This document shows positions 1 to 50,949 of a stretch of DNA of 50,949 nt, piece after piece (within the stretch, counting starts at the first letter, position 1; every line of letters begins with the position of its first letter). The notes beneath the pieces are model-generated. The model ran no database searches. It was not told where the DNA came from and was given only the letters and a program-made list of their open reading frames with translations. The stretch covers positions 1 to 50,949 of the forward strand of contig JALGUG010000019.1 in assembly GCA_029820995.1 (NCBI GenBank), in the 5' to 3' direction. The DNA is from Candidatus Zipacnadia bacterium (GTDB lineage: Bacteria; Armatimonadota; Zipacnadia; JALGUG01). The translations under genes were made by a program, and so were the position numbers.

Positions 1-939
1 GACGCTGGTGAATAGGAGCCAGTCGTACTCAGATAGCCGGGCGATGGCCTCGCGGAGCGGGTTGAGGTCCTCGGCGGGAAGGGTCTTGATCGTCGGGATG
101 CGGACCGGAAGGGCGCCCCGTGCCCGGAGCAGGTCGCAGAGCTCATCGGCCCGGTCGCGAGGCCGCGTGACGCCGATGCGGGCGCCGAACAGGGGCAGCA
201 GCTCGAACCACTTGATGTCTTCGCGGAGCGGGACGACGTCGCCCACGACAATCGCGGCAGGGGCCGTGAGGCCCTGCTGGTCCGCCAGAGAGAGAATGTC
301 GTTGAGCGGGCCTGAGATCGTCGCCTGTGTGGGTGTGGTGCCCCACTGGACGAGAGCCACGGGTGTGGTGGGTGGCCGTCCGGCGCGCAAGAGGTCGCGC
401 ACGATCCGGTCGAGGTTGCGGCGGCCCATGAGAATGACGAGTGTATCGGCGGAGGCGAGGGCGCCGAAGTCAACGGCGGGTTCGGCCTTGTCCGCGGTCT
501 CGTGGCCGGTGACGATTAGGAGGCTTGAGGCGACGCCGCGATGCGTGACGGGGATTCCGGCGTAGGCCGGGGCTGCGAGGGCGGATGTGATGCCGGGGAC
601 GATTTCGAAGGGCACACCGGCTTGGGCCAGGGCGAGGGCCTCCTCGCCGCCGCGTCCGAAAAGGAAGGGATCGCCACCCTTGAGACGCACCACGGTCCGG
701 CCCCGACGAGCGTGTTCCACCAGCAGGGCATTGATCTTGTCCTGCGGCATAGCGTGGGCCGCCGGCTGCTTGCCGACGAAGATCAGCTCGGCGTCGGGCG
801 GGGCGTAGCGGAGGAGCTCGTCGGAGGCCAGGCGGTCGTAGACCACAACCTCGGCGGTGCGCAGACAGCGAACGCCCTTGAGCGTGAACAGCTCGGGATC
901 GCCGGGTCCGGCGCCGACTAGATAAACGCGTCCGGTCAT
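1..939 (-). CDS. cobA-hemD: Uroporphyrinogen-III C-methyltransferase / uroporphyrinogen-III synthase fusion (3' partial)
   Basis: Makes precorrin-2 by SAM-dependent methylation of uroporphyrinogen III (cobalamin and siroheme branch) and, through the second domain, closes the tetrapyrrole ring. The reverse-strand frame starts with an ATG at 939 and stays open to the window edge (313 residues visible). Residues 9-15 read GAGPGDP, the SAM-binding start of the methyltransferase fold. About residues 84-99 carry the KGGDPFLFGRGGEE motif. From about residue 252 the text PLFGARIGVTR marks the start of the HemD domain, which is cut off by the edge. The start codon overlaps the stop of the upstream lipoprotein gene by 4 bp (ATGA), so the two are probably translationally coupled. 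The fusion is common in Gram-positive and allied phyla. Other hem genes should lie beyond the edge. Confidence 0.93.
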   Translation of the reverse strand, partial: MTGRVYLVGAGPGDPELFTLKGVRCLRTAEVVVYDRLASDELLRYAPPDAELIFVGKQPAAHAMPQDKINALLVEHARRGRTVVRLKGGDPFLFGRGGEEALALAQAGVPFEIVPGITSALAAPAYAGIPVTHRGVASSLLIVTGHETADKAEPAVDFGALASADTLVILMGRRNLDRIVRDLLRAGRPPTTPVALVQWGTTPTQATISGPLNDILSLADQQGLTAPAAIVVGDVVPLREDIKWFELLPLFGARIGVTRPRDRADELCDLLRARGALPVRIPTIKTLPAEDLNPLREAIARLSEYDWLLFTSV

Positions 940-1553
940 TGTGGCGGGTCCTCGGGGGCCGACAGAAGGGCGTCGGCTAGACAGCGTTCGAAGTCGGGTA
1001 TGTGGCGATCAAGGTGTCCAGCGGCGGCGCTCAAGGTCAGGACATAGCCGCGTCCGGCCCGAAGCGCCGAGCATTGCAGGGCCTCGATGGCCGTGTGGTC
1101 CTGCCGGTGCTTGAGCCGTACGAGACGAGCCGGGACATTCCCGAGGCGGCCCGCACTGCGCTTCACGATCTTGATGTCCTCGGAAGCTGCCTTGAGATCG
1201 CGTTCCTGGCTGAGGCAGAAATCGTCCAACGACTGGCCTACGGCCGGGACCGAGACTACCGTGATGTTGGTGGCGAAGCCGCCCTCGATTGGGCCCAGGA
1301 ACAGCGCTGCCCCGCCGAAGTCAGTGCCGGTCTCCACACGCCAGCCCCGGGGCGCATGGACGATCAGACCCCATTCGTCACTGCGGAACAAGGGGCCCAA
1401 CCGGCCCAGGCTTGGCTCCGAGACCGGCTCAAGCTGATGCACGCCGCGGCGGCAGCCGAGAAGCAGGGGCAGGGCGACCGCCAAGCCCAGCAAGGCGGCG
1501 CCGAGGGGCCGGTGCGGAGCCCAACCGTGCGCTCGGTTGTCGCGCGGGGTCAC
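936..1553 (-). CDS. Hypothetical lipoprotein
   Basis: 205 residues. An N-terminal hydrophobic segment ends in LLGC with the lipidated cysteine at residue 34, so it should be anchored on the outer face of the cytoplasmic membrane. The mature part (about 60-200) has alternating beta segments such as WGLIVHAPRGW and a motif FCLSQERDLK, faintly reminiscent of PsbP/DcrB-like lipoproteins, but I cannot assign a family with confidence. It overlaps the dNTPase gene upstream by 4 bp and the cobA-hemD start downstream by 4 bp, so it sits inside the glyQ-glyS-dgt-cobA operon. No catalytic motif is evident. Confidence 0.75.
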   Translation of the reverse strand: MTPRDNRAHGWAPHRPLGAALLGLAVALPLLLGCRRGVHQLEPVSEPSLGRLGPLFRSDEWGLIVHAPRGWRVETGTDFGGAALFLGPIEGGFATNITVVSVPAVGQSLDDFCLSQERDLKAASEDIKIVKRSAGRLGNVPARLVRLKHRQDHTAIEALQCSALRAGRGYVLTLSAAAGHLDRHIPDFERCLADALLSAPEDPPQ

Positions 1554-2617
1554 TCGGTTGCCTCCGGGTCGAACTGCGTGGGCAGAAACAGGTGGACGTA
1601 TTGCTGACGCGCGAAGCGGTCGGTCATGCCCGCGATCCAGTCGCAGACCAGCCGAGCGCGCAGCTTGCGGTCGGTCGGGACCAGGCCGATGGCCTCGTGC
1701 AGCGCCGTGTCGTCAGCCATATAGGCCTGGAACAGGCCGTGAATAAGCGCCTCAACCTTCTTGATCTGACGGCCCTTGGGTCCGGCGGCATTGTAAACGT
1801 GCTCGAACAGGAAGTCTTTCAACTGGTTGACAGCGCGGACGATGGGCGGCGTCATAGTGATGCGGTCCCGGTCGAGACTGGCGGTGATGAGGTCCGCGAC
1901 CATGGCGTGTACACGCTGGCTGTGCCGTCGGCCCAACAGGGCGATGGCGTCTTCGGGCAGATCGTCAAGCTCGATCAAGCCGGCGCGCAGAGCATCGTCA
2001 ATATCGTGGTTGACATAGGCAATCCGGTCCGCGATGCGGACGACCATCGCTTCCAGGGTGAGGGGGAGGTCGTTCTCGAGTCCCTCCTCGAGGTCCGCCT
2101 CGCCCTTGGTGTGCGCCACAATGCCGTCGCGGACCTCGGCGGTGAGATTGAGGCCGCAGCCGTCGCGCTCCAGCTCATCCACGACGCGCAGGCTGTGTTC
2201 GTGATGGGCGAAATGCGCGTCGGGGTCCACAGCGCGATAGGCGCTGTCCAGGGCCCACTCGCCGGCGTGGCCGAACGGGGTATGTCCGACGTCGTGCGCC
2301 AGGGCAATGGCCTCCGTGAGCTCCTCGTTAAAGCGGAGGGCCTTGGAGATAGTGCGCGCAATCTGGGCGACCTCGAGGGTGTGGGTCAGGCGCGTGCGGT
2401 AATGATCGCCGCGCGGAGCAATGAACACCTGGGTCTTGTGGGCCAAGCGGCGGAAGGCCTTGCAGTTGTGGATGATGCGGTCACGGTCGCGCTGGTACTC
2501 GGTGCGCACGACGCACGGTGTCTCCGGCTGGCGGCGACCGCGCGTTTCCGCGCTCAACGCGGCATAGGGAGACAAGGTCTCCCGTTCGAGCTGTTCGGTG
2601 CGTTCGCGGATGGTCAT
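1550..2617 (-). CDS. dgt: Deoxyguanosinetriphosphate triphosphohydrolase-like HD protein
   Basis: 355 residues, HD-superfamily metal-dependent phosphohydrolase that removes the whole triphosphate from dNTPs (dGTPase-like family). The N-terminal YQRDRDRIIHNCKAFRRL is characteristic of this family. Metal ligands are visible as H79 in RLTHTLEV and H108-D109 in ALAHDVGHTPFGH, with a further HD-type aspartate in the NHDIDD segment. Its length fits the short type-2 dGTPase-like proteins. It begins 18 bp after the glyS stop, on the same strand, and shares a 4-bp overlap with the next lipoprotein gene. The true substrate among dNTPs cannot be told from sequence. Confidence 0.93.
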   Translation of the reverse strand: MTIRERTEQLERETLSPYAALSAETRGRRQPETPCVVRTEYQRDRDRIIHNCKAFRRLAHKTQVFIAPRGDHYRTRLTHTLEVAQIARTISKALRFNEELTEAIALAHDVGHTPFGHAGEWALDSAYRAVDPDAHFAHHEHSLRVVDELERDGCGLNLTAEVRDGIVAHTKGEADLEEGLENDLPLTLEAMVVRIADRIAYVNHDIDDALRAGLIELDDLPEDAIALLGRRHSQRVHAMVADLITASLDRDRITMTPPIVRAVNQLKDFLFEHVYNAAGPKGRQIKKVEALIHGLFQAYMADDTALHEAIGLVPTDRKLRARLVCDWIAGMTDRFARQQYVHLFLPTQFDPEATE

Positions 2618-2635
2618 CGGACTGTCCGGACCGCC

Positions 2636-4741
2636 CTACTCGATGACAACCTGGGTGAAATCGGCAACCCGCAGGAACAGATTGTCCAGCGAGCGGAGCA
2701 GGGCCAGGCGGTTGTGGCGCAACGCGTCGTCATCGGTCATCACCAGGACGTCGTCGAAGAAGCGGTCAATCGGCTCGCGCAGGTGTGTGAGGTGCAGCCA
2801 GACCGTGGGCCACTGCGGCTCGCCGTCGAGGGCCTCGGCACAGATCTGCGCCACATGGGCGAAGCGTCTGTGGAGTGCCTGCTCGGAGGGCTCAACGAGG
2901 GCGTCCGGATCGCACACGGCATCGTCGGGCGTATCGGTGGGGCGCACAATGTTCGCCACGCGGGTCGCGGCGATGCACAGGGGTTCGAAGTCGGTATCGG
3001 ACTTGCGGCGGTCGCCCAGCAGAACCGCGCGTTCGTAGGCGGCGAGTAGATCGGGGCAAGGCGCCGCCAGAACCGCACGGCGAAGGTCATAGGCGATGCC
3101 GGCGTCGTCGAGAACGGCGTCCAGACGCTGGAGAAAGAACCGGTGCAGGGCGGCCAACGGTTGGTAGTCTTCGGGCGTGTTCTTGGGGTACTCAGCCGGA
3201 GCCGGAAAGGCAGCCAGCGCGGGCTCTAGCACCGCCGGGAGGGCTAGGCGCCAGTCGGCCTCAAGGATAATGCTCAGAATGCCCTGGGCCTGGCGGCGGA
3301 GGGCATAGGGGTCAGCGGTTCCGCGAGGGAGAAGGCCCTGGGAAAAGCAGGCGGCCAAGTTGTCGAGCTTGTCGGCGAGGCTGAGCAGGCGGCCCGGCCC
3401 GGTGGAGGGAATGGCGGCGCCGGCGGAGCCGGGCTGATAGTGCTCGCGAATGGCCCGCCAGACGGGCTCCGGCTCGCCGTCGAGGCGAGCGTATTCTCCG
3501 CCCATGCGGCCCTGCAGGCTGGCGAAGTCCAGGACCATGTCGGTCACCAGATCGCACTTGGACAACCGAGCAGCTCGTTGAGCCGCGGCGCGGTCCTGGT
3601 CGGAGATGGTGAGCTGGTCGGCGAGAATCGCCACCAGGTGCTCCAGACGGTGCGTCTTGTCCAGCAGGCTGCCCAGTCCCTGGATGTAGGTGACGCGCTC
3701 CAGGTCCTCCAGGCGTGCTTGCAGGGGCCGTCGCCGGTCGCGCTCGAAGTAGAACCGCGCATCGGCCAGTCGGGGACGGACTACCCGCTCCGCGCCGGTT
3801 CGTACCGTGTCCAAGTGGGCCTCGTCGCCGTTGCGCACCGCGACAAACTTGTTCACCAGGTTCCCGTCCGGGGCTTCCAGGGCGAAGTACTTCTGGTGCC
3901 CTTCGAGGACGGTAACGAGCACGTCGTCCGGCAGCGCGAGGAAGTCCGGCTCGAACTCTCCAACGAATGCAGTCGGGAACTCGACCAGAAAGCTGACCTC
4001 GGTGAGCAGGTCCTCATCCCAGCGGACGCCGGCGCCGGCGTCCGCGGCGCACTGGGCGACTTGCGTGCGGATCAGCTCGCGGCGTTCGCGGTGGTCCGCA
4101 ATGACATGGGCGGCGCGCAGGGCGTCGAGGTAGCCGTGGGGCGAGGCGAGAGGAACGGGGTCCCGGCACAGGAAGCGATGTCCGCGGGATTGGCGGCCGG
4201 AGCGCACGCCCTCGATCTCGAAGGGCACCACCTGCTCGCCCAGCAGCGCGACGAGCCAGCGAAGGGGTCGCGCGAAGCGGGCCGTGGTGTTCGCCCAGCG
4301 CATACTCTTGGGGAAGCTCAGGCCGAGTACCAGCGAAGGCAGGTCACGGGCCAACAGCTCCAGCGCCGGGAGGCCCTCGTCCTCAAAGACGGCGTACGCG
4401 AAGGCGCCCTTGTCGGTCTCGCGCACTTCCAGGCTCTCTACGGGCACGCCCTTGCTGCGAGCAAAGCCTTCGGCGGCGCGGGTGGGCTTGCCCTCCGCGT
4501 CAAAGGCGACCTCGGCTTTGGGCCCGCGCACCTCCTGGCGCGTGCTCTGCTGCCGGTCGGCCAGGGCACACAGCAGCACAGCCAGACGGCGGGGAGTGCC
4601 GTAAGTGGTGATCTCACCGTGGTCCAGGCGGTGGCGTTGGCAGAGCTCAAGGAGGCCGGTCTCCAGTTGGTCCAGAGCCGGAAGCACCATCGAGGCCGGG
4701 ATCTCCTCGACACCGATCTCGAGCAGGAAATCGCTGGGCAT
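2636..4741 (-). CDS. glyS: Glycine--tRNA ligase beta subunit
   Basis: 701 residues, the beta chain of the alpha2beta2 bacterial glycyl-tRNA synthetase. It contributes tRNA recognition while the alpha chain activates glycine. The N-terminus (LLEIGVEEIPASMV) and internal motifs (LEGHQKYFAL, FVAVRNGD, YFERDRR, KCDLVTDMV, DPYALRRQAQGI) are diagnostic. The C-terminal anticodon-binding part (FFDDVLVMTDDDALRHNRLA) is intact. Start ATG at 4741 has an AGGAG ribosome site. It follows glyQ by 23 bp, as in most bacteria with the split enzyme. The split form separates this organism from lineages with the single-chain GlyRS. Confidence 0.98.
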   Translation of the reverse strand: MPSDFLLEIGVEEIPASMVLPALDQLETGLLELCQRHRLDHGEITTYGTPRRLAVLLCALADRQQSTRQEVRGPKAEVAFDAEGKPTRAAEGFARSKGVPVESLEVRETDKGAFAYAVFEDEGLPALELLARDLPSLVLGLSFPKSMRWANTTARFARPLRWLVALLGEQVVPFEIEGVRSGRQSRGHRFLCRDPVPLASPHGYLDALRAAHVIADHRERRELIRTQVAQCAADAGAGVRWDEDLLTEVSFLVEFPTAFVGEFEPDFLALPDDVLVTVLEGHQKYFALEAPDGNLVNKFVAVRNGDEAHLDTVRTGAERVVRPRLADARFYFERDRRRPLQARLEDLERVTYIQGLGSLLDKTHRLEHLVAILADQLTISDQDRAAAQRAARLSKCDLVTDMVLDFASLQGRMGGEYARLDGEPEPVWRAIREHYQPGSAGAAIPSTGPGRLLSLADKLDNLAACFSQGLLPRGTADPYALRRQAQGILSIILEADWRLALPAVLEPALAAFPAPAEYPKNTPEDYQPLAALHRFFLQRLDAVLDDAGIAYDLRRAVLAAPCPDLLAAYERAVLLGDRRKSDTDFEPLCIAATRVANIVRPTDTPDDAVCDPDALVEPSEQALHRRFAHVAQICAEALDGEPQWPTVWLHLTHLREPIDRFFDDVLVMTDDDALRHNRLALLRSLDNLFLRVADFTQVVIE

Positions 4742-4764
4742 GAAACACTCCTACGGACGCAGAG

Positions 4765-5649
4765 CTACGCAGGAACGGCCGGCTGGGACAGCAGGGGAAA
4801 GCCGCGGGCTTCCCGTTCGGCGTAGTAGAGCTTGGCGATTTGGACCGCCAGCTTGCGGCAGCGACCGATAAGCAGGGCGCGTTCGCTGACACTGACGGCG
4901 CCACGCGCGTCCAGCAGGTTGAAGGTGTGCGAACACTTCAGGCAATAGTCGTAGGCCGGCAGGGGCCGACCCAGGTCAATGATGCGCTGGGCCTCGGCCT
5001 CGTACAGCTCGAATAGTCGGCGCAGGGCGGTGATGTCGGCGTCGTCGAAGTTGTAGTGCGAGAACTCCACCTCTTCCTGGTAGCGGATCTCGCCGTAGCT
5101 GACAGTGTCGGACCACATCAGGTCGCGATAGTTGTCCACGTTCTGCAGGTACATCGCCAGCCGCTCGGGGCCGTAGGTGATCTCCGCCGACACAGGGCGG
5201 CACTCCAGGCCGCCCACTTGCTGGAAGTACGTGAATTGGGTGATCTCCATGCCGTCGAGCCAGACTTCCCAGCCGACGCCGGCGGCGCCGAGGGAGGGCG
5301 ACTCCCAATCGTCTTCCACGAACCGGATGTCGTGCGCCAGGGGGTCAAGGCCCAGTGCTTCCAGACTGTTCAGGTAGCGTTCCTGGATGTCGTCGGGCGA
5401 GGGCTTCATGATGACCTGGTGCTGGAAGAACTTCTGGAAGCGATTGGGATTCTCGCCGTATCGGCCATCGGTCGGGCGGCGGGAGGGCTGCACATAGGCC
5501 ACGTTCCAGGGCTCGGGGCCGATGGCGCGCAAGAAGGTGTCGGGGCTCATGGTGCCGGCACCCATCTCGAGGTCGTAGGGCTGGGTAATGACGCATCCCT
5601 GCGCCTGCCAGTAGTCGTTGAGTGTGGCCAGTAGCCGTTGAAACGTCAT
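4765..5649 (-). CDS. glyQ: Glycine--tRNA ligase alpha subunit
   Basis: 294 residues, normal length for the class II catalytic alpha chain. The N-terminus ([13 protein letters not shown], then [16 protein letters not shown]) and the segments [12 protein letters not shown] and [15 protein letters not shown] are hallmark GlyQ motifs, including class II motif 2 near [14 protein letters not shown]. The ATG at 5649 overlaps the TGA of the upstream PD-(D/E)XK nuclease gene by 4 bp. glyS follows after 23 bp. Expression probably depends on the promoter at 6574-6602 in front of the nuclease gene. Confidence 0.98.
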
Positions 5650-6485
5650 GATAAGTGGTCCTTGTGCGGCATATCGTCGTCGGCGAGCCCCCAGGCGCCG
5701 CTGAGCGTGTCACCCCGGTGGTCTTTTTGCGGCGCTGGGCTCGTGGTTGGCGGGTGAGTCCGTGCTGTGTCCCGGGCCGTCGGTGCAGCGGACGTACTGT
5801 CCGAGGGGTGGGACCCGCTAAAGGCGACCCGCGGCACATAGACGACCATGTCGCAGGTCTCGAAACGGGCGATCTCCACTCCGTGCACACTCAGATTGCC
5901 GACGCGGCTTAGATAGGCGGCGGTCCGGCCCAGGGCCGGGGGAAGACGGTCTGCGACCAAGACCAGGTCGAGAGAACCGGCGTCCAGATTCGCGTCAATG
6001 GCCTGTCGAAATCGCTCCGGGTCAAAGTCAGTGTCGTGTTCGTCAGTGTCGCGCCAGAAAAAACGTCCGGCCTCCGCCAGAGTTTGCGCCGCCCTGAGCC
6101 GAACGTCGCAGCACCGGCCGCTGCTGAAGAAGTCGAGGGCGATGCGCTCCAAGTCGGCGTACGATTGTCCCCAGAGGGCAGCCGCGTAGTCCAGGACCTG
6201 AGCGAGCGCACGCCGGCGGTCGGAGCTGGCCAGGAGCTTGAACTCCACGACCACAATATGCCCCTCGCGGTCGAGCGCCAGGAGGTCGGGCAGGCCGGGG
6301 GCCAGCGGCACTTCCCGGCCAATGGAGAGCAGCGGCGTTAGGCCCAAGGCTTCGTGCGGCAGAAGCTCCGGATGAGCGGCGCAGACCCCCTGCAATTCGG
6401 CCTCGTTGTGAGGAGGAGCCTCCGCCAGCACTGCCAGTTGGCGCAATTCGGACCCCCGCTGCACCAAGATTCTGCGCGCTCCCAT
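5646..6485 (-). CDS. PD-(D/E)XK nuclease-fold protein (NucS/DUF91-like)
   Basis: 279 residues from the ATG at 6485, which has AAGGA about 10 nt upstream and lies after a good promoter (6574-6602). The frame is open further upstream but those codons look like read-through. A restriction-like nuclease core is visible: P66-D67 in [10 protein letters not shown]81 and K83 in VVVEFKLL, then a Q96/Y100 pair in QVLDYAA as in RecB/NucS-type nucleases. An acidic N-terminal helix (NEAELQ) fits as well. The C-terminus after about residue 220 is proline, serine and threonine rich, and possibly disordered. Cleavage specificity is unknown. It overlaps glyQ by 4 bp, an unusual partner for a tRNA synthetase. 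The family call rests on motifs only. Confidence 0.75.
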
Positions 6486-7098
6486 GCTGCGTCGTTCCTT
6501 TTGATCGGAAGCGGCTGCAACCGAGGTCCAGCACATACGCCCCCGGCGGGCTGGTCCGCGGCGTACGGACGATAGTATGTGTTGTGACGCCGGTGCTGTC
6601 AAGGCACGGGTCATGCCGTGAGCGACGCGACGGAACAGCTTGCCGGTTGCGGTATGCTGCATGGCAGCGGGAGCAAGCCTGGTTGATGTTGCTGAAGGCT
6701 GTCTTGGCAGCGTCGAGGTCCCGTTGGGCGACGGCCGCGGCGCATGAATCCGCCGCCGTCTGCAATTCCTCGCGGCGGCGGTTGAAGCCGCTGACGCCCG
6801 GGGCCTCGGGGATAGCGGCCGCGAGCTGCTTGAGCCGCTTGCTCTTCGTCAGCATGCCCTGGAGCGAATCGCGGCCCAGCGTATCGCCGATCTCGGTGAC
6901 GACGGGCTGCATGCGCTTCATGAGGTCCTCAACCTCGGGCACCTGGCCCGGCGTGCTCTTGGGCGACCTGGGAGGCCGGCTGGGCGTAATAGCCTGCCGG
7001 GCGCAGCCCAATCCGAGCGCGACCAGAGACGCCAGGAGCAGGCCCGCAATAGCGGCACGCCGCGGTTGACAGCCCCGGTTCCCGTTCGTAGCGTTCAT
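6043..7098 (-). CDS. Cytochrome c'-like lipoprotein with open C-terminal read-through
   Basis: The first about 150 residues look real: lipobox LGLGC with C32, a helical region (LMKRMQPVVTEIGDTL, then QTAADSCAAAVAQRDLDAAKTAF) and a terminal haem-binding CSRCHAAYR (C142, C145, H146) exactly as at the end of cytochrome c' four-helix bundles. A normal family member would stop within a few residues of this motif, near 6640. Here the frame stays open for about 200 more residues to 6043, antagonistic to the nuclease gene in another frame and running over its promoter. That tail is low-complexity and shadow-like. Either a stop was lost, a base is wrong near 6610-6650, or the tail is really made. It follows thrS by 32 bp. 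A periplasmic or membrane-tethered redox role is inferred. Confidence 0.6.
   Translation of the reverse strand: MNATNGNRGCQPRRAAIAGLLLASLVALGLGCARQAITPSRPPRSPKSTPGQVPEVEDLMKRMQPVVTEIGDTLGRDSLQGMLTKSKRLKQLAAAIPEAPGVSGFNRRREELQTAADSCAAAVAQRDLDAAKTAFSNINQACSRCHAAYRNRQAVPSRRSRHDPCLDSTGVTTHTIVRTPRTSPPGAYVLDLGCSRFRSKGTTQHGSAQNLGAAGVRIAPTGSAGGGSSSQRGRIAGGLRRSSGASAARSLGPNAAALHWPGSAAGPRPARPPGARPRGAYCGRGVQAPGQLRPPACARSGPGLRGCPLGTIVRRLGAHRPRLLQQRPVLRRSAQGGANSGGGRTFFLARH
6574..6602 (-). promoter_or_regulatory. Sigma-70-like promoter for nuclease-glyQ-glyS
   Basis: Reverse-strand -35 TTGACA at 6597-6602, 17-bp spacer, -10 CATACT at 6574-6579. Transcription would begin near 6567, about 80 nt before the nuclease ATG at 6485. 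It lies inside the read-through part of the cytochrome-like frame, which argues that the region is really intergenic. Confidence 0.65.
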
Positions 7099-7130
7099 GC
7101 GACCAGCGGGTGGCGGCCGGGAAGCCGCGT

Positions 7131-9092
7131 CTAGGTGCGCGGCGGCTGGGCCTCAGCCAGCAAGCGGTCTCGGAAGTCGGCCAGAGGCACAGCGCCTTCG
7201 TCGCCCTGTTCGCGGGACCGCACCGCAACAGTCTGCCCCTCCCGCTCTTTGTCGCCGACCACGAGCATATAGGGCACCTTTTGGGCCTGGTTGTCGCGAA
7301 TGCGGTAGCCCAGGGTTTCGCTGCGAGCGTCGAGTTGCACCCGCAGCCCGGCCGCGAAGAGCTCGGCGCGGACGCGCTCCGCGTAGTCCTGGTGCCGCTC
7401 GGCGATGGGAAGCACGACCGCCTGGACCGGCGCGAGCCAGACGGGAAAGGTACCGGCGCAGTTCTCAATGAGCGCGCCCAGGAAACGCTCGATGCCGGCC
7501 AGGACGACGCGGTGGACCATGGTTGGGCGATGCTCGCGACCGTCGTCGCCGACATACGTCATATCGAACCGCTCAGGCAGGTTGAAGTCGCATTGAATCG
7601 TAGGCCCCTGCCACTCACGGTCCAGGGCATCGCGGAGCTTGACGTCAATCTTGGGCCCGTAGAAGACGCCCTCGCCGGGATCAACCTCGTACTTTTCGCC
7701 GTGGTGTTCCAGGGCCGAGGCCAGAGCGCCCGTAGCGCGCTCCCACATCTCGTCCGTGCCCAGCGACTTCTCGGGTCGCGTGCTCAGGTAGATATCATAG
7801 TGCTCGAACCCGAACGTGTGCAGCATGTCCTTGGCGAAGTTGAGAACGCCGATGAGTTCGGCTTCCAGTTGGTCCGGGCGGCAGAAGATGTGGGCATCGT
7901 CCTGCGTGAACCCGCGGACCCGCAGCAGGCCGTGGAGCACGCCGGCCCGCTCGTGGCGGTAGACCGTCCCCAGCTCGAAGTAGCGGATCGGCAGGTCGCG
8001 ATAGCTGCGAGTGTGCTGTTTGTAGATCAGGATATGCCCGGGGCAGTTCATGGGCTTGATGCCGTACGAGCGGCCCTCGATCTCCGTGTAGTACATCGGG
8101 TAATTCTGCTGGGCGTGGCCGGACGTCTCCCAGATGTCGGCTTTAACCAGGTGAGGCGTGACCACGAGCTGGTAGCCGCGCTTCAGATGCTCCCGAATGA
8201 GAAAGTCCTCGATGACGTGGCGGAGCATGGCTCCCTTGGGATGGTAGTAAACCAGGCCCTGGCCGGCTTCCTGATGGAAGCTGAATAGGTCCAGTTCGCG
8301 ACCCAGGAGGCGGTGGTCGCGTTTCTTCGCCTCTTCCAGGCGGGCGAGGTACTCGTCGAGCTCCTTCTGCGTCGGGAAGCAGGTGCCGTAGATGCGCTGG
8401 AGCATCGGGCGGCGTTCGTCTCCGCGCCAGTAGGCGCCGGCGACGTTTAGCAGCTTGACGCGGCCGATCTTGCCGGTGTCGGGCAGGTGCGGGCCGCGGC
8501 AGAGGTCCACGAAGTCGCCGTCGTGGTAGAGCGTCACGACCCCGCTCTCGTTCACCTGGGCTTCGTCCGCCGTTTCCTCGTCGGCCGCCGCCTGCTGCAG
8601 ATCGTCCAGGATCTCGACCTTGTAGTCTTCTCCGGCCTGCTCAAATCGCGCGCGCGCCTCGGCCAGCGGAAGCTCTTCCCGGACGAAGGGCGCGGCCTCG
8701 TCAATAATCTGTTTCATGCGGGCCTCGATGCGCTCGAGGTCCTCGGCACTGAAGGGCGTGTCGCTGTCGAAGTCGTAATAGAATCCGTCCTCGATGGCGG
8801 GCCCGATGGCCAGCTTCGTGCCCGGGAAGAGGTCCTGAACCGCCTGGGCCATGACGTGGGAAGTGGAGTGGCGATAGACCCGGCGGCCCTCGGGATCGGC
8901 GAAGGTTAGGATGGCGACCTCGGCATCCTCTTCCAGCGGCGTGCTCAAGTCAACGAGTTGACCGTTGACGCGGGCCGCGACCGCAGCTTGGGCGAGCCGG
9001 GGGCCGATCTGCTCGGCCAGGGCCGCGGCAGTGGTGCCCCGCTCGCACTCGAGCACGGACTTGTCCGGAAGCGTCACCTTGATCGTTCCCAT
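7131..9092 (-). CDS. thrS: Threonine--tRNA ligase
   Basis: 653 residues from the ATG at 9092 (GAGAGG ribosome site; longer in-frame starts are dismissed because the TGS domain begins here with IKVTLPDKS). The domain order is complete: TGS (about 1-62), the editing domain with HSTSHVMAQA and VDLCRGPHL, and the class II core with YHPKGA (motif 1), RHERAG (motif 2) and LAGIERFLGAL (motif 3). The C-terminal anticodon-binding domain is present (VLPIAERHQDYAERV, SETLGYRIRDNQ). It charges tRNA-Thr in the cytosol. Its leader between 9093 and 9303 holds a terminator hairpin and no obvious promoter, so it may be read from the tRNA-Val promoter upstream. The cytochrome-like gene follows after 32 bp. Confidence 0.98.
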   Translation of the reverse strand: MGTIKVTLPDKSVLECERGTTAAALAEQIGPRLAQAAVAARVNGQLVDLSTPLEEDAEVAILTFADPEGRRVYRHSTSHVMAQAVQDLFPGTKLAIGPAIEDGFYYDFDSDTPFSAEDLERIEARMKQIIDEAAPFVREELPLAEARARFEQAGEDYKVEILDDLQQAAADEETADEAQVNESGVVTLYHDGDFVDLCRGPHLPDTGKIGRVKLLNVAGAYWRGDERRPMLQRIYGTCFPTQKELDEYLARLEEAKKRDHRLLGRELDLFSFHQEAGQGLVYYHPKGAMLRHVIEDFLIREHLKRGYQLVVTPHLVKADIWETSGHAQQNYPMYYTEIEGRSYGIKPMNCPGHILIYKQHTRSYRDLPIRYFELGTVYRHERAGVLHGLLRVRGFTQDDAHIFCRPDQLEAELIGVLNFAKDMLHTFGFEHYDIYLSTRPEKSLGTDEMWERATGALASALEHHGEKYEVDPGEGVFYGPKIDVKLRDALDREWQGPTIQCDFNLPERFDMTYVGDDGREHRPTMVHRVVLAGIERFLGALIENCAGTFPVWLAPVQAVVLPIAERHQDYAERVRAELFAAGLRVQLDARSETLGYRIRDNQAQKVPYMLVVGDKEREGQTVAVRSREQGDEGAVPLADFRDRLLAEAQPPRT

Positions 9093-9162
9093 GGGGCACC
9101 AACCTCTCGGCTTGGTTTGGACGCTGCGTCGCGGCGGACAACAGCAGCGACGCGAAACGAGC

Positions 9163-9192
9163 AAAACCGCGCCCCGGCAGTCCGGGACGCGG
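9163..9192 (-). terminator. Intrinsic terminator or attenuator ahead of thrS
   Basis: On the reverse strand an 11-bp stem (CCGCGTCCCGG, loop ACTG, then CCGGGGCGCGG, one G-T pair) is followed directly by TTTT. It is placed between tRNA-Val and the thrS start. It could simply end the tRNA transcript or act as an attenuator for thrS. Confidence 0.75.
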
Positions 9193-9216
9193 CTTCAACG
9201 ACACTTCCTAGCTTCG

Positions 9217-9288
9217 CCGTGCATCCGAGGACTGCGGGCGTCAGAGCGCCCGCCCGGTAGTGCCGCCTGTAGTCCCCAAATGCACCGG
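9217..9288 (-). other. Long structured leader hairpin between tRNA-Val and thrS
   Basis: Bases 9271-9288 and 9217-9233 can pair in a 17-bp stem with one bulged G and a few G-T pairs (GGGGACT against AGTCCTC, TGCAT against ATGCA). Inside it a second stem GCGGGCG/CGCCCGC caps the element, leaving an asymmetric loop of about 17 nt. It begins 15 nt after the tRNA end. There is no T-run, so it is not itself an intrinsic terminator. Regulatory function is inferred. Confidence 0.5.
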
Positions 9289-9303
9289 GTTCATGATCTT
9301 GGA

Positions 9304-9378
9304 TGGTGTCCGGTGTAGGATTTGAACCTACGACCTCTTCCGCGTCAAGGAAGCGTTCTCCCCCTGAACTAACCGGAC
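9304..9378 (-). tRNA. tRNA-Val (anticodon GAC)
   Basis: Full cloverleaf on the reverse strand. The acceptor stem GTCCGGT pairs with ACCGGAC. The D arm is GTTC/GAAC, the anticodon arm CTTCC/GGAAG with loop TTGACGC (anticodon GAC, reading GUC), and the T arm GTAGG/CCTAC with loop TTCGAAT. Discriminator A is followed by an encoded CCA at 9304-9306. It has its own strong promoter just upstream. Confidence 0.96.
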
Positions 9379-9386
9379 ACACCCTA

Positions 9387-9415
9387 TTTATAGCATAACC
9401 GCAAAAGGCTGTAAA
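9387..9415 (-). promoter_or_regulatory. Sigma-70-like promoter for tRNA-Val (and possibly thrS)
   Basis: Reverse-strand -35 TTTACA at 9410-9415, 17-bp spacer, -10 TATAAA at 9387-9392, about 8 nt before the mature tRNA 5' end. The AT-rich core stands out in this GC-rich region. Confidence 0.75.
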
Positions 9416-9438
9416 GGGTGCTGCCGGGCCTTTGGATT

Positions 9439-9453
9439 GCCCGTTGAACGGGC
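9439..9453 (-). terminator. Small hairpin after the subtilase gene
   Basis: A GCCCGT/ACGGGC stem with a 3-nt loop, extendable by an outer GGAT/ATCC pairing, 18 nt after the subtilase stop. No T-run follows, so it is only a weak terminator candidate. Confidence 0.3.
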
Positions 9454-9470
9454 GAAGCATCCGGCTCACT

Positions 9471-10931
9471 TCACCGCACGACGACGCAAGCCACGCGGGA
9501 CGCCTCGGTGCCGACGGCAGGTTGGACCAGGGCCAGGAACACGTGCGTTCCGGGCTGCCGGGCTGAGGGCGGCAGGTGAAGCTGGATTTCACGAGCTTGC
9601 CGGGGCGCCAGCGTGATGTCCTGAACGGCGAGGAGGCCGCCGACGGCCCGGTCGGCGAAGGTCAGGCGAGCGGTCTGGGCCTCCGCGGTCTGATTGCGCA
9701 GGCGGATTTGTGCGGTTCGGGTTGGCCCCGCCGGGACCTGCTCGTCCACCAGGAGGCGCTCCACATAGACCGGTGCCTGGTCCCACCGGCGCGGTAGCCC
9801 GGCGGTGAAGGCGTCTACGATGCCGAAACCGTACTTGTGATCGCGCCCGGGAGGGCCGGCATCCTGCGTCGTGGCAATTAGCCGCGCACGGACCTCGGCG
9901 GGTTGCCACCGGCCGTCGTGGTTGAAGTCGCAATCGGCCGGCTCGGTGCCCAGTACCAGCGCGGCGGCGCCGGCGACGTGGGGAGCGGCCATGGAGGTCC
10001 CTTGCAGCGCCGCATAGCCGCCGGTCTTGGCGGAGAGAATGTTGACTCCGGCGGCGGCCAGCTCGACCTCGGAGCCGGTGCTGACCCAGGACGGCACTCG
10101 ATCGCCCAGGCCCACCGCGGACACGGCAATCACGCTGTCGTACCGGGCGGGCGCCATGACCTTGTTCTTACCGTCATTGCCCGAGGCGGCGACGAGGAGC
10201 AACCCCCGTCGGTAGGCGGCGTCGCAGGCACGCTGCAGCGTCCGGCAGTCATCTTGTGCCCCGAGGCTCAGGGAAGCGATCTGCATCCCGTGGTCCACGG
10301 CCCACTCGAGGCCGGCGATGATGTCGGAGAAGTAGCCCTTGCCGCGGCGATCGAGCACTTTGACCGCATAGACGCTGGCTCGGGGCGCGACGCCGATGAC
10401 GCCTACGCCGTTGTAGTCGGCGGCGATGATACCGGCACAGTGGGTTCCGTGCCCGTGGTCATCGGCAGGATCGGGGTCCTCGTTTACGAAATCATAGCCG
10501 CCGGCATAGCAGCGGTGCAGGTCGGGGTGCCGATAGTCAATGCCCGTATCAATGACGGCGATCTTCACTCCTGCGCCCAGTTGGCTCCGGCCGAATAGCA
10601 ACTCACTGTTTGAGCGATCCACACCCCAGGGGAGAATCTCGCCGGGCCCCCCGCTCTGAACGGCGGCGGCTTGCAGGTCCGGCTCCACGTACTCGACGGC
10701 GGCCAGTTGCCTGAGCTCGGCCAGGCGCTCGTCCGGCACCAGCAGAGCCGCGGCGGGAACCAGATGATACTGGCGCAAGGTCTTGGTCGCCAGAAGTTCC
10801 ACTGCAGTAAGGTCGGCCTCCGGCTTGAGTCCGACCAAGACCCGCTCCGGGGCCGCCTGGCCCGACGGGCCCGCCACAAGAACAGCCAGGACCACCACAC
10901 TCACGGGCAACACTGTGGTCAACCTCGACAT
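9471..10931 (-). CDS. Secreted subtilisin-like serine peptidase (S8 family)
   Basis: 486 residues. A signal peptide (about 1-26, cut after GQA) and a short inhibitor-like propeptide (about 28-90, with YVEPD) precede the catalytic domain. The triad is intact: D128 in VIDTGIDYRHPDL, H161 in DDHGHGTHCAG and S313 in GTSMAAPHVAG, with oxyanion N252 in AASGNDG. A segment DFNHDGRWQ (about 340) resembles a calcium-binding or dockerin-type loop. The C-terminal about 100 residues form a beta-rich domain that may bind substrate or the cell surface. The gene starts 33 bp after the lipoprotein gene upstream, suggesting an operon with it and the glycosidase-like gene. The role is probably extracellular protein degradation or processing. 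Confidence 0.93.
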   Translation of the reverse strand: MSRLTTVLPVSVVVLAVLVAGPSGQAAPERVLVGLKPEADLTAVELLATKTLRQYHLVPAAALLVPDERLAELRQLAAVEYVEPDLQAAAVQSGGPGEILPWGVDRSNSELLFGRSQLGAGVKIAVIDTGIDYRHPDLHRCYAGGYDFVNEDPDPADDHGHGTHCAGIIAADYNGVGVIGVAPRASVYAVKVLDRRGKGYFSDIIAGLEWAVDHGMQIASLSLGAQDDCRTLQRACDAAYRRGLLLVAASGNDGKNKVMAPARYDSVIAVSAVGLGDRVPSWVSTGSEVELAAAGVNILSAKTGGYAALQGTSMAAPHVAGAAALVLGTEPADCDFNHDGRWQPAEVRARLIATTQDAGPPGRDHKYGFGIVDAFTAGLPRRWDQAPVYVERLLVDEQVPAGPTRTAQIRLRNQTAEAQTARLTFADRAVGGLLAVQDITLAPRQAREIQLHLPPSARQPGTHVFLALVQPAVGTEASRVACVVVR

Positions 10932-10964
10932 GCCAAACCCTCCTCTCTGTGCGCGTCTCCGCTA

Positions 10965-11816
10965 CTAGGGGGACTCTTCGGCAGCCGTCTCGGTTCCTCC
11001 TGCCGTCTGCAATGCCGGAGCCCAGCGAATCCAGTAGAGCCGACCGTCCTCTTCGAAGAAGACCGGCAGGCCGAAGTCGTTGTCCGCGGCCTGAATGATG
11101 GTCTGGGCTGCCGCACCGCTGAGCTGGGGCGGGTTCCAGGCGCTGCCCTGGGGGCCGGCCCGATAGATCTTCAGGCACTGGGCGTCCAGGTCCGCGAGCG
11201 TGCGGCCCTCGGGCCGAGGCCACTGAGGCACCTTGCCGCTCGGGACGGAGCACTCCCCGGTGAGCTCGTCGGGGCGGCCGTTGGGCAGAGCGTGAACCGC
11301 GACCTCGATTTCGCGGGGAACGAGAATGCTCCGGTCGGGGTCATCGTCGGTGAATGACTTCAGTGTGTCCAGGATCATGCCTCCGGCATCGGAGCCGCGC
11401 GACCAGATCCAGACATCGGTTCGCTTTCCGCGAAAGTCGAACAGGTAGCGGATGGGGCGGGCATAATTGCGCATTTCGCCGGGGTACTTGGGCGGTTCTT
11501 CGCCTGCGGTCCGGTGGACGCCGTGCTTTTCGAGCTTGTCGAGCGCCGCGCGCACTTGAGGAGGGGTAAGATAGCCGGTGAAGTACTGCCCCAGGGGGTA
11601 CGATCGCGGTAAGACGTAGCGGCCGTCTCCCCAGAGGCCCAGTCGGACGGTGGGGAACCATGCGGCGAACCCTTCGTCGCTGTCGTAGGAGACGATCTGG
11701 ACCAGGATGTGCGAGGGGGATGTGTCCCAGTCGGCCACGGGACGGCAACCTGCCAGGAGCACCGGCAGGACCAGCGCCGGCAACAGGACGCGCCCTGCCG
11801 CGGCGAGGTTGCGAAT
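10965..11816 (-). CDS. Hypothetical lipoprotein, possible AUU start
   Basis: About 283 residues. No ATG, GTG or TTG gives a sensible start between the upstream stop (11842) and the signal peptide, except a TTG at 11783 that would leave the signal without positive charge. An ATT at 11816 has AGGA eight bases upstream and yields a textbook lipoprotein signal (IRNLAAAGRVLLPAL, then VLLAGC). The longer ATG frame at 11954 would overlap the previous gene by more than 100 bp. The mature part has a beta-rich region (ILVQIVSYDSDEG, RLGLWGDGRYVL) and ends with FEEDGRLYWIRW. No family is recognised. It lies between the glycosidase-like and subtilase genes, so it is probably a surface protein of the same unit. 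Confidence 0.7.
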   Translation of the reverse strand: MRNLAAAGRVLLPALVLPVLLAGCRPVADWDTSPSHILVQIVSYDSDEGFAAWFPTVRLGLWGDGRYVLPRSYPLGQYFTGYLTPPQVRAALDKLEKHGVHRTAGEEPPKYPGEMRNYARPIRYLFDFRGKRTDVWIWSRGSDAGGMILDTLKSFTDDDPDRSILVPREIEVAVHALPNGRPDELTGECSVPSGKVPQWPRPEGRTLADLDAQCLKIYRAGPQGSAWNPPQLSGAAAQTIIQAADNDFGLPVFFEEDGRLYWIRWAPALQTAGGTETAAEESP

Positions 11817-11841
11817 GAATCTGTTCCTACGAGTATGAGCG

Positions 11842-13785
11842 CTAGTGCTCCGCAGGGAGGTGTAGGACCGCCACCCCGGGCCCCTGCAACCGTATTGAGT
11901 ACTCCCCGTCGCCGGGGAGCTGCAAAGCCTCACGGGTGATCCCCCTTTCGTCAAAACGATCCAATTGCACGGCGCGTGGATGGCCCGCGCCGGAGAGCTT
12001 CACGATGAAGTTGGCATCGCCGGCGGCGCCATGGACCACAAAGGCGTGGCGGGCGGCTCCGGTCCACCAGGCGGCGGCCAGCGCTCCTTCGGCCGGCGTT
12101 TTGATTTCGCAGACGGTTGAACCGCGCGGCGCGAACTTTCGGGCCCAGAGCGCGGCCTGGTACGGCGGGAGCGGCGCACCGTCCTCGGCCACCAGGCCCC
12201 AGCCGTCGCCGAACAGTCGGTAGTAGACGGCCTTGTCAACGTGGGGCGATCCCGGCAGCAGCGAGGCGGCCAGCCAGGCGGCGCCGAAGGCCGAGGTGCA
12301 GCGTGAGTCGCGCGCACGCCCGTCGGCCGATCGGAGCGAATTGGCCGCCAACTTGGTCACGAAGATCTCCGGCGGGTCCGACCGTTCCCGGCGCGCCAGC
12401 TCGCGGACCTGGCGGAAGCTGAGCTGATGGGGCAGGTCCGCCGCTCTGCCGCCTACGGCTGCGTCGAACAGTTCGCGGTCCGTGGTGACGCCGTTATGGG
12501 TGCCGTAGAAGTGGAAGGACAGGAAGTGCAGCGTGCGGGCCTCTCGCAGGAAGTACCGGAGATGCTCCTGCCAGGGAGAGGCGAGGCCCGGACCGCCGAT
12601 CCGAGCTTCCGGGTCCTCCCGGACGACCTGCTGCGCCAGGGCGTTGTAGGCGCTGGTCAAGGCGGTGACGTCGGCGAACTGACCGTGCAGCAGCGGCTCA
12701 TCGAACAGCTCATAGTAGGTCCGCCCGGCCCCGCGCTGCCGCTGGACGACGCGCCGGCAGGCCTGCACAAAGTCGGCGTGGCGCTCGCCCCAGTCGCCCT
12801 CCGGCTTCTCCGCGGCCCAAGCGGCCGGCAAGTCGAAACAGATCAGAGGCGTGGCGCCGGTCTTGCGGACCCACACCAGGACCCGCTCAAGAGCGTTCAG
12901 GTCCAGCCGGCGGTGCTCGAAGTCGTAGAAGTCCGAGAGCTGAAGGCGGGCCGTGCAGGGCGTGAGGCGAGACAGCGCGTCGCTCAGGGCACTGAGTTGA
13001 GCGGGATCGTCGAGAGCCTCCACTACGCGCGCCGGAAGATTGACGCCGATCTGCAGGCGGCTCACGCCCACAACGCGATCGAAGCTCAAGGCGACCTCGA
13101 TCTCACGTGAGGGGCGCGCCGGCGGCCCGGCGATCCGGGCGGTGCCCCGCTCGACGCGCAGATCGTCCACGAAGAACCGGGTACGCTCGATGCGGCCCGA
13201 TTGGACGAACTGGAGCATGGAGGCGTGGGCGACCTCTTCCCGGCCCAACGGCCGACCGTCGGCGGACTTGAAGGCGCTCAGAGGGATCGTAAACTTGCGC
13301 CAGTCCCAGTGCTCGAGCGAGAGGTCGTGGAAGTACGACAAGTCCTTGCGGACCTTCTCCTGCTCGAAGACGACGCGGAAAACCAGTCGCACCGGCGCAT
13401 GGCCGCCGTCACCCTTGAGCGAGAGGCTCAACTGGTTGCAGCCGGCCTTGGCCCAGAGAGCCCCCTGAACCTTGGTGGTGACACTGGCCCAGTTGTTCTC
13501 CGCCTGGTTGAACTCGATCAAGGCGCAGCGAGCGCCGCCGACGCCGGGCGCTCCGGGCGACACCAGGTGGATCGAGCAGAGGCGGACCTTCTCCGGGTCG
13601 GCGCCGGCGTCGCCGTCATTGGTGGTCCAGGCACTGATGCCGTCCTCGAAGTCCTCCACGAGAATCGCCGAGGGTTGGGCTCGGGTTCGCTGGCGAGGAG
13701 GAGCGGCCTGAGCGCAAATAGCTGCCACCAAAACCAGAAACAAGGCGAGACCTGAGGGCGCCTTGAAGCTGCGGAGGATGCTCAT
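11842..13785 (-). CDS. Secreted glycosidase-like protein (carbohydrate-binding-like plus GH-A barrel)
   Basis: 647 residues. The signal peptide ends near AQA (residue 27). Residues 40-215 form a jelly-roll region like CBM11/CIA30 domains (ILVEDFEDG at the start, RFFVDDLRVERG at the end). Residues 235-520 look like a TIM barrel of the GH-A clan (GH39/GH5 relatives): LICFDLPAAW, then YYELFDEPLLHG near 358-368 where GH39 has WNEP, then HFLSFHFYGT. The acid/base motif reads FDEP rather than NEP, so E363 is kept but the preceding Asn is Asp. The nucleophile strand is not obvious; the enzyme may be divergent or non-catalytic. A final beta-rich domain covers about 540-647. ATG at 13785 has an AAGGGAG ribosome site. 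Confidence 0.8.
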   Translation of the reverse strand: MSILRSFKAPSGLALFLVLVAAICAQAAPPRQRTRAQPSAILVEDFEDGISAWTTNDGDAGADPEKVRLCSIHLVSPGAPGVGGARCALIEFNQAENNWASVTTKVQGALWAKAGCNQLSLSLKGDGGHAPVRLVFRVVFEQEKVRKDLSYFHDLSLEHWDWRKFTIPLSAFKSADGRPLGREEVAHASMLQFVQSGRIERTRFFVDDLRVERGTARIAGPPARPSREIEVALSFDRVVGVSRLQIGVNLPARVVEALDDPAQLSALSDALSRLTPCTARLQLSDFYDFEHRRLDLNALERVLVWVRKTGATPLICFDLPAAWAAEKPEGDWGERHADFVQACRRVVQRQRGAGRTYYELFDEPLLHGQFADVTALTSAYNALAQQVVREDPEARIGGPGLASPWQEHLRYFLREARTLHFLSFHFYGTHNGVTTDRELFDAAVGGRAADLPHQLSFRQVRELARRERSDPPEIFVTKLAANSLRSADGRARDSRCTSAFGAAWLAASLLPGSPHVDKAVYYRLFGDGWGLVAEDGAPLPPYQAALWARKFAPRGSTVCEIKTPAEGALAAAWWTGAARHAFVVHGAAGDANFIVKLSGAGHPRAVQLDRFDERGITREALQLPGDGEYSIRLQGPGVAVLHLPAEH

Positions 13786-13941
13786 GCTCGACTCCCTTGG
13801 AACAGGGCAGAGCGTAACGCACCCGCTTCCCCATTGTTTGAGAACAAGGACAACTGCCTGTGTAGTTTCCGAGGCGGCAAGATCATTCGGAATGGAGCCT
13901 AGGGGCGGCAGAGCGCCTCAGGGAAGACCCCCACGTAGGGC

Positions 13942-13953
13942 GTCATGCATGAC
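13942..13953. repeat. Perfect 12-bp palindrome after larB
   Basis: GTCATGCATGAC is its own reverse complement and lies just past the larB stop, in the 173-bp gap before the glycosidase-like gene. It could be an operator for that gene; no bound protein can be named. The rest of this gap shows no clear promoter. Confidence 0.35.
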
Positions 13954-13958
13954 ACGGT

Positions 13959-14726
13959 CTAGGCGCGCTCGCGGTGGGACTGGAGCGTCCGGCACAGTAG
14001 GGCAGCGAAGTGGCCGGCGCCAAAGCCGTTATCAATGTTGACCACGGCCACGCCGGAGGCGCACGAATTGAGCATCGTGAGGAGCGGGGCCAGGCCGTGG
14101 AAGCTGGCCCCGTAGCCGACACTAGTGGGCACTGCAACGAGGGGCTTGTCCACCAGACCGCCGACGACACTGGCGAGCGCGCCTTCCATCCCGGCCACGA
14201 CGATGATCACGGTGGCCTGTTCGAGCTCCTTGCGGTGCCCCAGCAGGCGGTGCAGGCCCGCGACGCCTACGTCGAACAGGCGGGTGACAGTGGCACCGGC
14301 CATCTGCGCGGTGATCGCGGCCTCCTCGGCTACCGGGATGTCCGCCGTCCCCGCCGAAACGATCAGCACATTTCCCGGAAGGCTCGCCGAGGGCTGTCCG
14401 TAGGTAATGGCGCGAGCGGCCTCGTGGTACTCCGCTGCAGGGACCACGGCATGCACCGCCTCGTACACGCTCGGCTCAGCTCGGGTGGCCAGCACCATGC
14501 CCTCGCGTTCGGCTAGCTTGCGGAAGATCTCCACGACCTGCGGTGTGGTCTTGCCCCGGCAGAGAATGACCTCGGGGAAGCCGCGGCGGAGCTGGCGGTG
14601 GTGATCAATCTTGGCGAAGCCGAGGTCCTCGAAGGGCAGGTCGCGTAGCGCGTTCAGGGCGTCCTCGGGTGTCTGCCGCCCATCGCGGACAGCTTCCAGC
14701 AACCGGCGAATGCGCTCAACGTTCAT
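13959..14726 (-). CDS. larB: Nickel pincer cofactor biosynthesis protein LarB (AIR carboxylase-like)
   Basis: 255 residues. LarB carboxylates and hydrolyses nicotinic acid adenine dinucleotide in the first step of nickel-pincer nucleotide synthesis, the cofactor of lactate racemase. The N-terminal helical part (LEAVRDGRQTPEDAL, then GFAKIDHHR) and the PurE-like domain (IVSAGTADIPVAEEAA, VAGMEGALASVVGG, VPTSVGYGASFHG, NIDNGFGAGHFAA) are diagnostic of this family. The protein acts in the cytosol. No larC, larE or larA is in the window. It starts 17 bp after a small secreted-protein gene on the same strand. Confidence 0.93.
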   Translation of the reverse strand: MNVERIRRLLEAVRDGRQTPEDALNALRDLPFEDLGFAKIDHHRQLRRGFPEVILCRGKTTPQVVEIFRKLAEREGMVLATRAEPSVYEAVHAVVPAAEYHEAARAITYGQPSASLPGNVLIVSAGTADIPVAEEAAITAQMAGATVTRLFDVGVAGLHRLLGHRKELEQATVIIVVAGMEGALASVVGGLVDKPLVAVPTSVGYGASFHGLAPLLTMLNSCASGVAVVNIDNGFGAGHFAALLCRTLQSHRERA

Positions 14727-14742
14727 GACGGGCTCCGGGGGA

Positions 14743-15246
14743 CTAGTCCCACAGCCGCGGCCTCAAGCTATGGATGTTGACGGCGATTTGCGCCGGGTAC
14801 GGGGCGCGGCCGCCGGAGAACGGATATAGCACGAAGACGAATAACCATTCGTCATCTTGGAAGGCCGCCAGGCAACAGGTAATGTGCGCTGTGGGCGGCC
14901 TTTGAGACCACAGGTAGGTCTTGGCGGCGTAGAAGCAGTCTTCCAAGAGGCGCCCGCTCTGCCCGTGGGCGCGCGCTTGTGCCTCGGCATAGGCGAGGAA
15001 CTGGGCCTCCCGCTGCTCGGCCTCCGGCCCGCTATAGTGTCGCGCGAACGTGCGAAAGCAGGGCTTCCACACCCAGCCCGCGACGGAGTGGCGGCGATCC
15101 GGGGCGGAGCTGAGGAACAGGACTAAGGGCAGCGGGTCGCCGTGCGCGTCGAGCGTCTGCGCTCGGGCCGCGCGGCGGGCCACAAGGAGCTCACAGGTCA
15201 AGGTGACCAAGAGGAGTAACACAGCGACTGTTCGCGGTCTCAGCAC
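14743..15246 (-). CDS. Small secreted protein of unknown function
   Basis: 167 residues with a signal peptide or signal anchor (about 1-30, ending ARAQ). The mature part carries WKPCFRTFARHYSG, DCFYAAKTYLW and ITCCLAAFQDDEW; the several cysteines may form disulfides. It ends with an aromatic beta segment (WLFVFVLYPFSGG). No family is recognised. It lies between the Gfo/Idh/MocA oxidoreductase (39 bp upstream) and larB, co-directional with both. Confidence 0.7.
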   Translation of the reverse strand: MLRPRTVAVLLLLVTLTCELLVARRAARAQTLDAHGDPLPLVLFLSSAPDRRHSVAGWVWKPCFRTFARHYSGPEAEQREAQFLAYAEAQARAHGQSGRLLEDCFYAAKTYLWSQRPPTAHITCCLAAFQDDEWLFVFVLYPFSGGRAPYPAQIAVNIHSLRPRLWD

Positions 15247-15284
15247 AGGCCTCTTTCCGGCGGGTCGGCAAGAGCGGGGTCTTG

Positions 15285-16271
15285 TTAGTATGCTACAGGC
15301 ACCATGCGCTGCTCCCGGGCGGCAAGGTGAGCCGCCTCGGCGATGGCGACGTTCTTGCGTCCCTCCTCGCCCGGTATGGTCGGCGCGGTGTCATCGCGCA
15401 CGGCTTCCAGGAATTCGCGCACCTCGCGCTGCACGCCCGGCTCGTAGCCCTCGGCGCTGAGCTGCCGCTTTTCCCGGCCCTCGATCATGTACTCGCAGGA
15501 GCCGAAGCCGTTGAACTGGATTGAGCCCTTGGTGCACAGGATCATCCCATCGTATGATCCCCAGACTGCCGCATGACCGGCCATCAGGCAGCCCTTGCCG
15601 CCCTGCTTGAAGTCGAGCAGCAGAAGGTCCAGGTCTTCGTAGTCAATCTCTTTCTCGCGGAAGTTGCCCATCACCGCGCCGACGCTCTGAACGTCGCCCA
15701 GCACGCAGCGCATGAAGTCCAGCTCGTGCTGGCTGACTTCGAACAGCGGGCCGCCGCTGAGCTCCTTCTTCAAGCGCCAGGGGGCCCGATGTTGTCCGGA
15801 CCAGCCGCCGCTGATGCGTGTGGTCCGGATGGCGAAGGGCTCGCCCAGGTCGCCGGTGCGGAGCAGATCGAGCATGGCACAGAAGGACGGGATGTACCGC
15901 AGAACCTGGCCGACCATCAGCTTCACGCCATTAGCTTGCGCGGTTTCGATCATGCGGGTGCAATCCGCCGTGTTGAGGGCCATCGGTTTTTCGACGAACA
16001 CATGCTTGCCGGCTTGCGCGGCCTGGCAGGTTAGCTCGCAGTGGGTGAAGTTGGGCGCGGCCACGAGGACGGCAGTGATATCGTCCCGGGCGAGGAGGTC
16101 CGCCGCGTCGGCCGCGGCTTCGGCCCCCAGTTCCTCGGCGAGCTTTGTCGCGCTCTCGGCCACGGCATCGCAGACCGCCGGGACGACGCAGAAGTCGAGG
16201 GCCGCAGCCGCAGTTACCAGACTCCGGCCCATATTCCCACAGCCGATCAGCCCGACACCGACTTGACCCAT
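15285..16271 (-). CDS. Gfo/Idh/MocA-family oxidoreductase
   Basis: 328 residues from the ATG at 16271, preceded by a strong AGGAGG site; the upstream in-frame ATG at 16325 lacks one. The Rossmann start GLIGCGNMGRSL binds NAD(P). The EKPMAL motif with its catalytic-type lysine and the following GQVLRYIPSF segment are typical of sugar or inositol dehydrogenases. A C-terminal beta domain (about 125-300) contains HELDFMRCVLGD. The substrate is unknown, probably a sugar or cyclitol, which fits the glycosidase-like genes nearby. The gene is divergent from the HicB/HicA-like pair. Confidence 0.9.
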   Translation of the reverse strand: MGQVGVGLIGCGNMGRSLVTAAAALDFCVVPAVCDAVAESATKLAEELGAEAAADAADLLARDDITAVLVAAPNFTHCELTCQAAQAGKHVFVEKPMALNTADCTRMIETAQANGVKLMVGQVLRYIPSFCAMLDLLRTGDLGEPFAIRTTRISGGWSGQHRAPWRLKKELSGGPLFEVSQHELDFMRCVLGDVQSVGAVMGNFREKEIDYEDLDLLLLDFKQGGKGCLMAGHAAVWGSYDGMILCTKGSIQFNGFGSCEYMIEGREKRQLSAEGYEPGVQREVREFLEAVRDDTAPTIPGEEGRKNVAIAEAAHLAAREQRMVPVAY

Positions 16272-16406
16272 CGCCTTTTCCTCCTGCGGACCGGCACTGG
16301 TCCGGCCCGTTGTGATTGCCGGCAACTAAAGCCCGTTCTGCCACCGGCCAATGTTCTCGAAGAAAGCACAGCCGGACGGACCGCCGTGAGCGGCGTTTTT
16401 TGCGCG

Positions 16407-16436
16407 ATGACAGCACACGGGCCAAGGCTTTATGGT
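16407..16436 (+). promoter_or_regulatory. Sigma-70-like promoter for the HicB/HicA-like pair
   Basis: -35 ATGACA at 16407-16412, 18-bp spacer, -10 TATGGT at 16431-16436, about 45 nt before the ATG at 16482. The 210-bp gap to the divergent oxidoreductase gene probably holds its promoter too, but none is clear. Confidence 0.5.
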
Positions 16437-16481
16437 ATATGTAACACAGACTTGGAGCAGGCTGCAAGGGTTTCCGGACCT

Positions 16482-16970
16482 ATGACCAAGAACGGCGGTA
16501 ACGGAACAACGCTCCGGTTGGACATCCAGGTCGAGCAAGACCCTGCAACGGAGAGCTACGCCGGTTGGTGCGATTCTCTGGGTGTGGCCACTTCAGGCGC
16601 GACCTGGGAGGAGTTGCGGACTCTGCTGGTGGATGGCCTGAGGATGGCTTCCGACTACATTTTGAGCAACCGGGGGAACCTCCGGGCGGAAGCGCTGGCC
16701 CAATTGCCGTACGCCGAACTGGTTGCCGGCTTGAAGGCGGAACAACTTGAGGCGATGGTAGATGAGGCAATTCAATTACGAACACGTCGCGCAGGCGCTT
16801 CGGCGGGCCCAGTTCGTTCCGACGAAGACCTCGCATCACAACATACGGTGGGAGAAGCTGGAAGTGGACGGCACAAACCACCGAGTAATCCTGCGGAACG
16901 AAAAGCTCGCCAAAGTGCCCTCCTCCGTGCTGCACAGGCTGCTCTCGCACGCCGGCATGACGGAGAGTGA
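16482..16970 (+). CDS. HicB-like antitoxin, overlapping the toxin gene
   Basis: 162 residues in the open frame. Residues 10-60 match the partial RNase H fold of HicB proteins: a strand with LRLDIQVEQDPATESYAGWC, DSLGVATSGATWEEL and a helix LLVDGLRMASDYI. A helix AQLPYAELVAGLKAEQLEAM follows. From about residue 94 on the frame runs over the HicA-like gene for 209 bp and looks like a shadow, with no recognisable ribbon-helix-helix or HTH. The real protein may be intended to end near 16765, or the DNA-binding part may be missing. Antitoxin and autorepressor roles are inferred from the family. Confidence 0.6.
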   Translation: MTKNGGNGTTLRLDIQVEQDPATESYAGWCDSLGVATSGATWEELRTLLVDGLRMASDYILSNRGNLRAEALAQLPYAELVAGLKAEQLEAMVDEAIQLRTRRAGASAGPVRSDEDLASQHTVGEAGSGRHKPPSNPAERKARQSALLRAAQAALARRHDGE

Positions 16971-16998
16971 CCTACTTGAGACCCTGGGCTGGAAGTAG
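16762..16998 (+). CDS. HicA-like mRNA interferase toxin
   Basis: 78 residues, the usual size for HicA. The double-stranded-RNA-binding-like fold is suggested by FNYEHVAQALRRAQFVPTKT, then SHHNIRWEKLEVDG with the conserved catalytic-type histidine, NHRVILRNEKLAKVPSSVL and a C-terminal helix DLLETLGWK. The family cleaves mRNA and is neutralised by HicB. It lies downstream of the HicB-like gene, the reverse of the commonest hicA-hicB order, and within its open frame. Solo start ATG at 16762. Confidence 0.7.
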   Translation: MRQFNYEHVAQALRRAQFVPTKTSHHNIRWEKLEVDGTNHRVILRNEKLAKVPSSVLHRLLSHAGMTESDLLETLGWK

Positions 16999-17009
16999 GG
17001 TCCGGGCGC

Positions 17010-17032
17010 CTGCCGGCCCGCGTCGCCGGCAG
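17010..17032 (+). terminator. Hairpin after the HicA-like gene
   Basis: A 7-bp stem CTGCCGG/CCGGCAG with a 9-nt loop, 11 nt after the stop. No T-run follows, so termination is uncertain. Confidence 0.3.
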
Positions 17033-17094
17033 AGGGGGGTTGCTGCCGAGCTGCGGTCGGAGATAGGGCGCTGCGTCCAGGGGGAACGTTGGTT

Positions 17095-18123
17095 ATGGTC
17101 CAGAGCGCTGCCGTCGAAGGGGTAGTGAGCCAGTATTCCCTTGGTCGGTTGTCGCGTGCAGTACAGCAGATCGCTCGGGCGCCGAGCGCGCCGGAGAGCG
17201 TAATGGCGGCGCGTAGTGGCGCGGAGGACATCGCGGGGCTCGATATTTGCGGCACCGCACATATCGAGCGAGGGGTGGGGCGAGTTCTCCTGGCCTCGGC
17301 ACGCGAGCTGCCGGCGGTGCAGGAGAAGCTGGCGGCGCACGAGCTGTACGAGTACCTGTGTCGGACCGCCCCTGACGCCCTGTTCGATGTTCCCATGGAC
17401 CTTTGGTCCCGGGCGCACGCCGCGCGGCCCCACGAGCGGGAAACCAACAGCGTCCGGTTCCGGTTGATCTGCCTGGAGCGCACGCCGGCCGGCGATACTC
17501 TGGTTGCGTTCGGCACCTGCGCCCCGGCGGGGACGAAGTCGTCGCGTTTCCAAGACGACGAAGTGGCCGCGCTCAAGAACCTGGCGGCGGCCCTGGCGTT
17601 GCGCACGGCCATGGAGCGCAGCTTCCGGGGCTGCGTGGTAACTGACGCCCTCGGCTCAGTGAAGCGCTCATCGCTGGCGGATGCACGCCGGTTCGTGGCG
17701 CTCGAGTTGAAGCGAGCCCAGAGGGAGGGCTACGAGCTGTCGGTGGCGCTCCTGCTGGCGGCGCGCCTCGGGCCCTGCGAGTCCCCCGATGACCTGGATG
17801 CGCTATTCCCGGACATCTCGGACCTGATTAGCAACACCGTCAGGCGGAGCGACGTCGTGGTGTCGGTGGGGGCCTCGCGGTTTGTCGTGGTTATGCCGCA
17901 AACGTCGGCTCGAGATGCCCTGATTGCCGTGCATCGCATCAATGAAGGCTTTGCCTCCCGCCCCTTCGCAGCTCGCGGGCGACACCTGGACGTGCGGCTG
18001 ACAGCAGGAATCGCGGGGTTCGTGCCGAGCAATCCCGCGTCGCAAGATCTTCTGGCCGAAGCGAACCTGGCCCTGAGCGAGGCAGTATCGGCGGGGCCGG
18101 GAGCCGCGTTCATCCACGTCTAG
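17095..18123 (+). CDS. GAF-like plus degenerate GGDEF domain protein
   Basis: 342 residues from ATG 17095 (GGGGGA nine bases upstream; a TTG at 17089 is possible). Residues 30-180 have a GAF-like sensor pattern. Residues about 195-340 match the GGDEF fold: DARRFVALELKRAQREGYELSVALL, a strand VVVSVGASRFVVVMPQTS, and LTAGIAGFVPS near the end. The active-site loop reads GASRF instead of GGDEF, so cyclic di-GMP synthesis is very unlikely; GTP or c-di-GMP sensing or a structural role remains possible. No transmembrane segment is seen. It is separated from dxr by a strong promoter. Confidence 0.75.
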   Translation: MVQSAAVEGVVSQYSLGRLSRAVQQIARAPSAPESVMAARSGAEDIAGLDICGTAHIERGVGRVLLASARELPAVQEKLAAHELYEYLCRTAPDALFDVPMDLWSRAHAARPHERETNSVRFRLICLERTPAGDTLVAFGTCAPAGTKSSRFQDDEVAALKNLAAALALRTAMERSFRGCVVTDALGSVKRSSLADARRFVALELKRAQREGYELSVALLLAARLGPCESPDDLDALFPDISDLISNTVRRSDVVVSVGASRFVVVMPQTSARDALIAVHRINEGFASRPFAARGRHLDVRLTAGIAGFVPSNPASQDLLAEANLALSEAVSAGPGAAFIHV

Positions 18124-18154
18124 CTTCGCTCTTCCCAGTCTTTCGTGGGCGCTA

Positions 18155-18183
18155 TTGACACCTGCTGGGGCACCTGGTATCTT
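18155..18183 (+). promoter_or_regulatory. Sigma-70-like promoter for dxr-rseP-ispG-proS
   Basis: -35 TTGACA at 18155-18160, 17-bp spacer, -10 TATCTT at 18178-18183. Transcription would start near 18190, which supports dxr beginning at 18257 and not at an earlier in-frame codon. Confidence 0.7.
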
Positions 18184-18256
18184 GCCTCACAAGCGCAGCG
18201 CCCGCCCGGCGTGCCGTGCCGCCGCGGGCGCTCTTGCCTTCCGTGCGGGCATATTG

Positions 18257-19417
18257 ATGAGCACTACGGCCATCGTAGTCCTGGGCTCGACCGGGTCCAT
18301 CGGGGTGCAGACGCTGGAGGTAGTGCGGGCCCATCCCGGCCGCTTTCGCGTGTTGGCGCTGGCCGGGGGCTCCAATGTGGACCTCCTGGAAGTCCAGGCA
18401 CGGGAGTTCAAACCGGAAGTTGTCGCAGTGGGCCGCCCGGAGCGTGGTCGCGCGCTGGCCGGCTCCTTGTCGGATACCGGCATCCGCGTGGTGAGCGGTC
18501 CGGCTGGGCTGGAGGCGGCGGCGGCGCTACCTGCGGCCGAGCTGGTTGTCGGCGGCATCTCCGGAATTGCCGGCCTGAGGCCTCTGCTGGCGGCCCTGGG
18601 AGCAGGCAAGCGCGTAGCACTGGCGAACAAGGAGCCGCTGGTAGCCGCGGGGGCGCTGGTCACGGCGTGGGCCCAAGAGCACGGCGGGGAGCTGATTCCC
18701 GTTGATAGTGAACTGTCGGCTATCTTCCAGTGTCTCAAGGGCGAGGACCGGGCGCACCTGGCGCGGATCTTTCTCACAGCCTCGGGAGGGCCGTTCGCTC
18801 GTCTCACCAAGGAGCAACTGGCCCGGGTCACGCCCGAGCAAGCCCTGGAACACCCGACCTGGCGGATGGGCCGCAAAGTGACCATCGATTCAGCGACGCT
18901 GATGAACAAGGGGTTCGAGGTGTTCGAGACGCGGTGGCTGTTCGGCGTCGAGTGGGATCGGATACGAATCCTGGTGCACCATCAGAGCATCATTCATTCG
19001 ATGGTTGAATTCGTAGACGGTTCTTGCGTAGCGCAGCTCGGGCTGCCGGACATGCGTTTCCCGATTCAGTATGCGCTATTTTACCCGGAGCGGGCCGCCA
19101 ACGATTTACCGCGCCTCGATCTGGCCGAACGCCGGCAGCTTACCTTCGACGCCCCCGACTTGGAACGCTTTCCTTGTCTGCGTCTGGCCTTCGAGGCGGG
19201 ACGGCTGGGGCAGACGTACCCGGCGGCGCTGAATGCGGCGGACGAAATCGCGGTGGAGGCTTTCCTGGATCGGCGGATCGGCTTTATGGACATTCCGCGG
19301 GTAATCGAGCAGACGCTGTCGGCGCACGACCCGCTGGAGGGCTCAACTCTGGAGCAACTGGAGGAGGTGGACGACGCGGCCCGGCGTTCGGCGGCGGCCG
19401 TGATCGCCCAGACCTGA
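18257..19417 (+). CDS. dxr: 1-deoxy-D-xylulose 5-phosphate reductoisomerase
   Basis: 386 residues. Converts DXP to MEP with NADPH, the committed step of the non-mevalonate isoprenoid pathway. The Rossmann start VVLGSTGSIGVQTL, the ALANKEPLVAAG segment, the metal site PVDSELSAIFQ, LTASGGPF, HPTWRMGRKVTIDSATLMNKG and the VHHQSIIHSMVEF motif are all present. The ATG at 18257 was chosen because the domain starts there and the promoter lies at 18155-18183. The rseP gene follows after 3 bp. Confidence 0.98.
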   Translation: MSTTAIVVLGSTGSIGVQTLEVVRAHPGRFRVLALAGGSNVDLLEVQAREFKPEVVAVGRPERGRALAGSLSDTGIRVVSGPAGLEAAAALPAAELVVGGISGIAGLRPLLAALGAGKRVALANKEPLVAAGALVTAWAQEHGGELIPVDSELSAIFQCLKGEDRAHLARIFLTASGGPFARLTKEQLARVTPEQALEHPTWRMGRKVTIDSATLMNKGFEVFETRWLFGVEWDRIRILVHHQSIIHSMVEFVDGSCVAQLGLPDMRFPIQYALFYPERAANDLPRLDLAERRQLTFDAPDLERFPCLRLAFEAGRLGQTYPAALNAADEIAVEAFLDRRIGFMDIPRVIEQTLSAHDPLEGSTLEQLEEVDDAARRSAAAVIAQT

Positions 19418-19420
19418 GTG

Positions 19421-20848
19421 ATGAACCGGCGCGCTAGGTTCGGTCTCATCTTCGCCGCCTTCGCTGCAGTCATCGCCCTGCTGTTCTACCTGGGGTGGCT
19501 GCAGGGCGCTGCCGCCTTCATCTTCTTCATCGGCCTGTGCGTCCTGTTTCACGAAGTCGGACATTTTGTGGTGGCGAAGCTGTGCCGGATGGGGGTGCCC
19601 GAGTTTGCCGTGGGGTTTGGTCCTTCACTGGCCTCGTTCCGTAGCGGTGAGACCGAGTACCACTTCCGGGTCTTGCCTCTGGGCGGATACGTCAAGATTG
19701 CCGGCTTCGAGCCGGGCGAGGATCAGGAGGCGCCTGGAGGGTTCTTCACGAAGCCACGCTGGATGGGGGCGCTGACGCTCGTCGCCGGATCGTTTATGAA
19801 CGTCGTGCTCGCCGCGCTGCTGTTCGCGATTACCGGAGCGGTGTGGGGCGAGATCACGGGCACCACCAATGTCGTTGAAAGGGTGATGGAGAACTCGCCC
19901 GCCGAAGCGGCGGGAATGCAGGCCGGCGATATTATCGTTGCCGTAGACGGGCAACGATTCGGCACGCAGCTCGCCCAGGTCCGGCGTGGTTCGGCGGCCA
20001 GCCGGGCGGGGCTGCGTCCGGGCGACTACATTCTCAAGATCAACGACGTGGAGGTCGCGGGACGGCGCGAGCTGCGTCTGGCTTTGGAGGGTGCGGTGCA
20101 GGCTCGCCAGCCGATCAGGGTGCTGTTCGAGCGGGATCTGTTGCAGCTCGAGCGCACCATGCTGCCGCCCCAGGGCAAGCCATCGGCCGAGGATGTGCTG
20201 GGCTTGTTCGGCATAAGTTGCCGCCCGTTGGAGCCCGACGACATTCGCCAGATCATTCTGTCGAGTCCGGAGCGACGGCTCACGATCAGCGTAATGCGCG
20301 GCGCCAGACAAGTGAAGCTGAGCGTCTTGCCGCAGAGCATTCTGGAAAAGGTCCCACGCAAGACCGAGGAGGGAAAGATCGTCTTCGACCGCCGGAAGGT
20401 GGGCCAGATCGGGATCGTCTTTCAGGCCGAGTGGCGGAGGCTGGGAGTAGGCGAATCGATTGCGGGGGGCTGCCAACGGGCCGTCGGCTGGGTGGCGTTG
20501 ATGGTTATGTTCCTGCGGGAGATGATCCTCGGGAACATCGCTCCGGAGGGAGGGGGGCCGGTGGCCATCGCCGTCGAGATGTCGAAGGCCGCGCGCATGG
20601 GGTTGTACACCGTACTCAACCAGATAGCGATCATCAGCGTCAATCTCGCGATCATCAACCTGCTGCCGATCCCCATTCTGGATGGCGGCCACCTGACGAT
20701 CCTGGGGTACGAGGCAATTCTGCGCCGGCGGATCAGCGAGCGCAGTCGCACCGCGGTGCTTGTCGGCGGCCTGGTGTTCATCGTGGCGGTTTTCCTGTTG
20801 ATTACGGCTCGCGACATATTCGATCTGGTGCTGCAGAAAATCTCCTGA
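19421..20848 (+). CDS. rseP: RIP site-2 zinc metalloprotease
   Basis: 475 residues. An integral membrane protease that cuts transmembrane segments, for example of anti-sigma factors and leftover signal peptides. N-terminal transmembrane helix with the zinc motif HEVGHFVVAKL, then VGFGPSL and PLGGYVKIAGFEPGED as in the family. Two PDZ-like units follow: VVERVMENSPAEAAGMQAGD and RAGLRPGDYILKINDV. The C-terminal helices hold the second metal site in NLLPIPILDGGHL. Slightly longer than many RseP proteins because of an insertion around 260-330. An in-frame GTG at 19418 is an alternative start. Its possible client anti-sigma factor is not identified. Confidence 0.95.
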   Translation: MNRRARFGLIFAAFAAVIALLFYLGWLQGAAAFIFFIGLCVLFHEVGHFVVAKLCRMGVPEFAVGFGPSLASFRSGETEYHFRVLPLGGYVKIAGFEPGEDQEAPGGFFTKPRWMGALTLVAGSFMNVVLAALLFAITGAVWGEITGTTNVVERVMENSPAEAAGMQAGDIIVAVDGQRFGTQLAQVRRGSAASRAGLRPGDYILKINDVEVAGRRELRLALEGAVQARQPIRVLFERDLLQLERTMLPPQGKPSAEDVLGLFGISCRPLEPDDIRQIILSSPERRLTISVMRGARQVKLSVLPQSILEKVPRKTEEGKIVFDRRKVGQIGIVFQAEWRRLGVGESIAGGCQRAVGWVALMVMFLREMILGNIAPEGGGPVAIAVEMSKAARMGLYTVLNQIAIISVNLAIINLLPIPILDGGHLTILGYEAILRRRISERSRTAVLVGGLVFIVAVFLLITARDIFDLVLQKIS

Positions 20849-20867
20849 GCGACGAGTCAAGGAATCG

Positions 20868-21914
20868 GTGCGAACAACACGGCAGGTTCTGGTCGGTGAT
20901 GTGGCCGTGGGCGGCGGCGCCCCGGTGTCGGTCCAGTCTATGACCAAGACCGATACCTGTGACGTCGAGGCGACCGTCGCACAGGTTGCGCGGCTGGCCG
21001 AGGCCGGCGCGGACATCGTGCGCGTGGCGGTCCCGGATTCAGAGGCTGCCGAAGCCTTCGGCCGGATCAAGCGCCGCAGTACCGTGCCGCTGGTGGCGGA
21101 CATCCACTTCGATTACCGGCTGGCTCTTGCCGCGGCGGATCAGGGCGCCGACAAGCTGCGCGTGAACCCCGGCAACATCGGCGGCCCAGAGCGGGTTGCG
21201 GCGGTCGTCGCCAAGGCTCGCGAGCGCGGCATTCCCCTGCGGGTCGGCGTCAATGCCGGTTCGCTGGAACGGGACCTGCTGGAGCGTCACGGCGCCCATG
21301 CGCCGGAAGCGCTGGCGGAGAGCGCCTGGCGGCACGTTCGGGCGCTGGAGGCCATGGATTTCCGGGATATCGTGGTCTCGCTCAAGGCATCGGACGTCGC
21401 GACAACGGTCAAGGCCAATCGGTTGTTCGCCGAGGTTTCGGATGTGCCGTTGCACCTGGGCGTGACGGAAGCGGGGCTGGGCGAGCCGGCGGTCATCAAG
21501 TCGGCCGCGGGCATCGGCGCCCTGCTGCTGGACGGGATCGGCGACACCTTGCGGGTGTCGCTGACCGAGGACCCTGTGCGCGAGGTCGAGGTCGGTCTAT
21601 CGCTGCTGCGCGGCCTCGGTCTGCGCCCGGGACCGCAGCTTGTGTCCTGTCCGACCTGCGCCCGCTGCCATCAGGACCTGCAGCGGATCGCCGCCGAGGT
21701 GAGCGCCGGGCTGCGGAACGTGAAGGCCTCGATCACGGTGGCAGTGATGGGTTGCGAGGTCAATGGCCCGGGTGAGGCGAAGTCGGCGGACGTAGGCATT
21801 GCGTTGGGCCAAAGGCGGGGCATACTGTTCCGGCATGGCGAGCGCGTGCGTGGCGTGGAGATCGAAGAGATCGTGGATGTGCTGCTGGCCGAAGTACGGC
21901 AGCTCGATTCCTAA
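20868..21914 (+). CDS. ispG: 4-hydroxy-3-methylbut-2-en-1-yl diphosphate synthase
   Basis: 348 residues from a GTG at 20868 with AAGGA just upstream. An iron-sulfur enzyme that makes HMBPP from MEcPP, the penultimate MEP-pathway step. Typical motifs: GGGAPVSVQSMTKTDT, DIVRVAVPD, LVADIHFDYRLAL, KLRVNPGNIG and LHLGVTEAG. The [4Fe-4S] ligands are in SCPTCARC and in MGCEVNGPGEAKSADVGIA. It forms an operon with dxr and rseP upstream. Confidence 0.98.
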   Translation: MRTTRQVLVGDVAVGGGAPVSVQSMTKTDTCDVEATVAQVARLAEAGADIVRVAVPDSEAAEAFGRIKRRSTVPLVADIHFDYRLALAAADQGADKLRVNPGNIGGPERVAAVVAKARERGIPLRVGVNAGSLERDLLERHGAHAPEALAESAWRHVRALEAMDFRDIVVSLKASDVATTVKANRLFAEVSDVPLHLGVTEAGLGEPAVIKSAAGIGALLLDGIGDTLRVSLTEDPVREVEVGLSLLRGLGLRPGPQLVSCPTCARCHQDLQRIAAEVSAGLRNVKASITVAVMGCEVNGPGEAKSADVGIALGQRRGILFRHGERVRGVEIEEIVDVLLAEVRQLDS

Positions 21915-21954
21915 CGCCATATCGTCGCCAACGGCGCTCTGCGAGGTGGGCCCC

Positions 21955-23670
21955 TTGAAGGCGAGCCGGCTGCATATCCCGACGTTGCGGCAAACGCCCG
22001 CGGATGCCGAGTTGGCCGGACACGCGCTACTGGTACGGGCCGGTTTTGTCCGGTCCAGCAGCGCGGGCCTGTTCTCGCTGCTGCCCCTGGGCGTACGGGT
22101 GATCCGGAAGATCGAGGCCCTGGTGCGGCGCGAGATGGAGGCCATCGGGGCCCAAGAGATCATGGCGCCCACGCTCCAGCCCGAGGGGCTGTGGCGTCGG
22201 TCGGGGCGCTACGACTTGTTCATCCCTCCGTTGATGAAGTTGCGCGATTCGAGCGGGCGCGAGTTCTGCCTGGCACCGACGCACGAGGAGGCCGTGAGCG
22301 AACTGGTCGGCTTCGACCTGCGCTCCTATCGCCAGTTGCCTCTGCTCGTCTATCAGATCGAGCGGAAGTTCCGGGACGAGATCCGGCCACGCGGAGGACT
22401 GATCCGCGCCAAGGAATTCCTGATGAAGGATGCGTACAGCTTCCATGCGGACCGGGACTCGCTGGAGGAGACATACCGGCAGGTTCTGGCAGCCTACATG
22501 CGGCTGTTCGAGGCCTGTGGTCTGGAGTGCCTTGTGGTCGAGGGCGAGACCGGCTCGATGGGCGGCGAGGCGGCCGAGCAGGTGATGCTGCTGGCCTCCT
22601 GCGGCGAGGACCGCGTGTTCCGGTGCGACACCTGCGACTATGCGGCGAACGCCTCGTGCGCCGCCTGTCGGGCCCCGACTTCGACGCCCGAGCGCGACAC
22701 GATGGGCGAGGCCACGGTCGTGCCGACGCCGGGAGCACGCACTGTGGAGGAGGTCTGCGGGTTGCTCGACGTGCCGCCGGAGACCTTGGTAAAGACCCTG
22801 CTGTATGAGTCGGGCGGTCGGTTCTATGCGGTACTCGTGCGCGGCGATCGAGAGCTGAACGAGACCAAGCTGGAGGCCTGTCTGAACGCTCCGGTCCGGA
22901 TGGCGGAAGCCGACGAGATTGAGAGGATCACAGGCGCTCCGGTGGGGTTCACCGGACCGGTGGGGCTGCCGGAGGATGTCGTGGTGCTGGCGGACCAGGA
23001 AATCCGCGCGATGGTGGACTTTGTGACCGGGGCCAATATCGCCGAGGCACACCTGGTGGCGGTAGACGTCGGCGTGGACTTTGAGGTGGATCAGTACGCG
23101 GACCTACGCGATGCAGTGCCCCAGGATCCGTGCCCGCGTTGCGAGCACGGCTTGCTCACGGTGACCCGCGGCATCGAACTGGCGCACCTGTTCAAGCTGG
23201 GGTTCCAGTACACCGAGCCGCTGGGCGTCAGGTTCTCGGGCGTAGACGGACGCGAGCGGCCGGCGATTATGGGCTGCTACGGTCTGGGCGTGAGCCGTCT
23301 GATGGCGGCCATAGCCGAGGTGCACGCCGACGAGCGTGGTCTGACGTGGCCGCAGCCGGTGGCACCTTTCGACGCGGCAATCCTGTTACTACACCCGCAG
23401 GACGAGGAGCTGTATCGTCAGGCGGAGGCGCTGGAGTGGGAACTGGAAGGGCGGGGGTGGGACACGCTCTTGGACGATCGAGATGAGCGGCCGGGGGTCA
23501 AGTTCAGGGACGCCGACTTGGTCGGGTACCCGTGGCAGGTCGTGGTGGGCAAGCTCGCGAAAGAACAGGGCAATGTTGAGGTGCGCGCGCGGGTGGGCGG
23601 GGCCGAGGTGGTCTGTCCGATCGGCGAGGCCGCGGACCGGCTGACGGAGCTCGCGCGGCAAGATGGTTAG
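21955..23670 (+). CDS. proS: Proline--tRNA ligase (bacterial type with editing insertion)
   Basis: 571 residues from a TTG at 21955 with GAGGTGG upstream; an in-frame GTG at 21946 is an alternative. Class II motifs: LFSLLPLGVRVIRKI, CLAPTHEEAVSELV (motif 2 region), YQIERKFRDEIRPRGGLIRAKEF split over the active site, and CYGLGVSRLMAAIAE (motif 3). The YbaK-like editing insertion that removes mischarged Ala lies at about 235-390. The C-terminal anticodon domain (AILLLHPQDEELY) is complete. Last gene of the classic dxr-rseP-ispG-proS group, 40 bp after ispG. Confidence 0.97.
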   Translation: MKASRLHIPTLRQTPADAELAGHALLVRAGFVRSSSAGLFSLLPLGVRVIRKIEALVRREMEAIGAQEIMAPTLQPEGLWRRSGRYDLFIPPLMKLRDSSGREFCLAPTHEEAVSELVGFDLRSYRQLPLLVYQIERKFRDEIRPRGGLIRAKEFLMKDAYSFHADRDSLEETYRQVLAAYMRLFEACGLECLVVEGETGSMGGEAAEQVMLLASCGEDRVFRCDTCDYAANASCAACRAPTSTPERDTMGEATVVPTPGARTVEEVCGLLDVPPETLVKTLLYESGGRFYAVLVRGDRELNETKLEACLNAPVRMAEADEIERITGAPVGFTGPVGLPEDVVVLADQEIRAMVDFVTGANIAEAHLVAVDVGVDFEVDQYADLRDAVPQDPCPRCEHGLLTVTRGIELAHLFKLGFQYTEPLGVRFSGVDGRERPAIMGCYGLGVSRLMAAIAEVHADERGLTWPQPVAPFDAAILLLHPQDEELYRQAEALEWELEGRGWDTLLDDRDERPGVKFRDADLVGYPWQVVVGKLAKEQGNVEVRARVGGAEVVCPIGEAADRLTELARQDG

Positions 23671-23718
23671 TGCTCCGGCCGGCGCAGCCGAGCCGTGAGT
23701 GATCGGGAGGTGGGGGAG

Positions 23719-24570
23719 ATGGCGTACACGCGGCCGCCGGCAGTGGCGGGCAGCTTTTACGCCGGGTCACGCGAGGCGCTGCGAGCGCAGGTGCGGGCGT
23801 GCTTTCTGCATCGCCTGGGCCCGGGTGCAGAACCGGAGGTTGCCGCCTCCGGGCCTCGGCGCATTCTGGGTTTGGTCTCGCCCCACGCCGGCTTCGAGTT
23901 CTCCGGCCCGCCGGCGGCTCACGGATATGCAGCCTTGGCTGCCGATGGGCGGCCCGATGTTGTAGTGGTGATCAGCCCACAGCACGACGCGTTCCGTCGG
24001 GACAATGTGACTCAAGTGGAAGGCGCATGGCGCACACCGCTGGGCGATTTACCGATAGACGGCGAGACGGCGGAGCGCATCTTGCAGGCGGTGCCGCTGC
24101 TGGAAGACAACCCCCATGCGACTGATGCCGAGCACAGTCTGGAGGTTCAACTGCCCTTCCTGCAGTACGTCTTCGGCAGTGAGTTGCCCTTCGTGCCGAT
24201 CATGCTGGGTGAACAGACCTGGGAGAACGCCAACGAGCTCGGCGCCGGGCTCGCCGAGGCGTTGGCGGATCGCGATGCGGTGATCATCGCCAGCACCGAC
24301 CTGGCGCACGAGCCGGCGGCCCACCTGGTAGAGGAGAAGGACGCGAGGCTGTTGAAGCCCCTGGCGTCCTTCGACCTGGAGGGGTACTGGCAGGCGGCGG
24401 TGCAGGTGCGCACGACGTGCGGGTACGGGCCAGTGGTGGCCATGCTGGCGGCGGCACAGCGCCTGGGCGCGAACCGCGTGGAGGTGCTCGCGCATTCGAC
24501 GTCGGCCGATGTCATGCCGGGCGCGGGGCGTGCAGTGGGATACGTCTCCGCCACCGTGGTGCGCGGCTAG
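23719..24570 (+). CDS. amrB: AmmeMemoRadiSam system protein B (MEMO1 family)
   Basis: 283 residues from ATG 23719 with GGGGGAG upstream; an in-frame GTG lies at 23695. Begins RPPAVAGSFYAG and continues with VSPHAGFEFSGP, VVVISPQHDAF, EHSLEVQLPFLQY, FVPIMLGEQ, ASTDLAHEP and AHSTSADVMPG, all hallmarks of the family, a catechol-dioxygenase-like fold with conserved metal-site histidines. In the usual system it acts with an AMMECR1 protein and a radical SAM protein; neither is in this window. Biochemical role is unknown. It starts about 50 bp after proS. Confidence 0.92.
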   Translation: MAYTRPPAVAGSFYAGSREALRAQVRACFLHRLGPGAEPEVAASGPRRILGLVSPHAGFEFSGPPAAHGYAALAADGRPDVVVVISPQHDAFRRDNVTQVEGAWRTPLGDLPIDGETAERILQAVPLLEDNPHATDAEHSLEVQLPFLQYVFGSELPFVPIMLGEQTWENANELGAGLAEALADRDAVIIASTDLAHEPAAHLVEEKDARLLKPLASFDLEGYWQAAVQVRTTCGYGPVVAMLAAAQRLGANRVEVLAHSTSADVMPGAGRAVGYVSATVVRG

Positions 24571-24596
24571 GGCGGGTCCGCTGCCTCTCTCCGCTA

Positions 24597-24625
24597 TTGA
24601 CTTTATCTAGCGGCTTCTGTATAAT
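24597..24625 (+). promoter_or_regulatory. Near-consensus sigma-70 promoter for cvpA-UBA-sigH
   Basis: -35 TTGACT at 24597-24602, 17-bp spacer, perfect -10 TATAAT at 24620-24625. It is the best promoter in the window. The leader to the cvpA ATG is about 105 nt. Confidence 0.85.
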
Positions 24626-24684
24626 CCCCCCTGTTTGGTGGTACGTGTATTTGCCGCGCGCTGGCCGAAGGGACGGCAGGCGGC

Positions 24685-24716
24685 GGCTCGTTTTCCCCGG
24701 GGGAGGGTAACGAGCC
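24685..24716 (+). other. Stable hairpin in the cvpA-sigH leader
   Basis: GGCTCGTT pairs with AACGAGCC, with an inner TCCCC/GGGGA pairing, ending 20 nt before the cvpA ATG. There is no T-run. It may influence mRNA stability or translation of the operon. Confidence 0.5.
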
Positions 24717-24736
24717 GAGGGTCACAGCGCCTGGGC

Positions 24737-25219
24737 ATGACCTGGCTCGACTTCGTCGTCATACTCCTGTGTGTGGCGGGCGGCGTCCTGGAAGCGCGGC
24801 GCGGGTTGGTTTGTGGAGTCCTGGATTTAGCGGGCATCGCGCTGAGCGTGCACCTTGCCAGTTCGTTACACACAGGCCTCGCTGATGCAATTGGCGTATC
24901 TCACCTCACTGCCTACATCGCACTCCTCCTGGCCTTGGTAGCAGCCGTTGTGGTGTTGTCAACGGTCGCCGACGCATTGCTCAAGTGGGACGCCGGCGGG
25001 ATAGAAGCCGTGGCGGGCGGGTTCCTGGGGCTGATTGCCGGCTATCTCTTGGCGCATGGCGTGGTGGGCCTGTTCATCGTGGGCTGGGGCGAGGAGTATG
25101 CAGCGTACAGCGGCTCGCTCCTAGCAAAAGAAGTCTACAATTTCAGTACCTATCACGCGGTACTCACGGCTTTGCGCAATCTCGGAACGGGGCCGCGTGT
25201 TGTGGATCAGGTGAAATAG
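24737..25219 (+). CDS. CvpA-family membrane protein
   Basis: 160 residues, four hydrophobic segments (about 1-20, 28-45, 55-78, 95-125), which matches the CvpA/colicin V production family fold: TWLDFVVILLCVAGGVLEARRG at the start, GLVCGVLDLAGIALS next. The family is linked to envelope stress and biofilm roles, but molecular function is unknown. It is the first gene after the strong promoter at 24597 and is followed by the UBA-like protein after about 30 bp. Confidence 0.85.
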   Translation: MTWLDFVVILLCVAGGVLEARRGLVCGVLDLAGIALSVHLASSLHTGLADAIGVSHLTAYIALLLALVAAVVVLSTVADALLKWDAGGIEAVAGGFLGLIAGYLLAHGVVGLFIVGWGEEYAAYSGSLLAKEVYNFSTYHAVLTALRNLGTGPRVVDQVK

Positions 25220-25248
25220 CTGGACTTGTCGGGAGGCCGGGCACTGAC

Positions 25249-25611
25249 GTGGAACACGATTTGGACAAGGCTGATGAGATAATCAGACGCCTTGATGCCA
25301 CGTACGCCGAGGCCTATGAAGCTTTGAACGCTACGGGCGGAGACGTTCTGGCGGCGTTAGCTCACATCGAGCAGGCCCGAGCAAAGCCCCGACCCGATCT
25401 GTCCGGTTTGATGACCGACACAGTCAGCCGGGCGCTGACAACCGCAAGAGAGGGGATGATCAGAAGCGTTCGCCTTAAGCTGGCGGAGACGACGGTCAGA
25501 GAGTTTGCAGTGTCTCTGACGGGTCTAGCTGCTGCAGCGGTGGTGTGTGTGGGGGCCATGGTTTCCCAGTGCACTATCGAAGTGGACGGCGCGGACGAGT
25601 CAACCGAGTAG
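25249..25611 (+). CDS. Small UBA-like membrane protein (DUF4342-like)
   Basis: 120 residues from a GTG at 25249, with GGGAGG some 12 nt upstream. Residues 3-42 match the UBA-like helix bundle seen in DUF4342 and EF-Ts: DEIIRRLDATYAEAYEALNA, then TGGDVLAALAHIEQA. A linker leads to one transmembrane segment at about 88-110 (VSLTGLAAAAVVCVGAMV), and the tail is short and acidic. Function is unknown. It lies between cvpA and sigH with short gaps (about 30 and 27 bp), so it may modulate or report to the sigma factor; that is inference. Confidence 0.75.
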   Translation: MEHDLDKADEIIRRLDATYAEAYEALNATGGDVLAALAHIEQARAKPRPDLSGLMTDTVSRALTTAREGMIRSVRLKLAETTVREFAVSLTGLAAAAVVCVGAMVSQCTIEVDGADESTE

Positions 25612-25638
25612 TTCAACATCAGCTTCCGAGGTGAACAG

Positions 25639-26352
25639 ATGGTCAATGCAGCGGAGTTCTTTCGGGAGGCTGAAGTTCAGGGCGGCCTCAGCCTTCTTCC
25701 GCTCTCAGACGAGGAGTTGGTGTACCGCTCCCAGAAGTTGGGAGACAAAGAAGCAACCGAGTTCCTACTGTACAAGTATCGCAATCTGGTTCGCAGCAAG
25801 GTCAAGAGCTATTTTCTGGTCGGTGCCGAACGGGAGGATCTGCTCCAAGTGGGCATGATCGGCCTCTGGGAGGCCATCATGGATTTCAGACCGGATCGCG
25901 ATACGTCGTTTGCCTGCTTTGCGAAGGTCTGTATTCAACGGCAAATGATCTCGGCCATCAAGACGGCCACGCGGCAGAAGCAGACCCCTCTCAACTCCTC
26001 GATTTCCCTAGAAGCCTCCGGTAGTGAAGATCGTCGTGAGCGTCCCCTCCCCGAAATGATAGCCTGCCAGCGAGAGATTGACCCCGAGAGCATCGTCCTG
26101 GGCTCAGAGGGGAAGCGCTTGCTGCAGCAGTCGCTCCAGCGAGAGCTGTCGCCGTTTGAGTGGAGCGTGCTGGCGGCCTATCAGACCGGTCGCTCGTACA
26201 AGGAGATGGCGCAGGATCTGAAGTGCAAGGTCAAATCCATTGACAATGCTCTGTCGCGGATTCGCCGTAAGCTTCCCCAGGTAGCGCCGGAGCAATCAGC
26301 GCGCATTGCGGCCCGTCGCAGTGCGGCGAACCACTGTGAACTCGTGGGGTAG
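25639..26352 (+). CDS. sigH: SigH-like RNA polymerase sigma factor
   Basis: 237 residues. Region 2 is intact: LLYKYRNLVRSKVKSYFLVGAEREDLLQ and GMIGLWEAIMDFRPDRDTSF, followed by FAKVCIQRQMISAIKTATRQKQTPLN, which is nearly the SigH (Spo0H) pattern of Firmicutes. Region 4 (LSPFEWSVLAAYQTGRSYKEMAQDL) is a normal HTH. In Firmicutes SigH drives early sporulation and competence; here the target genes are unknown. ATG at 25639 has GAGGTG upstream. A hairpin terminator follows at 26386. Confidence 0.92.
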   Translation: MVNAAEFFREAEVQGGLSLLPLSDEELVYRSQKLGDKEATEFLLYKYRNLVRSKVKSYFLVGAEREDLLQVGMIGLWEAIMDFRPDRDTSFACFAKVCIQRQMISAIKTATRQKQTPLNSSISLEASGSEDRRERPLPEMIACQREIDPESIVLGSEGKRLLQQSLQRELSPFEWSVLAAYQTGRSYKEMAQDLKCKVKSIDNALSRIRRKLPQVAPEQSARIAARRSAANHCELVG

Positions 26353-26385
26353 CTTGCGCTCGTCCCGCCTCAGCTTGCGATGCAA

Positions 26386-26421
26386 CTAACACCGGCGGCG
26401 GCCCTTGGCCGCCGCTGTTAG
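26386..26421. terminator. Convergent-gene terminator hairpin
   Basis: CTAACA/TGTTAG arms enclose a 9-bp GCGGCGGCC/GGCCGCCGC stem with a CTT loop, between the ends of sigH (plus) and the HEAT-repeat gene (minus). It probably serves both strands; no long T-run. Confidence 0.65.
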
Positions 26422-26423
26422 CG

Positions 26424-26804
26424 TTATGCGGGGTCGCGCTGTGGGTGGTCGGGATAGGTGCCGGGAGCGCGGATCCGGGCGAGGGCCTGTTGGATATCCT
26501 CGACGAGGTGTGCAGCCAAGTTGGGCGGAAGCGGCCCGGCGGGGTCGTCATCGTCCGGGGTCAGGTAGTCACCGGACAACAGAGCTTGCAGGGGACCAAT
26601 GGCGGCCGGGTCCTCGAGCTTGCCCAACGACATGATGGCGTAGTGGCGGCATTCCCAGTCGGGGTACTCGAGGGCCTTAATGACTGCCGCGGTGGCTCGG
26701 CGGTCGCGGAGGTCGCCCAGTTCCCACACTGCCGCTCGCCACATCTGCGGTGAAGCATCGGGGGACAGGCACAGCAGACACATCTTGACCGGGTCTTGAT
26801 CCAT
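26424..26804 (-). CDS. HEAT-repeat protein
   Basis: 126 residues from ATG 26804; a TTG at 26837 with GGAGA seven bases upstream would add 11 residues and is a real alternative. Two HEAT-type helix pairs are visible: MWRAAVWELGDLRDRRATAAVIKALEY and ECRHYAIMSLGKLEDPAAIGPLQALL, followed by an acidic linker and a last helix (VEDIQQALARIRAP). Such scaffolds bind proteins; related repeats occur in phycobilisome lyases, but no such function is implied here. Divergent from the URO-D-family gene. Confidence 0.75.
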   Translation of the reverse strand: MDQDPVKMCLLCLSPDASPQMWRAAVWELGDLRDRRATAAVIKALEYPDWECRHYAIMSLGKLEDPAAIGPLQALLSGDYLTPDDDDPAGPLPPNLAAHLVEDIQQALARIRAPGTYPDHPQRDPA

Positions 26805-26937
26805 GGCGCATGAGGTCCGGGAATGACGGCTGACCAAGCGACATTCTCCACGGATGCCCTGGGGCCTTCCAGCGGGCGGACCATCGGCGCAATCCCGGGC
26901 ATGAGCGTGAGCCGACGCCGGCGTCCAGGAGGTTGAG

Positions 26938-27984
26938 ATGAACTGTCGCGAGCTGGTCTTAGCGGCCTTGCGCTGCGAGCAAGTGGACCGAGTGCCGTGG
27001 CTCGAGATCGGCTTCGCCGGCGAGATCGCCGGGCAGATCTTGGGCGAGCCGGTGATCGGCGGAACCGGGTATCACCCTCATGCGGACCTGGAGGTGTACG
27101 AGCATTACCTGCGGCAGATGATCCGCCTGTCCGAGAAGATCGGCCTGTGCACGCTGCCGCTGAAGTGCTGGTCTCCGGCGTTCAGCCGCGCGCGGACCGG
27201 AGAGGGCGTGCGCGTGTACGGCCGCGAGGGTCTGATCACGGACCTGGCCTCTTTGGAGCGGTACACTGCCCAGGCGCCCGAGCCCGCTGACATGGCGTTC
27301 GCCGCTTGCGCCGAGGTGTTCGCCCGCCGGGCGGCCGAGACGCAGCTCTGCCGCGTGTTTCAGGTCGGCGGCGTGTATTCGCACTCCGAGGCCTCGATGA
27401 ACCTGGAAGGGCTGTCCATCGCGCTGTATGAGCAGCCCGAACTCGTGCGCCGCATGTTCCAGTGGCAGGCCGATTTCGTGGTGGCGACCCTGGAGTTGCT
27501 CTTGCCCCGGTACGAGGTGGACTTCGTGCTCTATGGCGACGATATGGCCTTCAAGACCGGCACCTTCATGTCGCCGGCGCACTTCCGCGAGTTCCTGTGG
27601 CCACACCTAAAGAGGATCTGCGACACTGTGAAAAGGTTCGGTCTGCCGATTGTGCTGCACAGCGACGGGAACCTGCTGGAGATCATGGATGACCTACTGG
27701 CCGCCGGGTTCGTCGGGATTCACCCGATGGAGAATCTGGCCATGGACATTGTGGCGGTGCACCAAGAGTACGGGGACCGCCTGTGCTGTATCGGCAACCT
27801 TGACGTGGACCTGATTGATCGCTGCCCCGTCGAGCAGGTGGAAGCGGAGGTGCGGCGGCTGCTGAGGTCGCTGGGCCGCCGGGGGTACATCTTTGCCAGC
27901 GGCAACTCGATCACGCAATGGGCGCGGCTGGAAAACGTGCTCGCCATCTCGCGGCTGTTGGCGGAACAGGAGGCGAGAGGCTGA
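26938..27984 (+). CDS. Uroporphyrinogen decarboxylase (URO-D) family protein
   Basis: 348 residues. It matches the URO-D superfamily of barrel proteins (which includes methyltransferases such as MtaA and CmuA): NCRELVLAALRCEQVDRVPW, DMAFKTGTFMSPAHFREFLWP, LPIVLHSDGNL and a C-terminal HPMENLAMDIVAVHQEYGDRL. Conserved HSDG and GNLDVDL are family motifs. It lacks the N-terminal RR motif of true HemE, so corrinoid- or sugar-related methyl transfer or an unknown reaction is more likely. GGAGG ribosome site before ATG 26938. It shares one base with the start of the DUF4855 gene (TGATGA), so the two are probably coupled. Confidence 0.85.
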   Translation: MNCRELVLAALRCEQVDRVPWLEIGFAGEIAGQILGEPVIGGTGYHPHADLEVYEHYLRQMIRLSEKIGLCTLPLKCWSPAFSRARTGEGVRVYGREGLITDLASLERYTAQAPEPADMAFAACAEVFARRAAETQLCRVFQVGGVYSHSEASMNLEGLSIALYEQPELVRRMFQWQADFVVATLELLLPRYEVDFVLYGDDMAFKTGTFMSPAHFREFLWPHLKRICDTVKRFGLPIVLHSDGNLLEIMDDLLAAGFVGIHPMENLAMDIVAVHQEYGDRLCCIGNLDVDLIDRCPVEQVEAEVRRLLRSLGRRGYIFASGNSITQWARLENVLAISRLLAEQEARG

Positions 27985-30770
27985 TGAGGCGACAGGCCGC
28001 GCTGATGCTCCCTGCTGTAGCGCTGGCTGCGACGGTAGTGACGGCAGACTACTGGCCGCAGAGCGATCCCCGGTCCGGCGGCATGCGCGACATCATGCTG
28101 ATCTACCACCGTGCGGACGCCCACTACGTGCGGGACCTGCTGCCCTATGTCGCCTTTCTCGACAAGACGCAGAATGGCAAGCCTCTGGACTGGTTCTATG
28201 ACGCCTTCCTGTTCATGGCCTACGGCGGCAGCCCCTCGGGGGAGCTGTACATCACAGGCGCCACGAACCTCCAGGACTGGCAGTTTTGGCTGGACGTGCT
28301 CTTCGAGCCGGGCCGCAACCTGAGCGCCCTTGACGCGACGATCACCCAGGTCGAGCAGACTCTGGGACCGGCGCCGCAGAAGACGCCGATCATCGTCATG
28401 ATCCCGTACCCTTCGCGCCGGCAGCACGACTTCGGCGACGTGGACGGCGACGGCCGGACGGAGGACTTCGCTCAGGAGGCCGATAGTCTGAAGGCTATTG
28501 GCTGGTTCGTGGACGAGACGAGGCGACGGTTCCGCGAGGCGGACTACCAGCACCTGACGCTGTGGGGCTTCTATTGGATGAACGAGGGCATCTCCGCGGC
28601 CGACGAGCCGATTGTGAAGCGCACGGCCGAGCTCCTGCATGACCGGCGTATGGGGTTTCACTGGATCCCCTGGTTTAACGCGCCCGGCTCGGCAAAGTGG
28701 CGGGAGCTGGGTTTTGACTTCGCGGTGATGCAGCCGAACTACGCCTTCGCCCACGGACTCTACCAGCGCACGCCGCAGCGTCTGACCGACTGCGCCAATC
28801 TGGCCCGGCAGCGCAAGATGGGCGTGGAAATCGAGCTCAATCCGCCGCTGGTTCACAGCCAGGATGACCGGGAGAACCTGCTGGAGTACCTGGACCACGG
28901 GCTGCCGGAAGAAGACGGCTACATGGCGGCGGTGCACGGCTACTATCAGGGGAGCCATACGATCCGCAAGCTGTACGAGAGCGGTCTGCCGCTGAACAAC
29001 GAGCTGTACCGGGCTCTGTACGAGTTCGCCAAAGGCAAGTATGCGCGGCGCTCGCAGGTGCTGTCGGCCGGATTGCCGGCGACGGTCAACGGTCGGCGGA
29101 CGGCACTGCTAACGGATCGCTTGACCATCACAGACCCCTCGCGCCCGGAGCGGGGACTGAAGCTGACCGGGCTCAGTTCAATCTCGTTAGACCTGGGGCG
29201 CCCCTGCCCGCTGGGGCGCGTGTCGGTACACGTGGCGCTGCCGAAGGCTCGGCCCTCGGCGCTGCAGCGGCTCGATGTGCTGGGAGACGGGAAGTTGCTC
29301 GGCAGTACCGCGACGCTGCCCTCGAGCCGCGCCGGCGGGCTGACCCTCGGCTGGCTGATCGTGCCGGTGAGCGGCACAGCGTCGCGGGTCGAGGCGAAGC
29401 CGCAGATCGCGCCTGGAGCCGCGTGCTATGTGGACGAGATCGAGCTGAGAATGCCGCGGGGGCCCGGGTACGGGGGCCGATACAGCCTCCGGCCCGCGCC
29501 GGCGTTCAGGCCGCTGAAGGAGTCCGGCCTGGAGCTGACGGATGCGCTCGTGTCGCTGTTGCCCGGCGATCGGTCCCGGTCGCTGGGGTGGCAGGGCGGC
29601 AAAGCGGAGATCGAGCTGCAGCTCACCTCGGAGCGCTTCCTGGCCGGCGTCGAGCTTATGGGCCGGGCGGGGCAGCCGATGCCGGACTTCCACGGCACCG
29701 CGCGGCTGACCGACCGAGCTGGAAGAGAAGTCGCGGTGCCTTTGGCCGCCGGGCAGAGCGGACGCACCTCGGCCACGCCGGCTGAGCGCCTTAGCATGAG
29801 CCTGACGTGGCCGGCAGAGGAGTTGCTCTGGCTGGATGAGGTGGTGCCCATGCCGGCACGGAACTTGGCTGTGGGCAAGCCGTATCGCATCGAGCCCGGC
29901 TTCGAGCCGACGTATCCCGACGACGATAACGAGTTGACGGACGGAGTGTTATCGCGAGGCTTCGGGGACGGCAAGACGGTGGGGTGGTGCGACATTTCGC
30001 CCACGGTGATCCTGGAGCTGCCGGAAGTGAGGCCCGTCGAGAAGGTGCGGCTCCACTGCCAGGGCGGCGGCTCGGCCTGGGTGCATTTCCCGCGCCAGGT
30101 TAGCGTCTCGACTTCGGCGGACGGCCGGACCTGGACGCTGCAACAGACCGTGATGATCGCAGATGAGGCGAATGGCGCCCGGGTGATCATGAAGTGGGTC
30201 GAGGTGCAGTTCCCGCGGACGCCCGCGCGGTTTGTGCGCGTGTGGTGCCAGGCCTGGGGCTGGGTGATGCTCAGCGAGCTGGAGGTCTGGGACAGCACCC
30301 GGAACCTCGCGCGGGGGCGGAGCTACTTGCTCAGGCCCAGTCCGAGTTCGCAGGCGAAGTACGCGGACAACAACGCACGATTGACCGACGGGGAAGTGTC
30401 AGCCCATAGCTGGAGCGAGGGCAAGACGGTGGGGTGGAATACCGAGCGCCGCACGATTACGCTCGACCTTCAGCGGGAGGAGACCGTGGAGACCTTGGCG
30501 CTGCACCTGGCCGGGGGCGGCCCGGCGGCGGTCTGGTACCCGAGCGAGGTGCGGTTCGAGACCTCGCGCGACGGCGCAACGTGGAGCGCCCCGTCGGTCA
30601 CGCGGGAGCATCCGCCCGAGAGCGGCCAGGATTCTTCGGTGGGCTACATGTACGTGCGCGTCGGGCCGCGGCGGGCGCGCTACGTGCGCATTTCCGTGGA
30701 GCACCACGGCTGGGCGATGCCGGACGAGGTTGAGGTGTATCCAGCTTCGTCCGGCGCGCACGAGGATTGA
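27984..30770 (+). CDS. Secreted DUF4855 protein with two discoidin-like domains
   Basis: 928 residues. Signal peptide about 1-21. The DUF4855 domain (about 25-350) starts [20 protein letters not shown] and has [25 protein letters not shown] and [12 protein letters not shown], a barrel-like family of unknown function in polysaccharide-related loci. A beta region follows (about 380-620). Then two F5/8-type (discoidin) domains: [12 protein letters not shown] onward and [12 protein letters not shown] onward. Both carry EGKTVGW or DGKTVGW and a STSADGRTW or ETSRDGATW motif, clearly a tandem duplication. Probably secreted or surface-bound, acting on glycans. Starts at the stop of the URO-D gene. 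Confidence 0.88.
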
Positions 30771-30846
30771 GCCTTCGCGTAGAGAATGGAAGAGCGAGGC
30801 CGGGGGAACGCGGCGGGCATCAGCCTGCAATGAAGGGGTGCGACCG

Positions 30847-31527
30847 ATGGAATACCAGATTCGCGGGACCGTGATGCAGACGCTCGACGTGACCCTGCAG
30901 GCGGGTGAGATGATGTACACCGAGTCGGGCGGGATGGCCTGGATGTCGGGGAACATCAGCATGGAGACCGGCATGAAGGGTGGCCTGATGAAGGGCCTCG
31001 GTCGGGCGCTGGCGGGTGAATCCTTGTTCCTGGTGGACTACACCTGCCAATCCGGGCAGGGGCTGGTGACCTTCGCCTGCGAGTTCCCCGGCAAGATCGT
31101 CCCGCTGCAACTCGAGGCCGGCCAGAGCATGATCTGCCAGAAAGACGCCTTCATGTGCGCCGAGAAAACCGTGACGCTGGAGATGCACTTCCGCAAGCGG
31201 CTGGGCGCGGGCCTGTTCGGCGGCGAGGGCTTCATTCTGCAGAAGCTGACCGGCCCGGGCACGGCCTTCGTGGAGCTGGCCGGCGAGATCACCGAGTACG
31301 AGCTGCAGCCCGGACAGATGCTCAAGGTGGACACCGGGCATCTGGCGATGTACGAGCCCACGGTCGAGTTTGACATCGTCACCGTCAGCGGGGTGAAGAA
31401 TATCCTGTTCGGCGGAGAAGGGCTGTTTCTGGCGCAGGTGTCCGGCCCCGGCCGGGTCTGGCTGCAAAGCATGACGCTTCAGAACCTGGCGGGCAAACTG
31501 GCCCGATACATGCCGAGCAAGGGATAA
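30847..31527 (+). CDS. TIGR00266/AIM24-family protein
   Basis: 226 residues from ATG 30847. Matches the AIM24-like family: [85 protein letters not shown] and [22 protein letters not shown]. The fold is a duplicated beta sandwich with Gly-rich turns. It has no signal peptide. The function is unknown, linked to membrane or stress roles in some bacteria. A small membrane protein gene follows after 7 bp, probably the same transcript. Confidence 0.9.
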
Positions 31528-31534
31528 CCGAACC

Positions 31535-31861
31535 GTGAGCGAGCACAAGTACGTCTGGCTATTGGGCCTGGCGATCACCGGCCCGGTGTGCGCGGTGGCG
31601 GCCTGGGTGGCGGTCAAGTACTGGCAAATCGCGCTGGCGGGAGCGATGCTGCTGGTGGTCGTGGCGGTTGCCCTGGCAGTCGCTGTAGCCCTGGCCTGGC
31701 CGGCGGCTTATGTCCTGATTGCGGTCTACTACGCCCTGCGACCCGAGCGGCCCATCGCATCCACGGACTATTCGCTCCAGCAGGGCCGCGAGGCCGGCCT
31801 GCGCCAGTCCGGCAGCTCGGGCGGGTCGGCGTCCGACTCGGACGAGAGGGAAGCGGGCTAG
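31535..31861 (+). CDS. Small membrane protein, unknown function
   Basis: 108 residues from a GTG at 31535, the ribosome site being weak. Two transmembrane segments (about 8-28 and 34-64) and a polar C-terminus rich in Gly, Ser and Asp. No family recognised. It follows the TIGR00266 gene closely, so it may anchor or partner that protein. Its stop shares a CTAG with the convergent GH39-like gene. Confidence 0.65.
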   Translation: MSEHKYVWLLGLAITGPVCAVAAWVAVKYWQIALAGAMLLVVVAVALAVAVALAWPAAYVLIAVYYALRPERPIASTDYSLQQGREAGLRQSGSSGGSASDSDEREAG

Positions 31862-34800
31862 TCGTGCCCGGACAAGGTGACGTCGTAGTACTGGCTGGGG
31901 TCCTTCTTCAGGCCGATGCCCGAGCCCCACTCAATCCACCCCCGTCGCCCTGAGCCGTCATTGTCGTTGACGAGCAACGAGAAGGCGAAGGTCAGGCCGG
32001 GCCGGGGCTTGAGCTCGAGCTGCTGCCAGGGGAGGGCGATTTCGTAGATTGTCTGGTTCCCTGCGCGGCGCATAGCGGCCCTGACCTGAGGCACCCACTG
32101 GCCGTTCGGCAGCCCCCGTCCGCGCCGGAGGACCTGAGCGGTGGGCGCCTTCGCCGGGATGTCGAACTGCCGGTAGTCGTCGTTCGGTTGTGCCGGGAAC
32201 GAGCCCGCCACCGCGATCTGCACGCTGTCGCCCTGCCATGCTGTGGCCAGTGGCTGATCCTGCACGAGCTTGTCGTCCGTGACCTCGACCCCGACGTACA
32301 AGGCCGCTTCGTCCCACATCAGCCGCGCCCGGGCCGATAGGTCTTCAGGTCCGCGCCAGTCGTCCATCAGGCGCACCTGCGCCTTGTCCTGCAGGCGCAA
32401 TAGGACCGGACCCGGCCAGTCCGTCAGATCGCCGTTAATGGCCGGAGCGGCGGGTGCGGCGGGAAGTCGCGCGAAGGTCAAGTGCCGCTGTGCGACGACT
32501 TCGGCGCCCTGCTCGGTTTCCAGGGTCAGCTTGACGTCGGCGCCGGCAGGGCCGACGGGGGCCTTCAGGCGCGCTTTGGCGACTTCGGTGCTCAGCGCGG
32601 GCAGTGCGACGCGGCCCTGCGGCTGGTAGAGCCCTGCCGCCGTGGCAATGCTCCACGTCAGCAAGCAATTGAGGTCAACATCCGCCACCTGCCCCCTGAG
32701 TTCCGCCTCGACGAACTGCTGTTGCCCCTGCCAGGCAGGACGCAACGCGATCTTCACGGGTGATCGGAGGTCAATCTCGCCGCGCGCCTCGGCCAGCGGC
32801 GGCCCCTCAGGCTGTTTGTCTGCGTCCGTGAGCCGGTACAGGTGGGCCCGCACCGGATAGAGCCGATAGTCCGATCGTTGGGCGCCGACTTGCAGCGTGA
32901 TCGCCTTGGTGCGGTCCGGCGGGACGGCGAAATCCACGCGCTGCCGGTAATACTGCTTCTTCTCCGGGTGCTCGTCCGCCCGCTCGGGATTGAAGGCCCA
33001 CTCGGGCGGGAAATCAATCAGCAGCGTCGCTCGCAGCCAACTGCGGGCCTGGTAGTTCTGGACTTCGATGGTCCACGGGACCTGGGTGCCCGGGAATACG
33101 TCCCGGCGCGGCGGGTCGAACCGCAACACTGCCTCGGGCGCGAACTCGAAGTGCTCGGAGGGCACCTCCACGAAGATCGGCGCTTCGCTCAAGCCGAGGT
33201 GGTTTACGCCCTCTTCGAGCGTTATCTTGCGCCGGTGGCCCATCAGATCAATGACATACATCGGGGGCTTCGTCTTGAGCCCCACAAGCTGGCGTCCGTC
33301 CAGCGACCAGAGCGCCAGCACCGGCGTGTCGCCGCGGCGGAACAGATAGCCGGCGGTCCGCGGCGGGGTCTTCAGCTTGCGCCGGAACACGGCGCCATCC
33401 AGCAGCAGCGACATGGTGCGGAGGGCGTGGAAGCACGGTTTGGGCGTGTTGTCGGCGAACACGATCCCGAAGTTGTGCTCGTTGTAGGTTGGATCGGTGC
33501 CATTCTGATAGTCGTACCAGAAGAGGCGCTGGACGCCGGAGGCCAGGGCGATGACGTAGGTGCGGGCCAGGTACGCCGCCTGGGTGTACAAGTTCACCCC
33601 GCGCGGGCCGATGTGATTCGGCCAGCCGATCTCCGTGATCCAGAGCGGCTTGTCGCCATCGCCGTGCTCGGTCATCACCGCCCGGACCGCCTTGATCGCC
33701 TGTGCTAGTCCCTCGTCGGGCGGCTTCGGGTAGCGATAGGGGTGGATGTTGATCACATCCATCAGCTCACCCAGCCCGGCCTGATATAGCATCTCGAGCC
33801 AGTCCGGCGGGGCGCCGGCGGTTCCGCCCATGACGACCTTGGCCTGCGGATCGGTCTCCCGAATCGCCCGGGCGGTCGCTCGGAACAGGTCGCAATACTG
33901 CTCGGCCGTCCCCCGCCAGAAGCCGATGTTCGGCTCGTTCCAGACCTCCCAGTAGTGGATCCGGCCGTGGTAGCGCTCGACGACGGCTCGCACGTAGTTC
34001 AGCCAGGCGTCCAGATCGGGCATATGGCGATTGCGCCCGGGCGCATCGGCCGGCGCCGTGCTGGCCCAGTCAACGGTGTAGCATAGAATGGGCAGCAGCT
34101 CGATGCCGTGCGCTTTAGCGTTCGCGGCACGGTCGTCGAGCAGATCCCACTGGAACGGGCCCGGCTTCGGCTGGCAGACGCTCCAGAGCCAGTCGGCGCG
34201 CATCCACTTGATCCCGGCGCGGGCCATCATCGCCATTTCGTCGTCGCGCGCCAGGTGACCGTTGATGCCGAAGGGGCTGTCCGGCCGCGGGCCCGGAAGC
34301 AGAGCAGGCCCCAGAACGCTGACTCCCAGTTCGGCGCGGTAGTCCTGCTCGTGATACGTGAGCGTCGCCGAGACGGTGAAGGCGCCCTCGCTCTTCGTGG
34401 GCACGCGAATCGTCCGCGTCACTGTCGGCTTCTTGTCGAGGTTGAGCTTGTGCAGCTCGTGCTGCAGCACGACACCCGCGAAGTCGCGGAGTTCGCAGGT
34501 CAGCTCCGCCCGGCCCTTCTTGCGGGCATAGTTGTGGACGATGACCTCGACGGTACCCTCCTTGTCGCCGGGGGTGAGCAGCTTCTGCTTCCCCCGGAGG
34601 TTGAGCGAAAGGGCGAATAGCTCGTTCGCGGCGAGGGTCGTCTGCAGGCGCACGTCATCAATGAATACGGCTCCCGTCGCCGGGAGGTCCGCACTGGTCT
34701 TGTCCAGGATGATCTCGTGGAGCGTCAGAGGATAGTCCAGTTTCTGGTCGCTCTCTTTGCCCCAGGCAGTCGCTCCCTCGGCCGTCAGGGGCAGCTCCAG

Positions 34801-35063
34801 CTCCCGCCAGTCATTCCAATCCACTGGGCCGACGCTTCGCTGGAACCGGCCCGCCGGTCTGCTCGAAGTTGTACGAGAAGCGCAAGCTGCGCCGGCCGGT
34901 TCGGTGCTCGGCCTTCGTGGTCTCGACGGCGCCCTGGCCGCCGAAGTCGCCGCGACCGCCGGAAGTCGTCCAGCGTTATTGTGGCCGCCTCCTGCGCCAG
35001 GGCCGGCGACACCAGCAGGCCCAGCAGACATACGGCGCCGAGCAAAGGACGGTGTGGTGACAT
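31858..35063 (-). CDS. Secreted GH39-like glycoside hydrolase, 5' end broken by two frameshifts
   Basis: Expected about 1067 residues. A signal peptide begins at ATG 35063 (GGAGAGG site; MSPHRPLLGAV to ALAQ) but stays in frame only to about 34965. The next conserved stretch, GGRGDFGGQGAVETTK and RRSLRFSYNFEQTGGPV, is in a second frame, then the main frame continues from about 34842 with VGPVDWNDWRELELPL to the stop at 31858. The full span is two bases longer than a multiple of three, as two single-base additions would give; dropping one C at 34842-34843 rejoins the second junction exactly. Downstream domains: CBM11-like, GH39/GH5-like barrel with WEVWNEPN (acid/base) and ITEIGWPN (nucleophile), and a CBM9/DOMON-like C-terminus. 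Either a sequencing error or a young pseudogene. Confidence 0.85.
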
Positions 35064-35082
35064 GACGCCTCTCCGTGCGGGG

Positions 35083-35838
35083 TCAGGATGACGTCTGGTC
35101 CTCGATGAGCGACAGAGCCCAACTGCCTTGGACAACCCAGAAGGAGCATTGGCTCTCCGTGTAGTGCTGGAGCTGTTTGGCGGGCGCTCCGGAATCGGGC
35201 TCGACAGCCACGCCGCGGCGTTCCAGCTCGCCCAGGTCGCAACATCGCTCCCAGAGCAGTTGAGTGCCGTCCGGGCGGATGTACAGCCGGTCCAGGACGC
35301 GGCCCCGTGACCGGAAGTGCATCCGGAGCACTTCGGCGCAGGAGATTGGATTGTCGCCCACGACCAGCTCGCAAGCTCGCCGGGCGACCCAGCGTCCCTC
35401 CGTTAGGTCGTCCACTTGCCCGGTGCGGATCCGAGGCGGGAAGGCGGGGCGGACCTCACCCTCCAGGGCCGGTCCCACAATGGATACGGGTGCGCCCGGA
35501 CGGTGCACGAGGTGCAAGAAGGTGGTCGGCCCGCGCTCGGTCAGGGACGCATAAACGAGGCGCTCGGCGAGGATCCGGCCGGAGGCATCGCTGGTGGCCA
35601 CGCGAACCTCGAGACACTCGTAGCGGCCGACGCGTGCCCGGCCTCGCACCTCACAGGCGTGTCGGACCGCGGAGCCACGCACGTGGTCGAAGGCCCAGAA
35701 GCCGCCCCGGGCGCCCACATTGAGGCGCACGAAGTACAGAGGCAGCTCGGAGGCGTGAATCACCAGCGGCGGCGCCAAGACCTCCCGCAGCCGCCAGGAG
35801 GGAGGCCGGGGCATGACGCCGCCCTCCGATTCCTTCAT
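35083..35838 (-). CDS. Hypothetical protein next to the GH39-like gene
   Basis: 251 residues from ATG 35838 (GAAGGG site; the longer frame to 36024 lacks support and overlaps the next gene). Beta-rich text: LYFVRLNVGARGGFWAF, ACEVRGRARVGRYECLEVRVA, RLVYASLTERGPTTFLHLVH, RVLDRLYIRPDGTQLLWERC. No signal peptide or transmembrane segment; no family recognised. It ends 20 bp before the GH39-like start codon, same direction, so the two may be one operon. Divergent from the secreted protein at 35975. Confidence 0.7.
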   Translation of the reverse strand: MKESEGGVMPRPPSWRLREVLAPPLVIHASELPLYFVRLNVGARGGFWAFDHVRGSAVRHACEVRGRARVGRYECLEVRVATSDASGRILAERLVYASLTERGPTTFLHLVHRPGAPVSIVGPALEGEVRPAFPPRIRTGQVDDLTEGRWVARRACELVVGDNPISCAEVLRMHFRSRGRVLDRLYIRPDGTQLLWERCCDLGELERRGVAVEPDSGAPAKQLQHYTESQCSFWVVQGSWALSLIEDQTSS

Positions 35839-35974
35839 CGCACCCTTCTCCAGCGCCAATCTGAGGGCTATTTCAGCGGATGTCAGCTCTTTCCTGCCGT
35901 AGCGCGGGCAGGATACGCAGTGCCGGGTGCCGAATGGTCCGCTTGAGGCGGAGCGCTTTCGGGGAGGTGTTGCT

Positions 35975-37267
35975 GTGAAGACCACGATCCAAGCCTTGAC
36001 CCTCGGCTTGGCTTTGATGCTCATGACGGCTGAGGCGGCCTCCGCCGGCTGGGTCTGGCTCTACGGGGGGCATAAGTACTTCGTGGCGGACCCGCGGCTG
36101 GAGGACGGCGAGCGGGGCAAGTACGCGGACCAGGACGGCGACGGGCGGCTGGACGCGATCATCCACCGATTGACGCTGCGGGTCTGCGACGAGACCGGGA
36201 AGGACCGCGAGCGGATCTTGCCCGGTGAGGTGGTGGTCTTTTCGGCTGCGCCGGAGTTTGGGGCCGATGCCGCGGATAGTCTGGAGCTAAAGCTGGAGGT
36301 CTTGGGTCCGGCGGGAGCGCTGCCGCTGAAGCTCGATCCCGCCGCTGCGGCTGCGAAGACAGCCGGTCAGGCCCCGCCGGTGTTTCGGGCCTCGTATCGC
36401 GTGCCCATTGACCTCTCCCCACGGTTGGGCGGCAGCTACGTGTTCACGGCGAGTCTGCGCATCGGCAAGGTCACGGCGCCGCGCGGCGTGGCGAAGCCGG
36501 TAAAGTTCAGGCTGATGGCGCGCGGCCAGAAAGACCGCTCGGAGGCTCTGCCGTATCGGCTCTCAGGAGGTTTGAAGCACCTGGGCCACGAGGTGCTCAA
36601 GTTCGGGGGGCGTCTGTTCCGCAATTTAGTGCCGGGCGGGAAGTCCGAGGCGGAGCCGGCATCGCTCAAGCCCCTGTCCGGCTCCGAGGCGGAGGACCGC
36701 GCCGAAGCGGCGCTCAAGCTGGAGGACGTGCCCTGGAGCGCGCGACACGACCAATTCCGGGCAGCAGGAGCCTGTGGATTGAAGAACAGGATTCGGCCCC
36801 CGAATGCACTCCTCGTGATACCCGCGGCAAAGCTGCTGGAAGACCGTGAGCAGTGGGGCGAGGCAGCCACGTTTTGGGCGGGGTGGATTCTGGCCCAGGA
36901 TGTGGGCCTGGCCCTGGGCCCCAACAGCCTGGAGGACGCCGCATGGGTCTCGGTCCAGGTGGACCGGATCGAATATGACTGCGTTCCGCTGGCCGTCGAG
37001 TTTCCGCAAAACGAGCCCTTGAGCGTGAACGTGCTGGTGCCCGCGAAGCAAGGCTCAAAGGAGCCTTGGATTCGCACGCAGGGCCGGCTGACCGTGCGAC
37101 AAGCGAAGGATAAGCCGGCACGCGCTACGCTGGAGGTGGTGCAGCGTTCCGCGGCCAGCTACGAAGTGGTGGCTCAGCTTGGCCTGCACTTCGTGCGGGA
37201 TGATCAAGCGGTAGAGGTCTCGCTTCCCATCGTGATTGATCTGCTCGAGCCGCGTGAGGGAGCCTGA
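35975..37267 (+). CDS. Secreted protein with a calcium-loop motif, unknown function
   Basis: 430 residues from a GTG at 35975 preceded by GGGGAGGTG. Signal peptide (VKTTIQALTLGLALMLM to ASAG). The mature part has WLYGGHKYFVADP, then DQDGDGRLDAII, an EF-hand-type calcium loop. Three beta-sandwich-like regions follow, with FSAAPEFGADAADSLELK, PRLGGSYVFTASL and FAGITR-type lysine-rich tails; a long hydrophilic middle (about 190-260) looks disordered. No family recognised. The 136-bp gap to the divergent gene should hold both promoters but none is clear. A hairpin after the stop is listed separately. Confidence 0.75.
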   Translation: MKTTIQALTLGLALMLMTAEAASAGWVWLYGGHKYFVADPRLEDGERGKYADQDGDGRLDAIIHRLTLRVCDETGKDRERILPGEVVVFSAAPEFGADAADSLELKLEVLGPAGALPLKLDPAAAAAKTAGQAPPVFRASYRVPIDLSPRLGGSYVFTASLRIGKVTAPRGVAKPVKFRLMARGQKDRSEALPYRLSGGLKHLGHEVLKFGGRLFRNLVPGGKSEAEPASLKPLSGSEAEDRAEAALKLEDVPWSARHDQFRAAGACGLKNRIRPPNALLVIPAAKLLEDREQWGEAATFWAGWILAQDVGLALGPNSLEDAAWVSVQVDRIEYDCVPLAVEFPQNEPLSVNVLVPAKQGSKEPWIRTQGRLTVRQAKDKPARATLEVVQRSAASYEVVAQLGLHFVRDDQAVEVSLPIVIDLLEPREGA

Positions 37268-37276
37268 GCGTCAAGA

Positions 37277-37306
37277 TCGCAGGCGGGACTGACTTGCAGC
37301 CTGCGA
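37277..37306 (+). terminator. Hairpin after the 35975 secreted protein gene
   Basis: An 8-bp stem TCGCAGGC/GCCTGCGA with a 14-nt loop, 10 nt after the stop. No T-run, so it is a weak candidate. Confidence 0.3.
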
Positions 37307-37460
37307 GGGCGGCAGGATTCATTGCCCGACAGGGAAGGGCCTTGTGCGGCACCTGTGAGAGTGTGATTGTGCGCACTGCAGGTGTGAAACTGGCCGGAAC
37401 CGGCGATACTGCTAGTCAGAGCCAGTGACGGGCCCAAGGCAGTCCAAGGAGGACAGAGGG

Positions 37461-38732
37461 ATGTTCTGCGAAGCATGTGGCACCAAGAATCCGCCCGATG
37501 CCGCCTTCTGCACCGAGTGCGGCGCCCCGCTGTCGGAGCGGCCCCAGCCTGCCGGTGCGGAGCCGCAAGAGGCCACCGAGGCTTCGACCCCCGCGCCACC
37601 GGCGCCACCTCTGCCGGTGCCGCCGGCCCCCGCGGCCTCGGCGCCGGTTCCGCCAGTTCCTGAGCAACCGCCGGCGCCGTCGCAGCCGCCGGCACCACTG
37701 ACCCCTGTGCCGGAAGTGCCCCGGGTGCCGCCAACGCCGGTGCCGCCCATTACGTTGCCTGCGCCTGCGGCCTCCAAAGAATCTCCTCCACCGGCAGCGT
37801 CACCCGTGGGGCCCGCGAATGTGGCCCTGCCTACCGAAGTGGTCGCGGCACCCAAGAAGGGAGGCAGCGGGGCCATTGTGGCAGTGCTCGTGATCGTCGT
37901 GCTGGTCATAGCCGCCGCGGGTGCCGCCGTGTGGTACTTCAAGTACTACAAGGAAGAACCGATCAAGGACAGTGAGGTGACTGCATCCACGGTGGATACC
38001 GGCGTCGAGCCGCCGACTACGGAGAGCGCAAAGCCGCAAGCGGAATCAGCGGCCGAGCAGCCGCCCGAGACGTCGTCACCCGAGGCGCCCGTCACCTCCT
38101 ATGCCGCGGAGTCGCCGGAGAGCGAGGCCCCGTGCGGCTTTGTGGCGCTGCACGGCGTAGAGCTGTTCGGCTTCCCGGTCGGCGTGGGCAGCCTCTCCGC
38201 GGAGGGCAGGGCCGCCGCAGTGGCCAAGAACCTGAACGGGATGCTCAGCGCCCAGGGGCCGCGGGCGGACCGGTTGCGCCAGCGAGCGGGCGCGGGCGTC
38301 CAGATAATCTACTGGGTGGACGAATCCTCCCAGCGGCACAACCTCGTCACCATCGATTCAAAGCTCGCCCGGAGTGTGGGGGCCCCGGCCCCGGTTCTGG
38401 GAGCCTGGTGGCTGGCAGTGCTCAAGGATCACCTGCTGGTTCTGGCGGGGAGCAATCCGAAAGCCACCAAGGACACGCCGCTGTTTGCCGCTTTTGAGGC
38501 GCTCGCCGCGGCCGGCGGCGGCCCACAGGCCTACGAGAAGATCGCTGACAGCGATCGCGAGCTGCTGAACAGTGCCGCTCTCGAGGTTCCCGCCGAGTTC
38601 CGCCCCTCGGGGCCTCCGCAACAGGAGCAGCGCCCGCCGCAGCGGACCCGACCTTCGCGGCCGCCTCGGCCTGCTCGTCCGCCGGCCGAGCGACCGTGGC
38701 CGCGTGTGCCGGGGGACCAGCCGCCGGAATGA
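37461..38732 (+). CDS. Zinc-ribbon, proline-rich single-pass membrane protein
   Basis: 423 residues, ATG 37461 with AGGAGG upstream. Residues 1-25 are a double CxxC zinc ribbon (FCEACGTKNPPDAAFCTECG). A proline-alanine tract (about 28-130) separates it from one transmembrane helix (about 138-160, AIVAVLVIVVLVIAAAGAAV). An extracytoplasmic part about 165-390 has a beta-alpha pattern (GVELFGFPVGVGSLSAEGR, LRQRAGAGVQIIYWVDE) and a proline-arginine tail. This cytosolic-ribbon plus outer-domain layout is seen in many unnamed bacterial proteins. Function unknown. It converges on pilB; a strong shared hairpin follows. Confidence 0.8.
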   Translation: MFCEACGTKNPPDAAFCTECGAPLSERPQPAGAEPQEATEASTPAPPAPPLPVPPAPAASAPVPPVPEQPPAPSQPPAPLTPVPEVPRVPPTPVPPITLPAPAASKESPPPAASPVGPANVALPTEVVAAPKKGGSGAIVAVLVIVVLVIAAAGAAVWYFKYYKEEPIKDSEVTASTVDTGVEPPTTESAKPQAESAAEQPPETSSPEAPVTSYAAESPESEAPCGFVALHGVELFGFPVGVGSLSAEGRAAAVAKNLNGMLSAQGPRADRLRQRAGAGVQIIYWVDESSQRHNLVTIDSKLARSVGAPAPVLGAWWLAVLKDHLLVLAGSNPKATKDTPLFAAFEALAAAGGGPQAYEKIADSDRELLNSAALEVPAEFRPSGPPQQEQRPPQRTRPSRPPRPARPPAERPWPRVPGDQPPE

Positions 38733-38757
38733 TCGGACTCGAACACCGCCTCTGAGA

Positions 38758-38796
38758 ACGACGGGGGTGGCTCTGCCGCCTAGAGCCCCCCGTCGT
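38758..38796. terminator. Convergent-gene terminator hairpin
   Basis: ACGACGGGGG pairs with CCCCGTCGT, with an inner GGCTCT/AGAGCC stem and a 7-nt loop, between the ends of the zinc-ribbon gene and pilB. Probably terminates both. Confidence 0.65.
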
Positions 38797-38805
38797 ACTG
38801 CCCGG

Positions 38806-40632
38806 CTATTCCTCCAACGTGAAAATAGCGCGGACCACCTCGGCGGCCGTCGTCATGCCGCTATTGATCTTCATCAGGGCGTCTTCACGCATGGTTCTCA
38901 TTCCCGCTTGCCGTGCAGCCTCCCGCAGCTCCGCAGCCGTGGCGCGGTGGGTGATCAGGTCACGGATCTTGTTGTCCATCCGCATCAGCTCGAAGGCCCC
39001 GACGCGTCCGTAGTAGCCCGTATTGCGACACTGCTCGCATCCGCGACCGCGGTGGAAGGTAATCTGGGAGGCCTGGGAGGTGGACAGACCGAGCTGGTCC
39101 AGCTCGAGCGGGGTCGGCTCACAGACCTCGCGGCAACGAGGGCAAATGCGCCGGATGAGACGCTGGGCCAGAACGCCGATGATCGAGGAGGCGATCAGGT
39201 AGGGCTCTACGTCCATGTCAATCAGACGCGTGGCCGCGCTGGGAGCGTCGTTCGTGTGCAGGGTGCTGAGCACCAGGTGACCTGTCAGGGAGGCCCGGAA
39301 GGCCATCTCGGCCGTGTCGTAGTCGCGGATCTCACCCACCAGGATAATATCGGGGTCCTGGCGGAGAATGGATCGCAGGGCACTGGCGAAGGTCAGGTCA
39401 ATCCGGTAGTGCACCTGAGTTTGGTTGACGCCCTCGACTTCGTACTCGATGGGGTCTTCCACGGTAGTGATGTTCTTGCTTTCATCCTTGATCTCGTGCA
39501 GGGAAGCATACAGGGTCGTGCTCTTGCCGCTGCCGGTGGGGCCGGTGACCAGGATCATGCCCTGCGGGCTGTGCAACATCTCCTGATAGGCCTTCTGGGT
39601 GTCCGGCAGGAACCCGAGCTGATTGAGCGATACGAGCGCCTGGCTCTTGTCGAGAATGCGCAAGACCGCCTTCTCGCCGTGAAAGGTCGGCAGCGTGGAA
39701 ACGCGCAGGTCAATGGGCCGATCGTCCACGACGGCGGCGAAGCGCCCGTCGTGGGGCAGCCGAGTCTCAGCGATATCAATATCGGACAGGATTTTGATGC
39801 GCGATACGACGTAGCGGTGCAGGTCAAGGTCCAGCTCGCTGACGACGAGGAGCTGACCATCCACCCGATAGCGCACCACAACCTTCTCACTCCGCGGCTC
39901 GATGTGGATGTCCGAGGCACGCATCCGCACGGCGTTGCGCAGGATGGCCTCGACGACCCGGACCACGGGCGCCTGGTCCAACATGGCCAACAGGTCTTCG
40001 TCCACGCCGGCCAGGGCGTCCTCGTGGGCCACTTGCATCCCCAGGTCCACGGCATCGGTCTTGGCGGCGGTCAGTTGAGTGCGCACGCGGGTGGAATAGT
40101 ACTGTTCGATGGCGCGGGTCAGTTCTTCGGCGTCGACCTCGATGGGTTCGACCTTGCGACCGGTACGCCGCCGGACCTCGTCAATGGCAAACACGTCGGT
40201 AGCGTCGGCCATGGCGATGACAATCCGGCCTTCGCTCATGGCGATGGGCAGCACCTTGTACTGTTCGGCCACGGCCCGTGGCACCTCGTTGAGTGCCTCG
40301 GGGTCTATCTCGTATTCAGCCAGACTGGCCCGATGTACCAGGCCCTGCTCCTTCGCCGGAGCCGGCGCGGGCTGAGACGCAGCGGCCGCAGCAGGCGCCT
40401 GAGCCCCGGCGGGGGACGGTGGTGCAGCCGGCGGATCAGGCATTGCCTCTGCGGGGGCGCTCTCGGCTACACGAGCGATGTCGTGGGCTGTTACCAGGCC
40501 CAGTTGCAGCAGGCACTGGGCTAAGCCGCCCGGACCGGAGGACATGCTTTGGGCCTGCGCCAGATCGGCCGCAGTAATCAGGCCCTGCGACAACAGAGCT
40601 TGGGCCAAATAATCGTCATTGATCGGAGACAT
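38806..40632 (-). CDS. pilB: Type IV pilus / type II secretion assembly ATPase (GspE/PilB)
   Basis: 608 residues from ATG 40632 (GAGGGG site). Hexameric cytosolic motor that drives pilin extension. N-terminal MshEN-like repeats (LAQALLSQGLITAADLAQAQ, LLQLGLVTAHDIARV), a proline-rich linker, and the T2SSE core with Walker A GPTGSGKSTTL, the Asp box DPIEYEVEGVNQ, Walker B ILVGEIRDYDTAEMA and HTNDAPSAATRLIDM. The zinc-binding CxxC pairs are in RICPRCREVC and GCEQCRNTGYYG. The other pilus genes here (single GspF, prepilin) lie divergently downstream of 42000. pilT is not in the window. Confidence 0.95.
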   Translation of the reverse strand: MSPINDDYLAQALLSQGLITAADLAQAQSMSSGPGGLAQCLLQLGLVTAHDIARVAESAPAEAMPDPPAAPPSPAGAQAPAAAAASQPAPAPAKEQGLVHRASLAEYEIDPEALNEVPRAVAEQYKVLPIAMSEGRIVIAMADATDVFAIDEVRRRTGRKVEPIEVDAEELTRAIEQYYSTRVRTQLTAAKTDAVDLGMQVAHEDALAGVDEDLLAMLDQAPVVRVVEAILRNAVRMRASDIHIEPRSEKVVVRYRVDGQLLVVSELDLDLHRYVVSRIKILSDIDIAETRLPHDGRFAAVVDDRPIDLRVSTLPTFHGEKAVLRILDKSQALVSLNQLGFLPDTQKAYQEMLHSPQGMILVTGPTGSGKSTTLYASLHEIKDESKNITTVEDPIEYEVEGVNQTQVHYRIDLTFASALRSILRQDPDIILVGEIRDYDTAEMAFRASLTGHLVLSTLHTNDAPSAATRLIDMDVEPYLIASSIIGVLAQRLIRRICPRCREVCEPTPLELDQLGLSTSQASQITFHRGRGCEQCRNTGYYGRVGAFELMRMDNKIRDLITHRATAAELREAARQAGMRTMREDALMKINSGMTTAAEVVRAIFTLEE

Positions 40633-40686
40633 CGCTTTCCCCTCTTCGGCGGCAAACGAAGCGCCGGGGCCTTGACCCGATCCGCC

Positions 40687-40716
40687 TTGACGCTCCGCGC
40701 GCGACTGTGCTATTCT
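40687..40716 (+). promoter_or_regulatory. Sigma-70-like promoter for the TPR gene
   Basis: -35 TTGACG at 40687-40692, 18-bp spacer, -10 TATTCT at 40711-40716, about 60 nt before the TPR-gene ATG. The divergent pilB promoter must lie in the same 147-bp gap but is not clear. Confidence 0.5.
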
Positions 40717-40779
40717 CGTCCGGACAGTCACATTATTCCCACTTGTATTCTCTCTGCCTGCGGATTCTCCCTGTTAGCC

Positions 40780-41274
40780 ATGTGGCCTTTTCACCCAAAA
40801 CCTCAAGATCCGGTCGCCCGCAGCCTTGCCAAGGGTCGCGAGGCGATGCGCAAGCGGCAATTCGGCCCGGCCGCGGCGGCTTTCCGGGAGGTGACCGAGG
40901 CGGCACCGGATCGCTTCGAGGGACACGTGAACCTGGGCGCGGCCTATTACAATGAGGGGCGGTTCACGCCGGCAATTGAGGCATTGGAACGGGCCCTGGA
41001 GCTGCAGCCGGACCACCCCGCGGCCCTGCTCAACCTCGCGGCGGCGCATAATGCACTAGGGCATGTGGACCAGGCAATCGAGGTCCTGGAGCGGCTGATC
41101 GAGAAGACTCCCAATCACCCCGCCGCGCACTATAATCTGGCTATCGCCTACGCGAAGAAGGGACGATACCAGGAGGCGTTGGCCGCAGTGAACCAGGAGC
41201 TGGCGCTCTCGCCGACGCATCCCTTGGCGAGGCAGTTCAAGGAGCAGCTCGAGGGCGGGGCGGCACTTGAGTAG
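40780..41274 (+). CDS. Tetratricopeptide-repeat protein
   Basis: 164 residues, four TPR units from about residue 20: AMRKRQFGPAAAAFREVTEA, then HVNLGAAYYNEGRFTPAIEA, LNLAAAHNALGHVDQAIEVL and YNLAIAYAKKGRYQEALAAV, each with the W-L-G-Y-A-F-A-P pattern. No signal peptide or transmembrane segment; probably a cytosolic scaffold. Placed divergently from pilB, so it may serve pilus assembly, as some pilus loci encode TPR proteins (PilF-like), but this one is not lipidated. Confidence 0.85.
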   Translation: MWPFHPKPQDPVARSLAKGREAMRKRQFGPAAAAFREVTEAAPDRFEGHVNLGAAYYNEGRFTPAIEALERALELQPDHPAALLNLAAAHNALGHVDQAIEVLERLIEKTPNHPAAHYNLAIAYAKKGRYQEALAAVNQELALSPTHPLARQFKEQLEGGAALE

Positions 41275-41352
41275 GAGCCGGGCGCGGCCGCGACACACCC
41301 TGGGGCGCGAGGACTCCAGGCGGAACTAGAGGCGCACGACGGAGTAGAGGCG

Positions 41353-41790
41353 TTGACATGCGAGGTGCTTCTCCGACGTTGCGCCTCAGACTGCAGAGGC
41401 CATGCCGAGAGCTTCGAGCGGTTAGTCGCTCTTGTGTGGCAGCGTCAAGGCTACACCACCCGACTGACGCCGCAGTCGGGGGACCGCGGTGTCGACATCT
41501 ATGCCACCCGGCGCTCCCCCGGCGGATCCGAGCAGATCGCTATCCAGTGCAAGTTGCAGTCCAGGCCGGTGAGCCGTGAGGTAGCGCAGAGGCTCAACGG
41601 CGAGGTGCACAGCGACCCATCACTCCGTGGAGGGGTGATCGTGACGAACAACGACTTCACGCGCGATTGTCTTGAGTGGGCCAGGGGAGTGGGTGCCATC
41701 CAGCTGGTCAACGGACGCGAGCTGTGCGAGATAGCGGATAGGCTGGGTATCGGCGGCGATGACTTCAGGTGTGTACTGCGTGGGGACTGA
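41353..41790 (+). CDS. Mrr-like restriction-endonuclease-fold protein
   Basis: 145 residues from a TTG at 41353 (GGAG eight bases upstream). Residues 17-110 match the Mrr catalytic fold: FERLVALVWQRQGYTTRLTPQ, SGDRGVDIYATR with the metal-binding aspartate, then QIAIQCKLQSRPVSREV where Q-x-K supplies the catalytic glutamine and lysine, and GGVIVTNNDFT. The N-terminal DNA-binding winged helix of full Mrr is absent, so it is either a short standalone nuclease or a remnant. Neighbours are TPR and GspF genes; no modification gene is present, so a restriction-system role cannot be claimed. Confidence 0.75.
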   Translation: MTCEVLLRRCASDCRGHAESFERLVALVWQRQGYTTRLTPQSGDRGVDIYATRRSPGGSEQIAIQCKLQSRPVSREVAQRLNGEVHSDPSLRGGVIVTNNDFTRDCLEWARGVGAIQLVNGRELCEIADRLGIGGDDFRCVLRGD

Positions 41791-42072
41791 TCTGGCCAGG
41801 TGCGCTTGGGCACGAGGTGCCCCGCCGGTGGGGATCGGGTCACGGTGCCCCTTGAGAGTGTGGACATACCTCTCAATGACCTCCCCCATCTCAGCCAGGT
41901 CCTCTTCGCTTTTTGGCGGCTGCTGATGGATCGGGGAGCCTGGGCAGGATGACGCTGGACTCGCCGACGGCCTCGTGAAGGAGCACACAGAGGGTGGGGC
42001 GGCGGTACCGTCGTGCTCATGAGCGGCAAGCGGGGCAAGCGAGCCGAGGGGACCAGGGGGAGGAGACCGACC
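41791..42072. other. Gap between the Mrr-like and GspF genes, no convincing gene
   Basis: 282 bp. The minus strand keeps a frame open across 41620-41988 with a coding-like stretch (PPKSEEDLAEMGEVIERYV, then HTLKGHRDP) ahead of shadow sequence over the Mrr gene. It might be a gene remnant. No promoter or terminator was identified. Confidence 0.3.
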
Positions 42073-42642
42073 ATGGCTCAGCGCGGGTCGGAGATTACCA
42101 ACGAGGATCTGGCGCTCTTATGCCGTCAGGCGGGCAGCCTGATTCACGCCGAGGTCAATATCCTCGACGTGCTGGAGGCGCTGCGGAATCAGTCAGACAA
42201 GGCACAGATGGTGGAGATCATCGATTCCGTTCGGCATGACCTCGAGATGGGACGCACTCTGGCCACTGCGTTCAGTCGGTATCCCAACAACTTCTCGCCC
42301 TTCTTCATCTCGATGATCCGGCAAGGGGAGCTGGAGGGAGAGCTCGATCAGGCCTTCCTCAACCTGGCTCAGCACTACGAGTCGCGACTGGGCGGCACCG
42401 TGGACGCTCGGCGGATGCGCGGTGGTGCGGGCTTCGACTGGGAGGCGGCCGCGACGGCCTTCAAATGGATCGTCGTGTGGTTGGCGGCACTGGTTTCCGC
42501 GGCGTGCCTGGCGGGAGCCGGGCTGTGGGCCGCGGCGAAGTTGGGCGCCTTCGAGGAAGCATGGCTGGGGCCGGCGATGTGTCTGCTGGTGGGGCTGATC
42601 ATGTTCCTGGGCGTTCTGCTGTTTTCCGTTCGCCGTCGCTAG
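42073..42642 (+). CDS. Single-domain GspF/PilC-like membrane protein
   Basis: 189 residues from ATG 42073 (GGGAGGAG site; in-frame GTG 42013 and ATG 42019 upstream lack one). Residues 5-120 carry one T2SSF-type helical domain: LALLCRQAGSLIHAEVNILDVLEAL, DLEMGRTLATAFSRYP, FSPFFISMIRQGELEGELDQAFLNLA. Two transmembrane helices follow (about 138-162 and 168-187). Full PilC/GspF proteins have two such domains and about 400 residues, so this is half-size. It lies directly upstream of the prepilin gene, which suggests a pilus-platform role. Confidence 0.8.
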   Translation: MAQRGSEITNEDLALLCRQAGSLIHAEVNILDVLEALRNQSDKAQMVEIIDSVRHDLEMGRTLATAFSRYPNNFSPFFISMIRQGELEGELDQAFLNLAQHYESRLGGTVDARRMRGGAGFDWEAAATAFKWIVVWLAALVSAACLAGAGLWAAAKLGAFEEAWLGPAMCLLVGLIMFLGVLLFSVRRR

Positions 42643-42741
42643 TCGCGGGAAAACAGAGGGAGGTCCTCCATCGCAAAGGGGGAAGCAACATTAGGGCGGG
42701 GGGCTCAACGGCCGCCCCGGAACATCATGGAGGTGAGTGTT

Positions 42742-43425
42742 GTGCCCAAGCGTCGCGGCTTTACATTGATTGAGCTGTTGGTGGTGGTGGCGATCATCGC
42801 CATCTTGGCCGCCATTCTCTTCCCTGTATTTGCCCGGGCTCGAGAAAAGGCGCGCCAGGCGAGCTGTCAGTCGAACTTGAAGCAGATCGTCCTCGGCCTC
42901 AAGATGTACGAGCAAGATTACGATGATCTGGGCCTTGGCGGCGAGATCTACTGGAACAGCAATCCGGACTACTCGCGCTACTGGGGTATCCCGATTTACC
43001 CTTACACGCAAAACCGGCAGGTCTACATTTGTCCGTCCCGCACCGGGTTTACCTTTCGACTGCGCAATGACGTCACGGGATACATCGAGATCTGGGACGC
43101 CAGCTACGGCTACAACATGAATCTGGCCAGCGTGAAGATGACGTATCTGAAGCACCCCTCGGAGACCATTTACCTCCTGGACGCGTACACGCCCTGGCTG
43201 GACACGACAACCGACATCTACGACCGTGTTGGTGACGGCTACTACGAGGACACGGCCCTCGAAACGGACTGGCACAATGACGGCCTGAACGTGGCCTACG
43301 TGGACGGCCATGTGAAGTATCAGAAGCTAACCAATATCCGCTGGAACCAGATCTTCTGGAGGACTCAGGACATCAATCACGTGGACTACAATCGCGCAAT
43401 GAAGTCAATTACGGACCCCTACTAG
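42742..43425 (+). CDS. Type IV prepilin-like protein (Armatimonadota/Planctomycetes type)
   Basis: 227 residues from a GTG at 42742 placed 8 nt after GGAGG; an ATG at 42727 gives five more residues but lies inside that site. The leader PKRRG and cleavage before FTLIEL fit a prepilin-peptidase substrate, followed by the hydrophobic helix [20 protein letters not shown]. Then [19 protein letters not shown], typical of Armatimonadota, and MYEQDYDD. The C-terminus has [15 protein letters not shown], the DG motif of the DUF1559-type family. Such proteins often occur in many copies and are thought to be pseudopilins. Follows the GspF gene by about 100 bp; a hairpin terminator follows at 43512. Confidence 0.9.
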
Positions 43426-43511
43426 ACAGTCTGGACACTAGACAGGTCAGCCGGCGCAGTTCCCCCGCGGGCCGTTCCGCGATGGTACGGCTCGTTCAGG
43501 TGCGCTCTAAC

Positions 43512-43541
43512 GCGAGAGCTCCCCGCATGGGGAGCTCTCGC
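43512..43541 (+). terminator. Perfect 13-bp hairpin after the prepilin gene
   Basis: GCGAGAGCTCCCC pairs with GGGGAGCTCTCGC around a GCAT loop, followed by CCTTAGG instead of a T-run. Very stable; termination or mRNA 3'-end protection. Confidence 0.6.
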
Positions 43542-43551
43542 CCTTAGGGGT

Positions 43552-43565
43552 GTCGCGGCCGCGAC
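43552..43565. repeat. Perfect 14-bp GC palindrome
   Basis: GTCGCGGCCGCGAC is its own reverse complement. Overlaps the stem CGGCCGC/GCGGCCG that can form between 43556 and 43574. Possible protein-binding site, low certainty. Confidence 0.3.
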
Positions 43566-43670
43566 GTGCGGCCGGTTGCCCGGCACAAGAACGTCGCGCC
43601 ACCGGGGCGCCTGTGCTTGCTACCCGCCTTCAGTTGCAGTATCACCGGCACCTCCGCCGGTTGTGTTGTC

Positions 43671-43700
43671 CCGGTTGGTGCACACCCCGGAGATTTTTTT
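43671..43700 (+). terminator. Intrinsic terminator ahead of the mraZ promoter
   Basis: CCGG and GGT arms pair with ACC and CCGG around a GCAC loop (43671-43690, two unpaired T), then AGA and seven T at 43694-43700. It insulates the division cluster from upstream transcription. Confidence 0.6.
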
Positions 43701-43722
43701 GCCGCCGTTCTGCGTTTAGGCC

Positions 43723-43751
43723 TTGACAAGTGCGATAGGTCGCGCTATTGT
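43723..43751 (+). promoter_or_regulatory. Sigma-70-like promoter for the mraZ division cluster
   Basis: -35 TTGACA at 43723-43728, 17-bp spacer, -10 TATTGT at 43746-43751. Transcription would start near 43758, right in front of the phased repeats. Confidence 0.75.
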
Positions 43752-43760
43752 AAGTCCATC

Positions 43761-43820
43761 TTGTTCCGAACTGTGCCTGGCGAGTCCGACAAGTGCCGAA
43801 GCGTGTCGAAATCAGCCGAA
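43761..43820 (+). promoter_or_regulatory. Probable MraZ operator: 10-bp-phased CCGAA repeats
   Basis: Exact 10-bp register: CCGAA at 43766, CCGAC at 43786, CCGAA at 43796, TCGAA at 43806, CCGAA at 43816, with the 43776 position degenerate. MraZ proteins bind sets of direct repeats with 10-bp spacing near their own promoter (TGGG type in E. coli). Here the core differs, but position and phasing fit autoregulation. Confidence 0.6.
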
Positions 43821-43852
43821 TGCAATCAGATAGCTGACCAGGTGGGATCCTC

Positions 43853-44350
43853 TTGTTCCCGTGTCAGGGCGAGGCACAGACGACTGTAGATGGCAAGGGC
43901 CGGATCACCCTCAAGTCGCCCTACCGCGAGCATGTCCCTTCAAAGCTGTATCTCATGCGGGACGTAGACGGCTGTCTGCGCGTGCTGGACAAGCACGCGT
44001 GGGATGCTGTTGCTGCTCGGTTCGCGAGCATGGACCCGATGAGCCCCGAGACGGCGCTTGTCGAGCGGTTCTACATCGCCGGCACCGCCGAGGTGACAGT
44101 GGACCCGGCGGACGGCCGAGTCCGGATACCGGAGAAGCTTCTTCAGTGGCTTGGCGCGACTGACGATGACCGCCAGGTCACGATCGTACCGAAGGCCTCA
44201 CATCTTGAGTTGTGGCTCAGCTCACGATATGACGCATATCTGGAGCAGAACGCGGAAGATGGGACGTTGCGTGACTTGGCCTTGAGTCTATTCGCGGGTG
44301 GCCGTCAGCGCCAAGACCCGAACGCCACGGCAATTGAAGATGACGCATGA
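43853..44350 (+). CDS. mraZ: Transcriptional regulator MraZ
   Basis: 165 residues from a TTG at 43853 with AGGTGG seven bases upstream; no ATG fits. Two SpoVT/AbrB-like halves: TTVDGKGRITLKSPYREHV (typical of MraZ, DxKGR) and VDPADGRVRIPEKLLQWLG. The N-terminus reads FPCQGEA, slightly divergent from the family FxGEY. MraZ represses the cluster that starts with it and acts on the nucleoid. Overlaps rsmH by 4 bp. Confidence 0.93.
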   Translation: MFPCQGEAQTTVDGKGRITLKSPYREHVPSKLYLMRDVDGCLRVLDKHAWDAVAARFASMDPMSPETALVERFYIAGTAEVTVDPADGRVRIPEKLLQWLGATDDDRQVTIVPKASHLELWLSSRYDAYLEQNAEDGTLRDLALSLFAGGRQRQDPNATAIEDDA

Positions 44351-45342
44351 GCGGTAGCTCTTCCATCCACGTGCCCGTGATGCTGCGGGAAGTGGTGGAA
44401 ACGTTGCAGATAAGGTCGGGAGGCGTATGGGTAGACCTCGGTTGCGGTCCAGGCGGTTACACGGCAGAGCTGCTCCGGCGTTGCGCGCCGGACGGTCGGG
44501 TCATTGCCCTGGACGTGGACGAGGACGCTCTGGCCCTCGCGCGTCGGAACTTGGCTTCTTTTCCCCCGGAACGGATTTCCCTGGTTCGTGCGAACTTCAC
44601 CGAGTTGGCCTCCGTGTTGTCGGAGGCCGGCGTGACCACGGTGAACGGCTGCGTGTTGGATGCGGGGTTCAGCCGGGACCAGGTGCTGGGCGACCAGAGT
44701 CGGGGGCTGAGCTTTCTTAAGGACGAGCCGCTGGACATGCGGCTCGATCGCACCTTGAAAACTACGGCAGCAGACCTGGTGAACACGTTGGAGCAGCGTG
44801 AGTTGGCAGCGCTGTTCCGGGACTTTGGGCAAGAGAGGCAGGCCGGCAGAATCGCAGCAGCGATCGTACGACGTCGGCGTCAACGGCCGATCCGGACCAC
44901 ACTAGAGCTCGCGGAACTAATCACAGCAACGGTCTCCCCCAGGCCGCGTGGTAACAGGGTACGACACGCAGCCACCAAGGCGTTCATGGCCCTGCGCACC
45001 GCGGTAAACGATGAACTCTCCGCGCTCCGGGCCGGAATCGAGCAGGCTGTCCTGGCCCTCCAGCCCGGCTCCGGCCGCATGGTGGTCGTCTCGTACGACA
45101 GTAACGAGGACGGCCTCACCAAGCGGACCTTTCGCGATCTGGAGCGCGGCTGTCGCTGTCCTGCCTCTCTGCCCACCTGTGTCTGCGGCCGTAGGCCGGA
45201 AGTGAGGGTTCTGACCAAGAAGCCGGTTCGTCCCAGTCGCGAGGAGATCGCGGCCAACCCTTCCGCCCGCAGCGCTCGCCTGCGTGCTGTGGAGCGGCTG
45301 CCGGAGGTCAAGACGGACGCCGACGGTGCGGCATCACTCTGA
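44347..45342 (+). CDS. rsmH: 16S rRNA (cytosine-N4)-methyltransferase RsmH
   Basis: 331 residues. SAM-dependent methylation of C1402 of 16S rRNA at the P site. HVPVMLREVVETL, VDLGCGPGGYTAELL, then LDAGFSRDQVLGDQSRGLSF and DEPLDMRLDRTL, RRRRQRPIRTT, and a C-terminal CRCPASLPTCVCGRRPEV cysteine pair. The SAM-binding text LDAGFS differs from the usual DLGVSS but the rest is intact. ATGA overlap with mraZ. ftsL lies about 300 bp downstream. Confidence 0.95.
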   Translation: MSGSSSIHVPVMLREVVETLQIRSGGVWVDLGCGPGGYTAELLRRCAPDGRVIALDVDEDALALARRNLASFPPERISLVRANFTELASVLSEAGVTTVNGCVLDAGFSRDQVLGDQSRGLSFLKDEPLDMRLDRTLKTTAADLVNTLEQRELAALFRDFGQERQAGRIAAAIVRRRRQRPIRTTLELAELITATVSPRPRGNRVRHAATKAFMALRTAVNDELSALRAGIEQAVLALQPGSGRMVVVSYDSNEDGLTKRTFRDLERGCRCPASLPTCVCGRRPEVRVLTKKPVRPSREEIAANPSARSARLRAVERLPEVKTDADGAASL

Positions 45343-45650
45343 GACGGCGATCATTTTCCGGAGGGCGACCGCAGGCGGCGCATCTTCCGGAATCACGGGT
45401 TAGGGCGGACGACCATTCAATGGGAGCAACAACTGCGAACCACTGAAAAAGCACCAGCGACACCAACTTTGCAGCCTACACCACAGCAAATCCCACAGCT
45501 CAACACGCTGCAACACCACAGCATCATCGGCCTTCGCACGCGAAGCAACACAAGGTCATCTCCGCCATACTCACAGTAGACGTCCGCCCTGCCCGTGGGC
45601 TTCAGGTGCGGCTCCGGCTGGAGCATGACCGTTGGAAAGGATGGCATCTG
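45343..45650 (+). other. C-rich, G-poor intergenic stretch between rsmH and ftsL
   Basis: Unusual for the window: 45430-45600 on the plus strand is rich in C and A with repeated CAACAC, CACCAC and CACAGC units and few G. No ORF on the plus strand is convincing (an ATG at 45420 stops after eight codons). This is the profile of a Rho-utilisation site. No sigma-70 promoter was found here. Confidence 0.4.
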
Positions 45651-46148
45651 GTGGGCTTCCCCCTGCGGCACGAAGTACCTGCGTCCTCCCAGTCCCCGCC
45701 GGTGGCTAGTCCTTCCGGCGCGCACCGCAGAGCCTTGCTGTTGCTGGCGCGTAATCTGCTCTTGGGTGCGCTCTTGAACGGGATCCTCCTGGGCTATGTG
45801 GCTCTCTGCGTTCGAACCTCGGTGCTGGAGAGCCAACGACGGCGACTGGAACGCGAGGTGGCGATCGTGCGGGACGCCAACGCCGAGCGCCAAGGGCGTC
45901 TTGCTGCCGTCACCGACCCGAGGGAGCTGAGGCCGGTACTGATTGCCCGGGGGTTCGAGGCTCCGGCGGGCGTGGACCGGATCCCCGTTGCCCAGCCGCT
46001 TGCAGTTCCCAGGGCCACGCCGCCTGCTTCGCCCCCTCCTTCTCCGCCGGTGGCCCTGGCCTGGCTCCAGCGCAACTCGACTCAAGCCTGGCACGCAATA
46101 TCCAGTAGCCTGTTGCCCTCCGCAGAGGCCAGTCCGCCGCCGCGCTAG
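45651..46148 (+). CDS. ftsL: FtsL-like septum-formation protein
   Basis: 165 residues from GTG 45651 (AGGA nine bases upstream); a GTG at 45606 adds 15. It sits between rsmH and ftsI, where FtsL is found in dcw clusters. One transmembrane helix (about 28-52, LLARNLLLGALLNGILLGYVA) is followed by a coiled-coil stretch (VLESQRRRLEREVAIVRDANAERQ) and a proline-rich tail. Sequence similarity to FtsL is low, as is usual for the family, so the call rests on place and architecture. The role is to bridge FtsI and FtsQ/FtsB in the divisome. Confidence 0.7.
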   Translation: MGFPLRHEVPASSQSPPVASPSGAHRRALLLLARNLLLGALLNGILLGYVALCVRTSVLESQRRRLEREVAIVRDANAERQGRLAAVTDPRELRPVLIARGFEAPAGVDRIPVAQPLAVPRATPPASPPPSPPVALAWLQRNSTQAWHAISSSLLPSAEASPPPR

Positions 46149-46223
46149 AGCGGCATGGACCCAGCCGCTGGCTCAGGAAACCCGCCCTGGACCCCCACTC
46201 ACCGTCGGCGTCAGGAGACAGCC

Positions 46224-48011
46224 ATGGAAGGCTCCCCTCACGTCATCACAGTCCGAGCTCGTCAAGGCTTTCTGCTGGCTTGTTGCTGCTTAGCCGCGCT
46301 GCTCTTGCGCGCCGGCTGGATCATGGTCGCCAACCGCAGCCATTACCTCTCACTGGAGACCTTGATCACCCCGCCGTACCGGATCCTGCCGGCTGACCCG
46401 GGAAGCATCTACGATCGCCGGAGCGAGTTGCTCGCCAGGAGCAAGAGGCTGTGCGCGATCAGCGCCGATCCCTCCATGCTGGACAGTAAGGATAAGGACA
46501 AGAAGCGCACGCTCGTGGCGAAGGCTCTGCACGCGCAGTTGGGGGTGCCGCAAGGCGAGATCTTCGCACGGCTGGCGAAGCCGACCGTGTACGTCCCGAT
46601 CAAGTCGTTCGTGCCCGCAGAGCAGGGAGAGCGAGTTCGGAACCTCGGGCTCCCCGGCGTGGTCGTCCATCCTCAGTTGCTGCGAGTTTATCCGCGGGGT
46701 CAGCTCCTGGCCAACGTCCTGGGCATGCGCTGTCGCGCCAACCATCGGGCCCTGGAAGGGTTTGAGTGGTATTGGCGCACCACACTGGACGGGCGGGCTG
46801 GAGCCGCGGGGGCTAATGTGGACGCTTGGGGCCAGCGAATCATCGGTGCGCAGAATGCGCCGTGGACCGAGCCGGTGCCCGGCAAGGACATGTTCCTCAC
46901 CATCGACGGCCAGTTGCAGGAGACAGCGGAGCGCGTTCTGGACGACATCATGCGCCGGCATCGGCCCTTGAACGCCACTTGCACTGTGTTGGACCCGCGG
47001 ACCGGCGAAATCCTCGCCATGGCCTGCCGGCCGTCCTTCGATCCCAACAAGTACTGGAAGTACGACCCCGAAGCCTTCCGCAATCGCTGCGTATCGAGCT
47101 CCGCCGAACCGGGCAGCGTGTTCAAGGTCATTTTGATGGCCGCAGCCCTCGAGCATCAGGCGATCCGTCCCTCCGACACGTTCTACTGCTCCGGTCAGGA
47201 ACACGTGCCGGGAGGGGACATTAGCTGCTGGGGCAAGTACGCGAAGATCGGACACGGGCGACTGACGGCGACCGGGTGTCTGGTGCACTCCTGCAACGTG
47301 ATCGCGACGAAAATCGCCCGTCGAGTGGGACGGGAGGCCTATCTGGAGACCATCCGGGCCTTTCACTTTGGCGCCCGACTGGGATGTGGGCTTCCCGCCG
47401 AGGCGTCAGGCAGCGTGCCCCGCACGGAGGACGTGCATGTCAGGGAGCTATGCTCGCTGGGCTTCGGGCACAATGTGGCCGTGACGGACCTTCAGATGGC
47501 CACCGCGGTGGCGGCGCTGGCCAACGGGGGCAAGCTGATGTGGCCCCATATCGTCAAAGAGGTGCGCACGCAGGATGGCGAGCTGTTCCGTTCGGTGGAG
47601 CCCAGGGCGTTGGGGCGGCCTGTGTCGGAGCACACGGCGGCGCAGGTTATGGAGATGATGGAGGCGGTCGTGCTCCAGGGGACCGGGCATCGCGCGAAGA
47701 TCAAGGGTGTGCGGGTGGGGGGTAAGACGGCGACAGCGCAGAAGATCAAGCCGGCGGTCGTATCGCCGGAAGGGAAGGTGCTTGAGCCGGCCCGGTACTA
47801 CGAAGATCGGTGCCGCGTGGGGTTCGTGGGGGTCGCGCCGTTGGAGGCGCCGCGGTTCGTGGTCTACATCACTGCAGACGAGCCGCAAGTGGGCGAGCAT
47901 GGAGCCGATGTGGCGGCACCGGGTGTGCGCACCATACTGTTGGTGGCTCTGGGGAACGCGAACCTGCTGCCGCCGGAGGCGCGGGAAGAGCTGCAGAAAG
48001 AGGGCATATGA
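46224..48011 (+). CDS. ftsI: Penicillin-binding protein, peptidoglycan transpeptidase FtsI-like
   Basis: 595 residues from ATG 46224 (GGAG site). Class B PBP: N-terminal transmembrane helix (about 12-32), dimerisation domain starting with ADPGSIYDRRSELLA, linker domain, then the transpeptidase with SxxK as SVFK in PGSVFKVILM, SxN as SCN in VHSCNVIATKIA, and KTG as KTA in GGKTATAQ (G to A). Crosslinks septal peptidoglycan. Substitution of the final Gly in KTG is uncommon. The stop overlaps murE by 4 bp. Confidence 0.95.
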   Translation: MEGSPHVITVRARQGFLLACCCLAALLLRAGWIMVANRSHYLSLETLITPPYRILPADPGSIYDRRSELLARSKRLCAISADPSMLDSKDKDKKRTLVAKALHAQLGVPQGEIFARLAKPTVYVPIKSFVPAEQGERVRNLGLPGVVVHPQLLRVYPRGQLLANVLGMRCRANHRALEGFEWYWRTTLDGRAGAAGANVDAWGQRIIGAQNAPWTEPVPGKDMFLTIDGQLQETAERVLDDIMRRHRPLNATCTVLDPRTGEILAMACRPSFDPNKYWKYDPEAFRNRCVSSSAEPGSVFKVILMAAALEHQAIRPSDTFYCSGQEHVPGGDISCWGKYAKIGHGRLTATGCLVHSCNVIATKIARRVGREAYLETIRAFHFGARLGCGLPAEASGSVPRTEDVHVRELCSLGFGHNVAVTDLQMATAVAALANGGKLMWPHIVKEVRTQDGELFRSVEPRALGRPVSEHTAAQVMEMMEAVVLQGTGHRAKIKGVRVGGKTATAQKIKPAVVSPEGKVLEPARYYEDRCRVGFVGVAPLEAPRFVVYITADEPQVGEHGADVAAPGVRTILLVALGNANLLPPEAREELQKEGI

Positions 48012-49522
48012 TCACTTTTGCCCAGCTCCTCGCGGCGGTGCCGGAAGCCCGGCAGGTGCGTGGCGCGGATGTGCCGGTGACGGGGGTATTCACCGACTCG
48101 CGTCAAGTGCCGCCGGGCGGTGTGTTTGTCGCCATTCGAGGGCTGCAGCAGGACGGCCATGACTTCATCGCGGACGCCGTGCGGAGGGGCGCCGCGGCAA
48201 TCGTGTACGAGGACCCGACCCGTGACCGCCTGATCCCCGAGCGGACGGCGTCGGCCCGCGTTTCGTCTACGCGTCGCGCTGCCGCCCTGGCGGCCGCCAG
48301 ATTCTGGGGCGAACCGTCGCATAGTCTATATCTGGTGGGCGTCACGGGCACGAACGGCAAGACCACGACGACGTACTGCGTGGATCAGGTCCTCCGCGCC
48401 TGCGGGTTCCAGACTGCCGTGATCGGAACCCTGGGGCTGACAGTGGGCGGGCAGACCGTCGAGCTGGAGCGCACCACGCCGGAAGCGACGGATTTGCAGC
48501 GGCTGCTGGCGCAAGTGCGACGCCAGGGCGTTACCCATGTTAGCATGGAAGTCTCTTCACACGCCCTGGACCTGGAACGTACTGCCGGGATTCGGTTCGA
48601 CGCCGCAGTATTCACCAATCTGACGCAGGACCATCTCGATTATCACGCGAGTCTGGAGGAGTACCTGGCCGCGAAATTGCGCCTGTTCACGGAATATGCC
48701 GAGAGCGCGCGGCCGGAGAAGGACCTGCTGGGCCTCGTGAACGCCGACGACGCGGCGGCGGCCGAGGTCCTCACGCGGGCAAGCTGTCGCACGCTGACGT
48801 ACGGGATCAAGAGCGACTGCGATGTCCGGGCTCGCGACGTCGAGGTGGGCGCCGCGGGCGCCACCTTCCGCGTCGAGACGCCCCGGGGGCAGGCGCGAAT
48901 CCGGTTACGTCTAGGCGGCGCCTTCAACGTGTACAACGCGCTGGCGGCGGTGGCCCTGGCCGTCGGTGCCGAGCTGCCGCTCGATGCTGTCGTGGCGGGC
49001 CTGGAGGCCATGGAGCCGGTGCCCGGCCGCTTTGAGCGTGTGGACGAGGGGCAGAACTTCACGGTCATCGTGGACTACGCACATTCGCCCGACAGTCTGC
49101 GGAACATCCTGGAGAGCGCGCGCGCCCTCCGGCCGCGGCGGCTGTGGTGTGTGTTTGGGTGCGGCGGCGATCGTGACCGCGGGAAGCGACCGGTCATGGG
49201 GCGGGTGGCCACGGAGTTGGCGGATCAGTGCGTGATCACCTCGGACAACCCGCGCAGCGAGGACCCCGAGGCAATCATTCGGGAGATCGTCGCCGGCGTG
49301 GCCCGGAACAACTACACCATCCAGCCCGACCGGCGTCGGGCGATCGGAGAGGCTGTGGCCGCGTGCGGACCGGGCGATCTGCTGGTGATCGCGGGCAAGG
49401 GACACGAGGCGTATCAAATCATCGGGGACCGCACCGTTCCCTTCGACGACCGGGAAGTCGCGCGGGAGGCACTGCGAGCCCGGTCGGCAGGAGCAGGCGC
49501 GCCCGAGGGCGACGCGTCGTGA
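48008..49522 (+). CDS. murE: UDP-MurNAc-tripeptide synthetase MurE
   Basis: 504 residues from ATG 48008 (ATGA overlap with ftsI). Adds the third amino acid to UDP-MurNAc-L-Ala-D-Glu. ATP loop GVTGTNGKTTTTYCV, VSSHALDLERTAGI, FTNLTQDHLDYH and GAFNVYNALAAVALA, VDYAHSPDSLRNIL. The DNPRSEDP motif marks meso-diaminopimelate as substrate rather than lysine. C-terminal KGHEAYQII is normal. Followed by murF with a GTGA overlap. Confidence 0.97.
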   Translation: MITFAQLLAAVPEARQVRGADVPVTGVFTDSRQVPPGGVFVAIRGLQQDGHDFIADAVRRGAAAIVYEDPTRDRLIPERTASARVSSTRRAAALAAARFWGEPSHSLYLVGVTGTNGKTTTTYCVDQVLRACGFQTAVIGTLGLTVGGQTVELERTTPEATDLQRLLAQVRRQGVTHVSMEVSSHALDLERTAGIRFDAAVFTNLTQDHLDYHASLEEYLAAKLRLFTEYAESARPEKDLLGLVNADDAAAAEVLTRASCRTLTYGIKSDCDVRARDVEVGAAGATFRVETPRGQARIRLRLGGAFNVYNALAAVALAVGAELPLDAVVAGLEAMEPVPGRFERVDEGQNFTVIVDYAHSPDSLRNILESARALRPRRLWCVFGCGGDRDRGKRPVMGRVATELADQCVITSDNPRSEDPEAIIREIVAGVARNNYTIQPDRRRAIGEAVAACGPGDLLVIAGKGHEAYQIIGDRTVPFDDREVAREALRARSAGAGAPEGDAS

Positions 49523-50934
49523 CCGGGGTTGGGAGCATGGCAGCGCAGGGCCCGATCAACTGGACTCTGGAGCAGGTCGCTCAGGCCTGCGGCGGCGCCA
49601 TTGCCGTGCCGTGCGACGCCCGCATTACCGGCGTGTCCACCGACTCACGGCGGATCAAGCCGGGAGATTTGTTCGTTGCCCTGCAGGGCCGGCAGTTTGA
49701 CGGACACGATTTCGTGAGCGCGGCTGTGGATGCCGGCGCAGCGGCCGTGGCGGTCTCCAGGGAACCAACGGGTCTTCCCCCAGGCGCGGGCGTGGTGCTG
49801 GTGGAGGACACGCTTCTGGCCCTGGGCGCGCTCGGCCGCCGGCACCGAGAGCAGTTCGATGTCGCGGTAGTGGCGATCACGGGCTCCACGGGGAAGACGA
49901 CGACCAAGGAAATGACGGCCGCGATCCTGCGAGAGCTGGGTGAGACTCTGAGCAGTCCAGGCACAGAGAACAATGAGGTCGGCGTACCCCGGTCCCTGCT
50001 GCGTCTGACCGCGGGCCACCGGTATGCGGTGTTGGAGTTCGCGATGCGAGGTCCGGGCCAGATCAAGTACCTGGCGGAGATGGCAGAGCCCCGAGTGGGC
50101 GTAGTGACGAATGTCGGCGTCTCTCACCTGGGACTGCTGGGCTCGCGGGAGAAGGTCGCGGCCGCCAAGGGGGAGTTGCTGGCGGCTCTTTCCGCGGAGG
50201 GTCTGGCGGTCATCAACCGGGACGATCGCTTCTGGGGACTGCTGGAACAGCTTGCGCCCTGCCCTGTGCTGAGCTTTGGCTTGGGCAGCGAGGCGGCGGT
50301 GCGCGCCGAGGATCTGAGGCCGCAGGACCAGGGCGGCACGACCTTTCGGCTCTGCCTACCGGCGGGGACGGCCTCGGTGGAGCTGCAAGTGCCCGGTGAG
50401 CACAATGTCATGAACGCTCTGGCAGCCGCCGCGGCGGCGCACGGCCTGGGCGCGACGGCGGAACAGGTCGCCGCGGGGCTTGGAGGCTACCGCGGCGCGG
50501 AGCATCGGCTGCAGGTGCGAACGGCGCCGGGCGGCTGGACGATCCTCGACGACTGCTATAACGCGAGCCCTGATTCCCTGGCGGCAGCTCTGGACGTGCT
50601 GCGGCGTTTGCCGTGCGCTGGCCGGCGCGTGCTGGTGTTCGCCGACATGCTGGAGCTGGGAGAAGTCAGCCGCGAGGAGCACATCCTTGCCGGCGAGAGT
50701 GCGATCGAGGCCGGGGTGCAGGTGTGGCTGAGCTATGGCGAGCAGGCTGTGGTGGCCGCGCGCGCCGCGGAGCAAAGAGGCGGCGGAGCGGTGCAAGTGG
50801 AGCATTTCCCGACACTGGAGCGGCTCTGTGCTGCAGCGGCTGAGACGATCCAGCCCGGCGATTTGGTGCTGGTGAAGGGGTCCAATGGCATGAACCTCAT
50901 CGAGGTGGTCCGGAGGCTGCAGGATGCTTGCTAG
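49519..50934 (+). CDS. murF: UDP-MurNAc-tripeptide--D-Ala-D-Ala ligase MurF
   Basis: 471 residues from GTG 49519 (GTGA overlap with murE); ATG 49537 is an alternative. N-terminal domain begins NWTLEQVAQACGGAI and SRRIKPGDLFVALQG. ATP loop ITGSTGKTTTKEM, then NNEVGVPRSLL, EFAMRGPGQI, GEHNVMNALAAAAAAHG and LDDCYNASPDSLAAAL, FADMLELGE. Completes the pentapeptide precursor. The gene ends 15 bp before the window edge; mraY would be expected next. Confidence 0.96.
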   Translation: MTGVGSMAAQGPINWTLEQVAQACGGAIAVPCDARITGVSTDSRRIKPGDLFVALQGRQFDGHDFVSAAVDAGAAAVAVSREPTGLPPGAGVVLVEDTLLALGALGRRHREQFDVAVVAITGSTGKTTTKEMTAAILRELGETLSSPGTENNEVGVPRSLLRLTAGHRYAVLEFAMRGPGQIKYLAEMAEPRVGVVTNVGVSHLGLLGSREKVAAAKGELLAALSAEGLAVINRDDRFWGLLEQLAPCPVLSFGLGSEAAVRAEDLRPQDQGGTTFRLCLPAGTASVELQVPGEHNVMNALAAAAAAHGLGATAEQVAAGLGGYRGAEHRLQVRTAPGGWTILDDCYNASPDSLAAALDVLRRLPCAGRRVLVFADMLELGEVSREEHILAGESAIEAGVQVWLSYGEQAVVAARAAEQRGGGAVQVEHFPTLERLCAAAAETIQPGDLVLVKGSNGMNLIEVVRRLQDAC

Positions 50935-50949
50935 CCGGGCGGCCCTCGC

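Follow-up and report, generated by a model that had tools for sequence, protein, structure and literature searches.

A 10-bp-phased array between the promoter and the start codon of mraZ in a Candidatus Zipacnadia bacterium: a probable MraZ operator

The mraZ locus and its phased array

The stretch of DNA analysed here (50,949 nucleotides, the window) is a contig of the G000 assembly (5.5 Mb, 481 contigs). The mraZ gene, in most bacteria the first of the dcw cluster, lies on the forward strand at 43853-44350 and encodes 165 amino acids from a TTG start, with the sequence AGGTGGG 6 nt upstream. Its end is overlapped by rsmH (mraW; 44347-45342, forward strand; PF01795, 302.9 bits), at which the dcw cluster starts. 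An ftsI-like gene follows rsmH, and then genes that were labelled murE-like and murF-like from a reading of their translations. On the other side, a 427-bp gap separates mraZ from the gene of a prepilin-type protein (42727-43425), and both the promoter and the array described below are located inside this gap.

The initial annotation of this DNA had placed the mraZ promoter at 43723-43751, and this was borne out: a TTGACA beginning at 43723 is followed, after a spacer of 17 nt, by a TATTGT ending at 43751 on the forward strand, with 10 of 12 matches. Promoter-grade sites were found once in 3 kb versus 0.5 expected by chance, and the promoter search gave no second promoter-like site on either strand. 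TTGACA and TATAAT also directly precede the arrays in relatives of the same class. In the interval between the prepilin-type gene and the promoter, a perfect 13-bp hairpin with a 4-nt loop (GCGAGAGCTCCCC/GGGGAGCTCTCGC) was observed at 43512-43541. The hairpin has no T-run and is perhaps the terminator of the upstream prepilin-type gene.

Downstream of the promoter lies an array of seven to eight units in 10-bp register at 43756-43835, the end being approximate. Written in tens, it reads CCATCTTGTT CCGAACTGTG CCTGGCGAGT CCGACAAGTG CCGAAGCGTG TCGAAATCAG CCGAATGCAA TCAGATAGCT. The repeated element is CC(G)AA on the forward strand, which is (TT)CGG on the reverse strand. Given as forward/reverse pairs, the boxes are CCATC/GATGG (43756-43760), CCGAA/TTCGG (43766-43770), CCTGG/CCAGG (43776-43780), CCGAC/GTCGG (43786-43790), CCGAA/TTCGG (43796-43800), TCGAA/TTCGA (43806-43810) and CCGAA/TTCGG (43816-43820), and they are followed by a degenerate last unit, TCAGA/TCTGA (43826-43830). 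The second column of the unit is C in all eight units and the first column is C in six of the eight. Conservation is confined to columns 1-5, and the 5-bp spacers are not conserved. The initial annotation had described five phased CCGAA cores. Their positions and the 10-bp register were right, but only three of the five are exact CCGAA, since CCGAC at 43786 and TCGAA at 43806 are each one base off. The array is real and also longer than was claimed, as the units at 43756 and 43776, the latter skipped in that annotation, are in register and both keep the CC.

The statistics single out both the place and the period. In a column log-likelihood scan of the whole window, the array ranked first at period 10 for 4, 5, 6, 7 and 8 units, and at periods other than 10 the same stretch was not top-ranked. 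A shuffle test of 43723-43852 (periods 7-14, 4-7 units) gave the array a z of 6.4, and no period besides 10 exceeded a z of 1.8. Position 43756 is the sole position in the window with at least six of seven CC at 10-bp spacing. Within its own genome, this locus is the only one with the exact three-unit pattern, and few matches with one mismatch lie elsewhere. Searching many windows invites finds of this kind, but none of 4,000 dinucleotide shuffles was as good over periods 7-14, the array was the best of 50,949 positions, and it was found at exactly the place where relatives carry such arrays. A chance register is almost certainly the wrong explanation.

MraZ and the arrays in related leaders

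The mraZ product is a genuine MraZ. It matched PF02381 with two domains at 66.5 bits, against a curated cut-off of 23, and its AlphaFold2 model (pLDDT 89) matched the folds of PDB entries 1n0e, 9qlg and 9r4j with E values of 6e-12 to 8e-11. The best matches among solved structures are Mycoplasma MraZ, including promoter-bound MraZ. The first DNA-reading loop, D13-R17 (DGKGR; 43889-43903, forward strand), has the canonical length, and the second, D84-R89 (DPADGR; 44102-44119, forward strand), is one residue longer than DxxGR. The canonical length in both DxxGR loops, a usual though not obligatory feature of MraZ, is thus not present in this protein. It is the only MraZ of its class with the longer second loop, which is also present in other members of the phylum. 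A number of genomes have multiple mraZ-like genes, two or three each (G046, G060 and G073; L186-L188), and a divergent second mraZ-like copy (LDGSRLTIPR) without an array was seen in family f2.

Leaders of mraZ were sampled from relatives in the class, from relatives in the phylum and from other phyla, the last being found by an RsmH scan and serving as the control for orientation. The class sample comprised 46 genomes, in which the nearest MraZ is 32% identical to that of the window; no closer relative was found in the class genomes. The lineage of the window is isolated in the RsmH tree, in which f2 grouped with f8 and f9. In most of the array-bearing class relatives, the coding strand carries NGG boxes spaced exactly 10 bp apart right at the mraZ promoter. 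Family f8 has six to seven HGG boxes, CGG and AGG among them, f5 has arrays of GGG type, and f4 has GTGG arrays. These class relatives, with MraZ at most 32% identical, show coding-strand GG boxes and not CCGAA. A search of 291 phylum genomes for the CCGA(A/C) triple found that none of the 30 checkable loci from other genomes adjoins mraZ. Separately, family f21 (G178, G202, G216 and G092) contains many CCGAACCAAC-like 10-bp tandem repeats of up to ten units, and none of their checkable loci adjoins mraZ.

An MraZ operator is expected to have at least three units in 10-bp register, placed at the mraZ promoter over or after the start. Both features are found at 43756-43835, between the promoter and the TTG at 43853. 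A GTG/TGGG core on the coding strand was not found, and a GG core in register was found on the template strand. We consider it likely, with a probability of about 0.8, that this array serves MraZ as its autoregulatory operator. The link to MraZ had been proposed in the initial annotation from place and phasing, and it is now well supported by the position and phase of the array, by arrays found at the corresponding place in relatives, by the lack of any ordinary coding-strand array in this leader and by the single exact occurrence of the pattern in the genome. The further proposal that CCGAA is a new operator core was not established; the other strand reads as the ordinary GG box type, reversed.

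The proposed mechanism is drawn from the known biology of MraZ as an autorepressor (PMC8475190, PMC7761207). MraZ rings would occupy the seven to eight boxes, which all face the same side of the helix and extend from near the transcription start to a point 20 bp upstream of the start codon. Rings covering about +1 to +75 would hinder transcription of mraZ and of the dcw genes behind it, so that rings bound to the array could block these genes. That MraZ binds and represses here is what we infer. Since each MraZ has two similar reading loops, the ring could sit in either box orientation and would still cover the start site.

Explanations without MraZ are, taken together, improbable. One is that the array is bound by another regulator acting on the dcw cluster, or that the shape of the DNA acts, with MraZ merely encoded by the next gene. 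To our knowledge, the CCGAA core is unlike any known MraZ box, which speaks for this explanation. It is improbable all the same, as the place, phase and unit size equal those of the MraZ operators of relatives, the leader contains no other MraZ array, and the array has no phased A-tracts. Another is that the array acts as RNA, the repeats of the 5' leader being bound by protein or folded. The units would be part of the transcript, since they follow the predicted start site, but a period of 10 bp, that of a DNA turn, has no obvious sense in RNA, and we regard this explanation as very improbable. Folding gave no excess of RNA structure in the leader (z 0.77) and Rfam gave no match for it, even at an E value of 1; a structured RNA leader or riboswitch was rejected on these two results.

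Strand and core of the boxes

Boxes on the coding strand are the rule among the sampled leaders. Arrays with z above 3 were found on the coding strand in 31 and on the template strand in 1 of the 58 leaders from other phyla. In the phylum (127 leaders), arrays with z above 2.5 were found on the coding strand in 34 leaders and on the template strand in four. The orientation of MraZ boxes looks nearly universal, and a flip of the boxes is rare a priori because orientation is so strongly conserved elsewhere. In the leader of the window, GG boxes form no array on the coding strand (z -0.7 and -1.0 in two scorings), and on the template strand they form the strongest GG array of that kind among the 127 leaders (z 5.3), with the units TTCGG TTCGA TTCGG GTCGG CCAGG TTCGG GATGG.

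The array may be the usual GG box in inverted form, TTCGG on the template strand, and on the sequence comparisons we give this reading of the putative operator an even chance. HGG boxes are normal in family f8, and the five conserved positions of CCGAA/TTCGG with free 5-bp spacers are as in E. coli. A precedent was found in a genome of another class (G102, L277 1953-2000), in which TTTCCCG is repeated at 10 bp after the mraZ promoter (p 0.005) and the upstream ORF runs in the same direction as mraZ. On the template strand this is CGGGAAA; in the sister family f31, CGGGAA or AGGGAA boxes are found on the coding strand. Against an inverted GG box, the class PWM, which also scores the bases around the GG, gave the template-strand array a z of 2.9, and the core is known from one genome. 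The template-strand units also lack the GT of GTGG, yet the Lys associated with GT is retained in this MraZ (see below).

Two other strong template-strand arrays, those of family f2 (G042 and G001), were considered as support for inversion, and this support was weakened when upstream ORFs on the opposite strand were found. The 10-bp TGG arrays of these leaders are opposite to the mraZ strand and beside such an ORF (G042, L055 about 850-930; G001, L033). They may serve the other ORF, as they lie between it and mraZ. In G042, TAGAAT is present between two boxes, as is TATAAT in the mraZ promoters of f8. MraZ may control a second gene in f2.

The competing explanation within an MraZ operator is that the boxes are on the coding strand and have really changed, to about GTG-CCGAA (about GTGCCGAA), with the GG lost. 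With its extra residue, the second loop would have come to prefer CC over GG in the second half of the box. The correlation between loop and box in other genomes bears on this. Where the first loop has Lys or Arg, T before GG had a frequency of 0.67 and G of 0.64, versus 0.40 and 0.24 without it, in statistics that ignore shared descent. The two loops of MraZ may each read one half of the box, because the first-loop Lys/Arg accompanies the GT before GG, and the MraZ of the window retains this Lys. As a general observation from the class and phylum MraZ alignment, uncorrected for descent, a first DxK loop with Lys or Arg is associated with GTGG boxes, and one that has lost the residue with NNGG boxes.

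Several findings are consistent with a changed coding-strand box. The MraZ of the window alone in its class has DPADGR for DxxGR together with a canonical first loop, GTG is in register at 43773, 43793 and 43803, and the reading keeps to the coding-strand orientation that is the rule. The leader of another genome (G096, L279 about 1821-1860) contains GTGAC GTGAC GGGAC GTGAC at 10 bp (p 0.0007); this array keeps the GTG and loses the GG, and the second loop of its MraZ is longer (ENPSWR) by an insertion of the same length as that in the window. Nevertheless, the GTG columns of the window are within chance in the 7-unit test (p 0.16-0.57), and no clear GG or GTG array was seen in several other genomes whose MraZ is likewise lengthened in the second loop (G047, G051, G063, G065 and G074). 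The lengthening of the loop may have nothing to do with the box. A really changed box is possible though doubtful, and we regard as unlikely the specific proposal that MraZ re-evolved its DNA code, the insertion in the second loop having turned the GG half of the box into CCGAA in all seven to eight units. If true, a re-evolved code would be a natural co-change of a regulator and its multi-unit operator.

Comparison with known MraZ operators

The MraZ operator of E. coli is described as TGGGN boxes with a 10-bp spacing (Eraso et al. 2014, as reported in PMC8475190 and PMC7761207), and its sequence reads TGGGA/TGGGG/TGGGA at 10 bp directly before mraZ. The putative operator in the window resembles it in its tandem 5-bp cores, its 5-bp spacers and its location in the leader ahead of mraZ and rsmH. 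The cores of E. coli are three to four TGGG on the coding strand, whereas the window has seven to eight units with TTCGG on the template strand. For the Mollicutes, the boxes are given as (AAAGTGKN3)3 (Fisunov et al. 2016, as quoted in PMC5282649), and cryo-EM entries are available for the MraZ-promoter complex of M. genitalium (9r4j, 9sz7). The 10-bp units at the mraZ promoter and the fold of MraZ are the same. The core in the Mollicutes is a coding-strand GTG, whereas GTG in the window is in register in three units only and is not significant.

In Burkholderia cenocepacia, four repeats of 7 nt, separated by 3 nt, lie just after the -10 element of the promoter PmraBc and over the start site; their motif is a coding-strand GTG, and binding was shown by EMSA (PMC7761207). 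The layout in the window is similar, with repeats just past the -10 and over the start and a period equal to the 7 nt plus 3 nt of PmraBc. It differs from PmraBc in the strand and motif and in the number of repeats. Among the leaders of class relatives, that of G011 (TGGACTATAATGGTGTAGCAAGGATTGAGATGGACTAAATTGGAGTAATGCGG), for example, shares the layout of promoter and array, the exact 10 bp and the HGG core, in six to seven boxes. The boxes of G011 are on the coding strand and the first of them flank the -10 element, whereas the array in the window begins at about +1.

Compared with nearly all other surveyed bacteria, the array of this one genome appears to be unusual in the strand of its boxes, or else in their core. 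An operator with flipped boxes or a changed core would offer a natural experiment on DNA recognition by MraZ rings, on the importance of ring polarity for repression and on the half of the box that each loop reads.
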